DNA from: Undaria pinnatifida
Taxonomy: Eukaryota; Sar; Phaeophyceae; Laminariales; Alariaceae
NCBI GenBank assembly: GCA_012845835.1
Contig: JABAKD010000007.1
Location: 5,409,358 to 5,473,357, forward strand
Direction of reading: 5' to 3'
Length of the DNA: 64,000 nucleotides
Within the stretch, counting starts at the first letter, position 1; each line of letters starts with the position of its first letter. The translations under genes were made by a program, and so were the position numbers. This document shows, piece by piece, positions 1 to 64,000 of the stretch. Under the pieces are notes generated by a model that made no database searches, was not told where the DNA came from, and was given only the letters and a program-made list of their open reading frames with translations.

Positions 1-186
1 CACCTCGGTCATTCTGTGCACCAAATGCGAGAGAACCTTTTTTAATGGCCGTAGTTGGGCGGCAACATCTTCTGACACGCATACATCAGTCGATCTTGTT
101 GACCGCATGTTAGCAAAGCTTAGATTCGACGGGTACCCATATGATGCGATGCTGCTGTGTCGAGCATGTCGGTGTCACCGGTGAGC
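1..186 (-). pseudogene. Start of copia-type protease domain
   Basis: Immediately after the Gag zinc cluster the minus strand reads MLDTAASHHM (about 165-135). This matches the D-[ST]-[GA]-A-S-H-H-M signature at the start of copia aspartic proteases, which process the Gag-Pol polyprotein. The second position after D-T is Ala instead of the usual Gly, and an in-frame TAA follows about ten codons later, so the fragment is inactive or frameshifted. The rest lies outside the window. Confidence 0.5.
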
Positions 187-1603
187 TTGTCGCTTCAAAC
201 TCAAAGCTCTTTACATCTCGGCATGATCAAAAGATTCCCGTTGGGAATGGAACTGTGCAGCATTAACATTCTCCGTGACGTCACTTTCTTCGTGCGACAA
301 GCAAAGTGGGCAGTCATGCCAGCCGTTCTCAGTGGAGTTTCGACAGTATGTGTGTATGCCATGGCAGTTCTTTCCGTCGTTGAGACTACGCCGTCGTCCT
401 CGTCGACCTGCACGGTTTCCGTGCTCACGTGTGCGCGCACCTTCCGGTCTACTTGAATTGCTATCCTCAGACAGGTTGCCGTTCGTGTTCCTAGACGTGT
501 AGCAGCCGTTATTGTTGTTACCTCTCGCGGAGTTACCGGTATTACTCGCACCATTTCCGACAGTATGTGTATATGCCATGGCAGTTCTTTCCGTCGTTGA
601 GATTACGCCGTCGTCCTCGTCGACCTGCACGGTTTCCGTGCTCACGTGCGCGCGCACCTTCCGGTCTACTTGAATTGCTATCCTCAGACAGGTTGCCGTT
701 CGTGTTCCTAGACGTGTAGCAGCCAATATTGTTGTTACCTCTCGCGGAGCTACCGGTATTACGCGTACCATTTCCGCGGTGTTTTCTTCCATCTCGATCG
801 TTGTTTCTACCGAATTAAGTTGCGAGATCTCTCGTTCGCTGCCGTATTCAACGCATGCCTGCATCGTGTTCGTCTCGTCCTGCACTTTCTCATTCAGCGG
901 TATCTTTATCACGAGTTTGCTTTGCATGGTAAGAGGTTGAACGAGCTGCTAGGTTTGCAAACGTCGCAGCAGTGCCATCATGCTGCCTATCAAAGTGTAG
1001 CACTGTCTTCAACGATTCATAGTTGCTATCAGGGAGTGCTTCGAAAAATGCACGAGTTTTTCGTGTTGGAAGTACTATGTCACCGGGAGCTCCCAGCTCG
1101 ACACAAATGCGGCGAAACTCCTGGCTTGCTCCGGCGGGGTCATATTGTTCGGCTTCGTTGACCTAAAAGTTTGCTAGCTGATCGTACAGCTCTTGCATTC
1201 GCGGCTCACCATTGAGTCGGTATTTGTCCTCACGGGCCATAACGGCATCGCCACCGTGCTCGAATTCCACAGTTCCTACCGGGCCGTGCGCTTGTACACC
1301 TAGGGCAGTGACACTAGTCGTAGATACAATCACTCTCGTAAACAGCGTACTGTTTTTCTCTTCGAACCGACGACTCTCCTTGGCATACTCCGCCCGCTGC
1401 ACCTGAGTGGTATCTTCCTCTGGCGCTGTTGAGGTGGTCTCTGGGACTGACATAACTTTCTCAAGGCCGTCCTCGTACATGAGGGATCGCTGTAGTGTCA
1501 TCCAACCATGGTGTTGATTCGGTTTTCCGTTGATCGAAGAATATCCTTTTCGAAAAGGGGAGGACATGATTGACTCTAAATTAAAATTACCACGTTGGCT
1601 CAT
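187..1603 (-). pseudogene. Degraded copia-type Gag
   Basis: Reading leftward from a probable start at 1603 or 1567, about 150 residues of charged helical Gag-like sequence run to a TAG near 1163 (just after 'DQLANF'). The frame then continues without a stop for about 90 residues (VNEAEQYDPAGASQEF...) to a TGA near 893. The C-terminal part is Asn/Arg/Gly-rich and ends in a Cys/His cluster (NCHGIHTYC...DCPLC) that resembles the nucleic-acid-binding zinc knuckle of retroelement Gag, seen at about 300-370. Gag forms the virus-like particle that packages element RNA in the cytoplasm. A 217-bp duplication breaks the frame because 217 is not a multiple of 3. The stop codons and frame changes make this a dead copy. 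I am confident that it was coding on this strand and fairly confident that it is Gag. Confidence 0.6.
341..774. repeat. 217-bp direct tandem duplication within copia gag
   Basis: Two nearly identical head-to-tail copies lie at 341-557 and 558-774, differing by only a few bases. Each starts with CGACAGTATGTGT and ends near ACCATTTC. The unit length is 3n+1, so the copies are in different frames relative to gag and the duplication itself disrupts the protein. The low divergence indicates a recent event compared with the decay of the surrounding gene. Confidence 0.9.
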
Positions 1604-1876
1604 AACCTGATAAACGGAAACATCGTTCTCGCAGCAGCAGTAGATCATGCAGTGGCCAACGCTGGGCAGAGGTCGGGGTAGAGCAGAGACAGGTAGAGCA
1701 AAAACGGAGTGAATTAACCTCTCACAGTACAGGCGTCGAAGTTGCCTGTTCTGACGGTTTTGTGTGCTAGTAAACCACCTTTCCACATAGTACAACAGAA
1801 ATATCCTTTTGAGTTCTTGCTGCCCTACAGATACCCTGAGACATGTAACTGGAACGGTTATTCTGTATGTCGCCAC

Positions 1877-3879
1877 GAGGAATGACCTCTCTCTTCATTT
1901 CTCGGGTTGCCTCAAAATATCCTACCTATCTCGACGGCTACTGCCCACACGATCTCAATCTCGAACATACGCACGTAGTCAACACGTGTGTATGTCACGA
2001 ATACTATACAACTGGCGGTACGTCCACGACTCCGCCCGTGACGCTAGATCTGCGTTGTCCATAGTGGTATTATTAGGCAGGGCGTAGTGCCGTAGTCCTC
2101 GTCGTATTGGAACGATATCGTCGCGGTGGCAAGGGGCTTCGTATTCCAGGAGATGCGGCCACGAGCTGGTTTCATAATCATCGATTTTGTTAAAGAAGAG
2201 TTGCGGTGGCTGCTGTACTCGCTACGCAATAGTCGCGTGCAAAGAATATTGCACAGGCTATATTAAGCAGGTCAATCACGACGGTAAAATCGGCGGTCAG
2301 TTGACGAGGGCGGGGTTTCCACACGGTGCGGGGCGTTGTCGACCGGGGGGGAACACTGTTAATGTCCCCGAGTTGTTGACGTCGTACAGGGTGATTCAAG
2401 CTAAATGGCGAAACTTCTCTCCCACAGCAATGCCTGATGCAATATCTAGTCAAAGGGTGAATGTTATCGAGCTTCCTCCGTAGATGAATAGTGTATAGAT
2501 TTGATGTGAAACCATGTCATGGTTGGGGTAACCTACTAGGTGATGGTAAATGTCACACTAACGTCAGGGCCATTATAGATGGGCGACAATATAAGTAGAG
2601 GCGAAAGACCATGCAGGACACCGCTTCATCGTCACTGTACTACTTGCTCAGCTTCGCTCTGTTTGTCTTTTAAATTTAGCGTTCTTTCAGGAGTAACATT
2701 GTAAGCCTTGAGTCTAGACGGCAAGCATTGGGAGAGATGACAAAGACACCGGAACCATTAGGAGAACTCTTCCCAGCACCGACAACCCTGTATCCCCCCT
2801 CCGAGCGGGATACCTTGACACGTACCCTCGTCGGCAGGACAGTGCCTAGCTTGGGCTGCGTGCCCCCCGATTCTTCTAGTGTTCTCGTGTTGCCGAAGGC
2901 GAGCTTTCTGGACTGGATTTTCTGGCTTTTTCATCGTTTTTCGATACCCGCTCTCCCCGTGCATTCTTTTGGTGGGACAACATGTACCTTAAGAGGTGCC
3001 GCCATGAGCATTGTAGGTATATACCTGGTTCAAGCATGCATGCTATTTTTTCCTACCTGCCTTTTCAGTAGATATCCCGCGAGTATATCGCATGTCAATC
3101 TAGCTGCTTCAACCCTGTGAGCACTTTTCACCCGACTTATTCGAGTAGCCGGCTACCTTGCACCATCCGTTCGGGGTACCTTGGCATGACTGTTTGGAAT
3201 GAACCTGACCCCCATGACCAGTGGAAGAAGGTGACATGGTCAGTTTGTTCTTGACATTCTCGGGCTGTCTCTAGGAGAAAAACTTGTATCGACCAATGAT
3301 TGGCCTTCAATATTTCCAATAGTATGAAGGATTTTTCCAAACAGGGGCAAAGTAACAATTGCACCGCATTATCATCGACCCTGTAGGAAGTACTCCAAGG
3401 CATGTCTGTACAAATATTCGCCCAAAACCTCGAAGATCTGAACTGCCTACGTTCAAAATGAAGCACAATCTAGCGAAGAAACTGGATATCCTTCAACTAA
3501 AAACCAAGTCATTTGAAGGAAATAGCGTATCTTCCTAGATTAATCATTAAGCAAACAAGTCCAGATGTCTACGCCGGTTTGGAGAGATAGTCCCTGATAT
3601 TTCGCACACGTGTTCTACATACCAATCCCGAGGCCTGGCCTCCGGGTGTTTTGTTTTTTGGTTGGCCCAATTTTTTAAATTTAGGGTGGTCCAATTTTCC
3701 AAAAATACTTAACAGACGAAACATAGGGGAAAAACATAGAATGAAGCCCTAGGTGGAGTCTTCGCAAAGGCACATAGGAGACGTATACAAAGTTGACGAT
3801 CTGAATAAAAAAAACGACGTAGACATTCGCCATCTAGTAAGTTTGTGCCTTTTAGCTTGAACCGGCTTGTAGACATATG
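1877..3879. other. Stretch without a supportable gene
   Basis: Only short ORFs occur here, without recognisable domains. The one item noted is 2108-2225, which resembles half of the small inverted-repeat family seen intact at 26601-26840 (shared elements: GGGGC/T-rich stretch, GAGATRCGGCC, GAGCTRGTTTC, ATCGATTTT). A possible copia leader or LTR could be in this interval, but no second LTR is present to confirm it. Confidence 0.5.
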
Positions 3880-5265
3880 GAAGTAATATTGACCCGGGGA
3901 TGGGACCTTATCCTCCCCGGGTGCGGCGGGACCTCGACGTTGTCCCGAGTAGGGGCAACTCCCGCGGCGCGCTGGCTCTGAGCCGACCGGCGATAAGTGG
4001 ATAAGGGTGGGGGTTTCCACACCGTGTGGGACGCGTGCTACGATAGAGGTCCACTATTTTTTTCCTGTGTTTTTCCAAGTTCGGGAGCTTAAGACCTCTC
4101 CCGAAAGCTGATTTGGAAGAAAGATAAGGTTGCTACCGGAGGAAAAATATCATGACCTAGGCACACGACGAGAATCATGAAAAATAAAATGGCCTATTTC
4201 CGACGATTATGGGTTAAGGAACCCCGGCATTCAGAAAACATTTCACATGGAAAGTGTTACCCCTACCGTAGCACCCGTCGCGGGGCGGTATCGACCCGGG
4301 TGAACGCTGTTTTGTCTCAGTTCTTTTAGTCGTTTATATGGAAGAATTTATGGCCTGGGATGATCCATTATCCTCGCCGGATATCGCGGGACGTCGACGT
4401 TGCCGGAGTGGGTTCTCGCGGCGCGCTGGCGGTATGAACCCCAGTCAATACGCGATCAGCGGATAGGGGTGAGGTTTCCACACCAACACATCGACCGGGG
4501 GGATCACTGCTTTCCTCCCTTGGTGGTTGGAGTGTTTTATGTTCGGAAGAATTTCTAACCAGGGGATGTGACCGTGTTCTCCCCGGGTGTGCCGGAACCC
4601 TGTCGTTAACCCGAGGAAGATTCAGCGCGCGCTGGCTCAATAAGCCCCAGCCACTCAGCGATCCGTGGATGCGACATGGGTTTCCTCACCTGGCTGGGCG
4701 GCATCGGCCGATGGAATCACTGTTTTCGTCCGCGTTTGTTAAATTCGTAATTTTTTATGGAAGGAGTTCTGACTTAGAGATGCAAAATTATTTTCCCCGG
4801 GTGCGGCGGAACTTCGACGTTGACCCGTGTAGGGGTCACCATCGCAGCTCGCTGGCTCCATGAGCCCCAACCAACAACCAACCAACAATCAGTGGATGGG
4901 GGTGGGCTTCCCCACCTTGCGGGGCGGAATCGACAGGCGAAATCTGTTCTTGCCACCGGGTAGTTGGAGTTGAACATGTATGGAGGTCTTCCTGGTCCAG
5001 GGATGGGACTCTATCCTCCCCCGGCACCGTCGACTCTCGGAACCGCAGCTTATTAGCGATTAGCAGATAGGGTTGGGGTTTCGACACCGTGGGGGTGTGG
5101 TGTCGACCCGGGGGGTTGCCGTTTGCGTCCCCACTGGGTGAGAGTTGTAGGCTTATGGGAGGATTCCTGAACTTGGGATATAGCCCTCTCTTTCGCGCCT
5201 GCGGCGGAACCGCGATCGCTGTATGGCTGTTCAGCATTACCCTTCCAGGCTAGAGCCAGCGGCGT
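3880..5265. repeat. Degenerate ~180-220-bp tandem repeat array
   Basis: Diverged units restart near 3895, 4357, 4561, 4777, 4998 and 5175. They share, in order, GGGATG(G/T)GACC, a CCTCCCCGGGTGCGGCGG-like core, a GACGTTG box, GCGCGCTGGCTC, AGCCCC, a CAGCGGATARGGGTGGG box and TTTCCACACC. Spacing is about 180-220 bp except for the first interval, which is lengthened by an inserted small inverted-repeat element at 4033-4280. The short ORFs on both strands are repeat by-products. It looks like an old satellite or an amplified fragment of an unknown element. Confidence 0.65.
4033..4280 (+). mobile_element. MITE-like inverted-repeat element, family A, copy 1
   Basis: The left end reads GCGTGCTACGATAGAGGT and the right end is the approximate reverse complement (ACCCCTACCGTAGCACCCG). 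The interior has no ORF of note and includes a poly-T tract and a TTAAG/CTCCC region shared with copies at 25107-25368, 52186-52434 and 54128-54400. The size of ~250 bp with terminal inverted repeats and no coding capacity fits a non-autonomous DNA transposon. No clear target duplication was found. Confidence 0.6.
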
Positions 5266-6204
5266 CTGGTAGGGTATTGACAGGCAAACCAGAGGCCACA
5301 TCGACTTTCAAATTTGTACTTATGCAGCAAGGCTTGCTTGATCGAGCTGCAAGGACTGCCGCGGGGTTGTTGGCAATGCCCAACACGCCACGGCCACCGC
5401 TAGGCGCGGCATGAGACCTGGTTTTCAGCTGGTTATGCCGCCCACCTTCCCTCCTCATACGACAAGACGGCGCTTAAACGGTCTGAGTGGCGATACCATG
5501 ATGGCAGACAGACAGACAGACAGAGAGACAGATAGACAGACAGACGTGTTTTCACTATTATATAATGGGGACATTACTTCACAAACAAGGTGTTCCCGTA
5601 CATTTGTGTACGCCGGCGTCGGCCGAAATGCAACGACGCTAACGGAAGGTTCAGAAAGCCTTGCATCTTAACAAACGACGCACACCGGAAGAGAACATCA
5701 CCTACTCTCACAACCAAAACCACAAACTGAATCAGACCTTCACGGATCCGCTACCTAGGTATAGAAAGCACACCGTGCCCATATGGGAGGGTGTCCGTCA
5801 AGACATCTCGCGGCCATCCGCCGTACTTAGGAACAATATAACTAACGTTCGGTAGGGGGATTTGTACCACGAAATTTTACCACCGAGAGGCTAAACTAAT
5901 CGCTCCAGAGTAGTAGCTATGTAACTCGCTCAAGTACCATATTACCTTTTTTTATCTTTGTACACGCCGCACGACACCCAAGTAAATCAACGGCGGCATG
6001 CTGCTTACCGGAGGGTATGCAGTGGAGAGCTTACTGTCGGCCGCCACGGTGCCTCACTTAACGTACGCAGCAAACGTCACAGCATGCAAATCAGTCGCCA
6101 AAGTGAGGCAACCACTTAACCGCTTTCGAGTCCCCAAAACCCTCCATATACTTAAGCCAAGTAAGTTATCTCCAAAAAATGGCCTTCCGGTTGTAAAGGC
6201 GTTA
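5266..6204. other. Unassigned stretch with a CAGA microsatellite
   Basis: No supportable gene. It contains an imperfect (CAGA)n tetranucleotide run at about 5503-5546. The last four bases (6201-6204, GTTA) are the left target-site duplication of the LTR element that follows. Confidence 0.5.
5503..5546 (+). repeat. (CAGA)n microsatellite
   Basis: About eleven tandem CAGA units with a few substitutions (GAGA, TAGA), read directly from the sequence. Confidence 0.9.
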
Positions 6205-6473
6205 TGTTAAGATACGGCCTCGAAAGGCCTGAGAGTATCCGAATTTGAGATCATTTGGATGGGTTTCGTATGATAAGGTTGGCGGTTTATATTCGGGGAA
6301 GTTAGGAATTAGCTCGGAGGCACGCGCCTCCGATCTCAGAAGCTATCCCGGGCTCTGGTGGAAACGAATAAAGCTACAACTCTACGAAGGAACGAAAGTG
6401 AGTACTCCGAGGACCTTACTCAATTGGCAGACCTGCAGGGGGCACTCTGTGTCCCCCACCTATTAATTTCACA
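6205..6473 (+). repeat. 5' LTR (269 bp)
   Basis: Starts TGTTAAGATACGG and ends TTTCACA. Regulatory content visible: a TTTATATT TATA-like box at 6286-6293 and an AATAAA polyadenylation signal at 6367-6372. There are three potential hairpins: GGCCT/AGGCC with a CGAA loop (about 6216-6229), an 11-bp stem around an ACGC loop at about 6312-6337 (one mismatch in this copy), and a GGGGGCAC/GTGTCCCCC stem at about 6438-6457. It differs from the 3' LTR at three bases and one deletion. In an active element it would supply promoter and poly(A) site. Confidence 0.95.
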
Positions 6474-6492
6474 AGTGGCGTCGTCGAGCTTG
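6474..6492 (+). promoter_or_regulatory. Candidate tRNA primer-binding site
   Basis: Three bases after the LTR end the sequence reads TGGCGTCGTCGAGCT (from 6476). The leading TGG complements the CCA tail of a tRNA, as expected for minus-strand priming. I cannot name the tRNA without the host tRNA set. Confidence 0.45.
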
Positions 6493-6666
6493 ATATGCTA
6501 TTGTGGCAGCGTTCTTCCGGTCTCTCCGTTTTTTTTTTTCGTAGCGATTTTGCTTTTACTTTCCATCGAGCCCACAACCCCTGTTCCTTCTCGGGTGGCT
6601 TCTCAATGGAGGGAGCGCCCTTCCTCCTACAACGGCGACCACAACAGCAGTGAGATGGCAGGGGCC

Positions 6667-6870
6667 CCTCCTGTTGGTCGCCGCGCACGTACCACACGGA
6701 CGACACCTTCCAAGTACGTGCGGACGACTCTGCTCTGCGGAGCACACTCCTCGTCTCGAATTTTGGTCCCTCCTGTTGGTTGCTGGGCACGCACCACACA
6801 GAGGACACTTTCCGAGTACAGGCGGACGACACTGCTCTTCGGAGCACACCCCTCGTCCCGGCCTTTGGCC
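6667..6870 (+). repeat. 102-bp tandem duplication (34-residue repeat) in leader
   Basis: Two copies start at CCTCCTGTTGG (6667 and 6769) and run through GCACRYACCACAC, GAGTACRGGCGGACGAC and GGAGCACACYCCTCGTC. The length is a multiple of 3, so an open frame is preserved across both copies. Confidence 0.8.
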
Positions 6871-8539
6871 GCATCAGTTCACCGCCAGCTGGTCATAGAC
6901 CACTCAGCAGTGGAACTGCCCGAGCCCCACCCATCAGACTTGTTTGCTCCGCGCTCTGCCAGCATGTTGCACAGCACATATCCGCGAGTTGCCAGCACAA
7001 GTCCCAAGATCGGCCATCGACTCGTACTTTTTTTTCGCGCTTTGGGACTCGGAGGCATATGCACGACATGCCACGGACAAGCATACTGGAATCAACCCTT
7101 CGAATGACATTCGAAGGGGACTTCGCTCGCTGAGAGAGCCCATCGCCCAGCACATCCTTGCTGTCGGTGCCAGACCGTCCTTCGCGGGACCCCCTTGGAC
7201 TACGGGCACCGTGCTCTAGGAGCTCATGTCGGGGCTCCTTCCTTTGTGATCTACCTGGGAAGAAACAGGCGGTGCTCGTGGAATGTTTGAGCTTTTTCGT
7301 TTGGCGAATTTTCCAGTACACGCGTTATCGTATGGGTTTCAGTATGTACGTCGATCATTCTTGTGCGTCGAACAAGCAGCTGCCCTTGTGCCCCCTTTCT
7401 GCCGAAATTAGTACAAGCTACGAATTTGGCACCTCGGACCCCTCTCCGATCTTTCTCGATCAACAGCGTTCCACTACTGCTGTCCGTCGCGTAGCTTCAA
7501 CCACCATCATTTTTGCAGAGGTGCCAACTACAGTGCAGCACAATGGGCTCGCTGTCAATGCCTGCCATATACCGCCGGATTCTCTGCTGTAGAAGTCACT
7601 GTACAGCAGCCAAGCCGCCTACTTTGCTCCTGCTCATACACCACATAGCTCGACCCTTCACTGCCCCAGCGTCCACAGTTACAGCACCGCAGCTCTGACA
7701 CCCCCCACTGCTGTGCGAGTGCTCCTTGCAAGTTCGATTCGAGAGGTTGTTTTTTTTCGTCCTGGCCCCTCCGTGACTAGAACTTGAACCTAGTGAACGC
7801 TGAAACTCTGTGCTGGCTTTTTTGGGCAAGACTACTGTTGGTGTGTGCGATGCCCTATATTTTCCCATTCATGGGTACGCGGGAACTATAATACCACTTT
7901 CTGTGTATGCACAGCTGTGACCGTGCGGCACTCCGCACTGCTGTCAACGTAACTGTCCCTTTATCGGTGGGAGTGGGTACGGATTTTTTTTCAGCTGTCC
8001 GGGCGTTAGGCCGTCTTCCTGCCCGTACATGTGCTGCCCTTCACGATATTGCTAGGGCCTACGCTGGAATTTTTTTTTCTTCTTCTCTGCACATGTTCGG
8101 ACAGCTACTGCCCGTTACAGAGCGCTTACTACACAGTTCGCGGAGATACTGCGCTTCACAGTTTTTACTAGTGCAGTGGAGAACAGCCCGTTTAATGCGG
8201 TACCTTTGGGGGCAAACAGCCTTTCTATTCGACTGTGGGCGTGCACATTTTTCTACAGCTGGTGTTGGTACTACACTACCCATCTTGGTGCGGTTGAAAT
8301 TACCGTTACCTGTAAACACAGCAGTGATACTGCAGCAATCAGCACTACTGCAGGCGCGACCGTCCCCCTTTAGTGCGGTCGGGGGAAACTACTTTGTTTG
8401 GAAGGGTTATACTGCCCGTTTTTTTTTAATATACGGTTGGTGCGCGAACGTATACTGTCCTACCCCCCACTACACTACTGTGGGGGCAGATGCTGCCCAT
8501 TTTTATACGGTTGGCTGCGCGATCCTTCACTGTGCTCCC

Positions 8540-9800
8540 CCCCTACACTGCACCTAGGGTAAATGCTGCCCGTTTTAGTGCGACGAGTGTCAGCGTGTTG
8601 GGTGACCTTTCACTGTGCTCCCCCCCCCTACACTACACCTAGGGTAAATGCTGCCTGTTTTGGTGCGATGAGTGTCAGCGTGTTGGGCGATCTTACACTG
8701 TGCTTCCACCCCTACACTACACCTAGGGTAAATGCTGCCTGTTTTGGTGCGACGAGTGTCAGCGTGTTGGGTGACCTTTCACTGTGCTCCCCCCCTACAC
8801 TACACCTAGGGTAAATGCTGCCCGTTTTGGTGCGATGAGTGTCAGCGTGTTGGGCGATCTTACACTGTGCTTCCACCTCTACACTACACCTAGGGTAAAT
8901 GCTGCCTGTTTTGGTGCGACGAGTGTCAGCGTGTTGGGTGACCTTTCACTGTGCTCCCCCCTACACTACACCTAGGGTAAATGCTGCCCGTTTTGGTGCG
9001 ATGAGTGTCAGCGTGTTGGGCGATCTTACACTGTGCTTCCACCCCTACACTACACCTAGGGTAAATGCTGCCTGTTTTGGTGCGACGAGTGTCGGCGTGT
9101 TGGGTGACCTTTCACTGTGCTCCCCCCCCCTACACTACACCTAGGGTAAATGCTGCCCGTTTTGGTGCGATGAGTGTCAGCGTGTTGGGCGATCTTACAC
9201 TGTGCTTCCACCCCTACACTACACCTAGGGTAAATGCTGCCTGTTTTGGTGCGACGAGTGTCAGCGTGTTGGGTGACCTTTCACTGTGCTCCCCCTCTAC
9301 ACTACACCTAGGGTAAATGCTGCCCGTTTTGGTGCGATGAGTGTCAGCGCGTTGGGCGATCTTACACTGTGCTTCCACCCCTACACTACACCTAGGGTAA
9401 ATGCTGCCCGTTTTGGTGCGACGAGTGTCAGCGTGTTGGGCGACCTTTCACTGTGCTCCCCCCCTACACTACACCTAGGGTAAATGCTGCCCGTTTTGGT
9501 GCGATGAGCGTCGGCGTGTTGGGCAAACCTTTACTGTGATAACCCCTACACTACACCTAGGTTGAATGCTGCCTGTTTTGGTGCGATGAGTGTCGGCGTG
9601 TTGGGCGACCCTTAGGTGTGTTACCCCCTTTACACTACACCTAGGGTAAACGCTGCCTGTTTTGGTGCGATGAGCGTCGGCGTGTTGGGCAAACCTTTAT
9701 TGTGATAACCCCTACACTACACCTAGGGCAAATGCTGCCTGTTTTGGTCCGGTGAGCGTCGGCGTTTTGGGCGACGCTTTCCTGTGCTACCTCCCCCCGC
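8540..9800 (+). repeat. 83-84-bp minisatellite with two-unit higher-order structure
   Basis: About fifteen units, each with the core CACTACACCTAGGGTAAATG followed by CTGCCYGTTTTGGTGCGAYG and AGTGTCAGCGTGTTGGG. Type A units carry CGACGAG and GTGACCTTTCACTGTGCTCC; type B units carry CGATGAG and CGATCTTACACTGTGCTTCC. They alternate strictly A-B from 8560 to about 9440, giving a ~167-bp higher-order period, then give way to diverged C and D types (CAAACCTTTA, GACCCTTAGG). ORFs of 60-83 codons running through it are repeat translations and are not annotated. Confidence 0.95.
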
Positions 9801-10171
9801 CTAGGTCGAATGATGCCTGTTTAAGTGCGATGGCTGCAGACGTACCCTTACTGTGTTGCACCCCCTGCACTGCGGTTGGGGTCAGTGCTGCCCAGTTTTG
9901 GCTCCTTGTACTGCGGTTCGTGCGGGCGTTACCCATATACCCTACGGTCAGACTGGGCGCTGCTCTTATGTTGCGGTTATGATGATTGGTACCTTGTTAC
10001 TGCTGTACTCCTCTTATACGGCTAGTTGACGTGGCTGCTACCATCACTGAGGCTGGACGGAGTCAAGGTCCATATTGTTGCTGTTTGCTGAAACACAGAT
10101 ATACCGCTCCTTGGAGCAGGAACACCACAACAATTTATCTGTCTCCATAGCTTCTTCACGCGTCGTTCCTA

Positions 10172-10196
10172 CCCCCCCCCCCCCCCCCCCCCCCCC
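10172..10196 (+). repeat. 25-base poly-C tract immediately upstream of gag
   Basis: An uninterrupted run of 25 C residues. It is followed by TTCACTACACCTAGGCACC and the gag ATG at 10216. The CACTACACCTAGG phrase is the same as the core of each minisatellite unit upstream. Confidence 0.95.
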
Positions 10197-10215
10197 TTCA
10201 CTACACCTAGGCACC

Positions 10216-12640
10216 ATGTCCACCAGTGACGATGGGGGCTACTCGGGGCTGGCTGAGGTCTTCCACGCACCCCAACCTGGATGCCCACGAGACAGGGAGA
10301 GCTCGCTGGAGATGCCGCGACTCGAGACGGGGAGAACCACCGGTGGCGGGTTCCGGTGACGAGACAGAAGACGGAGCACCATACCTCCACCCGTTCCCAC
10401 CAACCAAGCGGGTCGATTCGCTGGTTCGCGCTGAGAAGAAGACGGACCAACCCCCACCGGACTCGGGGGCGTCTCGACGCCAGCTCTCGCCAGCCCCGGG
10501 GGAGCGCCACCAGCTGCCCCCCCCGCGCTCGACAGGGCACCACCGCCGCCACCTGGGCTCTCCGCGCTCAACAGAGCGCCACCCCCAGAGCTCCCGGGAC
10601 CGGGGCGCCCATGCCGACCCCTTGGACTTGGCATACGCGGCGGCACGGGCCCAGCGGGCGCTCGACGACGCCAACCAGACGATAGCACGCCGACGTCGGT
10701 TTGACGAAGATATCGAGCAGGCGAAGACCGCTGCGCGGGAGTCGTCCCTGGTTGCGAAGAAGGCGCAACAAGCCCTCGCTCAATCAGTTGCGTCGGCTGC
10801 GGCGGGAGCTAACGCGGCCCCCTTGCCTTCGTCGCGCCCGCAGGGTGTCGCATCCCAGCGACCACGACCCGGGAACGACGTCTTTCTCAAGGGCATCGTC
10901 GCGTGCATGGCGTCTGCACCGCGGGTAGACTTCTCCTCAGCGTTGGCGACCCGCGGTGGTGGAAACGGCCTGCGCCCTCCTCCCGTCAGAGAGGCCGGCG
11001 TCGCGGCAAGCGGACGTCCTCAATGGAAGCGGCCTGGGCTCGCGTGGATTGTACGCCCTATGCTAGACAGACGAGAGCCGCCCCGACCCTTGCCCTCGTC
11101 AAGGCCCTGCTGATAGCCCACGACGAGGACCCCGACCCTGTCTTTTGGCCGGACCCCGGAGGAAGAGTTGGCAGAACGAAACCGGGGAAAATGTCGCGAC
11201 AGTCGCGACCGCGGGGACCGCAACTGGGGGGTGGCGGCAAAAATGGTGGGGGTGGCGACCACCACCGCCGCCGCGGGGGTGACAGCGCATCGGGTGCTGG
11301 TGTGCCTGAGGGCGCCGCCGAGGGGGCAACTTCGGTCCAACAACCGGGGCAGTTGGCCGCCGCTCTGGCAGAGGAATGGCGCGAGAGGACGTTCAGCGTG
11401 GAACGGCTCGTCAACCTCCTCCCGCTCGTCTTCGTCCTCGAGCACGGACCACAGCGAGGTGGTCGTGGTAGCAGGCAAAAAGTGTCAAAAGCCATGGCAG
11501 GAGGAGCATCTGCCTGAGGCTTTCACCCCCCTGTTGCGTCTGCTGATCACGCACTTCGACGGGGTTGACACGGAGGAGGGCTACACTAAGTTGCATACTT
11601 TTGGAATGTGTAACGGCATGCCTTTTTCTGATTTCAGCGGGGAGTTTCGCGTACTTATGCCGACCGCTAACGGGGAGTGAGCGTGTTTTGTCTCCGGGGA
11701 CGGATGTGGTGTTGGAGGTGGTTTGGGTGGCGGCGAATGAGCAATTTCCGGCTCTCCTGCCTGCGTTGTACCCTGGTTCGAAGGCAACAAACCCGCGGCC
11801 GTACACCTCGTTGGATGCTATGTGGCGGTCTTTTAGTGACCAATAAGACACCTGCCGTCAACGGCGAAACATTTTTTTTCTCTCCCTGTTTCTTCGACGG
11901 GAGCGCGGTCATGCGCCCTGTCGAGGCCCCGGCCCGCAGATCATGGGCGCGGCCAAGGCCGAGTGCCGTCCCAGTCGCTTTCGTGGCAGACGGGATCGAG
12001 CCATCATTCAACTGTCATGCCCATCGATGATTCATCTGACCCTTGGCTTGACCACACATCGAACTGCTGGCCACTAGAAGAGCATCATTATACAGAAGGT
12101 TTCGCCGTGAAGGCCTCGTTTAAGACAGACGACCCTCCCCTTTGGAGCGGCCTCCTTTCATCTCGCGCTGATGCCCTCCGAGAAAACCGGGGGCTTTGCC
12201 TCAACTGCCACGAAGACAACTATTCCTTCAAGCATTGTAGGCATCCTTTCATTACTGCGAGTGGCTGCTTGAACCCTGAACTTGGCCAACTTGGCGACGA
12301 TGACGCACACCGACGTTGACAAACACGCATGGTCTGCTACTGCCGAGACGACAAATCTTCTCGCCCGAACAACAAGAAAAATCGTCGCCATCTTTCTGGT
12401 CAATCGTCGTCATCTTTCAGGATCAGGGCCAGGTAGACTGTCACAACGATACCACGTACACGTCGGATCACCATGGTGGTATCCTGCGCTCGCCCGCCTC
12501 TTCTGCCCCCGCTGCCGCTCCTCGAAAGCGCTTTGGAGCCGCCCACAACCTGGGCGAAAATAAATTTGCGCGCCGACCTGGTACATTCCGTAACGGCAAT
12601 TGACAGCTCGACGGCGGTACGGCACCGTCGACAACACTGT
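10216..12640 (+). pseudogene. Gag of the LTR element, multiple frameshifts
   Basis: The likely start is ATG at 10216 in a CACCATGTC context (MSTSDDGGY...). After an early frame change the sequence is open from 10226 to 11113 in another frame. It is Pro/Arg-rich at first, then an alanine-rich predicted coiled coil (LDLAYAAARAQRALDDANQT..., about 10620-10810). Capsid-like text follows at about 11495-11680 (EEHLPEAFTPLLRLLITHF...) and continues after a 1-base shift to about 11845. A zinc knuckle lies at 12197-12238: CLNCHEDNYSFKHC fits C-x2-C-x4-H-x4-C, except that the His is Tyr (TAT where CAT/CAC is expected), which would abolish metal binding. Gag would assemble particles and bind element RNA. 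Frameshifts, stops and the lost His show that this copy makes no functional Gag. Confidence 0.75.
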
Positions 12641-13119
12641 CGAGTGGTAACTCTTTTGGTTTCAGAACATGCTCGTTGCGTGTTCTGTTGCTAGCCTGCC
12701 CAGTAACGCAGCACAGACTGCCTCTGTCAAGAGCCCACGGGCTCCTACGCCGTCTGCGGACGATTCTCACGGCGTAGTACCGGCGGCGGGAACTAGCGCT
12801 TCAAGCGTGGTTTCCTCGAGCCACGTAATTTTTTTCTTTTCTTTCTTTCTTTTTTGACGGCGACAACGCGCGCTTTCCGCGACGTTCCCCTCGGTCATGG
12901 TCTGAGTTCGGCAACGGGAACCGCGCTTCCGGCGCCGTACCCCTCAGCCGCGGCATAAACTCAGCAATGGGGTACGCGCTCCAAACTCCGCCCCCATCAA
13001 CCATGGCACGGGAGCCTGCGCTTTGCGCGATCCCCCCCCAGGCACGCGCCGCGCAACAATGTAGCTGCGGCGACGGCGCGTCGCCTTTTTACGCGTATGT
13101 GTTCATCCCCCCCTCTCCC

Positions 13120-13240
13120 TGACCAGGCGGTGGCGGTCGGTTTGAGGTGTGGGACGGTCGACCCTCGAAACACTTTTTCTGACCACGAGGTGGCGGTCGA
13201 TTTGAGGTGTGGGAAGGCCAACACTAAAACACCGAGATCT
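13120..13240 (+). repeat. ~60-bp tandem duplication
   Basis: Two copies of GACCA(C/G)G(A/C)GGTGGCGGTCG followed by TTTGAGGTGTGGGA lie about 60 bp apart (from about 13121 and 13180). The interval 12640-13690 around it has only short, stop-interrupted, Pro/Ser/Thr-rich frames and no domain that I recognise. Confidence 0.7.
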
Positions 13241-13689
13241 TTTGCGAGGCTCGATCCGGTGTTTGCTCGCGATAACAGCGGGCGCTCTGTCCTTTTTTCC
13301 ATCAAGGAGGAGTCGACAAGATTAGCTACCTCGTCTCCCTTCTCCAAGAGACATTACGGAAGAGAGCCTCCTCGGGTAAAAATATTATTGCCTTGCCCGA
13401 GCCCCGCTCCAGAAGACGCCCACAGGGTTTACGGACCCTGCTTCGTCTTTTAACACGCTAACCCACGTGTTTCAGGCTACGTCTGCCCCAGTGGCACAGG
13501 AAGAAGATCCGACACTGCGCGACGGGCCAGTAGTGACTCCACGGCCTCCAGCCTGATCAGCTGGACGCTATTCCCGTAAATTTACGGAAGAATCGCGCCT
13601 CTCGTCAAGCAGAAACAGCTCAGAGCCCCTGCCCCTTCGGGCGCAGTTAGAGCAGTTTTCTTGCGATTATACGCCAAGAAGCGAAGAGG

Positions 13690-14235
13690 CCACGAGGCGA
13701 GAAACCGTGGGTTCGGACTCGCGTCGTGCTCCCGAGGCCTGGTGTTCCTGAGGGGGACACTACAGGCCCAAAGAGCCGAGGACTGGTGTTCCCAGACGGG
13801 GACATTGCAGACCCAAATGCCCAACGAGGCTACCGACGGGTTGGCACCGTCGGTGTTGGACTCTTTTTCGGGTGCAATGAGGGCGGCTTCTTACGAGTTT
13901 CCGCCAGCGAGTGAGGAGGACCCGAGGCGAAAAACCCCGGGTTCGGACTCGCATCTTGCTCCCGAGGCCTGGTGCTCCCGCAAGGGGACATTATAGGCCC
14001 AAAGAGCCGAGGACTGGTGTTCCCAGCAGGGGACATTGCAGACCCACAAATGTCCAACGAGGCTACCGACGGGTTGGCACCGTCGGTTTTGGCCATTTTT
14101 CGGGCGCAGTTAGAGCGTATTCTCGCGCTTTTCCGCCAACGAGCGAATAAAGACCCGAGGCGAAATACCACGGGTTCGTATTCGCGTCGTGCTCCCGAGG
14201 CCTGATGTTCCTGGACGGGGACATTGCAGGCCCAA
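13690..14235 (+). repeat. ~230-bp tandem repeat (about 2.3 copies) upstream of the NADAR domain
   Basis: Copies are anchored on GGGTTCGGACTCGCG and CTCCCGAGGCCTGGTGTTCC at about 13711, 13939 and 14170, so the period is about 228-231 bp (roughly 77 codons). In its best frame each unit encodes an acidic/aliphatic piece (GLVFPDGDIADPN), a link containing GLAPSVL, a predicted helix (RAQLERILALFRQ) and a basic tail. The third copy is cut short and runs straight into the NADAR domain. Frames differ between copies, so the linker protein is broken. Confidence 0.75.
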
Positions 14236-14917
14236 ATTTCAACACGGATTTTGACCCTTCTCTCGAATACTCCACAGCCAAAGTGGTGTTATTCTGGCAG
14301 CCCCCATCCTATTTCCCACCGTGGTCTCCTTCGTCGTTTGCCGTGGACGACGTACCATATTCTTGCGCGGAGCAGTACATGATGGCCGAAAAGACCAAGT
14401 TTTTGCAAGACCATCGAGCAGTGGGGCTCATTATGTCGTCGCCTCGTCCAAGCATACGCAAACGCATCGGTCGAGGCGTGCGCAACTTTGACTCCGCTGT
14501 TGGGGACAGGGAGAAGCAAAACGCCGTGTCACCTGGCACCTACGCCAAATTTGCGCAGAACCCAGCCACGAAAAATCACCTTTTGAGCTCTGACAACAAG
14601 CTTCTGGCTGAACTCAGCCCTCTGAACCCAGTGTGGGGCATTGGTCTCCGGGCGGATGGTCCCAGGGGCAACAACCCATGCCAGGAGAGAGGAAAAACTT
14701 GCTCGGTGAGGCACTTTCTGCCGTTCGCGCAGCTATTTGCGAGGGTCGGCGCACCCGGCCTCCCCTAGTCGGTTCCGCACCTGCACTGCGAGTGCAAGAA
14801 CCAAGAAATCTCGTCCGCGCCGCAACCAGACCGTTCACAGCGGCCAGCGCTCGCAAAGCTTCCCCTTCGGCGTTTCCGACCTATTTCTCGGGCGCGTTGG
14901 CCAATGAAAAGCCGTGA
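14205..14917 (+). pseudogene. NADAR (DUF1768/YbiA-like) domain inside the LTR element, one frameshift
   Basis: From ATG 14205 the first ~155 codons carry the NADAR signature in order: VVLFWQPP (about residues 27-34), a Y-x2-AEQYMMAEK block (52-63, including the conserved acidic residue E56), IGRGVRNFD (88-96), YAKFAQNP (113-120), LAELSPLNPVWGIGL (134-148). Near 14675-14690 a single-base shift moves the last part (RKNLLGEALSAVRAA) into the +1 frame, which is open to 14917. NADAR proteins of about 150-180 residues hydrolyse N-glycosidic bonds in ADP-ribosylated nucleobases or riboflavin intermediates. The conserved Trp after NFD is Gly here (VGDR where VWDR is usual, TGG to GGG). It sits between the repeat array and protease, so in an intact relative it should be part of the Gag-Pol polyprotein. 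I am confident of the domain; its role in the element is unknown. Confidence 0.85.
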
Positions 14918-15132
14918 AGTTGTGGAGATAGCTTCTAGCGTTGGCCCTGACCTTGCGATGTCAGAACACTGCGCCTGTTTCGTCGAGGGTACTGTGACGC
15001 TGGACGACGTTTTGTTCACTATGAAAATCGCGTTTATCAGTCGAGCAACGCTCGACTTGGAGAGGCACTGAACTCCTATAGATTTGGGGACCGGCAGCAT
15101 TGCTTGGGTTCCCAAACACCTCCGAGGATACT
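14913..15132 (+). pseudogene. Retropepsin-like protease remnant
   Basis: In the frame reading VVEIASSVGPDLAMSEHCA, a ~50-residue beta-rich segment ends at a TGA near 15070. Ten residues later comes PIDLGTGSIAWVPKHLRG (about 15075-15128), which resembles the D-[ST]-G-[AST] active-site loop of retroviral-type aspartic proteases with surrounding hydrophobics, although the residue after Asp is Leu. Position between NADAR and RNase H agrees with protease. The enzyme would mature the polyprotein; here it is broken by stops and truncated by the polymerase deletion. Confidence 0.5.
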
Positions 15133-15140
15133 GAGGGGAA

Positions 15141-15335
15141 CAAAGTTCCGCATATCCTCCGGCCACAATACATAGGAGAGCATTGGCAAAGTGGGGACCC
15201 TCAATGCACGAGTCCAGCGGTAGCTTGAGTTCGTCACCGCGTTCGATTGCACACTCGAGTACCGCAAAGGCAGCGCCAAGGGCATCGCCGATTTTTCCGG
15301 CCCGTTTTCCAGAGCCCGCTACGGAGTACGACCGC
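15141..15335 (+). pseudogene. C-terminal tail of RNase H; reverse transcriptase deleted just upstream
   Basis: In the frame beginning KFRISSGHNT at about 15144 the sequence reads on to ESIGKVGTLNARVQR, a TAG, then LEFVTAFDCTLEYRKGSAKG and IADF. This matches the end of Ty3/gypsy RNase H: the DH-x-L strand, an R-W-L-x2-L motif (Trp codon now TAG) and the final Y-x-x-G-x-x-N-x-x-AD segment. The protease remnant ends about 15 bp upstream, so the palm, fingers and most of RNase H, normally more than 1 kb, are gone. The identification is by motif spacing only. Confidence 0.65.
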
Positions 15336-16022
15336 AGTGGCTTGGAAAAATTCAACCTCGTGGGGTTGACAAGCCTCAACCCCGTTGGAGATAGCGGTAT
15401 CTACCTCCTACGGACCCGCGGGCTGCGCGCTCCCCCCTCGCCGATCCCAGGAGTCGGTTCGGGTGGACTCGCGCCCCTCGCCAAAAGCACTGTCTTGGGT
15501 GGGCTCGTGCCCCACACGGAAAGCACTGCTTTGGGTGGACTCGAACCCCTCGCCGAAAGCACTGTCTTGGGTGGGCTCGTGCCCCGCACTGAACATGCTG
15601 CCTTGGGTGGGCTCCCTCTCACCTCTACCGCGTTTCACGATTTTCGCACACACGAGCCACGTATAAGGATTGACGGCCTTTCTGTTTCCCCGGGGAGATT
15701 CGTCGCTCGTGTTTCTGCCTCCGTCGCCACTACCGAAGGCTGTACCGGCCGCGGCTCGATTTCACCTGCCGCCGACACTGTTTTCGCTTCGGTCTTTGCC
15801 ATACCCATCGAGGGCGGTACGGGCTCCGCAGAAGCCCTGGCTTCAGCGACGCCCATCGCACAGCCGACTTATCTATCCCGGAGTTCTTTACAGGAGACGG
15901 CCCCCGCCGCGACCACCGGTTGGACTGTGTCCGTCTCCGCCATGCTTGGCACTCCAGCCCCTCCGTCGTCGACGACGCGCCGACGAACAGCGATAACAAC
16001 GGGTAATGCACCCCCGCTGTAG
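15336..16022 (+). pseudogene. RNase H-integrase linker with 12-residue repeats
   Basis: An open frame from 15183 to 16022 continues past the RNase H tail as Pro/Ser/Thr/Ala-rich, probably disordered sequence (SGLEKFNLVGL..., GIYLLRTRGLRAPPSPIPGVG). It contains about four 36-bp units (15450-15630) encoding ESTVLGGLVPHT-like dodecamers. No enzymatic motif is present. Position implies a spacer between RNase H and integrase. It ends at a stop at 16022. Confidence 0.5.
15450..15630 (+). repeat. 36-bp tandem repeat (12-residue)
   Basis: GCACTG(T/C)(C/T)TTGGGTGG(G/A)CTCG recurs at 15487, 15523 and 15559, with a diverged fourth unit. All units are in frame. Confidence 0.85.
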
Positions 16023-16194
16023 ATTATGGATTCGGGCCCGGCGGGGCCCCTCGGCCATCTTGCGGACGAAATACAACCCCGTCGCGAGTTCCACGGCCGC
16101 AGCCGACCCCGTCGCCGCCGCGACCCCTGCTCTTGTCGACTCGCCGGTCCGCACGGTGCCACTGCCGTCCGACCGCGACCTCGCAGAGCCTATA

Positions 16195-16575
16195 TGGGAA
16201 CTCCTCTCTTACGGCTCCCGCCTTCTCCTGGTGGCACGCCGACCGCATATACAAGGGCGGACGCCCTTCGCAACGCTGCTGAATTGCGTTTCGCTGATTC
16301 CGTCGCGCGTTATTCGCATTCCGATTGGAAGCGAGAGCAGCACGCTGAGCCGACGTGCCACGCCATGATGCATTACGTTTCTATCGGCCGGCAATCGGTC
16401 CTGCCGCCCGACTTTTTGGCGTGCTACCTCTTGCACAAGCGTCCCTCCCTCTCAGACATCCAGGAGCTGGCGGGTAAGGGTCGACTACATACAACCGACG
16501 ACGACATCGTCCTACTCGTCCGTAACCCGACACTACCGCCAACAAGCTCCGACAAACCGAACTCTGTGGGGCGAG
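16195..16575 (+). pseudogene. N-terminal part of the integrase region, out of frame with the main ORF
   Basis: The frame of 16026-16862 contains coherent text from about 16195 (YTRADALRNAAELRFADSVA..., SDIQELAGKGRLHTTDDDIV...) up to about 16560. This looks like the segment preceding the integrase zinc finger in Ty3/gypsy Pol. The continuing sequence (LWGELLALLNDEPVRIYVP) is in the frame of the 16576 ORF, so a small indel near 16560 separates them. No catalytic motif lies in this part. Confidence 0.5.
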
Positions 16576-18516
16576 TTGCTTGCTTTGCTAAACGACGAGC
16601 CAGTTCGCATCTACGTTCCCGTGCTCATGCGCCCTTGGATCATGCAAGCTTGCCACTCGACGGCCTCCTGCCACCTTGGCACCACGCGCACGTTGCGCAT
16701 GCTGGAGCGTTTTTTTTGGTGGATTGGCATGAGTGTGTGTACCCGGTGGTGGCTTCGCCACTGCTTGAAGTGCCAAGCGCGGAAAACCCCACAGTTGACT
16801 GTCCGCTTGCCCATCATCACAATGCCTCTGCCGGAAGGTCCAGGTATCGCCGTCAGTGTTGACTACTTCGGCCCCCTTCCGGTCACACCACGAGGCAACA
16901 CCTACATCCTGCTGTTCACCGATCGCTTCAGTCGTCGGGCCGACATGTTCCCCGTCACTGCCGCTGAGTGCACCGCGGAAGATACAGCCAATATCCTGGT
17001 GAACCAATACATCCCCTTGTGGGGGTGCCCGCGCACCATACTCTCGGACAACGGACTGCAGTTCTGCTCCAAGCTTTCACAAGCTGTATATCAGCTGTTA
17101 GGTGTACACAAGCTTGCTACAAGCTCCTACCATCCCAACTGTAACGGGGGCGTTGAGCGGGTAAATCACACTATGGCACAAATGCTGGCTATGGTCGTCA
17201 ACGAGCGACAAGACGACTGGGACTCGCATCTGCCCCACGTCGAATTCGCTTACAACAACTCTGTCAGCGCGGCGACGGGTTTGGCGCCCAACGAGGTTCA
17301 CATGGGCAGACTCCCACGGCTCCCCCTGACGATTTTCGACCGCAAAGGTGTCGTGGGACACCAGAGTCTGGCCCGTGACCACCTGGCCTATTGCGATTTG
17401 GCCACCGACCGGCAAAAGCGCGCGAACGACATTGTCCGCGCACACCACGCCCTCACCGTTTCCCGTGTTAACCGCAGAAACTCCGCCCTCGCCGACGCGC
17501 TGCGTCCAGCACCTAACTTCACTGTGGGTGGTTGGGCATGGGTATACAATTCTGCCTCTACCATCCGCCAGGGTGTGAAAGCGAATACCGACGCCAAGGT
17601 ACTCAAGGCCAAACTCGCGCTTAACTGGACGGGCCCATACAAGGTCCTGGCCGTCGGTCCCTGCTCCGCCGCCGAGACCCCGGACGGCTCGCCGCTCGGG
17701 AGCAACCTCCTTTATTTGGATCTCCCTTCCGACCTGCCTGGTTCGGACGCTCGTCGGCGTGTGGCTATTGAGCGCTGCAAACCCTGTGCCAACCCCCACG
17801 ACAGCGGGGACATGCCCAAATACCTACCGGCGGGGCTGACACAGTATGTGCTCAACAAGTTTTCCAAGAAGTCCCCGCCGTACCACGTCACTCAAGACGA
17901 CGTTTCGACTCCCCTCCAACGGCTGGAGGTGGAGCAGATCACTGGTCATCAGTCGGTACGGGGGCGAGGTGGCGTCATCGCGGTGCTATACAAGACGCAT
18001 TGGGCGGGACTCTCCGAACCGTCCTGGGAGCGGGAAATGGACCTTCACCTCTCCCGCTCCCACATCTTGCGTTATTGGGCCGGAACCCCGGACCAGCACC
18101 GCCAAACCAACCGCCTTTACCGCCGAATGCGGATCGGGGCGGCACAGCGTGAGCTCTCCCGCAACAACGGGGAACGTTTCCTGGCGCCGGGCTACGCCTG
18201 TGTTTCCCGCACCGATTGGCTCCGTCGCTACCACGACACCGTACTTCCTAAGAGAGCCCACGTTTGGTACAAGGGAGACGATGGTTTATGGTGGCTAGGA
18301 AAAATCAGCGCGAGCACTACCGAGGACAAGGTATACCTGGTCCGCTTTCTGGACGACCCGGGACCGATTAAACTCCCTCTTCCCCCGGCGCGCTACACGA
18401 CTTCAACGGGAGCCGTACGAGGCTCTTGGTGCTTGCAAGTTCACATCGCCAGTGCGTTTCCTCGGGGAATCCAACGTAACGTAGACGAATCTCGAGGCGC
18501 GGCCGTGGCCAGTTGA
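16576..18516 (+). CDS. Ty3/gypsy integrase with chromodomain and Tudor-like tail
   Basis: A 646-codon ORF. Residues 27-66 form an HHCC zinc-binding domain (H27, H33, C63, C66). The catalytic core has D96 in SVDYFGP, D158 in ILSDNGLQF and E194 in GGVERVNHT, a complete D,D35E triad with the usual 35-residue spacing. Residues ~450-500 look like a chromodomain (LEVEQITGH..., YKTHWAGLSEPSWEREMDL), which in chromoviruses steers integration to marked chromatin. Residues ~560-612 (VWYKGDDGLWWLGKIS...VYLVRFLDDPG) resemble a Tudor/Agenet barrel. The enzyme inserts element cDNA into nuclear DNA. The annotated ATG is not the native start, since integrase is normally cut from Pol and upstream sequence is in another frame. 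The long intact frame contrasts with the broken gag and missing reverse transcriptase. Confidence 0.93.
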   Translation: MLALLNDEPVRIYVPVLMRPWIMQACHSTASCHLGTTRTLRMLERFFWWIGMSVCTRWWLRHCLKCQARKTPQLTVRLPIITMPLPEGPGIAVSVDYFGPLPVTPRGNTYILLFTDRFSRRADMFPVTAAECTAEDTANILVNQYIPLWGCPRTILSDNGLQFCSKLSQAVYQLLGVHKLATSSYHPNCNGGVERVNHTMAQMLAMVVNERQDDWDSHLPHVEFAYNNSVSAATGLAPNEVHMGRLPRLPLTIFDRKGVVGHQSLARDHLAYCDLATDRQKRANDIVRAHHALTVSRVNRRNSALADALRPAPNFTVGGWAWVYNSASTIRQGVKANTDAKVLKAKLALNWTGPYKVLAVGPCSAAETPDGSPLGSNLLYLDLPSDLPGSDARRRVAIERCKPCANPHDSGDMPKYLPAGLTQYVLNKFSKKSPPYHVTQDDVSTPLQRLEVEQITGHQSVRGRGGVIAVLYKTHWAGLSEPSWEREMDLHLSRSHILRYWAGTPDQHRQTNRLYRRMRIGAAQRELSRNNGERFLAPGYACVSRTDWLRRYHDTVLPKRAHVWYKGDDGLWWLGKISASTTEDKVYLVRFLDDPGPIKLPLPPARYTTSTGAVRGSWCLQVHIASAFPRGIQRNVDESRGAAVAS

Positions 18517-19378
18517 CTTCCAAGCCACCACCGCTTCTCGATAGTTCTTCATTTTTTGAGGTATGAGTTTTGCGTCTTTGTCTTTGGGTCGTTCGTAGTG
18601 TCCTGAGGGTCTTTGTCGAGTTTTGGGGCGGTTCTTTCCATTTTTTTTTTTTTCTGTCCTGCCGAACCCCCTACTCAGTGCCGGGTCAGGGTTCGGGTAA
18701 AACGCCGCTATCTGAGGCGCAGGGCTGTCGTCTTTTTGTCATAGTTCAAATTCGCCCTGCCGACGCCCTCCTCAGCCCAGAGCCGGGGGGCGACCAGTGT
18801 ACGGGTCTGTGTGTTATCTTTTATGTTTTGTGTGTTGTATTTGTTCTGCTTTTTTTTTTTTTTTGTCGTCTAAACACTTCCTCCCCTAGCGGGGCTGTAA
18901 GTGTTGACACCTTCCATCCCGGGTATTCGTCGTTTCCTCGTCTAACCCCCCGCCTTGCCGATGGCCCGCGGAAGGTTTTTCGCATGGCTTCTCCCTTGTG
19001 TTAGCGCCTGTGTCCCCCTCCATATCGACGAGGGCTCGCCTCGCCATAGTACCTTTTCTGTGGTTGGTTTACCGTAGAGCCTTTCCTGCCCCCCCCGCCA
19101 CACCGGCGGCAGGCGGCAGGTTCTAGAGCCTTTTCTGCCCCCCCCGCCTCACCGGCGGCATGCGGCAGGTTTTTGATGGGTGACTATTGCCTTGCTGTAG
19201 GGTCTGCTTTTCTTTCTACTGCTTTTCTTCGCGGGTTCCTGGCTCCATAGCCAGACGGTTAGAGGTGTGGGAGTGGGTTTTGAGGAGCCGCATCTTCGAC
19301 TCATGGTCTAGTTCGTAGAACCGGAGTTTCCCCGAATCTCCCATATTTCTGCATATGCGACTCATCAGGGTGGGCTAG
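18517..19378 (+). other. 3' untranslated region of the LTR element with polypurine-tract candidate
   Basis: No coding domain. It contains poly-T runs (18640-18652 and 18849-18864) and a duplicated ~55-bp unit (AGAGCCTTTYCTGCCCCCCC... at about 19076 and 19129). Just before the 3' LTR the sequence CAGGGTGGGCTAG (about 19366-19378) is a weak polypurine tract candidate for plus-strand priming. Confidence 0.5.
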
Positions 19379-19646
19379 TGTTAAGATACGGCCTCGAAAG
19401 GCCTGAGAGTATCCGAATTTGAGATCATTTGGATGGGTTTCGTGTGATAAGGTTGGCGGTTTATATTCGGGGAAGTTAGGAATTAGATCGGAGGCACGCG
19501 CCTCCGATCTCAGAACTATCCCGGGCTATGGTGGAAACGAATAAAGCTACAACTCTACGAAGGAACGAAAGTGAGTACTCCGAGGACCTTACTCAATTGG
19601 CAGACCTGCAGGGGGCACTCTGTGTCCCCCACCTATTAATTTCACA
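19379..19646 (+). repeat. 3' LTR (268 bp)
   Basis: Identical to the 5' LTR except for three substitutions (A/G, C/A and C/A) and one deleted G. Starts TGTTAAG and ends TTCACA. The internal palindrome AGATCGGAGGC-ACGC-GCCTCCGATCT is perfect in this copy. It is followed by GTTA, the right-hand target duplication. Confidence 0.95.
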
Positions 19647-19695
19647 GTTAACAGCACGTCAGCCTACGAGACTCAGAAAACGGCGCTGACAAGCC

Positions 19696-20120
19696 AAATG
19701 GTTCAAAGTCCAGCACAGCCAAGCGAAGCAAAGAATATACAGGCAAAGCGAAGCCACGCCAAGCGGAGCCAAGCCAAGCCAAGCGAAATAAAGCCAAGCC
19801 AAGCCAAGCCAAGCCAAGCCAAGCCAAGCCAAGCCAAGCCAAGCCAAGCCAAGCCAAGCCAAGCCAAGCCAAGCCAAGCCAAGCCAAGCCAAGCCAAGCC
19901 AAGCCAAGCCAAGCCAAGCCAAGCCAAGCCAAGCCAAGCCAAGCCAAGCCAAGCCAAGCCAAGACAAGCCAAGCCAAGCCAAGCCAAGACAAGCCAAGAC
20001 AAGCCAAGACAAACCAAGACAAGCCAAGCCAAGCCAAGCCAAGCCAAGCCACGCAAAGCCTAGCCGAGCCAAGCCAAGCCGAACCAAGCCGAACCAAGCC
20101 GAGCCAAGCCAAGCAAAGCG
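19696..20120 (+). repeat. (AAGCC)n pentanucleotide satellite
   Basis: Pure AAGCC units occupy about 19792-19955, flanked by variants (AAGCG, AAGAC, ACGCC, GAACC) that degrade outward on both sides. It begins about 50 bp beyond the LTR insertion point. Open frames of 117-181 codons in several frames and on both strands are automatic consequences of the repeat and are not genes. Confidence 0.97.
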
Positions 20121-20129
20121 AACCCGACC

Positions 20130-20390
20130 AACGTAAACCACCGACACCAAACCCGACCCGACCTTAACCTGACCTCTAGCACAACGCACCGAAACTGCCT
20201 TCAAATCACGCCTTGTTCCCTTAAAAAACTGAACTTAGTAGTCTAATTGTTTATATTTTTGACATTCTGGTCGTCGGGCGAGACCCGCATGAAAAATCGC
20301 CCGCCGTCCAGGCGGGAAAGATCCTTTTGGGGGCGCGCCGTCCCAATATTCGCCTCTCACTAAACATGAGCACACTATTCCACTTTTAGG
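20130..20390. other. Unassigned spacer
   Basis: Decayed repeat edge followed by AT-rich then GC-rich sequence. A short inverted motif GGCGGGCG/CGCCCGCC lies around 20277-20320 (TCGGGCGAGACC, ATCGCCCGCCG, AGGCGGGAAAG). No gene supported. Confidence 0.4.
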
Positions 20391-20728
20391 TGCCCCTCAA
20401 AATGGTACTAGCAACAACCACTTTCAATACAATCTCCAAGCACCTCTTGATCCCGTTGGAGCCCCTAAAACCCGCTGCTATACTAATCCCAAGTAGTTTG
20501 TGTTTCTCACTGAAAAGGAGTTTAGCAACTATGTAGGCGCAGCTCTCAAGAGGTCACTTGGCAGCAAACAATTGCGAAAGCCATGATCAACTGCTATTAC
20601 GATCACGTGGGGTTACTGTGCGTGCCATTCGATAACGTTCCACCCCCAAACCTTAATGATGAAAACATCGTTACGAAAACCACAGCGACAAAGCGTAAGC
20701 GAAGGAACTGGAAACTGAAGCGTTAGTT
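20391..20728 (+). pseudogene. Coding-like relic of unknown function with a basic C-terminus
   Basis: In the frame starting GGTGCCCCTCAAAAT the translation is GAPQNGTSNNHFQYNLQAPL..., one TAG near 20497, then FVFLTEKEFSNYVGAALKRS... to about 20585. A shift then gives AMINCYYDHVGLLCVPFDNV... ending in KRKRRNWKLKR and a TAG at 20726-20728. Composition and continuity across the two breaks look coding. The Lys/Arg tail could be a nuclear localisation or nucleic-acid-binding segment. I do not recognise the family. It has no partner genes nearby, and it was too broken to appear as a long ORF. Confidence 0.4.
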
Positions 20729-23700
20729 CAACCACTGAACCACTCAGTTAGCGCTGGCTGAGTGGCTAAAGTGGTTTATTTGCTTTTATAACTGGGCAGA
20801 GTAGATGAACCTATAGCAAGACAATACCTAACACTCTACCCCTGGTTTTGTTCTATATCACCGAGCAAGATTTGATTCACCAATAGAGAGACTAAAACCT
20901 ACCAATTCGTAAACCAGTATCCATCATAAACGGCAGTATGTATAATATAACAGTATGTATAATATACTAACATATACCACGACAAAGATACACAATCTAC
21001 AATTAATTGGCGTTGCTTGTCCAACGTCCCATTCTCATGTTCGCAATACATCCAAACAAAACTCGCGGACCGTGCTCGTTAGGATATCGCCTATAGCCTT
21101 CAGGGCATTGTGGGGTATCCAACACACGATAGGCCAACGCCAGGCGAATTCGAACACAAACGAAGTGTAACCCCGCGAGATTTGCAGCTAATGGCGGGTG
21201 ATGTCCTCCCTGCCCCCCTCCATTTTGCTTTCAAACGCAAGCACACAAAAATCTCGCGCCAAGTCCTCTAGACACTGGTCCACATCTAAGGTAGCATGTG
21301 CACGAGTCGAGGAACATCAGTGTGTTAGGGACATTTCCTTCTCAACGTGGTATGGTTCCTTGAGCACGGGCACCTCCTGCAACGTAAATGGCTCGCAGAC
21401 AAAAAATCAGCCCTTTCCTGCGCCTTACCCATCCCCTTGTGCGCTCCTTGCCCTCCTCGATTAATCTCCGCGAACATCAAACAAACAAACTCGTTGACAC
21501 CGACGTTGTTACGGTAGAGTGTGGTATTATACCCCCTTTTCCACGATCGGGTTTGAGCCCCACTCGTACGAGCGACTCTCAGTCTCACTGGCGCAGCGTG
21601 GGTCACTGCAGTTTCCATATTACGGGTTCATATTGCAAACTGTGTACAGCACCGAAACCTATAATACCGCAAACCAAGCGGGGATTCGCCCACACGAGCG
21701 TCGACCTTGAGGAAGCACTGCTAAACGGACCCACAAGTGGGCCCCGCGCCGTACGTACTCTTGGCCGCAAATTCGATCCTTCCCACCCCTCACACTAAAA
21801 GCAACGAATGAAGTATACATAACACACGCGGCTTGCATTAATATGGGTTTCTCGACGAGATTCCGCGATCTCACGGCCGAGCTGTTGTTTCTACATACCG
21901 TAACAAGCACAACACAATAAGAAAAATCACGCGCTCTAGACTATGTTGACACTGCCAAATATATAACATCCCATACGATACAGTAGGGGTGTGGGTGCCA
22001 TGTTGCGGCGGTATGTGCTAGCCGAGACCACCCAAAAGTATGCCGGACACCGCCAGAAATAGGTTTACTGTAGTACCTTTTTTTTTTTGTTTATCCTCCG
22101 GCGGATGGGGAAAAATAAAGCTTTAGCTCACCACACTTCCACGTATTTTCATACGCGTCGTGTGTCGATTTAACTCAGTTGCTTTCGCAGCCCAACGCTA
22201 GCTGGCGCACCCTTCGGGTCCCATTGTAGGTATAGCGTAAGCTGTCCCTATCAGTGGTCTTCGTTACAACCCGCGCTGCCGTTGTATACGGGTGCGTGTG
22301 TATGTCGACCCGGCCTGTCCCCTGAGGGTCAGTTTCGGTGGAGATAGCCACCCGGAATGTCATCTTTCCGGGTAGTGTGGGAATTGCGCAAGCTCACCCA
22401 CTAACAAACCCCTGGCCATGGGAGATGGCCTTCCGCCGGACTTGGTCCAGTTACGGTCCACCCTACCCATTCGGGCGTTGGTCCTCGGTAGTACCCTATA
22501 CAGCCACTAGTACACTGGGCTTCAGTGGTCACAAGCGATTTCACCTGCAGGGTACAAACCGGTAATAGGCGCTTGTCAACCGGCACTATAGTAAGGAGGA
22601 CCCCGCTGAAGGCGCAGCCCCTCGGGCGCTCTGTATAGTCGTCCATGTCTTGAAGGGCGAGAACGAGGAACAGGTGGGCGTGGCCTGGCTTTTTAAACAA
22701 TCAATGCACCTGGTACACGGCCGAGGCGATCATAGCCTGTTGACGTTAAACGACGGCGCGACGCGAGGGGAAGAGGGCGCACATGACTATCTCTTATCGC
22801 AGCTGCTTCAGGAACTCTAGTCAGACGCATGCTACGTGCAAGGTAAGGGTGCATCAAGACAGTTCTGAAGATCGTTCCTCACCTGAGGACCTCTAGGTAC
22901 CCCACCCGACAACCGACGGAAAAATAGCTAAGGTGACATCATACTGTTGTTGATATTCCCCGAATTAGCAATCTCATGTCCAAACGGCCTAGTCCATGTA
23001 AAGCAAAGCTGTTCTGGGAAAACAATCGCGTTTTTTCCCGAGCTTTTTAGGTTTTTAGGAGCCCTCTCGTCATTCAGACACCGTTTTCCTCCAGCCAAGA
23101 CGTGCTACCTGTATCGTCCCACACGCGTCACCATCCCCACACATTATGCCTCTGAAGTTTCAAGCCAAGGCGAATGGGCAGCGACCACCCGCATTATTAC
23201 CAAAAAGGCATTCGCAGCTATTGTCATAACCCGTGAGATAGAGTGCAGAGCACAGCATGCAAGCACTACTAGCTAATACTGTTGAAAATATGGCGCTACA
23301 GAGTACTAAATATATTAGGACCACGGACTTGATGAAGGCGACGAAAGGATGTGCGAATAGGCAGACGCCAGTGGACAACGGCAACGAGGACAGCAACGGC
23401 AAACGAATGAACACAACGAGAACAAGAACAAGACGGACTTACCAATACGAAGAACACAAAAAAAAATCCAGCAATAATGAAGCCAAAGAAAGGCGAAAAT
23501 AAAGAAGGGCAGAAACGAAGCAAGCAACAATAATTAGTCTGAACCAATAAAAAAGCTTTCTTTCACTTTTTTTCACTTTCTTAAGGCTGAGTTTCTTTTC
23601 GGTTACTCTCTTTTTAGTGGCGCGATCATTTTTCTCACTGTCATCGGAAAGGCAAAATTATCATGAAAGAGAATCGGCTGCTATAGACCTGAACATGAAC

Positions 23701-23865
23701 AGAATAACAAGGAACGCAAGAACAACGACGAACCAGCCGCATAATTTGTGTTTTTCCCAATGTCAGCTGGTATTAGCCACTCGCTCGTCAACACTAAGCC
23801 CAACCAGCGTCCGTGCAGGTACATCCTCATGTATAAACATGTTCTTATGAAAAACAGTACACTCC
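20729..23865. other. About 3.1 kb without a supportable gene
   Basis: Short ORFs only (longest 136 codons at 21388-21798, no domain recognised, overlapped by an antisense ORF). It contains a poly-T run at 22079-22089 and A/G-rich stretches at 23380-23530. No terminal repeats or RNA genes were recognised. Confidence 0.45.
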
Positions 23866-23869
23866 GGCC

Positions 23870-24090
23870 GTGATATAGAAACTTTCGTCGAAACTTGTGT
23901 GTTGCAAGCTGTATGATGTTCCGATCGCGCGTATCGCTGGGTGTATGGCTGCATGAAGGGTATAGATCAGTGACTCCCTTTATAACTAGCTTGTACCAGG
24001 GTCAACAGAACAGGGCGATGTTAATCAATCCGTGCACGGAACCTGTTGAACCCGTTTTTGAGGGGTACAAAACCTGACGGTTGTGGAGTG
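23870..24090 (+). mobile_element. Foldback family, degenerate single-arm copy
   Basis: Contains in order the family markers TTTCGTCGAAACTT, GTTGCAAGCTGT, CGATCGCGCGTAT, GACTCCC, CAGGGTCAACAG, GGCGATGTTA, and CCCGTTTTTGAGGGG followed by ACAAAACCTGACGGTTGTGG. All match the arms of the better copies at 24785 and 58255. No opposite arm was found close by. Confidence 0.65.
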
Positions 24091-24298
24091 CGTCACTTTA
24101 CCATGTATGTATGTCCTGTACGTAGTATAGCCGGTGGGGGAAGAGGTGTTTTTTCAAGCTTACGGGGGGAAAGAGTCATGCACCAAACCTGATTCCAATA
24201 CTTTTCTTCGGTTCCGAGGAGTGACACTAGTTTACTATATATATGTAGCCTAATATGCGCAGAGCCGTGTTCGTGGGGGCGGCAACGGTATCCCCAGC

Positions 24299-24374
24299 AA
24301 TTACGGGTTACCCCACAACTCCCAAATTGAGAAAAACCCAGAAAAAAGTGTTGCACCTGTATCGTACACGCGTC
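24299..24374 (-). mobile_element. MITE family A, terminal fragment
   Basis: ACTCCCAAATTGAG followed by GTGTTGCACCTGTATCGTACACGCG parallels the right end of the copy at 25107-25368. The left part is not clearly recognisable. Confidence 0.4.
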
Positions 24375-24784
24375 AAAAACAACCCAACGTTACTCCAAAA
24401 TGCATATTAATCGAGGGAGGGGAGAGTATGTATTTTTTTCAGCGTAAAACATAGGGAGGTTAGGTCCTTTTTCACTATCGCGTTTTTAGCCACTCGCACG
24501 GGTGAACCTACTACATCCTATTCTTGGCAAGAAATATTACTCGTACGAGGCCTCATGTGCTTGGCGCACAGCTTTGAAACAGCGCCCCAGTGGGCATTCA
24601 TATGACAAAATTAAAGTATTGGCACGAAACGTTTACACAGACAGCAAGGAACGTGGGAGTCACTCGCGCCAGTGACACTGAGCGACTCGAAAAAAAGGTC
24701 CCAACAGGGGGTAGCCCCATACTGCAGCCTTGGTGGCAAACAACAACAACACACATAGATAGTACATAATACTACTTGAAAAAA

Positions 24785-25695
24785 AATATATATACGCTCC
24801 AGTTGTGAGATCGAAGATTTTGTGGAAACTCATCTTTGCAAGCGGTGTGTGATACTCCGATCGCGCGTATTACGGGTTGTGTGTCCTCATTTAGGATATT
24901 GGTCGGCGACTCCCCTTGCAACTACAGTGTAGCTATCAGGGTCAAAAGGGTGATATTAGTCAGTCTGTGCGCGGAAACTGTAAAAAGACCCGTTTTTGAC
25001 GGAGACAAAATCTGACGGCTGTGGAAGGACAAACTATATAATAACAAGTCCCTACATCTATGCGACCTAAAGCTGTTGGAAATCCCTTGCCCCCCCCTCG
25101 CCTCCGGCGCATGCTACGACAGAGTTACCAGTTTTCCTCTGAAATATTTTCTGAAGGACGGGGCTCCTTGCCCCGCAAACTCGCCGGAAATGGGCCATTT
25201 TTTTTTGCATCATTCTCGTTGTGTACCTAGGCCATTTAAGTTTTCATCCGGTAGTCTAGTAGTTTTGGTATTCTACAAATAAATCGTTTTTTTTTGGGAG
25301 AAGTGTTAAACTCCCAAATTGAGGAACTTCATAAATACAGTGGTGCACCCCTATCATAGCACGCGCCACCCTTCTCCCCTCACCCCCTCGAACACTCCGC
25401 CCTCTCCTCACTGGTTCTACGACTTACTACAGCATACACTTGATAAAAACTGATGCATTTCCTTCCACATACAGCTGTCAGATTTTGTTCCTCCAAAACG
25501 GGTTTTATAGTTTCCGCGCGCAGGCTGCCTAACATCACCTTCTTGACCCTGATAGCTACACTGTAGTTCCAAGGGGAGTCACCGACCTATATCCTTAATG
25601 AGGACACACAACTCGTAATACGCGCGATCGGAGTATCACACACAGCTTGCAAAGATGAGTTTCGACAAAATATTCGATCTCACAGCTGGAGTGTT
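24785..25695. mobile_element. Foldback (long inverted-arm) element with nested MITE
   Basis: The left arm (24785-25052) and right arm (25440-25695) are inverted copies of one another over about 260 bp. The outermost sequence is CTCCAG(C/T)TGTGAGATCGAAGATTTTG. Next come TTTGCAAGC, CGATCGCGCGTATTACGGGTTGTG, a GTCGGCGACTCCCC box and a GACAAAATCTGAC box. The ends are embedded in A/T runs. The centre (25107-25368) holds a family A MITE and no ORF of note. Long inverted arms without coding capacity fit a foldback or non-autonomous Mutator-like element; the superfamily is not proven. Confidence 0.75.
25107..25368. mobile_element. MITE family A, copy nested in the foldback element
   Basis: Left end GCATGCTACGACAGAGTTACC; right end GGTGCACCCCTATCATAGCACGCG, approximately its reverse complement. 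It shares ACGGGGCTCCTTGCCC, GGCCATTTTT and TCTCGTTGTGTACC with the copy at 54128-54400. Confidence 0.65.
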
Positions 25696-25870
25696 TTTTT
25701 TTTTCTTCTATCAATATAACATCAGATTTGCCGATAAAATTGCGAAACTAGTTATACTCGTTTTAGTCAAAAGGAATGTTACACATTAGTCTATATATAC
25801 GATTCTAAAGCGCAGAAGATACGAAATATTGAGTGGGCATTTTGACCCTTTCTCACCTCGATTACTCCTT

Positions 25871-26425
25871 TCACGCCGTGACAGTCCGAATGTACGGTGC
25901 GATGCTTGAGTTCACAGCAGTAAGAGAGTAATCGGTGCGGTACCGCCCGATCGAATAAACCTTCTCCTTGTAAAGTGTCCACACTCCGTCTTCCTGCTTA
26001 AAATAGCCGTAAACCCGCAGCTCCTTACACCCATCAGGGAACTGAACCTCCGTCGGCTGAGTCGCATTTTTCTTTCCCATGCGTTGGTCTCTGGTCAAGA
26101 CGTAATCCTCCGCCTCCATTTGCGTGGTTTTCCCTTCTTCTTTTCCCACGCCCGCTGAAATCGCCCCGCCCGTGTCGCCCACCTTGGCGTGTGCATTCAT
26201 GGTTCTTTCGACGTGTTCTCGATACGCTTTAATCCTCAGTCTGTTCTCCTGTACAACCCAGTACGACACGTCATGCTTGCTCTTATTTCTTAGAGTTAAC
26301 TTCGCGGGTCTTCCCCAAGGTGTACGAACTTTCGTCGAGGCAAAGGATTCGTCATCTTGTATAATAGAATCCGACCGAACATCCGCCCGCCGGCGCAGCC
26401 AAGGGCAGCCTAAGCACGTTCCCAT
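25871..26425 (-). CDS. Hypothetical protein with predicted N-myristoylation/palmitoylation site
   Basis: A 184-codon intact ORF, the most gene-like in the window. The start at 26425 has a strong context (GCGCCATGG). The N-terminus MGTCLGCPW has Gly2 and two nearby Cys, the pattern of N-myristoylated, S-palmitoylated membrane-anchored proteins. After a charged stretch (residues ~10-35) a soluble alpha/beta-looking region follows: KLTLRNKSKHDVSYWVVQEN (about 42-61), a basic helix (LRIKAYREHVERTMNAHA), a Gly-rich turn, then strands ending LRVYGYFKQEDGVWTLYKEKV and YSLTAVNSSI. I do not recognise the family and assign no function. Composition is balanced, unlike neighbouring repeats, and it lacks introns. 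A family B MITE lies about 175 bp upstream. No TATA box or poly(A) signal was identified with confidence. Confidence 0.6.
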   Translation of the reverse strand: MGTCLGCPWLRRRADVRSDSIIQDDESFASTKVRTPWGRPAKLTLRNKSKHDVSYWVVQENRLRIKAYREHVERTMNAHAKVGDTGGAISAGVGKEEGKTTQMEAEDYVLTRDQRMGKKNATQPTEVQFPDGCKELRVYGYFKQEDGVWTLYKEKVYSIGRYRTDYSLTAVNSSIAPYIRTVTA

Positions 26426-26600
26426 GGCGCGGCCGATAAGATTTCCGACGGAGTCCTGCGTTCGTTCCTGGTTGGATTGATGGGCCCCTTTCGGTATTTT
26501 AGTATTATTGTTGCTCGCACGTTGTCGTGTGTGCGGGTTTTCTTCTTTCCGGTTTCAGGAAGGGTTTCCTGGCTGAATTATCTCGTAAGGGACATCTTCC

Positions 26601-26840
26601 ACGATAGCCCCCCCCCCCCAAACCAGCGATTGTCTTTAACGAACGTTTTCGGGCTGCTCGACACGAGGAAGCATGCTATGAAAAATGCAACGAACACATA
26701 TTTTCTTTTTAACAGAAGACTGGCTGTCGAACTATGACGTCGGCGGGACAAGGGGCACCGTATTTAAGGAGATACGGCCGGGAGCTAGTTTCAAAACCGA
26801 CGATTTCCCAAAAAAAACGTTGGGGGGGTGGGGCTACCGT
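26601..26840. mobile_element. MITE-like element, family B, copy 1
   Basis: Begins ACGATAGCCCCCCCCCC and ends GGGGGGTGGGGCTACCGT, an inverted terminal repeat with C/G runs just inside. The interior contains GCGATTGTCTTTAACGAACG and GAGATACGGCC, both shared in the opposite orientation with 52852-53070. About 240 bp, non-coding. Confidence 0.6.
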
Positions 26841-27124
26841 AGAACGACTCAGGGGGGGCTAGATGACGTGTACCGTGAGTAGAGGTGCGGGGTAGAGTGT
26901 ATACGTGTGCACATCAGAGCACGAAGAAACGTGCATCGGCCCGCGGAAAGGCGAGAAGAATGATCCAGGTGCTCCAGCCATACACTTTACTACTTGGAGT
27001 TGTATTTGTGTACGCGCTCTCCAAATGTGGCGCATATTGTTGTAGATACTCTACTCGATTCATGATAAGATGTAAAGAGTGGTTTCGAGAACGTCTTGCG
27101 TCTCTCAGCCTCGACAAACATATA

Positions 27125-27172
27125 AATAGCAATTTCAACAAAATCTTCGATCTCACAGCTGGAATGTATTTT
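27125..27172 (-). mobile_element. Foldback family terminus fragment
   Basis: TTCAACAAAATCTTCGATCT followed by CACAGCTGGAATGTATT matches the extreme end of the right arm of the foldback family. The rest of the arm is missing. Confidence 0.6.
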
Positions 27173-27272
27173 TTTTCTTATAAAACTATAATGTTCTGGA
27201 TGGTCAGCTAGAGAATATCCAGCTCAGCTATGCCGAACAATACTCGAAGTATTCCATAAAGAATGAGGTGGT

Positions 27273-27345
27273 CGCCCCGGTGGTCTAGTGGTAATATTGA
27301 GCGCGTAGTGTAGCCTGGGTAAGCATACTTCGACGCGAGTCGAGA
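27273..27345 (+). other. tRNA-like sequence, possible SINE head or tRNA pseudogene
   Basis: GCCCCGGTGGTCTAGTGGTA contains a good Pol III A-box (TGGTCTAGTGG). About 45 bases later ACTTCGACGCGAGT resembles a weak B-box (GGTTCGANNCC). I cannot fold a proper cloverleaf with a paired acceptor stem, so a functional tRNA is not claimed. The following ~150 bp are purine-rich and could be a SINE body. Confidence 0.3.
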
Positions 27346-28515
27346 CGAATGACGAGAGTGCTGAATTTTTCTTGAGATGAAAACGAAGGAGGGAGACCGT
27401 AGCGAGGATGGGGGAGAACAGCCTGCTTTTGTGAACCCGAAACTGAGTTACGCCTAAGAAGGGAGATGGCAGAAAGAAGATGTGGGAACGTAGTAGACGA
27501 CTAAATGAAGCAAAAACAAAAAAATGATGCGGATATACTATACACAGTATGAGCGTTGAGGTATGGCACCAGGTATATGCTCATGATGTGCTAGATAATA
27601 TGTATGTCGAACCCAAGAACAAACAGACCGAGAGACAGGGCTATCGAATGCAGCGCATTTACCTGCAGCATTGGCCCATCACACCGCCTCTTTGCAAATA
27701 TTTTGGACTTCGGCGAAACAACTGGGTCAAACGCATGCCCTTAGTGTCGGAGGTGGAGTGAGGAGCGTTAGTAAAAACTAAGTGAACTGGTCGATAACCT
27801 GATCCTGATAGTTGGTACAACTGAGCACAATCTCCGGGCCGCGTTTCCTCTTCATCGGGTGTGTGAGGGAGATAATTTCCAGTGACATTTTGAAGAGCTG
27901 TTGCGTTGCATTATACTACCTTGTGTGATACAGAGGAAGGGAACATCACTCAGCGATCATCTGCCGCATGCCACGGCATGACTTTGTGAGCACGTCTAAC
28001 ACGAGCATCAGACCTGGACGCGGCATCAACAGGACCACCACATCTTCGACTTCCTGCAAACTGCAGGGCGTACAATCGTATATAATCTAATCTGAAATAG
28101 AATTGCATGCAGAAACAGTACAATGGTGTAGACCACACCAACCTAGTACTTAGGGTACTACGTGAGTACCGTCATGGTCGCCTCCCAATGTATGCCGAAC
28201 GAAGTACGCAGTTGGGCGTCCATACAGTAAACAAGCAATCCTTCAGAAACCTAGGCCGGTGTTCTGACTTGCATTTTTGCTCGATCGTGTTCATTGCAGG
28301 TGGCCTTGCATGATGAACACATAACCTCTTTCTTGCTCTATTTGCGATGTGTATCTCTGCCTCGTAGTTTAGTGTCTCAAAACACTTCGCTCTACGAGGC
28401 ATCGGCACGGTCATCGGTGGTGCTGGATGTGGATGGGTGGAAATTTCAGTTGAATGTCAATAACACACGCGTTCATTAGCCGCTATCCTTTGGGCACGCA
28501 ATATTATAAAATTGA
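27346..28515. other. Stretch without a supportable gene
   Basis: Purine-rich at first (27360-27540), then mixed sequence. Only ORFs of 60-80 codons without recognisable domains. No repeats noticed apart from the flanking foldback ends. Confidence 0.4.
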
Positions 28516-28520
28516 AATAA

Positions 28521-29985
28521 ACTCCAGCTGTGAGATCGAATATTTTGTCGAAACTCATCTTTGCAAGCTGTGTGTGAGACTCCGATCACGCGTATTACGG
28601 GTTGTGCGTCCTCATTAAGGATATAGGTCGGCGACTTCCCTCGCAACTACAGTGTAGCTATCAGGGTCAACAGGGTGATGTTAGTCAGTCTGTGCGCGGA
28701 AACTATAAAACCTATTTCTGAGGGGAACAAAATCTGACAGCTGTGGAAGGAAATGCATTAGTTTATCAAGTGAATCCTGTAAGTCGAATAACCGGCGAGG
28801 GGAGGGCGGAGTTTTGAAGGACGTGGGGGCCTGATTTTGATCTAAAGGGGGGCGGGAGGGGGGAAGGGGGGAGGGACAGGTGGGGCAGCTCAATTTGTGC
28901 GTGGAAACTATAAATCCTTCTTGTGGGGGAGGGGGGGGGAATGTGGCGCGGGGTGGGGGGGGAGGGGGCTTTATTTAGGTCGCATAGATGTAGGGGGTTG
29001 CTATGCGCGTGGTGCTAGGTCTAGGCGATGGTGCGGGTGGTGGGGAAAGAAGGGGGCGTTGGGGGCGGGGGGGGGTGGGAATTGCAGCAGCGGCATGGAC
29101 GGCACGCAATATAAGTCAGGATATTAGACTAATAGTATATAAAATGTAGGTCTTCGACCGTGGGATCCGGAATCGGTAGTGCAATTAGGAAAAAGATCGT
29201 GCGATCTAGCAGTAGTGTAGCACGACGGCAGTGTAATGAGCTAGGGAATCTGCTCAGTACGAGTATAACAATGGTGGCATCCTGTCTTCAGCCACGCCGC
29301 GCGCTGATTGGCCCAGGTAATAGAACTCCGCGCCGGTACTTACGGGCAGGATTGTTCTTAGAAGGGCACAAGGACTCGATGTGATTGTCTGTGTTAGGGG
29401 TTGGTCTTCACTTCTACTTGAAGAATGCAGCACGTCACGCGCGTGGCTTTGTAGTAGTGTCCTACGCAGGCGGATAGCAGCTTGCACTCAGGAGTGACGT
29501 TTGGCATGACGCTTTGTATGTCTTGCAAGTACGAGAGCCGGTATGTGTGGCTTGGCCGGAGCCAAGCCAACTCTTCCACCTCTCCCCCCTTTCCTCTCTC
29601 CCATGAAGTCACTCGTGTATCCTGACCAAAACAAGCAAACCTTGCCCTATAACAATGAGATAATCAACTACCTACAACACTTGGACTTTAGACTATACTG
29701 CTGCCAGCCGTGGTCTCGTGATAGACACGCCTGTCTCTTCTGAGGTATCATGTATCGACAAGGATTCCCCAAGGCAAACATCTTAATACTTGGCGTCGTC
29801 GGCAGGACAGGTTGATTATCATCGCCTTGTTGAACCTGGTACTATCTACAGTGGTTCTAAGGACTGTCGCCGACCTACCGTAATAGGAATACTTCGTATA
29901 TATTTACGCGCGATCGGAGTATCACACACAGCTTGCAAAAATATGAGTTTTGACGAAATATTCGATCTCACAGCTGGAGTGTATT
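28521..29985. mobile_element. Foldback family element, ~1.46 kb
   Basis: The left arm starts ACTCCAGCTGTGAGATCGAA and runs through all family boxes to about 28760. It then continues into CAAGTGAATCCTGTAAGTCG, GGTGAGGGGAGGGCGG, and a G-run-rich tract to about 29095 (runs of 5-9 G at 28925-28975 and 29040-29085). The right arm is short (about 29870-29985), ending CGATCTCACAGCTGGAGTGT. The middle holds no convincing gene. Loss of most of the right arm makes it asymmetric. Confidence 0.7.
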
Positions 29986-30034
29986 TTCATTTTTATTACT
30001 GAAGTATATGTTTAGACTAATGAGAACACACACA

Positions 30035-30118
30035 GTAGTACGCGCGATCGGAGTAACACAAAGCGTGCAACTATTTGAGTTGCGAGGAAATCTTCAATAT
30101 CGCAGCTGGATGTATTTT
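30035..30118 (-). mobile_element. Foldback family right-end fragment
   Basis: CGCGCGATCGGAGTAACACA through GAGGAAATCTTC and ATCGCAGCTGG repeats the last ~85 bp of a right arm, only 50 bp from the end of the previous element. Confidence 0.65.
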
Positions 30119-30248
30119 TAATGCTGTTTGAAATCTAATAAAATTTACTATTTAGACAAGTAAGTGAATTTAAATCCTAAAAACAATAATACACAGCTGT
30201 GGGATCGAAGATTTCGTTGAAACTTATCTTTGCAAGCCGTGTGTGATA

Positions 30249-31669
30249 CAGTAGAGGTGGCCATTTATCGTGGCAAGCTGAATAGTGAAGTGCCCTGAAT
30301 AGTGGCATAAAAATATCCTGGCAAAATCTCAACCCGATTATAGTGGCACTTTCTCATTATTGAGGACGAGGCCCTCAATAGTGGCATGTTGGGCATCCCA
30401 CACACCCAATGGTGGCAGTTCCAAACAGCGGGCCCCCACTACTGCTGGACCACACCTGCCCACACGCACCCTCAGCAGTGGGCGCCACTCGTATCATGCC
30501 AGCTTGTTCGGACCCAGAACTGTGTAAACTCCCAAACCGACCACTGGGAGAGAAGGACGGCGCGGATGTCGCCTTGGCTGCGGTGGCCGGCCACATGGAA
30601 TATGTGGTGAACCAGAGGAGGAGGGCGGCAGAGAAATACACCGCGTCTGCGACCCGTGCATCGCCAAGAAGCAAGAGACACCCGACTCCTCGAATCAGCC
30701 TAAGCGTGCCTGGAAGGCCGTGGAGGAATGGGCCGGGTTGGAGGAGCAAGCCGAGTTTGCTGACACTCTGTCTAAAGACGCAGAAGAGATTTTCATGGAG
30801 AAGGTTAACAACACATACGAGGAAGAGGCGGACAGTCACGACGAGCCAGACAATGCCAAATATTCTGAGAGCGCGGGGGGGTGGGGGGAAGAAGGCGCCG
30901 CCGTCGTTCGCGGAACTGGCTGAACGTTTTGGTCCTCTAGAACAGTACGCAGAGTCGTGCGGCATTGGCGAAGCCGGGCATTACCTCCGCAAAACGAAGA
31001 TGGTGTGTTCTTCGCAGCGCACTCCGCCAGACCGGCACGGCAGATGGGCATTAGAACGTTTGCCGACTCCTAGTGCAACCAGTCGGCTGACGCCTACACC
31101 AAAAGTGCTCGTACGTAGTTGCAGAGCATCGTGGCGGTTGGGTTGATGCGCCGGGGTGGAGAGCGTTTGGCTCTTCAAACTTGGTCGCTTCAGTTGTTCG
31201 CGTCTCTGCGTTGCTGTTGTCATTTCTTCTGCGTGTGTTGAACCCCATGTTACATGGCCCGCCGGACAAAACACAAATGTGTGCCTCCTTCAGTACGTTT
31301 GGGCGTGGTTTCGGTGGTCTGCCTGCACTGAAAAATGAAAAATAGGTTTTGACCGCAGAAGGCTCGGCGACCCTTGGATAACCAAGTGTCATTTTATGTG
31401 TTTTATGCGGATACTGCTGCACACAAATGCTCAACCACGAGGAGTGCAGCAGGTACCCGCATGTAACAGCGCATGCGTGTGTAGATCCAATGAACCGCTG
31501 TCGATATCGTGAACATCCTAGCTTCTTAGTCGATATAGTGGCAATATTGCCACTATTATTGGCCTTGCAATGGTGGCAATGGTGCCACTATATCGAATAG
31601 TGGCACTGCCCCGAATAGTGGCACCATTTGGTCTTGCCCCTATATGCCACTATAAAGGGCCACCTACTG
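30249..31669. mobile_element. TIR DNA transposon (pogo/Tc1-mariner-like candidate) with clustered ATAGTGGCA motifs
   Basis: The left end CAGTAGAGGTGGCCATTTAT and right end ATAAAGGGCCACCTACTG form ~18-20-bp inverted repeats. A TA precedes the left end; the right end is followed by AATA, so a TA duplication is only suggestive. Within ~170 bp of each end the motif ATAGTGGCA, or its complement TGCCACTAT, recurs at least five times, typical of subterminal transposase-binding sites. CAG starts and TA targets are features of pogo/Tigger elements, but no DDE transposase motif is visible. Confidence 0.5.
30409..31146 (+). pseudogene. Frameshifted ORF inside the TIR transposon, function unknown
   Basis: The first coherent section reads MPACSDPELCKLPNRPLGEK and DVALAAVAGHMEYVVNQRRR (30496-30640). 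The continuation is in another frame: AWKAVEEWAGLEEQAEFADT and an acidic stretch with EEIFMEKVNNTYEEEADSHD (about 30712-30870). The end is Gly/Glu-rich. The pattern suggests one protein with a basic-then-acidic helical organisation broken by a frameshift near 30650-30700. Being the only coding content of the element, it may derive from an accessory protein or the end of a transposase; I cannot identify it. Confidence 0.35.
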
Positions 31670-32148
31670 AATAGCAAAACTGATTCGCAAGCTTACCACA
31701 CGATTCACTATAACATAGGTTTCATGATAGAGCTGTGCCGATTATCCTATAATACGGGTATATCCAGTTACCCTATCCCTGCATGGCAATGCGCCAGAAA
31801 GCGTTCCAAGTGGTTACCTGATATTACAATTGACTTGCTTATCAGATATATAGTCAGACACCCCGGTCATTCGACTTACAGGATTCACTTAATAATAAAG
31901 TGATGCATTTCCTTTCACGGCTGTTAGATTTTGTCCCCCTCAAAAACGGGTTGTATAGTTTCCGCGCACAGCCTGACTAACATCACCCTGTTGACCCTAA
32001 TAGCTACACTGTAGTTGCAAGGGGAGTCGCCGACCAATATTGTTAGTGAGGACACACAACCCGTAATACGCGCGATCGGAGTATCACACACAGCTTGCAA
32101 AAAGAGTTTCGACAAAGTAATCGATCTTACAGCTGGAGCGTGTTTTAA

Positions 32149-32590
32149 TTTTAATAATATAGTCAGGCGTGGTTGATCCATTATACGGCAGGTGCACACC
32201 CAAATGGCTAACCGCCCTAATGGTTGTCTATACCTCAGGTGGCACCATCGTGTATTCGTCCAGGCGATCTGCAACGAATTCACACCAGCGTATGAATAGC
32301 ATGCGGCAAGTAGCATCCGTATTGCTTAGAATATACCAAAAATATTAATAGTAGGGCTGTGAGTCGGCACGACTTATATCGTCGACTAGTTAGTAGTTAA
32401 AGTAATAGTCAGTCGTGAAACGGAGGCGCAGACTCTCCGACTTACTGCGTTCCTTTAAGTGTGGGAATACTTTTTTAATGCGGGGTATAGCTCCTAATGT
32501 AAACTGCTGCGGGCTGCGGATACCCCTAACATGCTTCGTGACACTGCAGCGCACAGCGGCGGGAGATCCACACACACGCACACATGGCGT
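32149..32590. other. Spacer without a supportable gene
   Basis: AT-rich sequence right of the foldback end, no domain-bearing frame, no repeat recognised. Confidence 0.4.
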
Positions 32591-32595
32591 AACAG

Positions 32596-33253
32596 CCTAT
32601 TTTTCTCGACGGCGCCGACGGCGTCAGCCCTGGCGCACCCAATCCCATCGCTGAGGGCGGAGTTTCCGCCGGCGACGTTGTCGCCATCATCGGCCCGCGG
32701 ACCACCTTGGCGAGTGCACGCAACCCCGAAACGGTGCTCTGCCTCGTGAAGCATAACAGCGCCGCAGCATGCTGCTAAGATCCGAAACCCGTCATGGATT
32801 TTTTTAATGGTACACCTCAAGGGCTCCCTCCATGACATAGCCGTTTGTAGGCTTGGCGAGACGAACGGCAATGTCGGCAATGCCGAGGGTGGGTTCGAAT
32901 CCCCTACCCATTTGAGGCAGCACCTGGACACGGAGGGGAAAGGGCATCGCGAGGCCCTGAAGGAACATGAGGCGCGTGAGGCAGGTATCAAAGGCCGAGG
33001 CAGTGGCGGGGTCTCGAGCGAGAAGGATGCGGGGAGAATCATTGCCCACATGGACGGCGTCAAGCCATTCACTACAAGATGGTTCGGTTCATCGTCGACA
33101 ACTCTAACAATCGATGGTTTAGGACTTGCGGTCGTCCTCGACGCGCGCGTTTCGCGCAAAGTTGGGGAAGACATTATTAAACGAATAACACATCGGAGGG
33201 GTGGAAGACATTTTCTTCTGGGGATAACTTTTGCGCCACTATCTTGGTGTTGA
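32596..33253 (+). pseudogene. Coding-like relic on the plus strand, unknown family
   Basis: In one frame 32607-32770 reads GADGVSPGAPNPIAEGGVSA and GDVVAIIGPRTTLASARNPE, continuing to a stop near 32777. In the frame of 32807-33253 it continues FESPTHLRQHLDTEGKGHRE, a charged helix KEHEAREAGIKGRG, then KDAGRIIAHMDGVKPFTTRW and a C-terminal hydrophobic part. Continuity of composition across the break suggests one frameshifted gene. An antisense ORF of 226 codons (32494-33174) overlaps, but its Ser/Pro-rich text looks like a shadow. The neighbourhood of retroelement Gag remnants makes an element protein the likeliest origin. Confidence 0.35.
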
Positions 33254-33319
33254 TGAGTTTTTCACTTTTTCACTCGTATCCCCGCCAGGTAGTATTGCGA
33301 CTCAAACATTTGCTGTCAC

Positions 33320-34620
33320 GTTCCTCTAGTAGTCCGTGAAAGATTTGCCTGGTTCATGCGCTATATTTCTCATTCTTTGTGCATTTCTTCTGTAAGCTGA
33401 AGCTTTCCTTATTTTTGTTCGAAACTTATGCGAATAAATGTAGTTGTTTCGCGCTTTTCTTGCGTAAAATGAAGCCAAACGGCGTATTTTTCGCACCTTG
33501 TGTGTCACGACGGCCGCCAATGGCGAGACGCGAAGATTCGGGATTTTGTGCGCGGCTGAATAGAACATGACTAAACTTTTTTTGACGTCTTACATTTCCC
33601 CCATTTTTCTTCCTCACTGCTGGCAGGTGCTCGGTGACGCTGCGGTGATTTCAGTACTGTAACGCACGCTCAAGATCACGGCCCGTCGTGACGCGTTCAC
33701 AGGTACCCCCTTCTGTGACTATCGACATACTGCCCCGAAGCTTTTCAAGTCTCCGAAGTATCGCCGTATGCGTGTGGGGTCTATCAGCGGTGCTACCTGG
33801 GATCGTCCTACCGCTCGTGCTACGTCTCCCACGCCTCCTCTGTTATCTCGAATCATAGTTGTGCAAATGTACGATAGCTTGTAAGGGGCATGTTCTCTTT
33901 CTTGTGCTTCGAGGTAATCTTCGAAGTCTTAATTTTTTTCTGCGTGACATTGCTGTACCATGCGTTCTGTTCTGTTTCGACTGAGGGACACACCATAAAG
34001 AAGCCGTGAGCGTACTGATCCGCTACTCCCCCGTCCATCAACCCGAAAGAACATGCTATTATCTGGTTGGTGCACGGACGGCTGGACTTGCCCGTGCTGT
34101 TCGTGCCACCGTGTCTGCTCTGCACGGTGCCTGTTGCTCCCACCTTAGCGGTGAAGGTGGTGCCGCCCCATACTGGTGAGGAGTACCCAACGGTACCTTC
34201 TGTACTGCTGTGTAGACTTGCCCTTACAGTTCGCGCCACTCTGCCAGCTCTGCGCTGTGCCTGTGCTCCCACCTTAGCGGTGGGTGTTTGCCCCCCCATA
34301 CTGGTGGGGGGTACCCAACGGCATCTTTTGTGTGGGGATCCTGCTGTTCTGAATAGCCGCACCGCTCTTCTGATTTCAGCCTTCTGCATGAACGATCCTG
34401 CTTCGATCCGCGTGGAAGTGGGGTAAACTGGTCCCCTGGTCAAGCTGGCTTTCACTATTGTGTGAGTATTCCGTGAAGCCGACACTGTCTCGGATTTCGA
34501 CGAAACGGGGAGACCTGCAGCCCCTCTGTTCACTCCAAGCCTGATGTGCTGAACCTTCTGCGATCTCGATTTCCCGATTCGACAGCAAGTGGGGGAATCT
34601 GCAGCCCCTCTATTCAGACG
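33320..34620 (-). pseudogene. Gag-like protein of a DIRS-type retroelement, second copy
   Basis: The minus strand at about 33890-33600 reads YKLSYICTTMIRDN, GGVGDVARAVG, RIRRYFGDLKSFGAV and GVPVNA. This is clearly homologous to 48440-48180 of the YR element (YKLANTCTAMIAEK, GIVGDIARLIGG, HIQRYFGYLNRFGAV, GVPVNA). The upstream part (34533-33853) includes a 131-bp repeat encoding GTTFTAKVGA-like text. Non-coding similarity extends to 33480-33560 versus 47995-48070. No reverse transcriptase or recombinase follows, so it is a truncated element relic. Confidence 0.6.
34136..34330. repeat. 131-bp tandem repeat in the Gag relic
   Basis: GCTCCCACCTTAGCGGTG occurs at 34136 and again 131 bp later, each followed by a CCATACTGGTG and GGTACCCAACGG box. 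Confidence 0.8.
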
Positions 34621-34699
34621 TACAGGGGGTCGTCGCTATACTGGGAGGTCAAACTCTTCCCCTCGTCCCTTCTATCAAGTACTCATTTCTTCTGGTTTG

Positions 34700-36140
34700 T
34701 CACTGATGCGTACTGGTACGTGGTACTGTGCTGACAACCTGACTTCTGAGTTGTGGTGTCTTCCTGTTTCTGCGTACACTCTGCTTCAAACCTTCTGCTG
34801 TTTGGCTCCCTGCAATTTTTACTCGGAATCTGACTCTCACCGTGAAACAGGGCCGGCGACACTGACCCGGGCTGGAATTGGTGCGTGGAGGAATTCCGCG
34901 CACCTCCTGGCGTTTGGGAATTCGATCCATTTTTCTTGCGCCCCTGCCCCCCCTTCGGTCGGCCCTGCCTGATGGCAGAGCCCGTACTGTCAGTTGCTGC
35001 CAGGCCCCCGTCCCGCGCAGCCCCTCCCGAGGGGCTCCGTCCGTGCCCCATGCCGCGAAGTTTCGACAGTAGTGCGCGACGCTCGGTGGGCGCTGCCCTC
35101 CGCCTCCCCATTCTGCTCCCGTCTCCCCCGCTGCCGCGGCGGCGGCGGGGGAGGCGGTGGTGGCGGTGGGTAGGCTTGCTGTGGCTGCGGCTGCTGCTGC
35201 GTGGGGACTTGGTGGGCAAATAAACAGTTCACCCGTGGGCACGGGACCCAGTGTCACGCGTAGTCACACACCCCGGGTGGAGTAGAGCGGTCCTGCATGC
35301 GAGCCTTAAATGTAGCAGGCAACCCGCTGCGGCCGACCCGACCTTGCGTAAGGGTCATACGCTGGCCCCCCGCGCATGGGGCTCCTTTCCTTCCCCCCCC
35401 GACCGAGCCTGCTGCCTTGTCGGGCGGCTGCCTATCAATATCCTTGTGTTCCCCGCGACTGGCTGCGACGGCTTCCTCCACCAGCTCCCTCAGCCGCGTG
35501 AAGGTCGGCGTGAGCATGGGTACCCCCGTACCGGCGGCGTCGCGACCGCAGTCATTGCGTCCTTCAGGCCGCCGCTAATTGCTTTTAGTAGCAGCTTGTG
35601 GACCTTGGCCGAGTAAAGGATGACGTTGCTGAAATGGCGCCGGAGGTAGACCTCCACCGACCTCTGCACTGCCTTCAGCTCGCCCCGCAAGTGGCTTAAC
35701 CTGCCTTTGCAGGCCGCTTGTGCTCCCTCCATGCCATATTCGAGGGTTTACATGAAAGCCGCGACGGCAGGCATCACCAGGGTCGTCTCGCCTGCTGGAA
35801 CTGAGGGGAAGAAGTCTTCGATCGCGAATTCAGACACAGCCTTGAGTTGCGTGATGACCTTTCCAGATACGTGGGCCACCTTGACGAGCACCAGGAGGAG
35901 GAGGGCACGATTGATGTCCTCCGACATGTTATAACCTCCGCGGGACATGAAGAACTCTAATCCTTCTTTGGAACGGAAAAGGTCAGCGGCCTGTTTGGCG
36001 TTGCCCTTGACTCCCTTAGTTGCCGCACCCTGCTAGAGGGCGTCTGGAGGCGCAGAGGGCTGCTGCCCTTCCATTGCCCCCTCCCGCCCATGGGGCCATC
36101 AAGCCCCTCAGAGGTGCACCGCCCGGGGCCTGGGCGGCCA

Positions 36141-36178
<38 letters not shown>

Positions 36179-36290
36179 AGCGGCTGCTGCTTCTGCAGTA
36201 GCGGCTGGGCTTGATCGTTCTCCACGCAGGCCAGCCGTCCCACGATCGCCTGTTGGGTCACCAGTACCTGCTGGAGAAGGATAATTAAGG
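34700..36290 (-). pseudogene. Second Gag-like region with polyglutamine, frameshifted
   Basis: Reading leftward from about 36290: a helix resembling the LLQELLARQQAI helix of the YR-element Gag (here VTQQAIVGRLACVENDQ), a Gln tract from (CAG)n (36142-36180), a Pro/Gly/Ala linker, then helical sequence in two frames (GGYNMSEDINRALLLLVLVK, 35940-35750; LRGELKAVQRSVEVYLRRHF, about 35690-35560), then LRELVEEAVAASRGEH. The end is Ser/Arg-rich with CRNFAAWG. It probably belongs to the same or a related retroelement Gag as 33320-34620, but the join is not continuous. At least three frame changes show it is dead. Confidence 0.45.
36142..36180 (+). repeat. (CTG)n triplet microsatellite
   Basis: Eleven or so uninterrupted CTG units, then TAGCGGCTGCTG variants. 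It encodes polyglutamine on the minus strand within the Gag-like relic. Confidence 0.95.
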
Positions 36291-36299
36291 CTCTGGGGC

Positions 36300-37200
36300 T
36301 ACGGGGGCATTCGCGACCGCCCCCCCGCCTTGGCAGTTGCTTCCTGCCGGCATGATGCCGATGGGGGGAGGTAGGGGCTGGTCACCCCCGGGCCTACCTC
36401 GTACACCAATGACATTTGCTCCTCCGTCCTATGTAGGAAGTCGATCAATTGTGATTGGCATGCTGTCGGCCCTTTTGCTACGAGGTCACGCCGGTGCTAC
36501 CACGACTACGGTCTATAACCAGGGCAGCGGGTGGTCTCGTGGCTGGACGCTCTGCCCATGGGCTATCGTCTCGTCTGTCTAGCATCCCCGTTATTTCGGA
36601 ATTATGAAACGCCTCCACCAAACCCCACATTCCAGGCGGAAGGTTACATTATTGGTTCACGATATATCACTTTAAGAACCTTTGTCCGTTCCAATGCTGG
36701 GCCAGCTCGTACGCAAAATATTTTTGCACCATTTTATTTTCCCTTCAATTTGCTCAAACTTTGTCATGTGTCATGGTTCAGTTTTTCTTACTCTTTCTTC
36801 TCCTTCCTTGGACGTATGTAGTGGTACTCCGAGTGGGGGATGCGTGGTTGGTCGGTGTTGGGAAGTGTGCTCCTCATGGGTGCCGGTGTGTTTGGTTGGT
36901 CTCATCATGGCTCGCTGGATAGACTCAAAGCGTATGCATTATTTCCGTACATAAAATACTAAAAGACAGACATAACAGGGCTGCAGGGTAGCACAGGGTA
37001 GCGCAGGGTGGAGCAAGGTAGTGAGATGAGGGGCGTCCTACTTGTCCCATCATTGTCACCTACATTACCGCCAATGTATGACGACCTTGACGTGAATGTA
37101 ACATCTAATATCACGTGGTTTTACCTCAACCATGACATGGTTTCACGTCGAATCTATAAACTATCCTTCTACGGAGGGCGCTCCATTACACTAGGCCACC
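36300..37200. other. Spacer without a supportable gene
   Basis: Short ORFs only. A small tandem of ~10-bp units (CAGGGTAGCA/CAGGGTAGCG/CAGGGTGGAG/CAAGGTAG) lies at about 36982-37021. No element ends recognised. Confidence 0.45.
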
Positions 37201-40200
37201 TTGAATAGTCGATCACATGGCAATCAAAGGATGCCAACAACACATCCACAATTGGAAAGGCGGGGTATATATATATAACACCAGTAGCAATCGGCCAACG
37301 AAAACACGAAGGGCGCGGCCACTGAGCGCAAGGATGCGGAGGGAGCCAAAGAGGAAGATATTGACGCGGAAACAATGTCGGAAGATAAGAAGGGAACACG
37401 TGTCAAGCTGTGAAGGCCAGACAATGTTACGGCCTGAAGCGTAATAATGCTGATGGGGCGGGCGATAGGTCCATTTGCCGAAATACAAGAGAGAAAGAGC
37501 AAGGAACACTGCCTAAAAGAACGTCAGAGTCCGCTTTGTTGGAAATGGAAATATGACGTGTGGCCGTCGGTTGGACGGTGAAATGGAAGCAGTCAAGACG
37601 CGAAGAATCACGCAAGCTTCGGGCCATTGGTCGAAAGGCAGAAGAGCAAGAGCCTGAAACGAGAGGAAACAAAGAACACCGTCTAAAACAATGCCAGGGT
37701 CTCTACGAAGGTTGGACGTGGAAGGCTGACGTGGGACCATTGGTCGAAAAGGAACAACTATAAAGAACCAATACGCTGAGGTGTAACGGAAGCACAGGGG
37801 GCGTAATGTGGGACATAGGAGGCTAGCATAAGGCCCTTGGTCAAACGGTAGAACGGAAAACAAAGGCTACCGACACAAATCGCGAAAACGCAGAGAAAGA
37901 CAACACCTAAGCAGTGGAACAGACAACACCAAAATGGTACTACTGGAGGCGTGTGTGATGCGCCGAAAAAAAGCTGAACCGGGGGGCAACAGTGGAGTAC
38001 CCTTAGAAGCTATCTGAGTACAGTACCAGCAAAACGGAAAGAAATAAGTGGTGAGGTCACCTGCCAAAGCAATTCTCCAAACAGACACAGAAAGACGGAG
38101 GGTACTATCGGAAGCCGGAAAGAGAGTCGACATATGACGCATTGAGAGGCTAACTGATTACGGGAAAAATGCCAGCAAACGTAGCGACGCTATTCAACCA
38201 CAACAAAGCAAGCCAAACATGGGGTCAACAAATAGATACTCGTTCAGCTCGAAGCAGCGCGGGAAATTTTTAGCTCCAGAAAAAATGTAGGGAACAGAGA
38301 AGACAATACGAATAAAGCCGCAGCTACTTTTCGTCGGGGACACGGGGTCACCAACGTGGAGCAACCCTGAAAGGTGTCCGACAAAAGTGAACGGAAGGGC
38401 AGGAAGTAGGAAAATCGTGTCGCAATAACAACGTACTGCAGCCTGACAAAAAAAAATGAGGGTCAATAGCGAGTAACCTTGTAAGGCTACTTTAAGAAAG
38501 CGAGCAACACTAGGTACGCAGCGGAGGCATTCCTCCGAAAACGATTTCGATGAAAAAACATCATAAAAGGGGGTCAACAGGAAACGACCTATGCGGACTG
38601 CGAAGCCAAGCTGGGGTCAAAACGTGGGACCGATGTGCAAACGTGGAACCGATGCGACAAGTACGACAACAAGTCAAGAGAAAAACGGGGGCCAAGGGGG
38701 GACGGCCCGTGGACTGCACATTCAGGACGGGCTCTAAGGCCATGATTAAGGCCGGTGCCGGTAACACCCCATGGGCAACTATGCCGAAACGAAACAAGAT
38801 AAAGTGGTCGAGAGAAGCAATACCTGTTAGCTGCAAAGCCGGGACGGGGGCCAGTGTCGTTGGACCGTAGGGGTAGGGGTGCCGAGAGAAAAGGGTAAGA
38901 AATAATGGTTCAGGGGAATAGATCAGCTGGCTACGAAGCTAGAACGGAGCTCGACAACAAGGGGCCCTTGGGGGTAAGTACAACCAAACAAGGTAGGGCC
39001 CAAAGAGAGCCGACAGATGGGCTGGAGAGTCAGCACGGGACCGCTGACGTGGGACCAAAATGGGGCTTTCGATGTGAAGCTAGTGGTCGACAATATGGGA
39101 CCATAGACGGTAGAAATAGCTGGGATGCAGTATTACTAAGTGGCTTGGGCAAACGTGCAGCGATATTAGACGTGAGAAGAAGTACGCCAAGAAGCAAGAA
39201 AGGTCCGACAACTAAAAGGAAGTATGCCAAGGGGCAAGGAAAAGTCCAACACCAACAAAAGAAAGGGGGTATTCTTCGCCAAAAACGAAGCTGAATAACG
39301 CGGAAAGCATCCATGTTGTCACCAAGCACATATGGCGAGGTGGGGACGAGACGACGGAAAACCTCAACATGGTTCGGAAACGCCATGGTTCGTCGGCTTG
39401 CACGAAACGTGGGCAGGCTACGTCGGCGGTAGAAGACGGAAGCGAAACCTCAATGGTGAACACTCGTACTGTAGATAGTAGAACAACTTGGGCACAAGTT
39501 CCAAGACCAAGGCGACCTTGAACATCACCGGAAAACGAATAAATGCAACCCTTTGAATGCGGCAAAGAAGACAGAAGGCATTCTACTACGTTAGAACGTT
39601 GTTAGAGCCTCAATGATAGTCACGCATTAAGAGGGTACTCTGGGGAGTCACGAGGCGCGACAACACTGACTATACTGGTACCTGCCAGGTAGAATTGCAC
39701 TGAAGACAGTAGGGCCCGAATACAATACGCGAACCACGCGTTCGTGAACGGATTTTATCTAGAAGAAAGGAGAGAAGGCAACCACTGTCGATAGCTGTGC
39801 ACAGCTATAACCACTAAGGAAAAAGCGTATCCAGAAACAACAGGAAAACAAATAATACCCGGGTTGAATGGACGCGAAAGCGGAAGGTATGGGTTCCGAA
39901 AATGAACGAACGCCAGAGTTGGGAGAAAATACGGTCCGAAAATGCACACACTGCAGAAGGGAGGGGGTGGACGTTCCCATCCGGCCCATAGTGCAGGGGG
40001 AAGGAAAACCAAGATAGAAAAACAAGCTAACACGATATGTTTTCAACTCATACCGCGAGAGCGGTGAAAACGGGGTGTTAACACAACGGAGGACCCAGAA
40101 AATGCGCGAAGGAGCACGCACATGGTGCAGACCATATTTCGGCTGAGAAGGAACCAGACAAAACTGTGTACGATGTCGCGGGCTGATATCGTAAGCCAGA

Positions 40201-41100
40201 CAGAGGGAGGGGTCAAATGACGTATAACTTTATAACTACTAGCGGAGCGCATTCACAGCGTGCAATCGAAGGTCAGGCTAATGAGGACCAACCGAAACTA
40301 TCATGGCTTCGGGGGTTGATATTATGAAGAAGCCTAGAGAGGGGGGTCGTGAACAATCGAAGGACCCGATATTACTAGCAAAGAAATGATGCCTTGAAAC
40401 TTAGAATTTTTGCCTACTATAGAGCCATTCCCATTGAAAGCTAAGCAACGAAAATGGGGGAAAACATACGCGAAGGCGCTTGGATGTCCGAGTGAGAAAA
40501 GGGGACTTGCGCAGGGCGATTTGAAACAAACAAGGTGGACAACACGCCTCAATAAGCACTTACTGCGTGAGTAGCGCAGAAAACAGAAGAAGGGCTAGAG
40601 CACATATACCACAGTGGTAAGATAAAAAGTACGACGCCCTCAATAAATACCTATGGCGTACGTAGAACAAAAAAGTTGAGGAAGGGCTGATACAAATATG
40701 TCATTGCGGTAAGAAAACAAATATGACGCCGCAATAAGTACCAATAGCGTAGTGCAAAAATCAGAAGAAGAGCCAAGATGGGCATACCACAGCGGATTTT
40801 GAGACATGCACGACGCCCAAATATTCACCTATTCCGTAACTAGTGCAGAAAGCAAGGGAAATGCCAACGAAAATAGCTCATATCGGTTTCGCGGGCTGCG
40901 AGACAAGAGTATGCTGAACCGACGGGAGGAAACGAAAACACGGCAGGTTTTCGGCCAAGTTACGAAAACGGGGCAGGCTAATCCGTCAGGAACACGAAGA
41001 CGGAACCATCACAATTTCGGCCTGGTTACGAGAATGAAGCGAATTATATCGGTGGATGAAAGGCCAGGATAGCACACCGACACAAACACGCAAACATTCG
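37200..41100 (+). repeat. Purine-rich degenerate tandem repeat domain
   Basis: The plus strand is strongly A+G-rich over almost 4 kb. Recurrent phrases include GGGCCATTGGTCGAAAGGCA, GGGACCATTGGTCGAAAAGG and GGCCCTTGGTCAAACGG (37620-37850), GTGGGACC and CGTGGAACCG blocks (38600-39120), and AAGAAGCAAGAAAGGTCC/AAGGGGCAAGGAAAAGTCC (39185-39250). Minus-strand ORFs of 60-130 codons are Phe/Leu/Ser/Pro-rich translations of the pyrimidine strand with no domain. No gene is called. Confidence 0.6.
40545..40870 (+). repeat. ~82-98-bp tandem repeat, four diverged units
   Basis: CGCC(CT)CAATAAG/ATACC...GCGTA recurs near 40547, 40631, 40729 and 40811, each followed by GCAGAAAA/GTGCAAAAATCAGAAG-like purine sequence and an ATACCACAG(T/C)GG box. 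Confidence 0.7.
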
Positions 41101-41939
41101 TACGTGCTGGTCAAATGTGGGACAACCCGAAAAGTCATGGCAAAGAAGAGGCACCTTGATACAAAATGAAAAAGGACATCAAACCCAAAAGAAGAAATCA
41201 ATACGAGTATGTCTATGCGCACAAAACAAATCGCATGACGAATCCCAAGAAGGAACTCAAGCAACATGGTTAGGGGGAGGGACAACAAGACAAAAGGGTG
41301 AGTGCGACTCAATGCGACACTATCCTGGCTGCAGATATCCCTGTCGTGTGGCGTTGTAGGCACGCCGATACGTAGGGGGTGCTCCGCGAAGATGTGCAGT
41401 AGACGCGCCGTAGGTTGATTTTGGAACCGGATAGTGTAGAGTCTCAAGCAAAAATCTGATGAAACGCAGCCGGTGGTCGTACTCGGGTGTGCTGCAGCGC
41501 TCCGATTGCGCGACGGTGACGTCGTAGTGTTCGCGGAAGATGTGGTAGGAACGGTGGAGGCGGATAATGGTTGAGTAAACGCATTGGAGAGCTCCGAGCA
41601 CGAACCAGTGAGGGCGGGGTGTTCGCGGACAATACGGTAGGAGCGTTGTGACGGAAGGAGACGAGGCTGTAGTAGCTCAATATGGTTGGTTGAAGAAGGT
41701 GTTGGATCGCGTACGCGGCGGTGAAATATGCGTGTTCCGTAGCATGCGTGTAGACGCGGGTGTTGACTCTTTGGTAGTCCTTTAAAGTGAGCCAGGGAAG
41801 ATGCCTGCGGTGGTCGTGGTGGCGGAGTTAGCTTTTTACGCGGCGAGGATAACAGCGTGGTTTCTGGAATATGTGGTATGGAGGCCTGAGGTAGTCGACG
41901 ATGGCGGTGTCGCCGGGGGCGGTTAGTAGCGGACCGAAG

Positions 41940-42226
41940 GAGCGGGCCTACCGGCACGGTGGCTGCAGGAGTCGGCAAAATATGTCCCAGCTGGTCGGCG
42001 TTGACGGTGCCATGACGCCGGAGTTGGTGGTAATGGCCAGCAAGAGGGCGCGTTGCCGCTGGTAGCTGTTTGAAGCGGCAGGACCATCGGCGCTGTGGCT
42101 GCAGCAGTCGGTAAACAATTCCCCAGATGGTCGGAGCAGATTGTGGCGACGACGCCGGGGCCGGTGGTAGTGGCAAGAAAAAGGGGTCTCTTGTTGTTGT
42201 CAGCGGCTTGAAGCGGAAATTCATCG
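41940..42226 (+). repeat. ~139-bp tandem duplication
   Basis: Two units share GGCTGCAG(G/C)AGTCGG, CCAG(C/A)TGGTCGG, GACGCCGG, GGTGGTA(A/G)TGGC and GTTTGAAGCGG or GGCTTGAAGCGG at equivalent offsets. Confidence 0.75.
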
Positions 42227-42239
42227 AATGAAGTAGTCG

Positions 42240-42660
42240 CGGAAGACGAAGGTGGAGCTCAGGTGGAAGGTGGAGCTCTGACGAAGGTGGAGCTGTGGTC
42301 GCGAATGTCAGGGGACGACAGGTAACGACGAATTTCCGTTCAAGAGGAGCCCTGGTCGCGAACCTCAGGTGACGACGAAGCTCTGTCGAAGATGGAGCTC
42401 TGAAATAGGTGGATATCTGGTCGTGAAGCTCGGGTGACGGCGAAGCTCTGGTGAAAAGTGGAACTCACGACGAAGCTCTAGTGAAAGGAGAACTCCGGTG
42501 AGGGTGGAGCTCTGGTCGCGAAGCTCAGGTGACGACGAAGCTCTGTTGAAAATGGGGCTCTGGTCGCAAAGCTCAGGTGACGACGAAGCTCAGATGACGA
42601 TGGAGCCCTGGTCGCGAAGCTCAGGTGACGGCGAAGCTCTGGTCGCGGTGTTCGCGCGGC
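42240..42660 (+). repeat. Short tandem array (GGTGACGACGAAGCTCTG units)
   Basis: Roughly ten repeats of a 40-50-bp composite of AAGCTCAGGTGACGACG and AAGCTCTGGTCGCG with variants. The minus-strand translation is a repeated ELRRHLSFATRAP motif, which is a consequence of the repeat. Confidence 0.85.
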
Positions 42661-45334
42661 ATTGGGGGGGTTCGATGATCTTGGAGGTATAGCCACAGGT
42701 ACTGGCGAAAACAACCGTAATCGGAAAGGCTGTCCACAGTTTCGAGCGGCGGCTGTGAGGCGATGACGGCTCTGGGAAAATAGTAGACCGACGAAGGATG
42801 AGGAGGGCCTAAAAGACATGCGCCATTGGTGGGGGCTAGGGAAAACGAAGTACGACCTGAAAATCGATCCAGGAGGAGCGCCAGTGTCCACGGCGCCATT
42901 CTCGGAGCGGGCTAGCGAACTGGAGGCGATGACATGGGCCGAAATGGACCCGGCGGAGGTTTTGGGGCGAAGAAGGGCTAGACGGCGTTTTCGTATGGTT
43001 CACAACGGTGAGCTGACGAAAGTATTTCTAGGGAAACGTGGTGGTGCATGGGGCAGGAGGGAGGGGGTTTGAGCAAACCCGAGTCAATGCCTAAAAGAAG
43101 AGGTGCACGGTATATGCGTCGCCGGTGGATGGGGGTGGACGGTGATGGTGGGTCGGAATCGAGGGAGAAGTAGTCCACCCGAAACGATATCCGGGATGAA
43201 ATGCTCGCACCTTTCGACGTGGGCTGCAAAGAGGCCGTGGAAGGGCCCGATTTCTCCCTAAAAATATCCCCTCACGTACCAGGCTCGGAAGGTTCAAGAG
43301 CCCGAAAAAAAATATTACTCGGAAAAAGGGTAGCGGTGGAATGGTAGAGGTGGTGGGGGGAAGAGGAGAGGGAGCGAGCCCACCCAAACCGATACCCGGT
43401 TCGAAACGCTCATGCCCGGAAAAAAAAAAAAAAAAACGCAGAAGGTGGGAGCGGCGGGTTGTGGTGGTGGGTTGGGAGGGACTGGAGAACGAGCCTTCCC
43501 AAGCCGATGCCCGGCTCGGAAAAGTCATGACCGGAATGGAACACAACCACAGGTCAAGATGGTAAAACTATAGAAATGTTAGGGTAGAGGAGGGAGGGCG
43601 GTAATAGAGTCACAGACGTGCCTTCAGGGACGGGTAGGCGATACCTAGGCTCGGGTGGTAAACCTTCAGGGTTGTCGAGGCAAAAGGGGTGGTGTCGCAG
43701 ACGTGTCTTCAGGGACGGATGATGATGCGGGACCGTTGGGTTGTAGGGGAACTGTTCGGTGTTCACTGGCAACGGAACCAAATCGTTCGATTGTTGGAAA
43801 ATATGGACACGTACCGCAAGAAAAAAAATAATCCACTGGGGAATAGAACGCCGTGGTGGCGAACCAAGGTGGACATGTGAAAGGCGGTGTAGGCGGAAGC
43901 ACTGGCGCGAGCGCCGGTGAGCCGTGGATGGGAAGATCGTCCGTTGTTGTGTCATCGGGGAAGGCTGCAGGGCCGTTGGTGGTATGGATCCGGTTTTTTG
44001 ACGGGCAGCTAAAGAGCTGGGTCGGGAGCGATAAACCGTGGGTTTGTTGTGGTTGGGGAAAGACGAAAAAGTCAACGTTGGCCTGGGTCTGCTGGTGGGT
44101 AAACTGAAAAGCCGGCCGGGAGGTGCCGTTGTTAGCCTGGTGTAGGCGGGATAGTTTGGGGCAGGGTAGCCGTGAAAAGGGGGCGGTAGGGGCTCCAATG
44201 TTTGTCGAAATGAGAACAAACCAGACCGTGAGGAAGAGGGTGGCTGCTATCACCAGATGGTCGGCGGTGTTTGGGATAGATCGGTGACGAGTTCGAGAAA
44301 GCCAACCCAATCAGATGGAGGGAATGGCTGCTATCGTCGAGTCCGTAAGGAACATCGCCAGGCGGTGACCTTCGGCGGGATATACGGGACACGAGCACAG
44401 TGGCTCTGTTAGGTCGGGTGCGATCAGAAGCTTGCAGGCGGTGGGTCGTGGTATGGGCGCGATCGGCTGCGACCGGAGCAAGGTGACTCTTTGGTAACAC
44501 GTCGGGGCGGAGAAGGGCATGGGAGATTCAGCAGGTGCACCTCGGCGGCAATCAAGGGGGCCGGGACATAGGTGCTCCGTGGAAACGGTCGCGTTGGAGG
44601 GGGGGGAGGCGGCAGAGTTGTTCTGTCCCGTTGGAAAGGGTCGGAACGTGGTCGGCCGTTGGAGGGTTCGGTGAGAAATGCCGAAACCGAAAGGGGATGA
44701 CTCGTTTACAACGCAGCGGGTTAGGGGGGAAAAGGCGGCTGCCAACCGAATAAAACGGTTGTTGCGTGTGCCTGTGGATGGGATTCACAGTCTCGGGTGT
44801 AGCGTTGCCGAAGGTAGGTATACGAACTGGGAGGGCGGTGGTAGGTGTCGAAGGTAGTTGAGTGGTGGTACGGGAATAGTTTCCGGCGTTTGTTTGCCTC
44901 GATACCATTGTCCATGGCTGGTCGTGAGAACGGTTCGGATACTTGGTCGAAGCCGGGTGAGCTGCGGGGTCGTGGTGTCGCTCAAACGTCGGTCTCGGGC
45001 GATGTCGGAAACTACTCCACACGGTGATAAAAAACGTAGAAGATGAATCCAAAAGTGTGGCACTGCTGAAGGTTGAACATCCCAGAAGAGGCAGTGAGTT
45101 AAGGCTGACTGCGGTGAGCCGCCAAACAGTGGTCAGTTGCGGCTGTCTCGAGGACTGTCTCGTGGCAATGGCGAGGGTGGAGCTGGCAGATCTCGAGAGG
45201 GGAGACGGCTGGATCCACGTCATCGTAGAGGGAGTCTCGGCATTGTGTTACCGTGGTTCTGAGAGGGTCTCTGCGGGTGGCCTTTTAAAGGAGCAGACGG
45301 AAGATATCCCGGGAGTCCTGTCTCTAAATGTCGG

Positions 45335-46346
45335 ATGAGAAGGATATAGCTCGCTAGCAAATGCCATACCTGTGGTCCGTGTCCACGCAATGCACGAGGG
45401 TTGCGTGAGACGCGGTCACCGCTTCCGTCCTAGTGAAAACTTTTCAACCTCGTGACGGGGCCCGGACTGTCAGCGGCGCCTCCCCTGTAAGCTGGGAATG
45501 CACGTCGAGCAATTCCAGCAGAACTTCGGAAGCTTCCATCAACACTTCCCCCTTCTTCCTCTAGTTGGACAACCGCGTACGCGTAATCGTGCTCCGCGCT
45601 CTTTTTTTTTATCGAAGTTCGACGCCACGAATCTGATCTGCACTGCCGTGGCGATCGACCTGTTCCCGAATCCAACCTGTACTCCTTCGCGCGAAAGCTT
45701 TACGCACTATCGCGTCAAACAAAACCCTGGGTGAACTTTGCCATCCGCGTATGTCCACAGCCCTGACGCTCTGCACAACATCAGATATGACACCGCGAGT
45801 CCCAACCACAAGACACGCCCACCGTCTTCTATACTTACGAGTGACTATCGGCCTTGTGATAACAGTAAACACGACAGCGGTAATCTAACCTGTGGTTTCT
45901 TTTTTGACATGCCGTGCGCCGGGTCTGTCCCCTTTCCCACAGCTGCTATCATGCCATGCGATACTGGCCACTCCCATCCTGCGAACATTGTGTGGAAGAA
46001 GTTGATTGCAGCTGAGTATTCTCTAACTCGGTAGACTGCCTATTATTGTGCACGAAACATCGAAACGCCATGAACCCGGGAGCAGATCAGGCAAAACGTC
46101 CTTGGGGTCAGCGAGCGTGTGCAACCCCGGGTCTTTCTCCTTCGCCGGTATCTCTTGTACCCAGGTTTTCCACTTCGCTTGATGGATTTTCTGCGTACTC
46201 TTCACGGATGAACCGAGCGCGAGCGTTTCAACTAATCGCGCTACCTCGTCCGTGTGTCCTCCTTCGTTGTCCCCTGTTCCTGCAGAGGCGCGTGCGAACA
46301 GTAGACACAAAAAAGGTGCACTTGTCGTATGTTGATCGACGGACAT
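45335..46346 (-). pseudogene. Tyrosine recombinase of the DIRS-like element, C-terminally truncated
   Basis: 46346-46023 carries a SAM-like N-terminal core-binding domain (LALGSSVKSTQKIHQAKWKT, WVQEIPAKEKDPGL, PKDVLPDLL). In other frames, 46040-45760 reads YSAAINFFHTMFAGWEWPVS, MSKKKPQVRLPLSCLLSQGR and LAVSYLMLCRASGLWTYADG, the start of the catalytic fold with an R-A-S-x-L-W motif around the first catalytic Arg. 45675-45360 contains KKKSAEHDYAYAV and LTVRAPSRG...KVFTRTEAV. The segment bearing HxxR and the catalytic Tyr is absent. The enzyme would integrate circular cDNA. Confidence 0.6.
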
Positions 46347-46396
46347 ACCCCGTCACGCACCCGAATCAGCCTGCTTGTGCTCCGCTCATTTATGTC

Positions 46397-47077
46397 CTAC
46401 AGGCAATCGTCATGCTCACTGAGAATGCTCTTTATCAGTAGTACGATATCGAAAATCCCCTTACCCCTCGTTCTAATGTCTTGTTCCGACCAGTCGTCAG
46501 AGATGGTGAGCTCTCTGACCTTGTCCGCCAGAACCACACGAGGCCAAAGGGAGATACAAGCAGCTAGCGTGTTACGTACGCCGGAAATGTGCTCTGCAGA
46601 GTGGGTCCAGCCTCCCTTTACTTTGATACGCCCGAGCATTCTCATGAGTATGCATGCTCGTTTGTCCTTCGCCCCCCCGCATCGAGAGATCCACGATACT
46701 GCTGCCGTGTTGTCACCGCGCATCAGAATGGGATCACCCTTTTCGTCCGCCCTGTCTCCTGTCAGTACAAGCATGACCCACGCGGTCACAACCTTGCCCA
46801 ATATTGCTAACAGGTTGATCGTGATAGTACAGGTCTCTCGTCGATCGTCTTCTTTCTTTAGCTCTGCGGTCAGTTCTCTTTTGGCAAGTCGTATCTCCAA
46901 AATACCTCCCTCTCGACACAAAAGCCGCCAACTGCCTCGAAAGTGGCGTCGGCCACGTAGTGCCTTTTTGCGGGTGGTTGTATCGCCGTTAGCAGGGGGC
47001 GCTAAGCACCCCGCCTTCGTGTAGTAGTTCGTGATGGATTGCCCACTTCCAGATGAGACGGTCAGCGTGAAACTCAT
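46397..47077 (-). pseudogene. RNase H region of the DIRS-like element
   Basis: A 227-codon open stretch. KELTAELK-like text (here KRELTAELKKEDDRRETCTI) precedes INLLAILGKVVTAWVMLVLT. GDPILMRGDNTAAVSWISRC holds the RGDN aspartate motif. KDKRACILMRMLGRIKVKGG and WTHSAEHISGVRNTLA follow, with the H-x2-G-x2-N-x2-A end of the domain. The arrangement fits the RNase H-like segment between reverse transcriptase and recombinase in DIRS elements, which removes RNA from the hybrid. The N-terminal ~30 residues are frameshifted text and not native. One acidic residue near the end (AACIS where ADxIS is usual) appears lost. Confidence 0.7.
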
Positions 47078-47341
47078 TGCCGAGTCCTGGGACTACCGTT
47101 CGGTTCAGGTGTTTGCTACCTCCTGGGCTGTGCAGCCCGGTCGGCCGCAGCAACCTCCACACGAAGTACCCATCAGCCCGAGCTACCTACGTGAGGTTCC
47201 ACAACTTGGTGGTCATGCTTAGCGCGTCCCTCGCCGTCGCTTCCCTCCAGCTCTGGGGTCCTTGCTCGAACAGCAATGCCTTATCGAAATTCTCATGATG
47301 TGGGAGCAAGTATTGAAGCCTAGCGCGTCTATCGTGGTGTC

Positions 47342-47965
47342 TCACTCCGATCTTTTCTTGGGTGCTAGAATGGGCGTTACTCCCACGTCCCTTAGGCCGA
47401 ACAAACGCCCGTGATCCGAACCTAGAGAGGCTGACGCCGTTAAGGCTGTCGTGTCGTCGTCAGAGTGCTGTACCCTGACTTGTAGGTAATCGTCTACGTA
47501 CACGGCCGTGAAAAAAAGGTCGAACTTCCCCCCCCCACTGTGAGTTCCGACTTTGCCTCCGGCGGTATCGGTGTTGGTTTTCCGTCTTGCCAACCCTCCA
47601 CCGAGCCATCATATGTTTTCCCTCGTCTAACAACTGATCGAATCGATCGTGGTGATGCAGTGCGCGTGTGCGGTCGCCACCGACATCACGCCCCAAACCC
47701 CGGCGATCCCGACCATCAGAAAGTCAACGAAAATCAACTACTACTAGTTCTCATACTGTGGAGCAAAAGTTGTGGGATATATCCGGGTCTACTTGCACGT
47801 CCCGGAAAACGTTTGACACATCGACCTTGCTCATCAGTATCCTCTTTTCTGGGAATTTCTTTCTCAAGGTCACGAGTTCGTCTAGGAATTGGGCAGCGCT
47901 TTGGCGGACAGGCACTGGGGGGTGGTATCGGGGTCAGCGTCTTCGTTTAGACCTCCTTTCTTCTC
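47342..47965 (-). pseudogene. Reverse transcriptase of the DIRS-like element
   Basis: From 47965 the minus strand reads QFLDELVTLRKKFPEKRILM followed by SKVDVSNVFRDVQVDPD. This is the first catalytic aspartate motif (KVDVS-x-x-F) of a reverse transcriptase. After a stop and frame changes, HHHDRFDQLLDEGKHMMARW follows, then FFTAVYVDDYLQVRVQH, with the YVDD catalytic box at 47500-47486. The next segment, SLGSDHGRLFGLRDVGVTPI, fits the region after YVDD. It would copy element RNA into DNA. At least two frameshifts and one stop inactivate it. Confidence 0.75.
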
Positions 47966-48081
47966 TCTACTCGGAACATCGGACGGAAAATAATTGATTA
48001 TCCGAACCTTGTGTGTCACGACCGCCGCTAGCGGAGAAACTCTGAGATTAGGGATGTCATGAGCCGCTGATTTCTGTATCA

Positions 48082-49178
48082 CTAAGCATTTTTGGCGCCT
48101 GAGGTCTTTGCCGACTTGTCCCAAATTACTGGCAAGTGCTCGGTGACACTGTTGTGGTTTCCGTACTGTAAGGCGCGCTCGAGGTCTGCGTCGGACGCTA
48201 CTGCGTTCACCGGCACCCCTCCTGTGACTATCATGACCAGCCCGTCTACGGCGCCGAAGCGGTTTAGATATCCGAAGTAACGCTGTATGTGTACAGGGCC
48301 TATCGGTGATGCTACCAAGGCTCCTCCTATCAGTCGAGCTATGTCTCCCACAATTCCTTGTTTTTCGGCGATCATGGCTGTGCAAGTGTTTGCTAGTTTG
48401 TACAGCAGTTCTTCTCTTTCCTGTGATTGGAGACCTTCTTGTCCAAGTCTGTCTTTTTGAACGTGCCACTGCTCTGTATTTGTTAGACGGCGCGTCTCCG
48501 CATAGGGAAGCCGTGAGCGTGCGGACCCGTCACTCTCCTGCGCGTTGACTGGTACCAACGCGCTTACTTCTGGCTACTGTACAGGCAGCTCTACTTGTCC
48601 TTGCCTTCGGGGCCTCTCTGTCGGCTCTGATCTGTGCATGTACTCCAATTGCGTGCTTTCTGCTTCTGTGGGGTATCCGCTGTACTGCACGGGTGGACTG
48701 TCGTTCTGGTTTGAGCTTTCTACGCGATCGATGATTTTTCGACTCGCGCGGAAGTGGGGCATTCTGGCCGTCTGCTCCTGCTGATCTGTGCTGTGGGGTT
48801 AGAGTTCCCCACAACCGACGTCTGTCCAGTCTGCGAAAAAAGGTAACCTTCCTCTCTGCTCTTACAAATCCTGCTGATCTGTGCTGTGGGGTTAGAGTTC
48901 CCCACAACCGACGTCTGTCCAGTCTGGGAAAAAAGGTAACCTTCCTCTCTGCTCCCACAAATCCTGCTGATCTGTGCTGTGGTGTGAGTGATCCGCACCA
49001 CCGATAACTGATCGGTTCGTGCAGCGATCGCCTGTTGCCTCGCCAGCAACTCTTGCAGAAGGGCCACGATTGTTGGGCCTGCTGCTACGACGACCGGGAC
49101 GGGTCCCATGCCGTTGAATTGAGGGGGGCGGTCTGCACAGGGGCGTCTGCAGCATCTGGACACTCGCACCTCTTCCAC
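48082..49178 (-). pseudogene. Gag-like protein of the DIRS-like element
   Basis: Residues from 49178: a helix IVALLQELLARQQAIAARTD, then 31-residue repeats (TAQISRIC, REEGYLFSQTGQTSVVGNSN) created by a 93-bp tandem repeat. After a frame change, 48558-48082 reads YAETRRLTNTEQWHVQKDRL, EELLYKLANTCTAMIAEKQG, HIQRYFGYLNRFGAVDGLV and DLERALQYGNHN. No zinc knuckle was identified. Position upstream of reverse transcriptase and homology with 33320-34620 support Gag. Its role would be particle formation. Confidence 0.55.
48777..48990 (-). repeat. 93-bp tandem repeat in the DIRS-like Gag
   Basis: CCTGCTGATCTGTGCTGTGG starts at 48777, 48869 and 48963. The first two units are almost identical (including CCCACAACCGACGTCTGTCC); the third diverges after ~20 bp. 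Confidence 0.9.
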
Positions 49179-49648
49179 CTCGGTTTGCCCGTGTCCCTCG
49201 CCGATTGGCCCGCCCTAGTTGGCGTCCCCAAATGGTGAAAGTCTATCAATTCTAATGGGCACACTGCTTGACTCCTTTCAGTGTTACAGTGGTACGCGCT
49301 CTCGCTCCCCTGTGCTGCAGGCGGTCGTCTCTGGCAAGCGCGACAGCTTTTTTGTCGCTTCTGTCTGGGGTATCTTAATTGTTTTCGTCTCGATTAGATT
49401 GACCAAGCATCGTCGGTAAACCCAGAACCCCTTCCATGCCTCCACAAACACCACTTTACTTCATAAAGTTACATTTTTTCAGGCGCAAGCAGTGAGACGT
49501 ATGCAACCCGTGTGGCACATAGTGGGCTGACTTCCGATTTCGCTTTTTACTGTGTTGTGGCGGAGGCACGAATTGCGTCGGCTATGATATAGTCTATGCG
49601 TGTACCACTTTTGGTTTTGTTTGTGCTTTTACCACCTGTGGGGTATTT

Positions 49649-49930
49649 CTACACTCCGGAGTGACCGGAGACTGTGCTGTGACCACGGACTTGATTATGG
49701 GAGTAAATACGATAACAACAACCCAAAAAATCTTCCAAAAAATCACCCTCTGTGTCCCACGCTCCTTCCACATACGTGCCACGAATCCCCATGGAGTGGT
49801 GAACCCGTCGTAGCCTGTCATAGTCAGGCTTGTTCGGGCTCCCCTTCATGCAACCGTAGAGTAGTGTCTCGATCAACTCGGCTTTCAGCAACCGCACCTT
49901 TAACCGTAAGCACGCACCCGGGCGATCATG
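49649..49930 (-). pseudogene. Non-LTR retrotransposon (LINE) reverse transcriptase C-terminal fragment
   Basis: The minus strand reads KVRLLKAELIETLLYGCMKG and SPNKPDYDRLRRVHHSMGIR. This matches the conserved thumb-region pattern K-x2-L-x-x-x-I-x-x-x-L-L-Y-G-x-x-x-W-x(n)-L-x-x-x-H of LINE reverse transcriptases just downstream of the catalytic domain. The Trp after YGC is Lys. Only ~90 codons survive. It flanks the 5' end of the DIRS-like element. Confidence 0.65.
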
Positions 49931-52185
49931 GATGTTTCTATCTTGTGTCGAGAGTAAGTCATCAATTAATTTTAGTATGCCTTATACAACTGTACTTGTG
50001 ATCATATGAAAACATCGAAAGACAACCCCAGGCCAACTATGAAGCCGTCAACTCTGAGCGTCACTACCCATGCGCCTCCTGGAATTGATCGTAGAAAGCA
50101 TACATGATGCAAATGCAACGCCGACGATATGCGTTTGTGTGCAATTCCCCAGCGTACTTCGTACCTGGTAATAAGTGTTTCGGCAGGACAGAAGCCGTCT
50201 ATGAATTAATGGTAGAATCACATATTGCCGATCGGTGATATCGTTTCCAAGGCAACGACGTACCGACCCCCATTTCGTCGCCGCGCCACGGAGAAACATC
50301 CAGCCTGCACCCTCTAAACGACACGCCTGGCCTATATATTTGACATTGTTCAAGGTTTTGCCAAACCGGCTGAAGCTGAGAGTGGAAAACACACATATGG
50401 ACGATCGGTGACCTTGTTTTACAAGTGGGGTTGTCCGACCGGCACTGAACACCTTTAACCGACGGCCCCTTAGCAGCAACAATACCGACCAACACCCAGC
50501 CTGAACACACATGACGAACGAGGCATACCCTCCGACGAAGCTTTTTCAGCTCTTTTTGTTTATCAAAGAGCGCTTGCGCAAGTGGCTACATATACCCACG
50601 CTCGCTTCTATGTCGCGGTTTTCCCGATCCCTGACCTGTTTGTGACGCTTCGATAACACCAAATCATCGTGTATGCCTCTTGCTTGATCGGCGTCATACA
50701 AAACCTGCGTGCGGTTCGCCTAATCTCAACAGAGGAATAAGGGGGTTTTCCCCACCAATCATAGGTTTGGTCCGACGTATGGGTACATTTTGCCTCCAGC
50801 CGTCCCTGGTTTGATCTGGCAGAACGACACTTTCTGACGGTCGGTGAGTTTTTGTCATAGGCAACGTTCGACCGAACGCTCCACGGCCGCGACTCTACAA
50901 CAAACATGGTATAGAACGGGAAAATTCATACCAACGCAAGCCCTATACACGCATACACTTCGGTTTACGCGCGCCCAAGAGCGCCTACATGTTTGATTGT
51001 TCAAAAACGCTGAACAGAACATGACGAGTGTTGCCGCTGTTTCAGAGGCAACGCGAACAGACCACCCAGGCAACGTTTCTCGACCACCCATTGGCCGCAG
51101 CGCCACCCAACAAAACCATCGAACGGGTACACATTTCTGAACGACATAAACGTGCCGTACACGCATGCGTGTGTATCAATATCATTTGCACATATACGGC
51201 ACTGGATTGATGTGGAAAATCGAAGATCGGCGACCTTTGCGTTAAAGGCAGGCGACAACTATCGATCTCCACTTGTTCCCACAATCAACACACACCAAGC
51301 AACTCAGCATGCTCTACGCACGCACGTACGCGTTGTTATGCGCTTCCGTGCCCCCATTATATTTTTCGACAACCACCCACCACGTGATATAGCAATGCTC
51401 CTGCTTTCGTCTCATTTACCACGTCGGGCTATCCATTATCACTTTCACACCGCCATCATCACGAACCCAATCACCCGCCGCCACCACCACAACAACCACA
51501 ACCACCACCAACACCACCAACACCTCCCACACCTCTACCGCTGAACACCATGCGAAGAATCGTGTCGAATCCCACGGATGGAGTGAACCGTGATGGAAGC
51601 TCCAGTGGAAGCTTTCATGGAGAGTGTAGCCAACCTTTTCCCATCTTCCTAGATCGAGAATCCAATATAAAACCCTGCGACTCAAGATATCAACTCCTCG
51701 TCCATCGCTCCCAGGTGCTGTGCGGATCCCCCCCCCCCCCCCCCCCCCCCTCCCGCCGGAATCGCGAATTTTTCGGGAAACCCCCTTCCCTGGGAAGGAC
51801 GACACCGCGAAACAATCCAATTCATTCGACGCTCCCATCATTATAAAACAAAGTACGCTTAAGGTGCCGACCTTCAGCCCACATTCTAGTGGTTTTCAGC
51901 AGGAATCGGATCACCCTTCATTTCATAGGCGGAAAACGTCACGTCGTTTCGCGGCTGGCGCAATCAATGCCTTCCTGGCCGTTAAATTTCCGACGTGCTC
52001 CGTCTAGATATTGTAGGGATTCGAGGCCTTGTGGTCCTACAGACTACGGCTATGCGAAATGTGCCCCCCCCCCCCCGCGCGAGTACATCCACCCCCCCCC
52101 TCTCCCCCCCCCCCCCCCGCTGTTCTATCCGGTCGGTGTAAACATAACGTACTCAGCCCCGGTTCTGTAGGCATGCGAGGGTGAC
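49931..52185. other. Stretch without a supportable gene
   Basis: Short ORFs on both strands without domains. Contains a CAC/CAA-rich microsatellite at 51477-51532, a 21-C run at about 51729-51750, and C runs at 52062-52076 and 52090-52118 (interrupted). Confidence 0.45.
51477..51532 (+). repeat. CAC/CAA triplet microsatellite
   Basis: Imperfect (CAC)n/(CAA)n, read directly; the complementary strand gives a spurious poly-Val ORF. Confidence 0.9.
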
Positions 52186-52434
52186 GCGTGCTACGACAGA
52201 GGTGCACCACTTTTTTTCCAATGTTTCGTCAATTTGGGACGTTAAGACTTCTCCCTAAAACTGACTTAAGGAGAACATAAAACTACTATCGGAAGCAAAA
52301 CCTCATTGCCGGGGTACATGACAGTAACCATGCAAGAAAAAGGGCCTATTCCGACAATTTTTGGATAAGGAGTCACGTCATCCAAAAAACATTTCAGGCG
52401 AAAAAGTGCTACTTCTATTGTAGCATGCATGCGT
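52186..52434 (+). mobile_element. MITE family A copy
   Basis: Left end GCGTGCTACGACAGAGGTGC; right end GTGCTACTTCTATTGTAGCATGC. The interior (GGGACGTTAAGACTTCTCCC, GGGCCTATTCCGACAATTTT, GGAGTCACGTCATCC) parallels 4033-4280 through its whole length in the same orientation. Confidence 0.7.
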
Positions 52435-52851
52435 CGGGTCAACTGTCTTGAAAATACGGCTACGAATGTAATGATGGTATCTCTGCCTGCCTCCGATGTG
52501 TCTGCTTGGTCGGCCGTAGTCCGAAACGTGGTCCATCCCATCCCGTCATTGCAATCATGCGAGGATTTACGGTCGTACTAACTACGACCAAGAATAACAA
52601 TTATCCGCCCACTCCCCACTCCGGTCAAATGGTCAAAAGACTAAGGCAAGCAAAAAATGCGTACACCCCCCGCCGCGTGTGGTGTGTGGCGCATGCGATA
52701 TCTTCCTTGTCAGTGAAACCCGTTCCTGCATTGTACGGATGTTAAGGTTTATGGTTTTCAGCTACGACTATATACTCAACGAATCCCCCCCCCCCCCCCC
52801 CCCCCCCCTCCCTCACCGCCTTTATGTATAGAGATACGAGGGAGTTGTTCA

Positions 52852-53070
52852 ACGGTAGCCCCCCCAATTTTTCTTTGACGAAATCGCGGGTTCCAAACCA
52901 GCTCCCCGCCGTATCTCTTGATATACCGTGTCCCACGACACCACGACGTTGTTGATCGCTAGGCCTTTGTTACATGAATACTTTGGTTTCAATTGTATTC
53001 TTCCTTGTGCCGAGCAGCCATGAAACGTTCGTTAAAGACAATCGCAGGTTTTTTGGGGGGGGGCTATCGT
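52852..53070. mobile_element. MITE family B copy 2
   Basis: Begins ACGGTAGCCCCCCCAATTTT and ends TTTTTTGGGGGGGGGCTATCGT, an inverted terminal repeat. The internal GTTCGTTAAAGACAATCGC and CGCCGTATCTCTTG are the reverse complement of 26601-26840. Confidence 0.65.
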
Positions 53071-54127
53071 AAAATCAATCGAGGTCGATCATCGACCCCC
53101 TACTACATCAAGCCTCCCATACAAGTCGGGGTATTGTGTGAGTGGACCCCTGTCTAAAACGCTATCTGAACTCAAAATGCTCCTGGGTACATACTGTGTT
53201 TAACTCGACCGTGACTGCGTGAATAGAGAAATTCCTGCGGCCTTTCTTTACGGTGGTTCGGGGTCACCAGCGCGCGTGACCCCAATATTCTCTTGAGTTC
53301 TTTAACTCCTTCACAATTGCAAACCCGTTTTTTGGGGAATTTGTTTTGGGAGAAGAACAGGGGGGGGTTGGGGCCCTGAAGGGCTTCAACCTTCGAGCTG
53401 TTCTTTGATACCTTCGAGCTGTTCTTTGATTGCGATATGAGGCCGCCATGGGATGTTCCATGGAAAGGTTAGCCACGCTGAGCCAAAACGAAACTCTTGA
53501 ACCCTTTCTTTCATTGTGCTACAAAGTCCATCGGGGGAGTGGCCCTAACCCAGAGGCGACACAGCGGGTGCCTCTCCAACCGTAGCTATGGTAATACACA
53601 TTGGACGAGGTGAACTATGAAACTCCAACTGGACGCGCTACCTTGTGGTACCAACAGCTACAACCACAGCTGCCCTATGTACATATGTATCCGTGCCCGG
53701 ATAGATACCGTACTTACATGCCTCTTGTGATACTTGATGCCCGCAAGCTACAGGATGTATACATGTCGCCCTGCATCCCACATGGATGCTTATCACCCTT
53801 TAACGTTCCCAAACCACGTCCGTTTCTGGGTCCGATCCCGTCCAGACTCGGTGATGGCGTCTTGACGGTCTGAAAGCCTCGGCGCTGTCGTGACTCGACT
53901 TAGCTCGTCTTCAGAGAGGGCTGCTCTGTAGCATCATAAGGAGCGTCAAAGACAAATGGCACAAAAGGAGGTAAAGGGAATGCTGTAAGGGAGACGGATA
54001 AAGAGCACATCACATGTTTTCTTTGTGTCCGGCACGAGCAGCCTGAGGTGGACGATGTCAAATCCACTCTCACCAGGCCAAAACGAGTCCCGACACCAAA
54101 GAACGATCAATAAATTTGCAAAACGAC
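53071..54127. other. Stretch without a supportable gene
   Basis: The longest ORF (53601-53873, 90 codons, MDEVNYETPTGRATLWYQQL) lacks a recognisable domain. One copy of the dispersed GGGGTCAC/GTGACCCC palindrome lies at about 53257-53283. CCTTCGAGCTGTTCTTTGAT is repeated in tandem at 53390-53430. Confidence 0.45.
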
Positions 54128-54400
54128 GCATGCTACGATAAAGGTACCTAGCAGTTTTCGTGTGAAGTGTTTTTTGAATGACGGGGCTCCTTAGCCCAAA
54201 AATCGTCGGAAAACAAATAAATAATATAGGCCATTTTTGTTGCATGATTCTCGTCGTGTACCTACGCCATGGGGTTTATCATATCCGGTCTAGCAGGATA
54301 TTTTTCTCCAAGTCCGTTTGTCGGAGAGGTCTTGATCTCCCAAGCAGCGATAAATCTCAAAACGAAAGTGGTGTATGCACCGCTATGTAGGAGCACCGCG
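54128..54400. mobile_element. MITE family A copy
   Basis: Left end GCATGCTACGATAAAGGTAC; right end GTGTATGCACCGCTATGTAG followed by GAGCACCGCG. Internal ACGGGGCTCCTTAGCCC, GGCCATTTTTGTTGCATG and TCTCGTCGTGTACC match 25107-25368. A partial second copy (CCTTAGCCCAAAAATCGTCG, GTACGCGTAGGCCATGGG) follows at 54448-54545, and a further diverged relic at about 55110-55300 carries CGACGATTTTGGGTTAAGGA. Confidence 0.6.
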
Positions 54401-54545
54401 ATTGCAGAATCTGCTCCGCCCCTGTGATGGCATGCCTCCGATGACGTCGGTCCTTAGCCCAAAAATCGTCGGAATTTCGAAATTCTTGCTCTCGCCGATG
54501 AAAAGCGTTGTGTACGCGTAGGCCATGGGATTTTTCATCGGTGAT

Positions 54546-57500
54546 CACTTTTCATTTTTCTGTACACATCATTTCTTTTGAGGTGTTACGAGCTCCACCA
54601 TGCGTGAAAAAATCCCCAGGAACAAAATTGGCGCACAACCTCTCGCGTAGCACATCCCGTTTTTCGGCCTGCAACTGGTGATACACGCGCCATGATCTTT
54701 CCTATTCTTCAAGCGGGATCAACGATCCGTGCTCTTTTCCTCGGCGATATTTTGGACAGGATACCCGCTACAGTCGCGGTTCGAGGTTATGGTGAGACTC
54801 GCGGGAACGGGGCCAACCTTCGGGATCTCCCAGTATCTCGTCGAAGACCTAGGTATCCCGCGGGACCTTTGGGGGTGGCAAAACTGACAGGACCTCGCAA
54901 GAAGTGGGGAGAACGCCTAAGCGTGGTGCAATTCGGTCGGGTACCATGGGAACTCGCGAGACGTTGCGGGGTCGACCTGTTACGCGTGAGCTTCCGTGAG
55001 GTGCGGTACTGCTGGAGAATAATATCCTATCGTCATTGCGGACCTAGCTTCTGATTTTTGCTGAGGTAGAGGTGTACTTCACGCGAATTCTGATAGGCAG
55101 GTCGCTGCAAGACCTCTTTACCTTACAAAGCATTTTATGCCGGATCTCTCGAGAAGTAACCGTTCTCCACTAGTACTAGATGAAAATCCCACGGCCTTGG
55201 GTGTGCAACGACCAACATCATGAGGCAAGAGAACAAAAACCGACGATTTTGGGTTAAGGAGTCCCGTCATTCAGACACGCTGTCGAAAAAGGCTACGGTA
55301 TTCGCAGCGGGGATGTTGCGACGGTTATGATATACCCCCATTGCCGTTGACGGATTTGAGCTATCCTACTCGCACAACTGACTCTGTACCTCGCGGATTA
55401 GAATACATCAGGCGATTTTGTTGGTGAAGCGTAGGTGACCATCCCCTTGCTGATTCACATGGCATAGTATTAAAACGAAAAATCGTACGATCGTTAAGGA
55501 ATACAGGGGAGTCACTCTCGCGAATGACCCCTGGACACTAACCCCCCCCCCTGGACACTAAACCTTGTAAAGTGACCGTTTTCTGGGTACCCTTGGTCTT
55601 TCAGCAGACGAAAAAAGTAGAAGTACCTCTATCATCGTAGCCAGCGTCTTGTTCGCCCGAAGTGTGCGTGTGCGGTTAGAGTTCTCACTTGAAAGAGGGA
55701 CGAAGAAAAAAGTGTATCTCTGGTTAAATATAACCATTTGGAACAAGTTTAGTGTTACACGGATTGGGACGCACGCGCGGTGCATTCTCAACCAGTCGCA
55801 CTGGACGCCGCGAGTTCCAATGGGGACTTTGGTACGAACTGTGGTGGAGGTTCGCCGGAGGTTAGCCGCGATTCCCACGGAACTTCCGCCCAGAGGTCCC
55901 ATATAGGGAAACTACGCGGAATCCCGCGCGACCCAATTGTATCCCAGGTGCGACTACGAGGGATTTGTGGTAGCCTACATAATCTCACCGGAATCACCCC
56001 GGATTTAACTGACATCCAGCGTGACCCCATGGAATCCCACTGGGTGACACGGGAAGGCGCAGGGGAGGTCGTAGGATGCGACCGTGTCGTTTTGTCGCAT
56101 CCTATGATCCATCCCCGGAAAAAGCCTGCGTATTCCCAGGAGAGCTCCTACAGGATTCTCCACTTAAATCACCGCGACGAGTTGGGGTCGTGTCTGCCAA
56201 AGTAAAAACACGCCCACACGTATATCAAAGACATCCATTCTGTAACACAAAAATACTTCGGCATATGAACCAGACACCATAACACGACGTTGAGTTATGG
56301 AAGCACCTCTCTCCCTCACCCAGTCGCGATGTTATGATCAATCGGAGGATTCTCCTCATTTCCTCTCATTTGCAGGCAGCGTTACGGTCGGTCCGAATGA
56401 GATAGGCTCGCTCCCGTTTCGTGAGAGGGCAACAGGAATCACCACCAACGTCAAATGTTTTCTCCTTTTTCAAGGGGTACACTAGGAGCGTAGTTTAATA
56501 AGAGAAGGCCACGTATCTACGGTAGGGAGGGTAGCCCCATTTTGCTGCTACATTTGAACCATTCGCCCTATTGATTCTGTACCTGAAATCATACAGTACT
56601 TGGGCGATTTGTTTGCCAAGGCGTAACCAGAGATCCCGTAGCGGTTTCCTGTTGCAAAACAGACACCAGCGCGCAAGAGTAAGGCCGCATGAGGAGCGGG
56701 GGGATCACTAGTGCGAGTGACCCCGAGCTACTGCGAACAGAGGCCCCTAACAACGACTCCCGTAGCGTAGCCACTGTCAGTTGTAGTAGTCGTAGTAGTG
56801 GCAGTAGCAGTAGTAGTAGTAGCAGCAGCAGTAGTAGTAGTAGTAGTAGTAGTGGTATTGGGTGCATTTACCACGTTGGGGCTCAAGTGGAAACTTCCTG
56901 AAAAAAAAATAGAAATTGTAGCACCGACCACACGAATTAGCGCGGGCCACTGTATTAGCAGGGACGCAGTTGTAGCAACATTCCTGTAACGCGGGTAGGT
57001 GTAAGAGGCGCGCAGCATGATAATTCTCGACAGTGACCACTCTTCCTATTGTACGAGCTTGAGGCGACCACCGTGCATACACGCCGCTCATCAAGTCGGT
57101 ATACATGGGCCTCAAATGGATAAATACGAAGTGTAAACCCTGGCCCATCAGGCTCGGTTTCCTATCTGGAACGAGTGGAGCGTTCAACAGACAACTTGGG
57201 TACACCGGCTGTGTGGCTGAACCCGTCCCACTTCTGCACCCTATGCACCTCCCTTTTTTCACCTACCTTACTTCTTGTATCTATGGGCGGGCCGACAATC
57301 TAGCCAGGCCGAAGTCGACTCGACCTTATGACTCATGCTTCTCAAACGGTCAGTCAGCTTACTTATACGCCTTGATCTCGTACCACAGGATGAGGAACAA
57401 CAAAACTCACCACAGACTCCGACACGTACCAATGCAGTCTATATATAATGTATATGTATATAAATTGCGTGTCGTGCCAACTTAACAAAATTATGTTGGC

Positions 57501-58254
57501 AATGCTGCGCTAGCGGGCGTATATCCTTCGGCTTCCGTGGCAATATGTACGATACAACGAACGCCGTACATGGGTGCAGCAGTAGTAAATGTATACGAAG
57601 TGACCCCTCTACGGTGCCGGTGGAGTAGCGCCGGCTGCCTTATAAAGCGCCCGTGTATAAAATCCCTGCGGCAGCTGGGAGCATCTAGTAGATTTAGGTA
57701 ATGAATTACTCGTAGTAGTTCTATATATAGTCGCCGAGTTGAAGGTCTGGCTGGTACAGGCCGGCACTTCGCCTATTAACAGGCTGCTTACATCCATTTT
57801 TTGCAAATATGAAGATTAATCTTACCAAAGTCGACTTTCGACGGGCGGGCCGATACTAGGTCAGATGGGAAATACACTATTGAGACGCTGCTGTGTAGAA
57901 TACGCTGTTGACATCGAATTCAGCTTAGTTTAGCGTTCGAGCGTCAGCTGCCGTCGGTCCTGTCAGGTGAAAAGTAATTGACGTACGGCTCAATATAAAA
58001 CGACCATCAAACAACAAAGTTCGCTTCGACCGACCCTTCATAAGTCCCATGGTCTTGGAATCGCGTTGACTGCGTCGCGCGTCGCCACAGAAACCTTGTA
58101 AGTTATCCTGTTATTGATTATTAGCAGCGTTCATCATTAGAAAACAACGTCCCCTAAATCTCCGATTTTCGTTTCGAATTCGAACGACATACAGCAGTAT
58201 CGTAGACATCCTGTTGTTGTGTTTTGCTTGGTATAATATATAAATGAAAATATA
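54546..58254. other. About 3.7 kb without a supportable gene
   Basis: The ORFs at 54692-55054 (120 codons), 55780-56205 (141) and 57105-57485 (126) have no recognisable domain and no partner features. Repeats noted separately: an AGT/AGC microsatellite, two dispersed palindromes (about 55503 and 56696) and a MITE A relic near 55110-55300. Confidence 0.4.
56783..56856 (+). repeat. (AGT)n/(AGC)n triplet microsatellite
   Basis: About 25 AGT, AGC and GGC triplets; gives poly-Ser on the plus strand and poly-Leu/Tyr/Thr on the minus strand, none of them genes. Confidence 0.95.
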
Positions 58255-59811
58255 CTCCAGCTGTGAGATCGAGGATTTTGTCGAAACTCATCTTTGCAAG
58301 CTGTGTGTGATACCCCGATCGCGCGTATTACGGGTTGTGTGCCCTCATTTAAGATATAGGCCGGTGACTCTCCTTACGAATACAGTGTAGCTACCAGGGT
58401 CAACAGGGTGATGTTAGTCAGTCTGTGCGCGGAAACTATACAACTCGTTTTTGAAGGGGACAAAATCTGACAGCTGTGAAAGGAAATGCATCAGTTTATC
58501 AAGTGGATCCTGTAAGTCGAATAACCGGTGAGGGGAGGGCGGAGTTTTGAAGGGCGTGGGGGCCTGATTTTGATCAAAAGGGAGGGGGGGAAGGGGGGGA
58601 AGGGACAGGTGGGGCAGCACAATTTGTGCGTGGAAACTATAAATTTTATCCTGGATGTCGTGCAACCATTGAGCAGAGGGCGGAGCGTTCGAGGGGGTGA
58701 GGGAAGTGGGGGGGGGGGGGGTGCAGAAAGGGATTTTTAACCGACATCTTTAGGTCGCATAAATGTAGGGGTTTGCTATACACGTGGTACTAGGTCTAGA
58801 CGATGGTGCGGGTGGTGGGGAAGGAGGGGGCGTTGAGGGGGGTTTCGGTGGAGGGGGGACGGGAAGAACGGAAGCTACGTCATGGGCGGCTAGAAAGAGA
58901 ATGGCGTCATATCAATTGCGTAGAACTGTAAATTTTCCTGGCCGATTTCGATTGTAGGTGGGGCGTTTGAACAAAAGGGCGGGGAAAAGAAGGGGGGGGG
59001 GGGGGTGGATTAGAGCTACGGTATGGATGGCTACAAATAATATGAGGTGATCTCAGCTGGCTGGTAGTGTTTATTTCTCTCAGGCAGGTTCATGTATTAG
59101 ATTAGGTTTCTTGTATTGGATACCGGCGCGATGATAACGGCATGGGCACCACTACTGCCGCCGTCGTCAGAAGCAGTGTGCGAGTGATGAGAGCATTAGG
59201 CAAGCCACGTACTCCGGCAGTAGGGTCCTTCGAAACCCAATACACGATATCGTATGGTTGCTGCCCCCGGCGTTGGGTGGAGATGTGGCTTCATCCGCTT
59301 CTGTTTTTTTTTGTCGTGCCGTCCTGTTTCCCGCTTTCTCTACAACGGTGTTCCTTTTCTTACTATAATAATTTTGTTCTGTCTTCAACTTTACCGCTTC
59401 GCTTGTTTCCGTCTTTCTGTTTCCTTTTTTTTTTTCCTTCTTGATTCAATCTGTCTGATGTGCTGGCTTGCATCTTTGTGTCATTGCGTGTCCATTGCGG
59501 TTCATTGTAGGGCCGGTTTTCCTTGCCGAACATTCAATTATGGTGTCATTTTTCTGTCGTAGTTGGTGGCCACAATAGTAGTAGAGATCGTCTCGCTAGG
59601 AGTCATCGGCATGGACACAGGTTGTGCTGGATGCACATATATAGGTGGAGATAACTTATCAGTCTAATGTATAGAACACACACATACATTGTGCATGCAC
59701 CCATATATATTCATGATATGAATGCCTGCGTTGGCTAAGCATACAAACTAAAAATCTTCTCGTGTCATACCATTATGTTACATTCAAACAACAAAACACA
59801 TTCCACCACCA

Positions 59812-60965
59812 GCCGCGAGATCGAAGATTTCGTCGAAACTCATATTCGCATGCCGTGTGAGATACTCCGATCGCGCGTATTACTGGGTGCGTGTCCTCAT
59901 TAAGGATACAGGTCGGCGACTCCCCTTGTAACTACAACGTACCTTGTAAGAGGGTAAACGGGGTGATGTTACCCAATCTGTGAGCGGAAACTGTTAAATC
60001 CGTCTGTGTGGGGGACAAAATCTAACAGCGGTGTGTGGAAGAATAGGCATCACTTTATCAAATATATCCTGCAAGTCGTACAACCGGTGAGAGGATGGCG
60101 GAGATATTTCAAGGAGTGGGGGCCGGGGGAGGGGGGGTGGCAGAGTGCTAGAGGGGGGGCGGAACTCAATCTGTGCTGTAGCTGTGTAAACCATTGGAGG
60201 AGACAAATCCGACGGTTGTGGGAAAAGCGCGTTTGTTCATCATGTTTGTTCTGTACATCGTACAACCGCTGAGGAGAGGGGGGGCAGTGTTCGATTTTAT
60301 GTTTTTCACTGCTTTAGATCGAAAAAATGCATAGCCGGGTAGGAAGTTACTCTACCCATGGTCCTAGTTTTAGGCGACGGTGCGGGTAGGAGGCGTCGGA
60401 GGGGGGAGGGGGGGGGGTGATTGGAGCTACGGCATGTATGGCTAGAAAGGAAATGGGGTCTTCTACTCCTCTAGCAGAGTTAGATCTTTTGCAACACCTG
60501 CACCCATCGTCTAGACACGTCACTACGCGTATAGAACGCCCCTACATGTACATCTATGCGACAGAAAGCTGTTGGAAATCCTCCCCCCTCTCCCCCCCGC
60601 GCCCAACCCCCCTCTGCGCTCGCTATTGTACAAATCCAGCCCCCTACGCCATTAAAAACTCCGGCCTCTCCTCACCGGTTATAGGACTTACAGCATACAC
60701 TTGATAAACTGATGCATTTCCTTCCACAGCTGTCAGATTTCGTCCCTCTTAAAAACGGGATTTATGGTTTCCGCGCACAGACCGACCAACATCACCCGGT
60801 CGACCCTGTTACAAGCTACAAACTATAGTTTCAAGGGAAGCCGCCGACCTATGTCCTTAATGAGGACACGCACCCAATAATGCGAGCAATCAGAGTATCA
60901 CGTGTAGACAGCTGCTTGCAAAGATGACTTTGAACAAAAATCTTCGATCTCACGTACAATGTATT
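59812..60965. mobile_element. Foldback element nested within the larger one
   Basis: Left arm CCAGCCGCGAGATCGAAGATTT from 59812 to about 60180; right arm from about 60680 (TGATAAACTGATGCATTTCC) to TCTTCGATCTCACGTACAATG at 60965. The arms are more diverged from the family consensus than those of the host element (extra AGACAGCT, AAACGGGGTG and similar changes). No coding content. Confidence 0.7.
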
Positions 60966-61619
60966 TAGACTGGCCTATATTTTTATCATATTATAAAAAA
61001 AATAAATAATATAAAATGAATGCCACAAAACAATGGTAACTACATGATTGGACCTATCTATTGGAATATTCTATCTTTCGGTCCATGTACAATAACAAAT
61101 TATGAAGGTTCAACACGTTGTTTACTACACCTAAAAACTGGATGGCAAACTACATCTAACATCAAACCTTTTTACACCAATGAACTGGGTTGCATACTAC
61201 ATCTAACATCAAACCTTGTTTCATCTAAAACTGGGTTGCATACTACATCTAACATCAAACCTTCTAGAGTGATGAACATTACCAGGCAGGTTACATGCTG
61301 TCAGATTCGTCCTCCTTCAGGGTATATAGTTTGGGCGCACATATTGAAATGTCCCGTCCGCTTCCCCCCCCCCCCCCCTCCCCCGATCCCTCTTGTTCAA
61401 ACGCCCCACCTAAAATCCAAATCTGTCAGAGAAGTAAACATTACCACCAGCCAGCTGATATCATTTCTTATGCCATCATATTTCTAGCCATCCATAACGA
61501 ACGTAGCTTTCATTCATCCCCTCCGCCCCCCCCCTCTCCAACGCCCCCTCCTTCCCCACCACCCGCACCATCGCCTGGACCTAGAACCACGCGTATAGCA
61601 AGCCCCCTACATAAATGAT

Positions 61620-61705
61620 TAATAACGCGCGATAGGAGTATCACACACAATGTTGCAATTATGAGTTTCGACCAAACCCTTGATCTCATAGCTGGAGTGT
61701 ATTTG
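61620..61705 (-). mobile_element. Foldback right-end fragment inside the large element
   Basis: GCGCGATAGGAGTATCACAC through GAGTTTCGACCAAACC and CTCATAGCTGGAGTGTATTT; an additional terminus between the nested copy and the true right arm. Confidence 0.6.
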
Positions 61706-62679
61706 AATATTATACGCGACCTAAGCATCTTGAACACCCCCCCCCCGTACTTTTTTTTCCTCTCTTTCTCGCTTTCTCATGCCCAAACGCCCCACCTAAT
61801 ATCGAAATTCGCCAGAAGCGATACACACTTCCACGCCCTGGATATCACCTCATTTTGTTTTTAGAGCCATCCATATCGCTGCTGCAACTCCCACCCCCCC
61901 GCGCCCTCAACGCCCCCTCCGTCCCCACCACCCGCACCATCGCTTAGACCTAGCACAACGCATATAGCAAACCCCTACATCTATGCGACCTAAAGCCTCC
62001 CCCCCCCTCCTCCTCCCCCAACCCTCACCTCCCCACCTCCCCATCCCACCCCCACCTCCTCGAACACTCCGTCCGCTGCCCACTGGTTGTACGCCTTACA
62101 GGATATACATGATTAGCTGGACCATGGTGCATTCTTTCCAAAACCGTCACATTTATCCCCCGAAAGGATGTATAGTTTGCACGCATAGATTGAGCTGCCC
62201 CCCCCCCCCCCCCCCCGCCCCACCGTCCATTTTTTTCAAAACGTCAGATTTATACCCTTGAAGGACTTATAGTTTCTACGCTCAAGTTGAGCTGCTTACC
62301 CCCCTCCCCCCCCTTTTGATTAAAATCAGGCCCCCACGTCCTTAAAACCTCCGCCCTCCCCTCACCGGTTATTCGAGTTGCGGGATTCACTTACTTAATA
62401 AACTGATGCATTTCTTTTTACAGCTGTCAGATTTTGTCCCACTCAGAAACGGCTTTTGTAGTTTCCGCGCACAGACTGCCTAACATCATCCTGTTGACCC
62501 TGATAGCTACACTGTAGTTCCAAGGCGAGTCGCCGACCAATATCCCTAATGAGGACACACAACTCGTAATGCGCGCGATCGGAGTATCACACACAGCTTG
62601 CAAAGATGAGTTTCGACGAAATCTTCGATCTCACAGCAGCCGGGGGATATTTGTATATTATTTATTTTAATTAACAGCT

Positions 62680-63335
62680 AGGTTACAAAGATGAGTTTCG
62701 ACAAAATCTTCGATCTCACAGCAGCTCCTGGAGTGCGTTTCATAACTAATTTGCAAGGACGCCAGCCGCGAGTTCGACGAATTGCAGGCCAATACTCATC
62801 GTTGCAAGCTGCGTTTGCATATTTTATTTATTATCATATTATATTTTTATTTTAAATTAAAAATATATGCAAATTCACCCCATCCAGCTGCTGTGAGATC
62901 GAAGACAAAATAAAATAAATCTAAATACACTCCAGCTGCTATGAGATCGATGATTCAAATCTTCGATCGCAGCTGGAGTGTATTTGTTTCTTTTTTATAA
63001 ATATTTTTTAAAAACTAAAATACATTTACACTCCAGCTGCTGAAAGATCGAAGAAAAAAAAAAAAAAAAAAAAACACTCCAGCTGCTGTGAGGTCGAAGA
63101 TTCTGTCGAAAGTAATCTTTTTACAAATAATAATAAATAATACAAATACACTCCAGCTGATGATGTGAGATCGAAACTCATCTTTGCAAGCTGTGGACGA
63201 TACTCCGATCGCGCGTGTTACGGGTTGTATGTCCTACCTGTCAAAAAATTTAAACAAATACGAATACACTCCAGATGATGTAAGATCGAAGTTTTTGTCG
63301 AAACTCATCTTTGCAAGCTGTGCGCAGTGAAAATA
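62680..63335. mobile_element. Cluster of foldback terminus fragments
   Basis: At least seven pieces of the outermost ~20-100 bp of the foldback family lie in alternating orientation within 650 bp: 62688-62740 (-), 62880-62905 (+), 62928-62955 (+), 62956-62990 (-), 63028-63052 (+), 63075-63115 (+), 63150-63235 (+) and 63262-63328 (+). They are separated by A/T runs, including a 24-A run at about 63052-63075. The variant ends read CTCCAGCTGCTGTGAGATCG, with an extra CTG. No complete element remains. Confidence 0.75.
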
Positions 63336-64000
63336 TATTATATGACGTATATCGCAAAAATTCGTGTCATACGCGTAGCTATTTTTCCAGGACTGGTTCT
63401 TGCGCGGTTCCGCAGAATAGTCTGATGTATTTTCCACCTGTTCGGAGAAGCGGACAGTCGAGAGTATTAGTACTGTCATATTATGTGCTACTGCCGCTAT
63501 ATGGAAGGATATTCGATTTACATCGGAACGGAGTTGTCATCTACGCTATATCGTCGGAGGGCAAAAAAATAGTAAGAATAATGATTTAAAAAATACACGC
63601 TAAAAACTAAAAAAAGGAAAGCCCGCAAAAGCCGACAACAGAACGCCCGACCAGCACTTACTTGGTGCGTTTTCTGCGGGCCACCCGACTCACCACAATG
63701 ATTTCTCTTTTTTCTTTGCATTTACGATACATGTGGTATGTCGAAACAGAGAAGAGGTGCAAGCAAATAATTACTGCTGTGCCTGCGTCTAATATTTTGA
63801 TAGTACCGGAGCATTGCATGACTAATGATGGAGTCCGTGTGATAAGTGTGTCAATTTGTACGTCAACTATTAGTCTATTATTACTCTTTTTTGTTTATAA
63901 GGCCAACGCAGGTAGTTTTGACACACAGTCATACCGGTGGAAAGTTGAAGAAAGGTTCATGTATGCACATATTATATATATAGTCTATATCCAGAATGAC
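63336..64000. other. Terminal stretch without a supportable gene
   Basis: AT-rich, only short ORFs (the longest, 92 codons at 63311-63589, starts inside a foldback fragment). A GCCCGCAAAAGCC / GCGTTTTCTGCGGGCC inverted pair lies near 63620-63682. Nothing further recognised. Confidence 0.4.

What the first reader, a model, noticed from the sequence alone, without database searches (positions are those of the whole stretch)
14205..14917. NADAR (DUF1768) domain carried between gag and protease of a Ty3/gypsy-type LTR retrotransposon
The AEQYMMAEK, GRGVRNFD, YAKFAQNP and LSPLNPVWGIGL blocks in order identify a NADAR fold with good certainty. The domain lies within two LTRs that share a target duplication, and it is followed by protease, RNase H tail and integrase. 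NADAR enzymes are known to cleave ADP-ribose from nucleobases and to act in riboflavin-intermediate damage control. A retroelement carrying one could be countering host ADP-ribosylation of its nucleic acids, or could have captured it for NAD+/nucleotide metabolism. This copy has a frameshift near 14680 and a Trp-to-Gly change after NFD, so function would have to be tested in intact relatives. I cannot tell from the sequence whether this fusion has already been described.
Basis: partly seen in the sequence, partly recalled or inferred. Interest (0 to 1): 0.88.

Follow-up and report, generated by a model that had tools for sequence, protein, structure and literature searches.

The report
NADAR enzyme inside kelp retrotransposon Pol
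A large family of kelp jumping genes carries, inside its own replication polyprotein, an enzyme domain of a type known to remove ADP-ribose from nucleic acids; the copy in this window is a broken one, a related fusion was published from another brown alga in 2025, and what the enzyme does for the element is still unknown.

Summary
The NADAR domain is real (PF08719, 97.9 bits, cut-off 35.1) and lies between LTRs of 269 and 268 bp with a 4-bp target duplication. This copy is dead: NADAR is frameshifted and has lost two ADP-ribose-contact residues (W89G, D130N, 8bau paper numbering), and ~2.1 kb with the protease active site and RT is deleted, so the finding's 'protease' is absent. The family is not dead. 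In the host genome, apparently Undaria pinnatifida, 150 NADAR matches were scored of 1454 candidates; 14 lie in stop-free pol frames of 2473 or 2371 aa. Active-site residues are kept in nearly all of 48 distinct copies. Variants shared by two or more copies have N/S 0.21 in NADAR, 0.20 in PR, 0.24 in RT, 0.41-0.48 in spacers. NADAR and PR trees of seven lineages agree. So the domain is inherited with Pol and selected. The fusion was described in Ectocarpus in 2025 (PMC12477816). Best mechanism: a Pol-borne ADP-ribosyl hydrolase acting on the element's RNA or cDNA; activity and substrate are inferred.

The parts
6205..6473 (+). 5' LTR (269 bp, TG...CA)
   Evidence: direct repeat with 19379-19646; 3 mismatches and 1 gap column; 95.9% to the 3' LTR of another copy
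19379..19646 (+). 3' LTR (268 bp)
6201..6204 (+). target-site duplication gtta, left side
19647..19650 (+). target-site duplication gtta, right side
8536..9753 (+). tandem repeats in the 5' leader (repeat spacing 84-249 bp)
   Evidence: family D2; 86-98% to the leader of other copies
10211..11680 (+). gag N-terminal region, in two frames (10211-11113 and 11117-11680)
   Evidence: frames; 95-99.6% to family copy L010
11840..12603 (+). gag C-terminal region with a degenerate zinc-knuckle-like motif (frames 11840-12319 and 12304-12603)
   Evidence: motif read by eye, no Pfam match for 11840-12316
12601..12603 (+). TGA that ends gag; in most family copies pol follows in the same frame
14250..14696 (+). 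NADAR (PF08719), decayed: W89G, D130N; its C-terminal end lies in another frame from about 14669
14669..14914 (+). C-terminal tail of NADAR and linker, shifted frame
14907..15041 (+). linker end and first residues of the protease segment; the protease active site and RT are deleted after it
15027..15295 (+). RNase H tail (pol residues ~1348-1437), in two frames
16369..18516 (+). integrase frame: H2C2 zinc domain 16615-16788, rve core 16840-17136, weak chromodomain-like stretch 17926-18054 (below cut-off)

Best explanation
The window holds a dead, internally deleted, mosaic copy of a kelp Ty3/gypsy-type LTR retrotransposon family whose Pol carries a NADAR domain. SHOWN: the domain sits between an in-frame TGA at the end of gag and the protease in undamaged copies; it keeps its ADP-ribose-binding and catalytic residues; it has been inherited together with the protease; and it is under purifying selection in the lineages that spread. 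INFERRED: it is made only as a minor gag-pol product by read-through of the TGA (or restart after it), enters the particle with PR, RT and IN, and there works as an N-glycosidic ADP-ribosyl hydrolase that takes ADP-ribose off guanine bases of the element's RNA or single-stranded cDNA, or clears related ADP-ribose adducts. The template thus stays copyable in a cell, or in the face of toxins, that ADP-ribosylates nucleic acids. My odds: selected functional domain 0.95; active hydrolase 0.75; nucleic acid of the element as the substrate 0.4.
For: Copies: 150 scored of 1454 candidates; 9 in 2473-aa and 5 in 2371-aa frames without a stop. Architecture read in L009: NADAR 172.6 bits, then RVT_1, RNase H, H2C2, rve; same order of motifs in L011. 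L009's copy has LTRs 100% identical over 267 bp, so it inserted recently. Active site mapped on 8bau: of 28 family-1 rows (26 distinct copies) and 22 family-2 rows, E43 is kept in 26 and 20, E125 in 27 and 22, and K50, R79, W89, D130, W133 in all. Selection, duplicates removed, 26+22 copies: NADAR shared variants 15 N / 20 S, ratio 0.21, against singletons 0.56, Fisher p 0.013; shared ratios PR 0.20, RT 0.24, linker 0.48, post-PR 0.41. Co-inheritance: 7-taxon NADAR and PR trees have the same topology, all 4 inner branches starred in both. Structure model of a relative (P0001): pLDDT 87-98 over the domain, best PDB match 8bau, TM 0.78 by target length. TGA after gag in 18 of 21 distinct copies. 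Biochemistry of the family: PMC11543638, PMC11833690, PMC11125620 (passages; Discussion of the last).
Against: No activity or expression data. Shared counts are small (35 in NADAR). NADAR shared versus linker shared did not differ by Fisher test (p 0.35, counts before duplicates were removed). Singletons too depart from the neutral expectation, so mutation bias or the choice of copies contributes. The host's nucleic-acid ADP-ribosylating enzymes are unknown: one PARP-domain match, DarT search unanswered. In 3 of the 18 copies with the TGA the pol frame closes within 60 codons. Pol may be expressed by another route than read-through.
Confidence: 0.6

Rival explanations
1. The NADAR acts on small molecules, not on the element's nucleic acid: it clears ADP-ribose derivatives, NAD fragments or riboflavin intermediates inside or near the particle (damage control or anti-signalling).
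For: A survey of viral NAD-ADP-ribose systems says that NADAR domains act on riboflavin intermediates and posits that viral ones may prefer soluble ADPr derivatives (PMC9503650, passages); the element NADAR is of YbiA type (E at the E125 position).
Against: For RNA viruses of eukaryotes, whose NADAR also sits in the polymerase polyprotein, the same survey favours macromolecular targets. The NADARs tested in one study reversed guanosine-ADPr on RNA (PMC11833690, passages).
Confidence: 0.25
2. The domain is kept for a non-catalytic reason: folding, spacing of Gag-Pol, or binding of nucleic acid or ADP-ribose-marked partners.
For: It sits at a fixed place in Pol between long linkers; its ratio of N to S is like that of PR and RT, which does not single out catalysis.
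Against: The E125, K50 and ADP-ribose-contact positions are kept in nearly all of 50 rows and in both families, which are only 48% identical in NADAR.
Confidence: 0.15
3. Passive passenger: a cellular gene fragment carried by chance and not used by the element.
For: The window copy alone looks like this: frameshift, W89G, D130N.
Against: Present in several diverged element lineages with the same phylogeny as the protease, open frames of 2371-2473 aa, low N/S in shared variants.
Confidence: 0.03

Closest known systems
NADAR-bearing Gypsy lineage of Ectocarpus (e.g. Gypsy-12_Ec32), Dinatale et al. 2025, PMC12477816
   Same: [quoted passage not shown] chromodomain reported at the C-terminus there, weak chromodomain-like stretch here
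   Different: Other host (kelp). In the main text, of which I read passages and part 1 of section 5, the words synonymous, catalytic, kelp and Undaria do not occur, and it suggests bacterial transfer from blastp; its supplements were not seen. Its consensus sequences are not held here, so identity of the families was not measured
Tx1 LINE ORF1 proteins of Crassostrea gigas with NADAR (same paper)
   Same: NADAR carried by a retrotransposon
   Different: LINE, ORF1, called divergent there; not examined here
NADAR in polyproteins of positive-strand RNA viruses (PMC9503650, passages)
   Same: NADAR embedded in a replication polyprotein
   Different: RNA viruses with an RNA-dependent RNA polymerase, no reverse transcription
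Phytophthora nicotianae NADAR (8bau) and E. coli YbiA (2b3w)
   Same: same fold and active site
   Different: stand-alone proteins; 26% and 23% identical to P0001 in the fold alignment
Brown-algal stand-alone NADAR proteins (Pylaiella P0055, Ectocarpus P0064 and P0082, Scytosiphon P0091)
   Same: group with family-1 NADAR in the trees (98/95, 92/94, 99/98, 97/89), 55-60% identical
   Different: 227-252 aa; P0055, P0064 and P0091 begin with a short Cys/His-rich stretch (P0082 part of it); not in Pol

Membership tests
NADAR superfamily (PF08719) | profile score above the curated cut-off | tested here: met
   window 97.9 bits, L009 172.6 bits, cut-off 35.1
NADAR superfamily (PF08719) | YbiA-type fold | tested here: met
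   model of relative P0001, 8bau E 3.2e-13, TM 0.78 by target length; the window protein itself was not modelled
NADAR superfamily (PF08719) | ADP-ribose-contact and catalytic residues E43, K50, R79, W89, E125, D130, W133 (8bau paper numbering) | tested here: met
   family: nearly all of 50 rows. Window copy: W89 and D130 lost, so not met there
NADAR superfamily (PF08719) | hydrolysis of ADP-ribose from guanine | not testable with these tools
   needs an enzyme assay
YbiA subfamily | Glu, not Asp or His, at the E125 position | tested here: met
   E in 27 of 28 family-1 and 22 of 22 family-2 rows; E in the window
Ty3/gypsy-type LTR retrotransposon | LTR pair with target duplication | tested here: met
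   window; L009 copy, whose tata duplication lies in an AT repeat and is weak
Ty3/gypsy-type LTR retrotransposon | order PR-RT-RNase H-IN | tested here: met
   L009; PR recognised by LLDTGSPQTF and retropepsin matches below cut-off. In the window the PR active site and RT are missing
Ty3/gypsy-type LTR retrotransposon | RT groups with Ty3/gypsy RTs in a tree | not tested
   no RT tree was built
chromodomain-bearing Gypsy | chromodomain after integrase | tested here: inconclusive
   PF00385 13.3-13.7 bits, cut-off 25.1
Ectocarpus Gypsy-12_Ec32 lineage | sequence kinship to that consensus | not tested
   consensus not held

The most novel reading that the evidence does not exclude
A retrotransposon-encoded counter-measure: the Pol NADAR strips ADP-ribose from the element's RNA or cDNA, which implies an unrecognised nucleic-acid ADP-ribosylation in brown algae; and the stand-alone NADAR genes of these algae are the element's domain domesticated by the host, since they nest inside the element NADARs in the tree (97/89; one retro clade not rejected, AU p 0.125).
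Probability: 0.2. Interest if true: 0.85.

Novelty: new member of a known kind. Interest (0 to 1): 0.5.

Why it matters
If the domain is active, LTR retrotransposons join phages and RNA viruses among the mobile elements that carry an ADP-ribose eraser, and brown algae become a system in which to look for ADP-ribosylation of nucleic acids as a barrier to retrotransposition. The many copies give a ready natural experiment: lineages that keep the domain against lineages, like the window's, in which it has decayed.

Tried and rejected
Two separate captures of NADAR by the element: suggested when retro families 1 and 2 fell apart (AU p 0.0126), not rejected after long rows were pruned (p 0.152), and weakened by five more element copies from diverged lineages (all retro plus algal rows on one side of a branch, 86/72) and by the matching PR tree. 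A direct bacterial donor for family 1: its nearest rows are brown-algal proteins, not bacteria, although Nannocystis-like bacterial proteins are ~58% identical. A cellular NADAR gene in this host: the 150 best, scored of 1679 candidates, are 42-57% identical and many of the leading ones lie in pol-length frames; an intron-split gene cannot be excluded. Own-genome counts of the Trp-to-Gly form, a DarT search, a DNA search with the window NADAR and an RT-based unbiased sample: not completed. Chromodomain: below cut-off, left open; no PDB match for the Pol C-terminal part at E up to 1. tRNA scan of the window: none, so no primer tRNA was assigned.

First N/S counts (and the Fisher tests) used 50 rows in which two genomic copies were counted twice (L004 = L009, L006 = L010). 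One search repeats the shared-variant counts without them and is the one cited, save the NADAR-linker comparison. In one search the RT segment mixed the two families, so its RT line is not used. For the tree I took 49 of the 125 proteins then at hand (proteins with short cover, and most of the close element-like ones, were left out). Between the trees eight long or odd bacterial rows and one retro row were dropped. One search looked at 20 lower-ranked copies; five of them, from diverged lineages, were added to the tree.

Full report
OBSERVATION. The window's frame 14151-14765 scores 97.9 bits against PF08719 (cut-off 35.1, E 9.4e-28). It lies between two LTRs, 6205-6473 and 19379-19646, that differ by three mismatches and one gap column and are flanked by gtta on both sides. 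Integrase (H2C2 and rve) follows at 16369-18516. Aligned with an undamaged copy of the family piece by piece, the NADAR runs in one frame to about 14696 and its tail lies in another from 14669; then a piece of linker and the first residues of the protease segment (14907-15041) is followed directly by RNase H (15027 on). Pol residues ~659-1347 are missing (about 2.1 kb). The protease active site and RT are therefore absent, against the finding's wording.

THE WINDOW COPY IS A MOSAIC. In 250-bp steps against copies L009, L010, L012 and L013, 9950-11950 and 16450-19646 are 93-99.6% identical, 8450-9950 is 86-98% (tandem repeats), and 11950-16450 is 68-89% with one step unmatched; 6450-8450 had no match in these stretches, which do not cover most of the leader. 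In codons the integrase has pS 0.024 against the intact family while the NADAR has 0.338. The simplest reading is recombination between an intact-type copy and an older degraded lineage, followed by movement in trans, because the LTRs are nearly identical and the copy lacks RT and the protease active site. The Trp-to-Gly change is not private: among the 181 proteins, P0015, P0021, P0043, P0044 and P0046 carry NFD..VGD, and P0034 and P0077 a variant of it. The window NADAR groups with P0021 and P0044 at 100/98.

HOST. The genome is 511,146,479 bases; the published Undaria pinnatifida assembly is 511,280,173 bases with scaffold N50 16,510,065 (PMC7058681, passages), and contig C34 here is 16,510,065 bases long.

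THE FAMILY. PF08719 gave 1454 first-look candidates, of which 150 were scored, all over the cut-off; 9 lie in 2473-aa and 5 in 2371-aa frames without a stop. In the copy L009 the pol frame runs NADAR (residues 408-557 of pol, 172.6 bits), LLDTGSPQTF (671 on), RT, RNase H, H2C2, rve. Its LTRs are identical over 267 bp; the whole is 15.5 kb; the tata next to both LTRs lies in an AT repeat and is weak as a target duplication. A second family (L011) has the same order of motifs, with RT 77%, PR 57% and NADAR 48% identical. Gag ends PGTFR..N and a TGA in 18 of 21 distinct copies examined (23 rows, two copies present twice; not found in L001, L056, L057). In 15 of the 18 the frame after the TGA stays open to the end of the stretch or for 982 codons; in the window, L059 and L063 it closes after 55-60 codons. 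Read-through is inferred from this.

ACTIVE SITE. In the P. nicotianae structure 8bau the ADP-ribose contacts include K50, R79, W89, R93, W133, D130, E43 and E125. In E. coli C7 NADAR, substitution of the residues at the K50 and E125 positions impaired hydrolysis, and substitution at the K50, E43 and E125 positions abolished rescue from DarT1 (PMC11543638, passages). By the alignment (chain numbers are two higher), counts over 28 family-1 and 22 family-2 rows are: E43 26 and 20 (K in the rest), K50 28 and 22, R79 28 and 22, W89 28 and 22, E125 27 and 22, D130 28 and 22, W133 28 and 22; position 93 is Lys in family 1 and Arg in family 2. These 50 rows (48 distinct copies of the 150 scored) come from a list ranked by NADAR score. 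The window has Gly for W89 and Asn for D130. A model of the relative P0001 has pLDDT 87-98 over the domain and, at E up to 0.001, matches only 8bau and E. coli YbiA.

SELECTION. In 26 family-1 and 22 family-2 distinct copies, codon variants were split into those in one copy (mostly after insertion) and those in two or more (mostly older, in source lineages). NADAR: shared 15 N / 20 S, N/S per site 0.21; single 135.5 / 68.5, 0.56; Fisher p 0.013. PR: 0.20 and 0.46, p 0.075. RT: 0.24 and 0.56, p 0.026. Linker: 0.48 and 0.75, p 0.32. Post-PR: 0.41 and 0.68, p 0.15 (fewer copies for the other segments). Against a neutral expectation the shared NADAR counts give binomial p 7e-6; but singletons also depart (p 3e-4), so mutation bias or the choice of copies contributes. 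NADAR shared against linker shared was not significant (p 0.35, before duplicates were removed). Between the two families synonymous sites are saturated (pS 0.758 in NADAR) while pN is 0.379 in NADAR, 0.303 in PR, 0.355 in post-PR, 0.157 in RT and 0.551 in the linker. I conclude that the domain is constrained about as much as the protease and less than RT over the long term.

HISTORY. Seven element lineages give the same topology for NADAR and for PR plus post-PR, every inner branch starred in both. The domain has thus travelled with Pol since before the two families split. With bacteria included, family 1 and P0121 (a 774-aa protein from an unnamed assembly with NADAR and a segment 62% identical to the family-1 PR segment) group with stand-alone NADAR proteins of Pylaiella, Ectocarpus and Scytosiphon (98/95, 92/94, 99/98, 97/89). 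Family 2 was a long branch: AU test of one retro clade p 0.0126, 0.152 after pruning, 0.125 with five more element copies. In the last tree the stand-alone algal genes lie inside the element NADARs, and all of them stand apart from bacteria at 86/72. Capture from the host, or domestication by the host of the element's domain, are both open. In the own genome the Ectocarpus protein finds matches of 42-57% identity in the 150 scored of 1679 candidates.

MECHANISM. NADARs remove ADP-ribose from guanine in DNA (PMC11543638) and from guanosine in RNA, and not from phosphate ends (PMC11833690, passages); activity was retained by all E. coli and phage NADARs characterised in one study, though only some rescued cells from DarT1 (PMC11125620, passages and Discussion). 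An enzyme made at Pol level and packed with RT would act on the template or cDNA. This is inference. The host has at least one PARP-domain match (33.6 bits); DarT-type enzymes were not searched with an answer.

NOVELTY. Dinatale et al. 2025 (PMC12477816; [quoted passage not shown] Searches NADAR + retrotransposon (20 of 104 papers listed), + gypsy (10 of 39), + transposable element + alga (14 of 14), + brown alga (10 of 80), + Tx1 + LINE (2 of 2), and YbiA + retrotransposon (1 of 1) showed no other paper that by its listing describes such a fusion (open-licence PMC only). What is added here: the kelp families, the kept active site, the N/S counts, the matching NADAR and PR trees, the kinship with algal stand-alone proteins, and the state of the window copy.

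Noticed in passing
window 46397-47092 (-): Frame that looks like the RNase H part of another retroelement (by eye; no search made).
   Followed up: no
window 19630-20160: Long run of short tandem repeats just after the 3' LTR (copies spaced by 10 or 15 bases; unit read by eye as 5 bp), open in several frames.
   Followed up: no
window 8536-9753: The leader of the element holds tandem repeats; several overlapping matches to the leaders of L009 and L010.
   Followed up: partly
L069, L073 and L067, L068, L072: Further diverged NADAR-bearing element lineages in the same genome, with a PR-like segment at the expected place.
   Followed up: partly
P0122 and P0123: Proteins that join NADAR with PF03747 (ADP-ribosylglycohydrolase-type, name recalled), P0122 also with PF10021.
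   Followed up: no
L009:678-2198 and 1781-3277: In this copy the gag N-terminal and C-terminal parts lie in different frames, while the corresponding stretch of the window reads through the junction in one frame.
   Followed up: no
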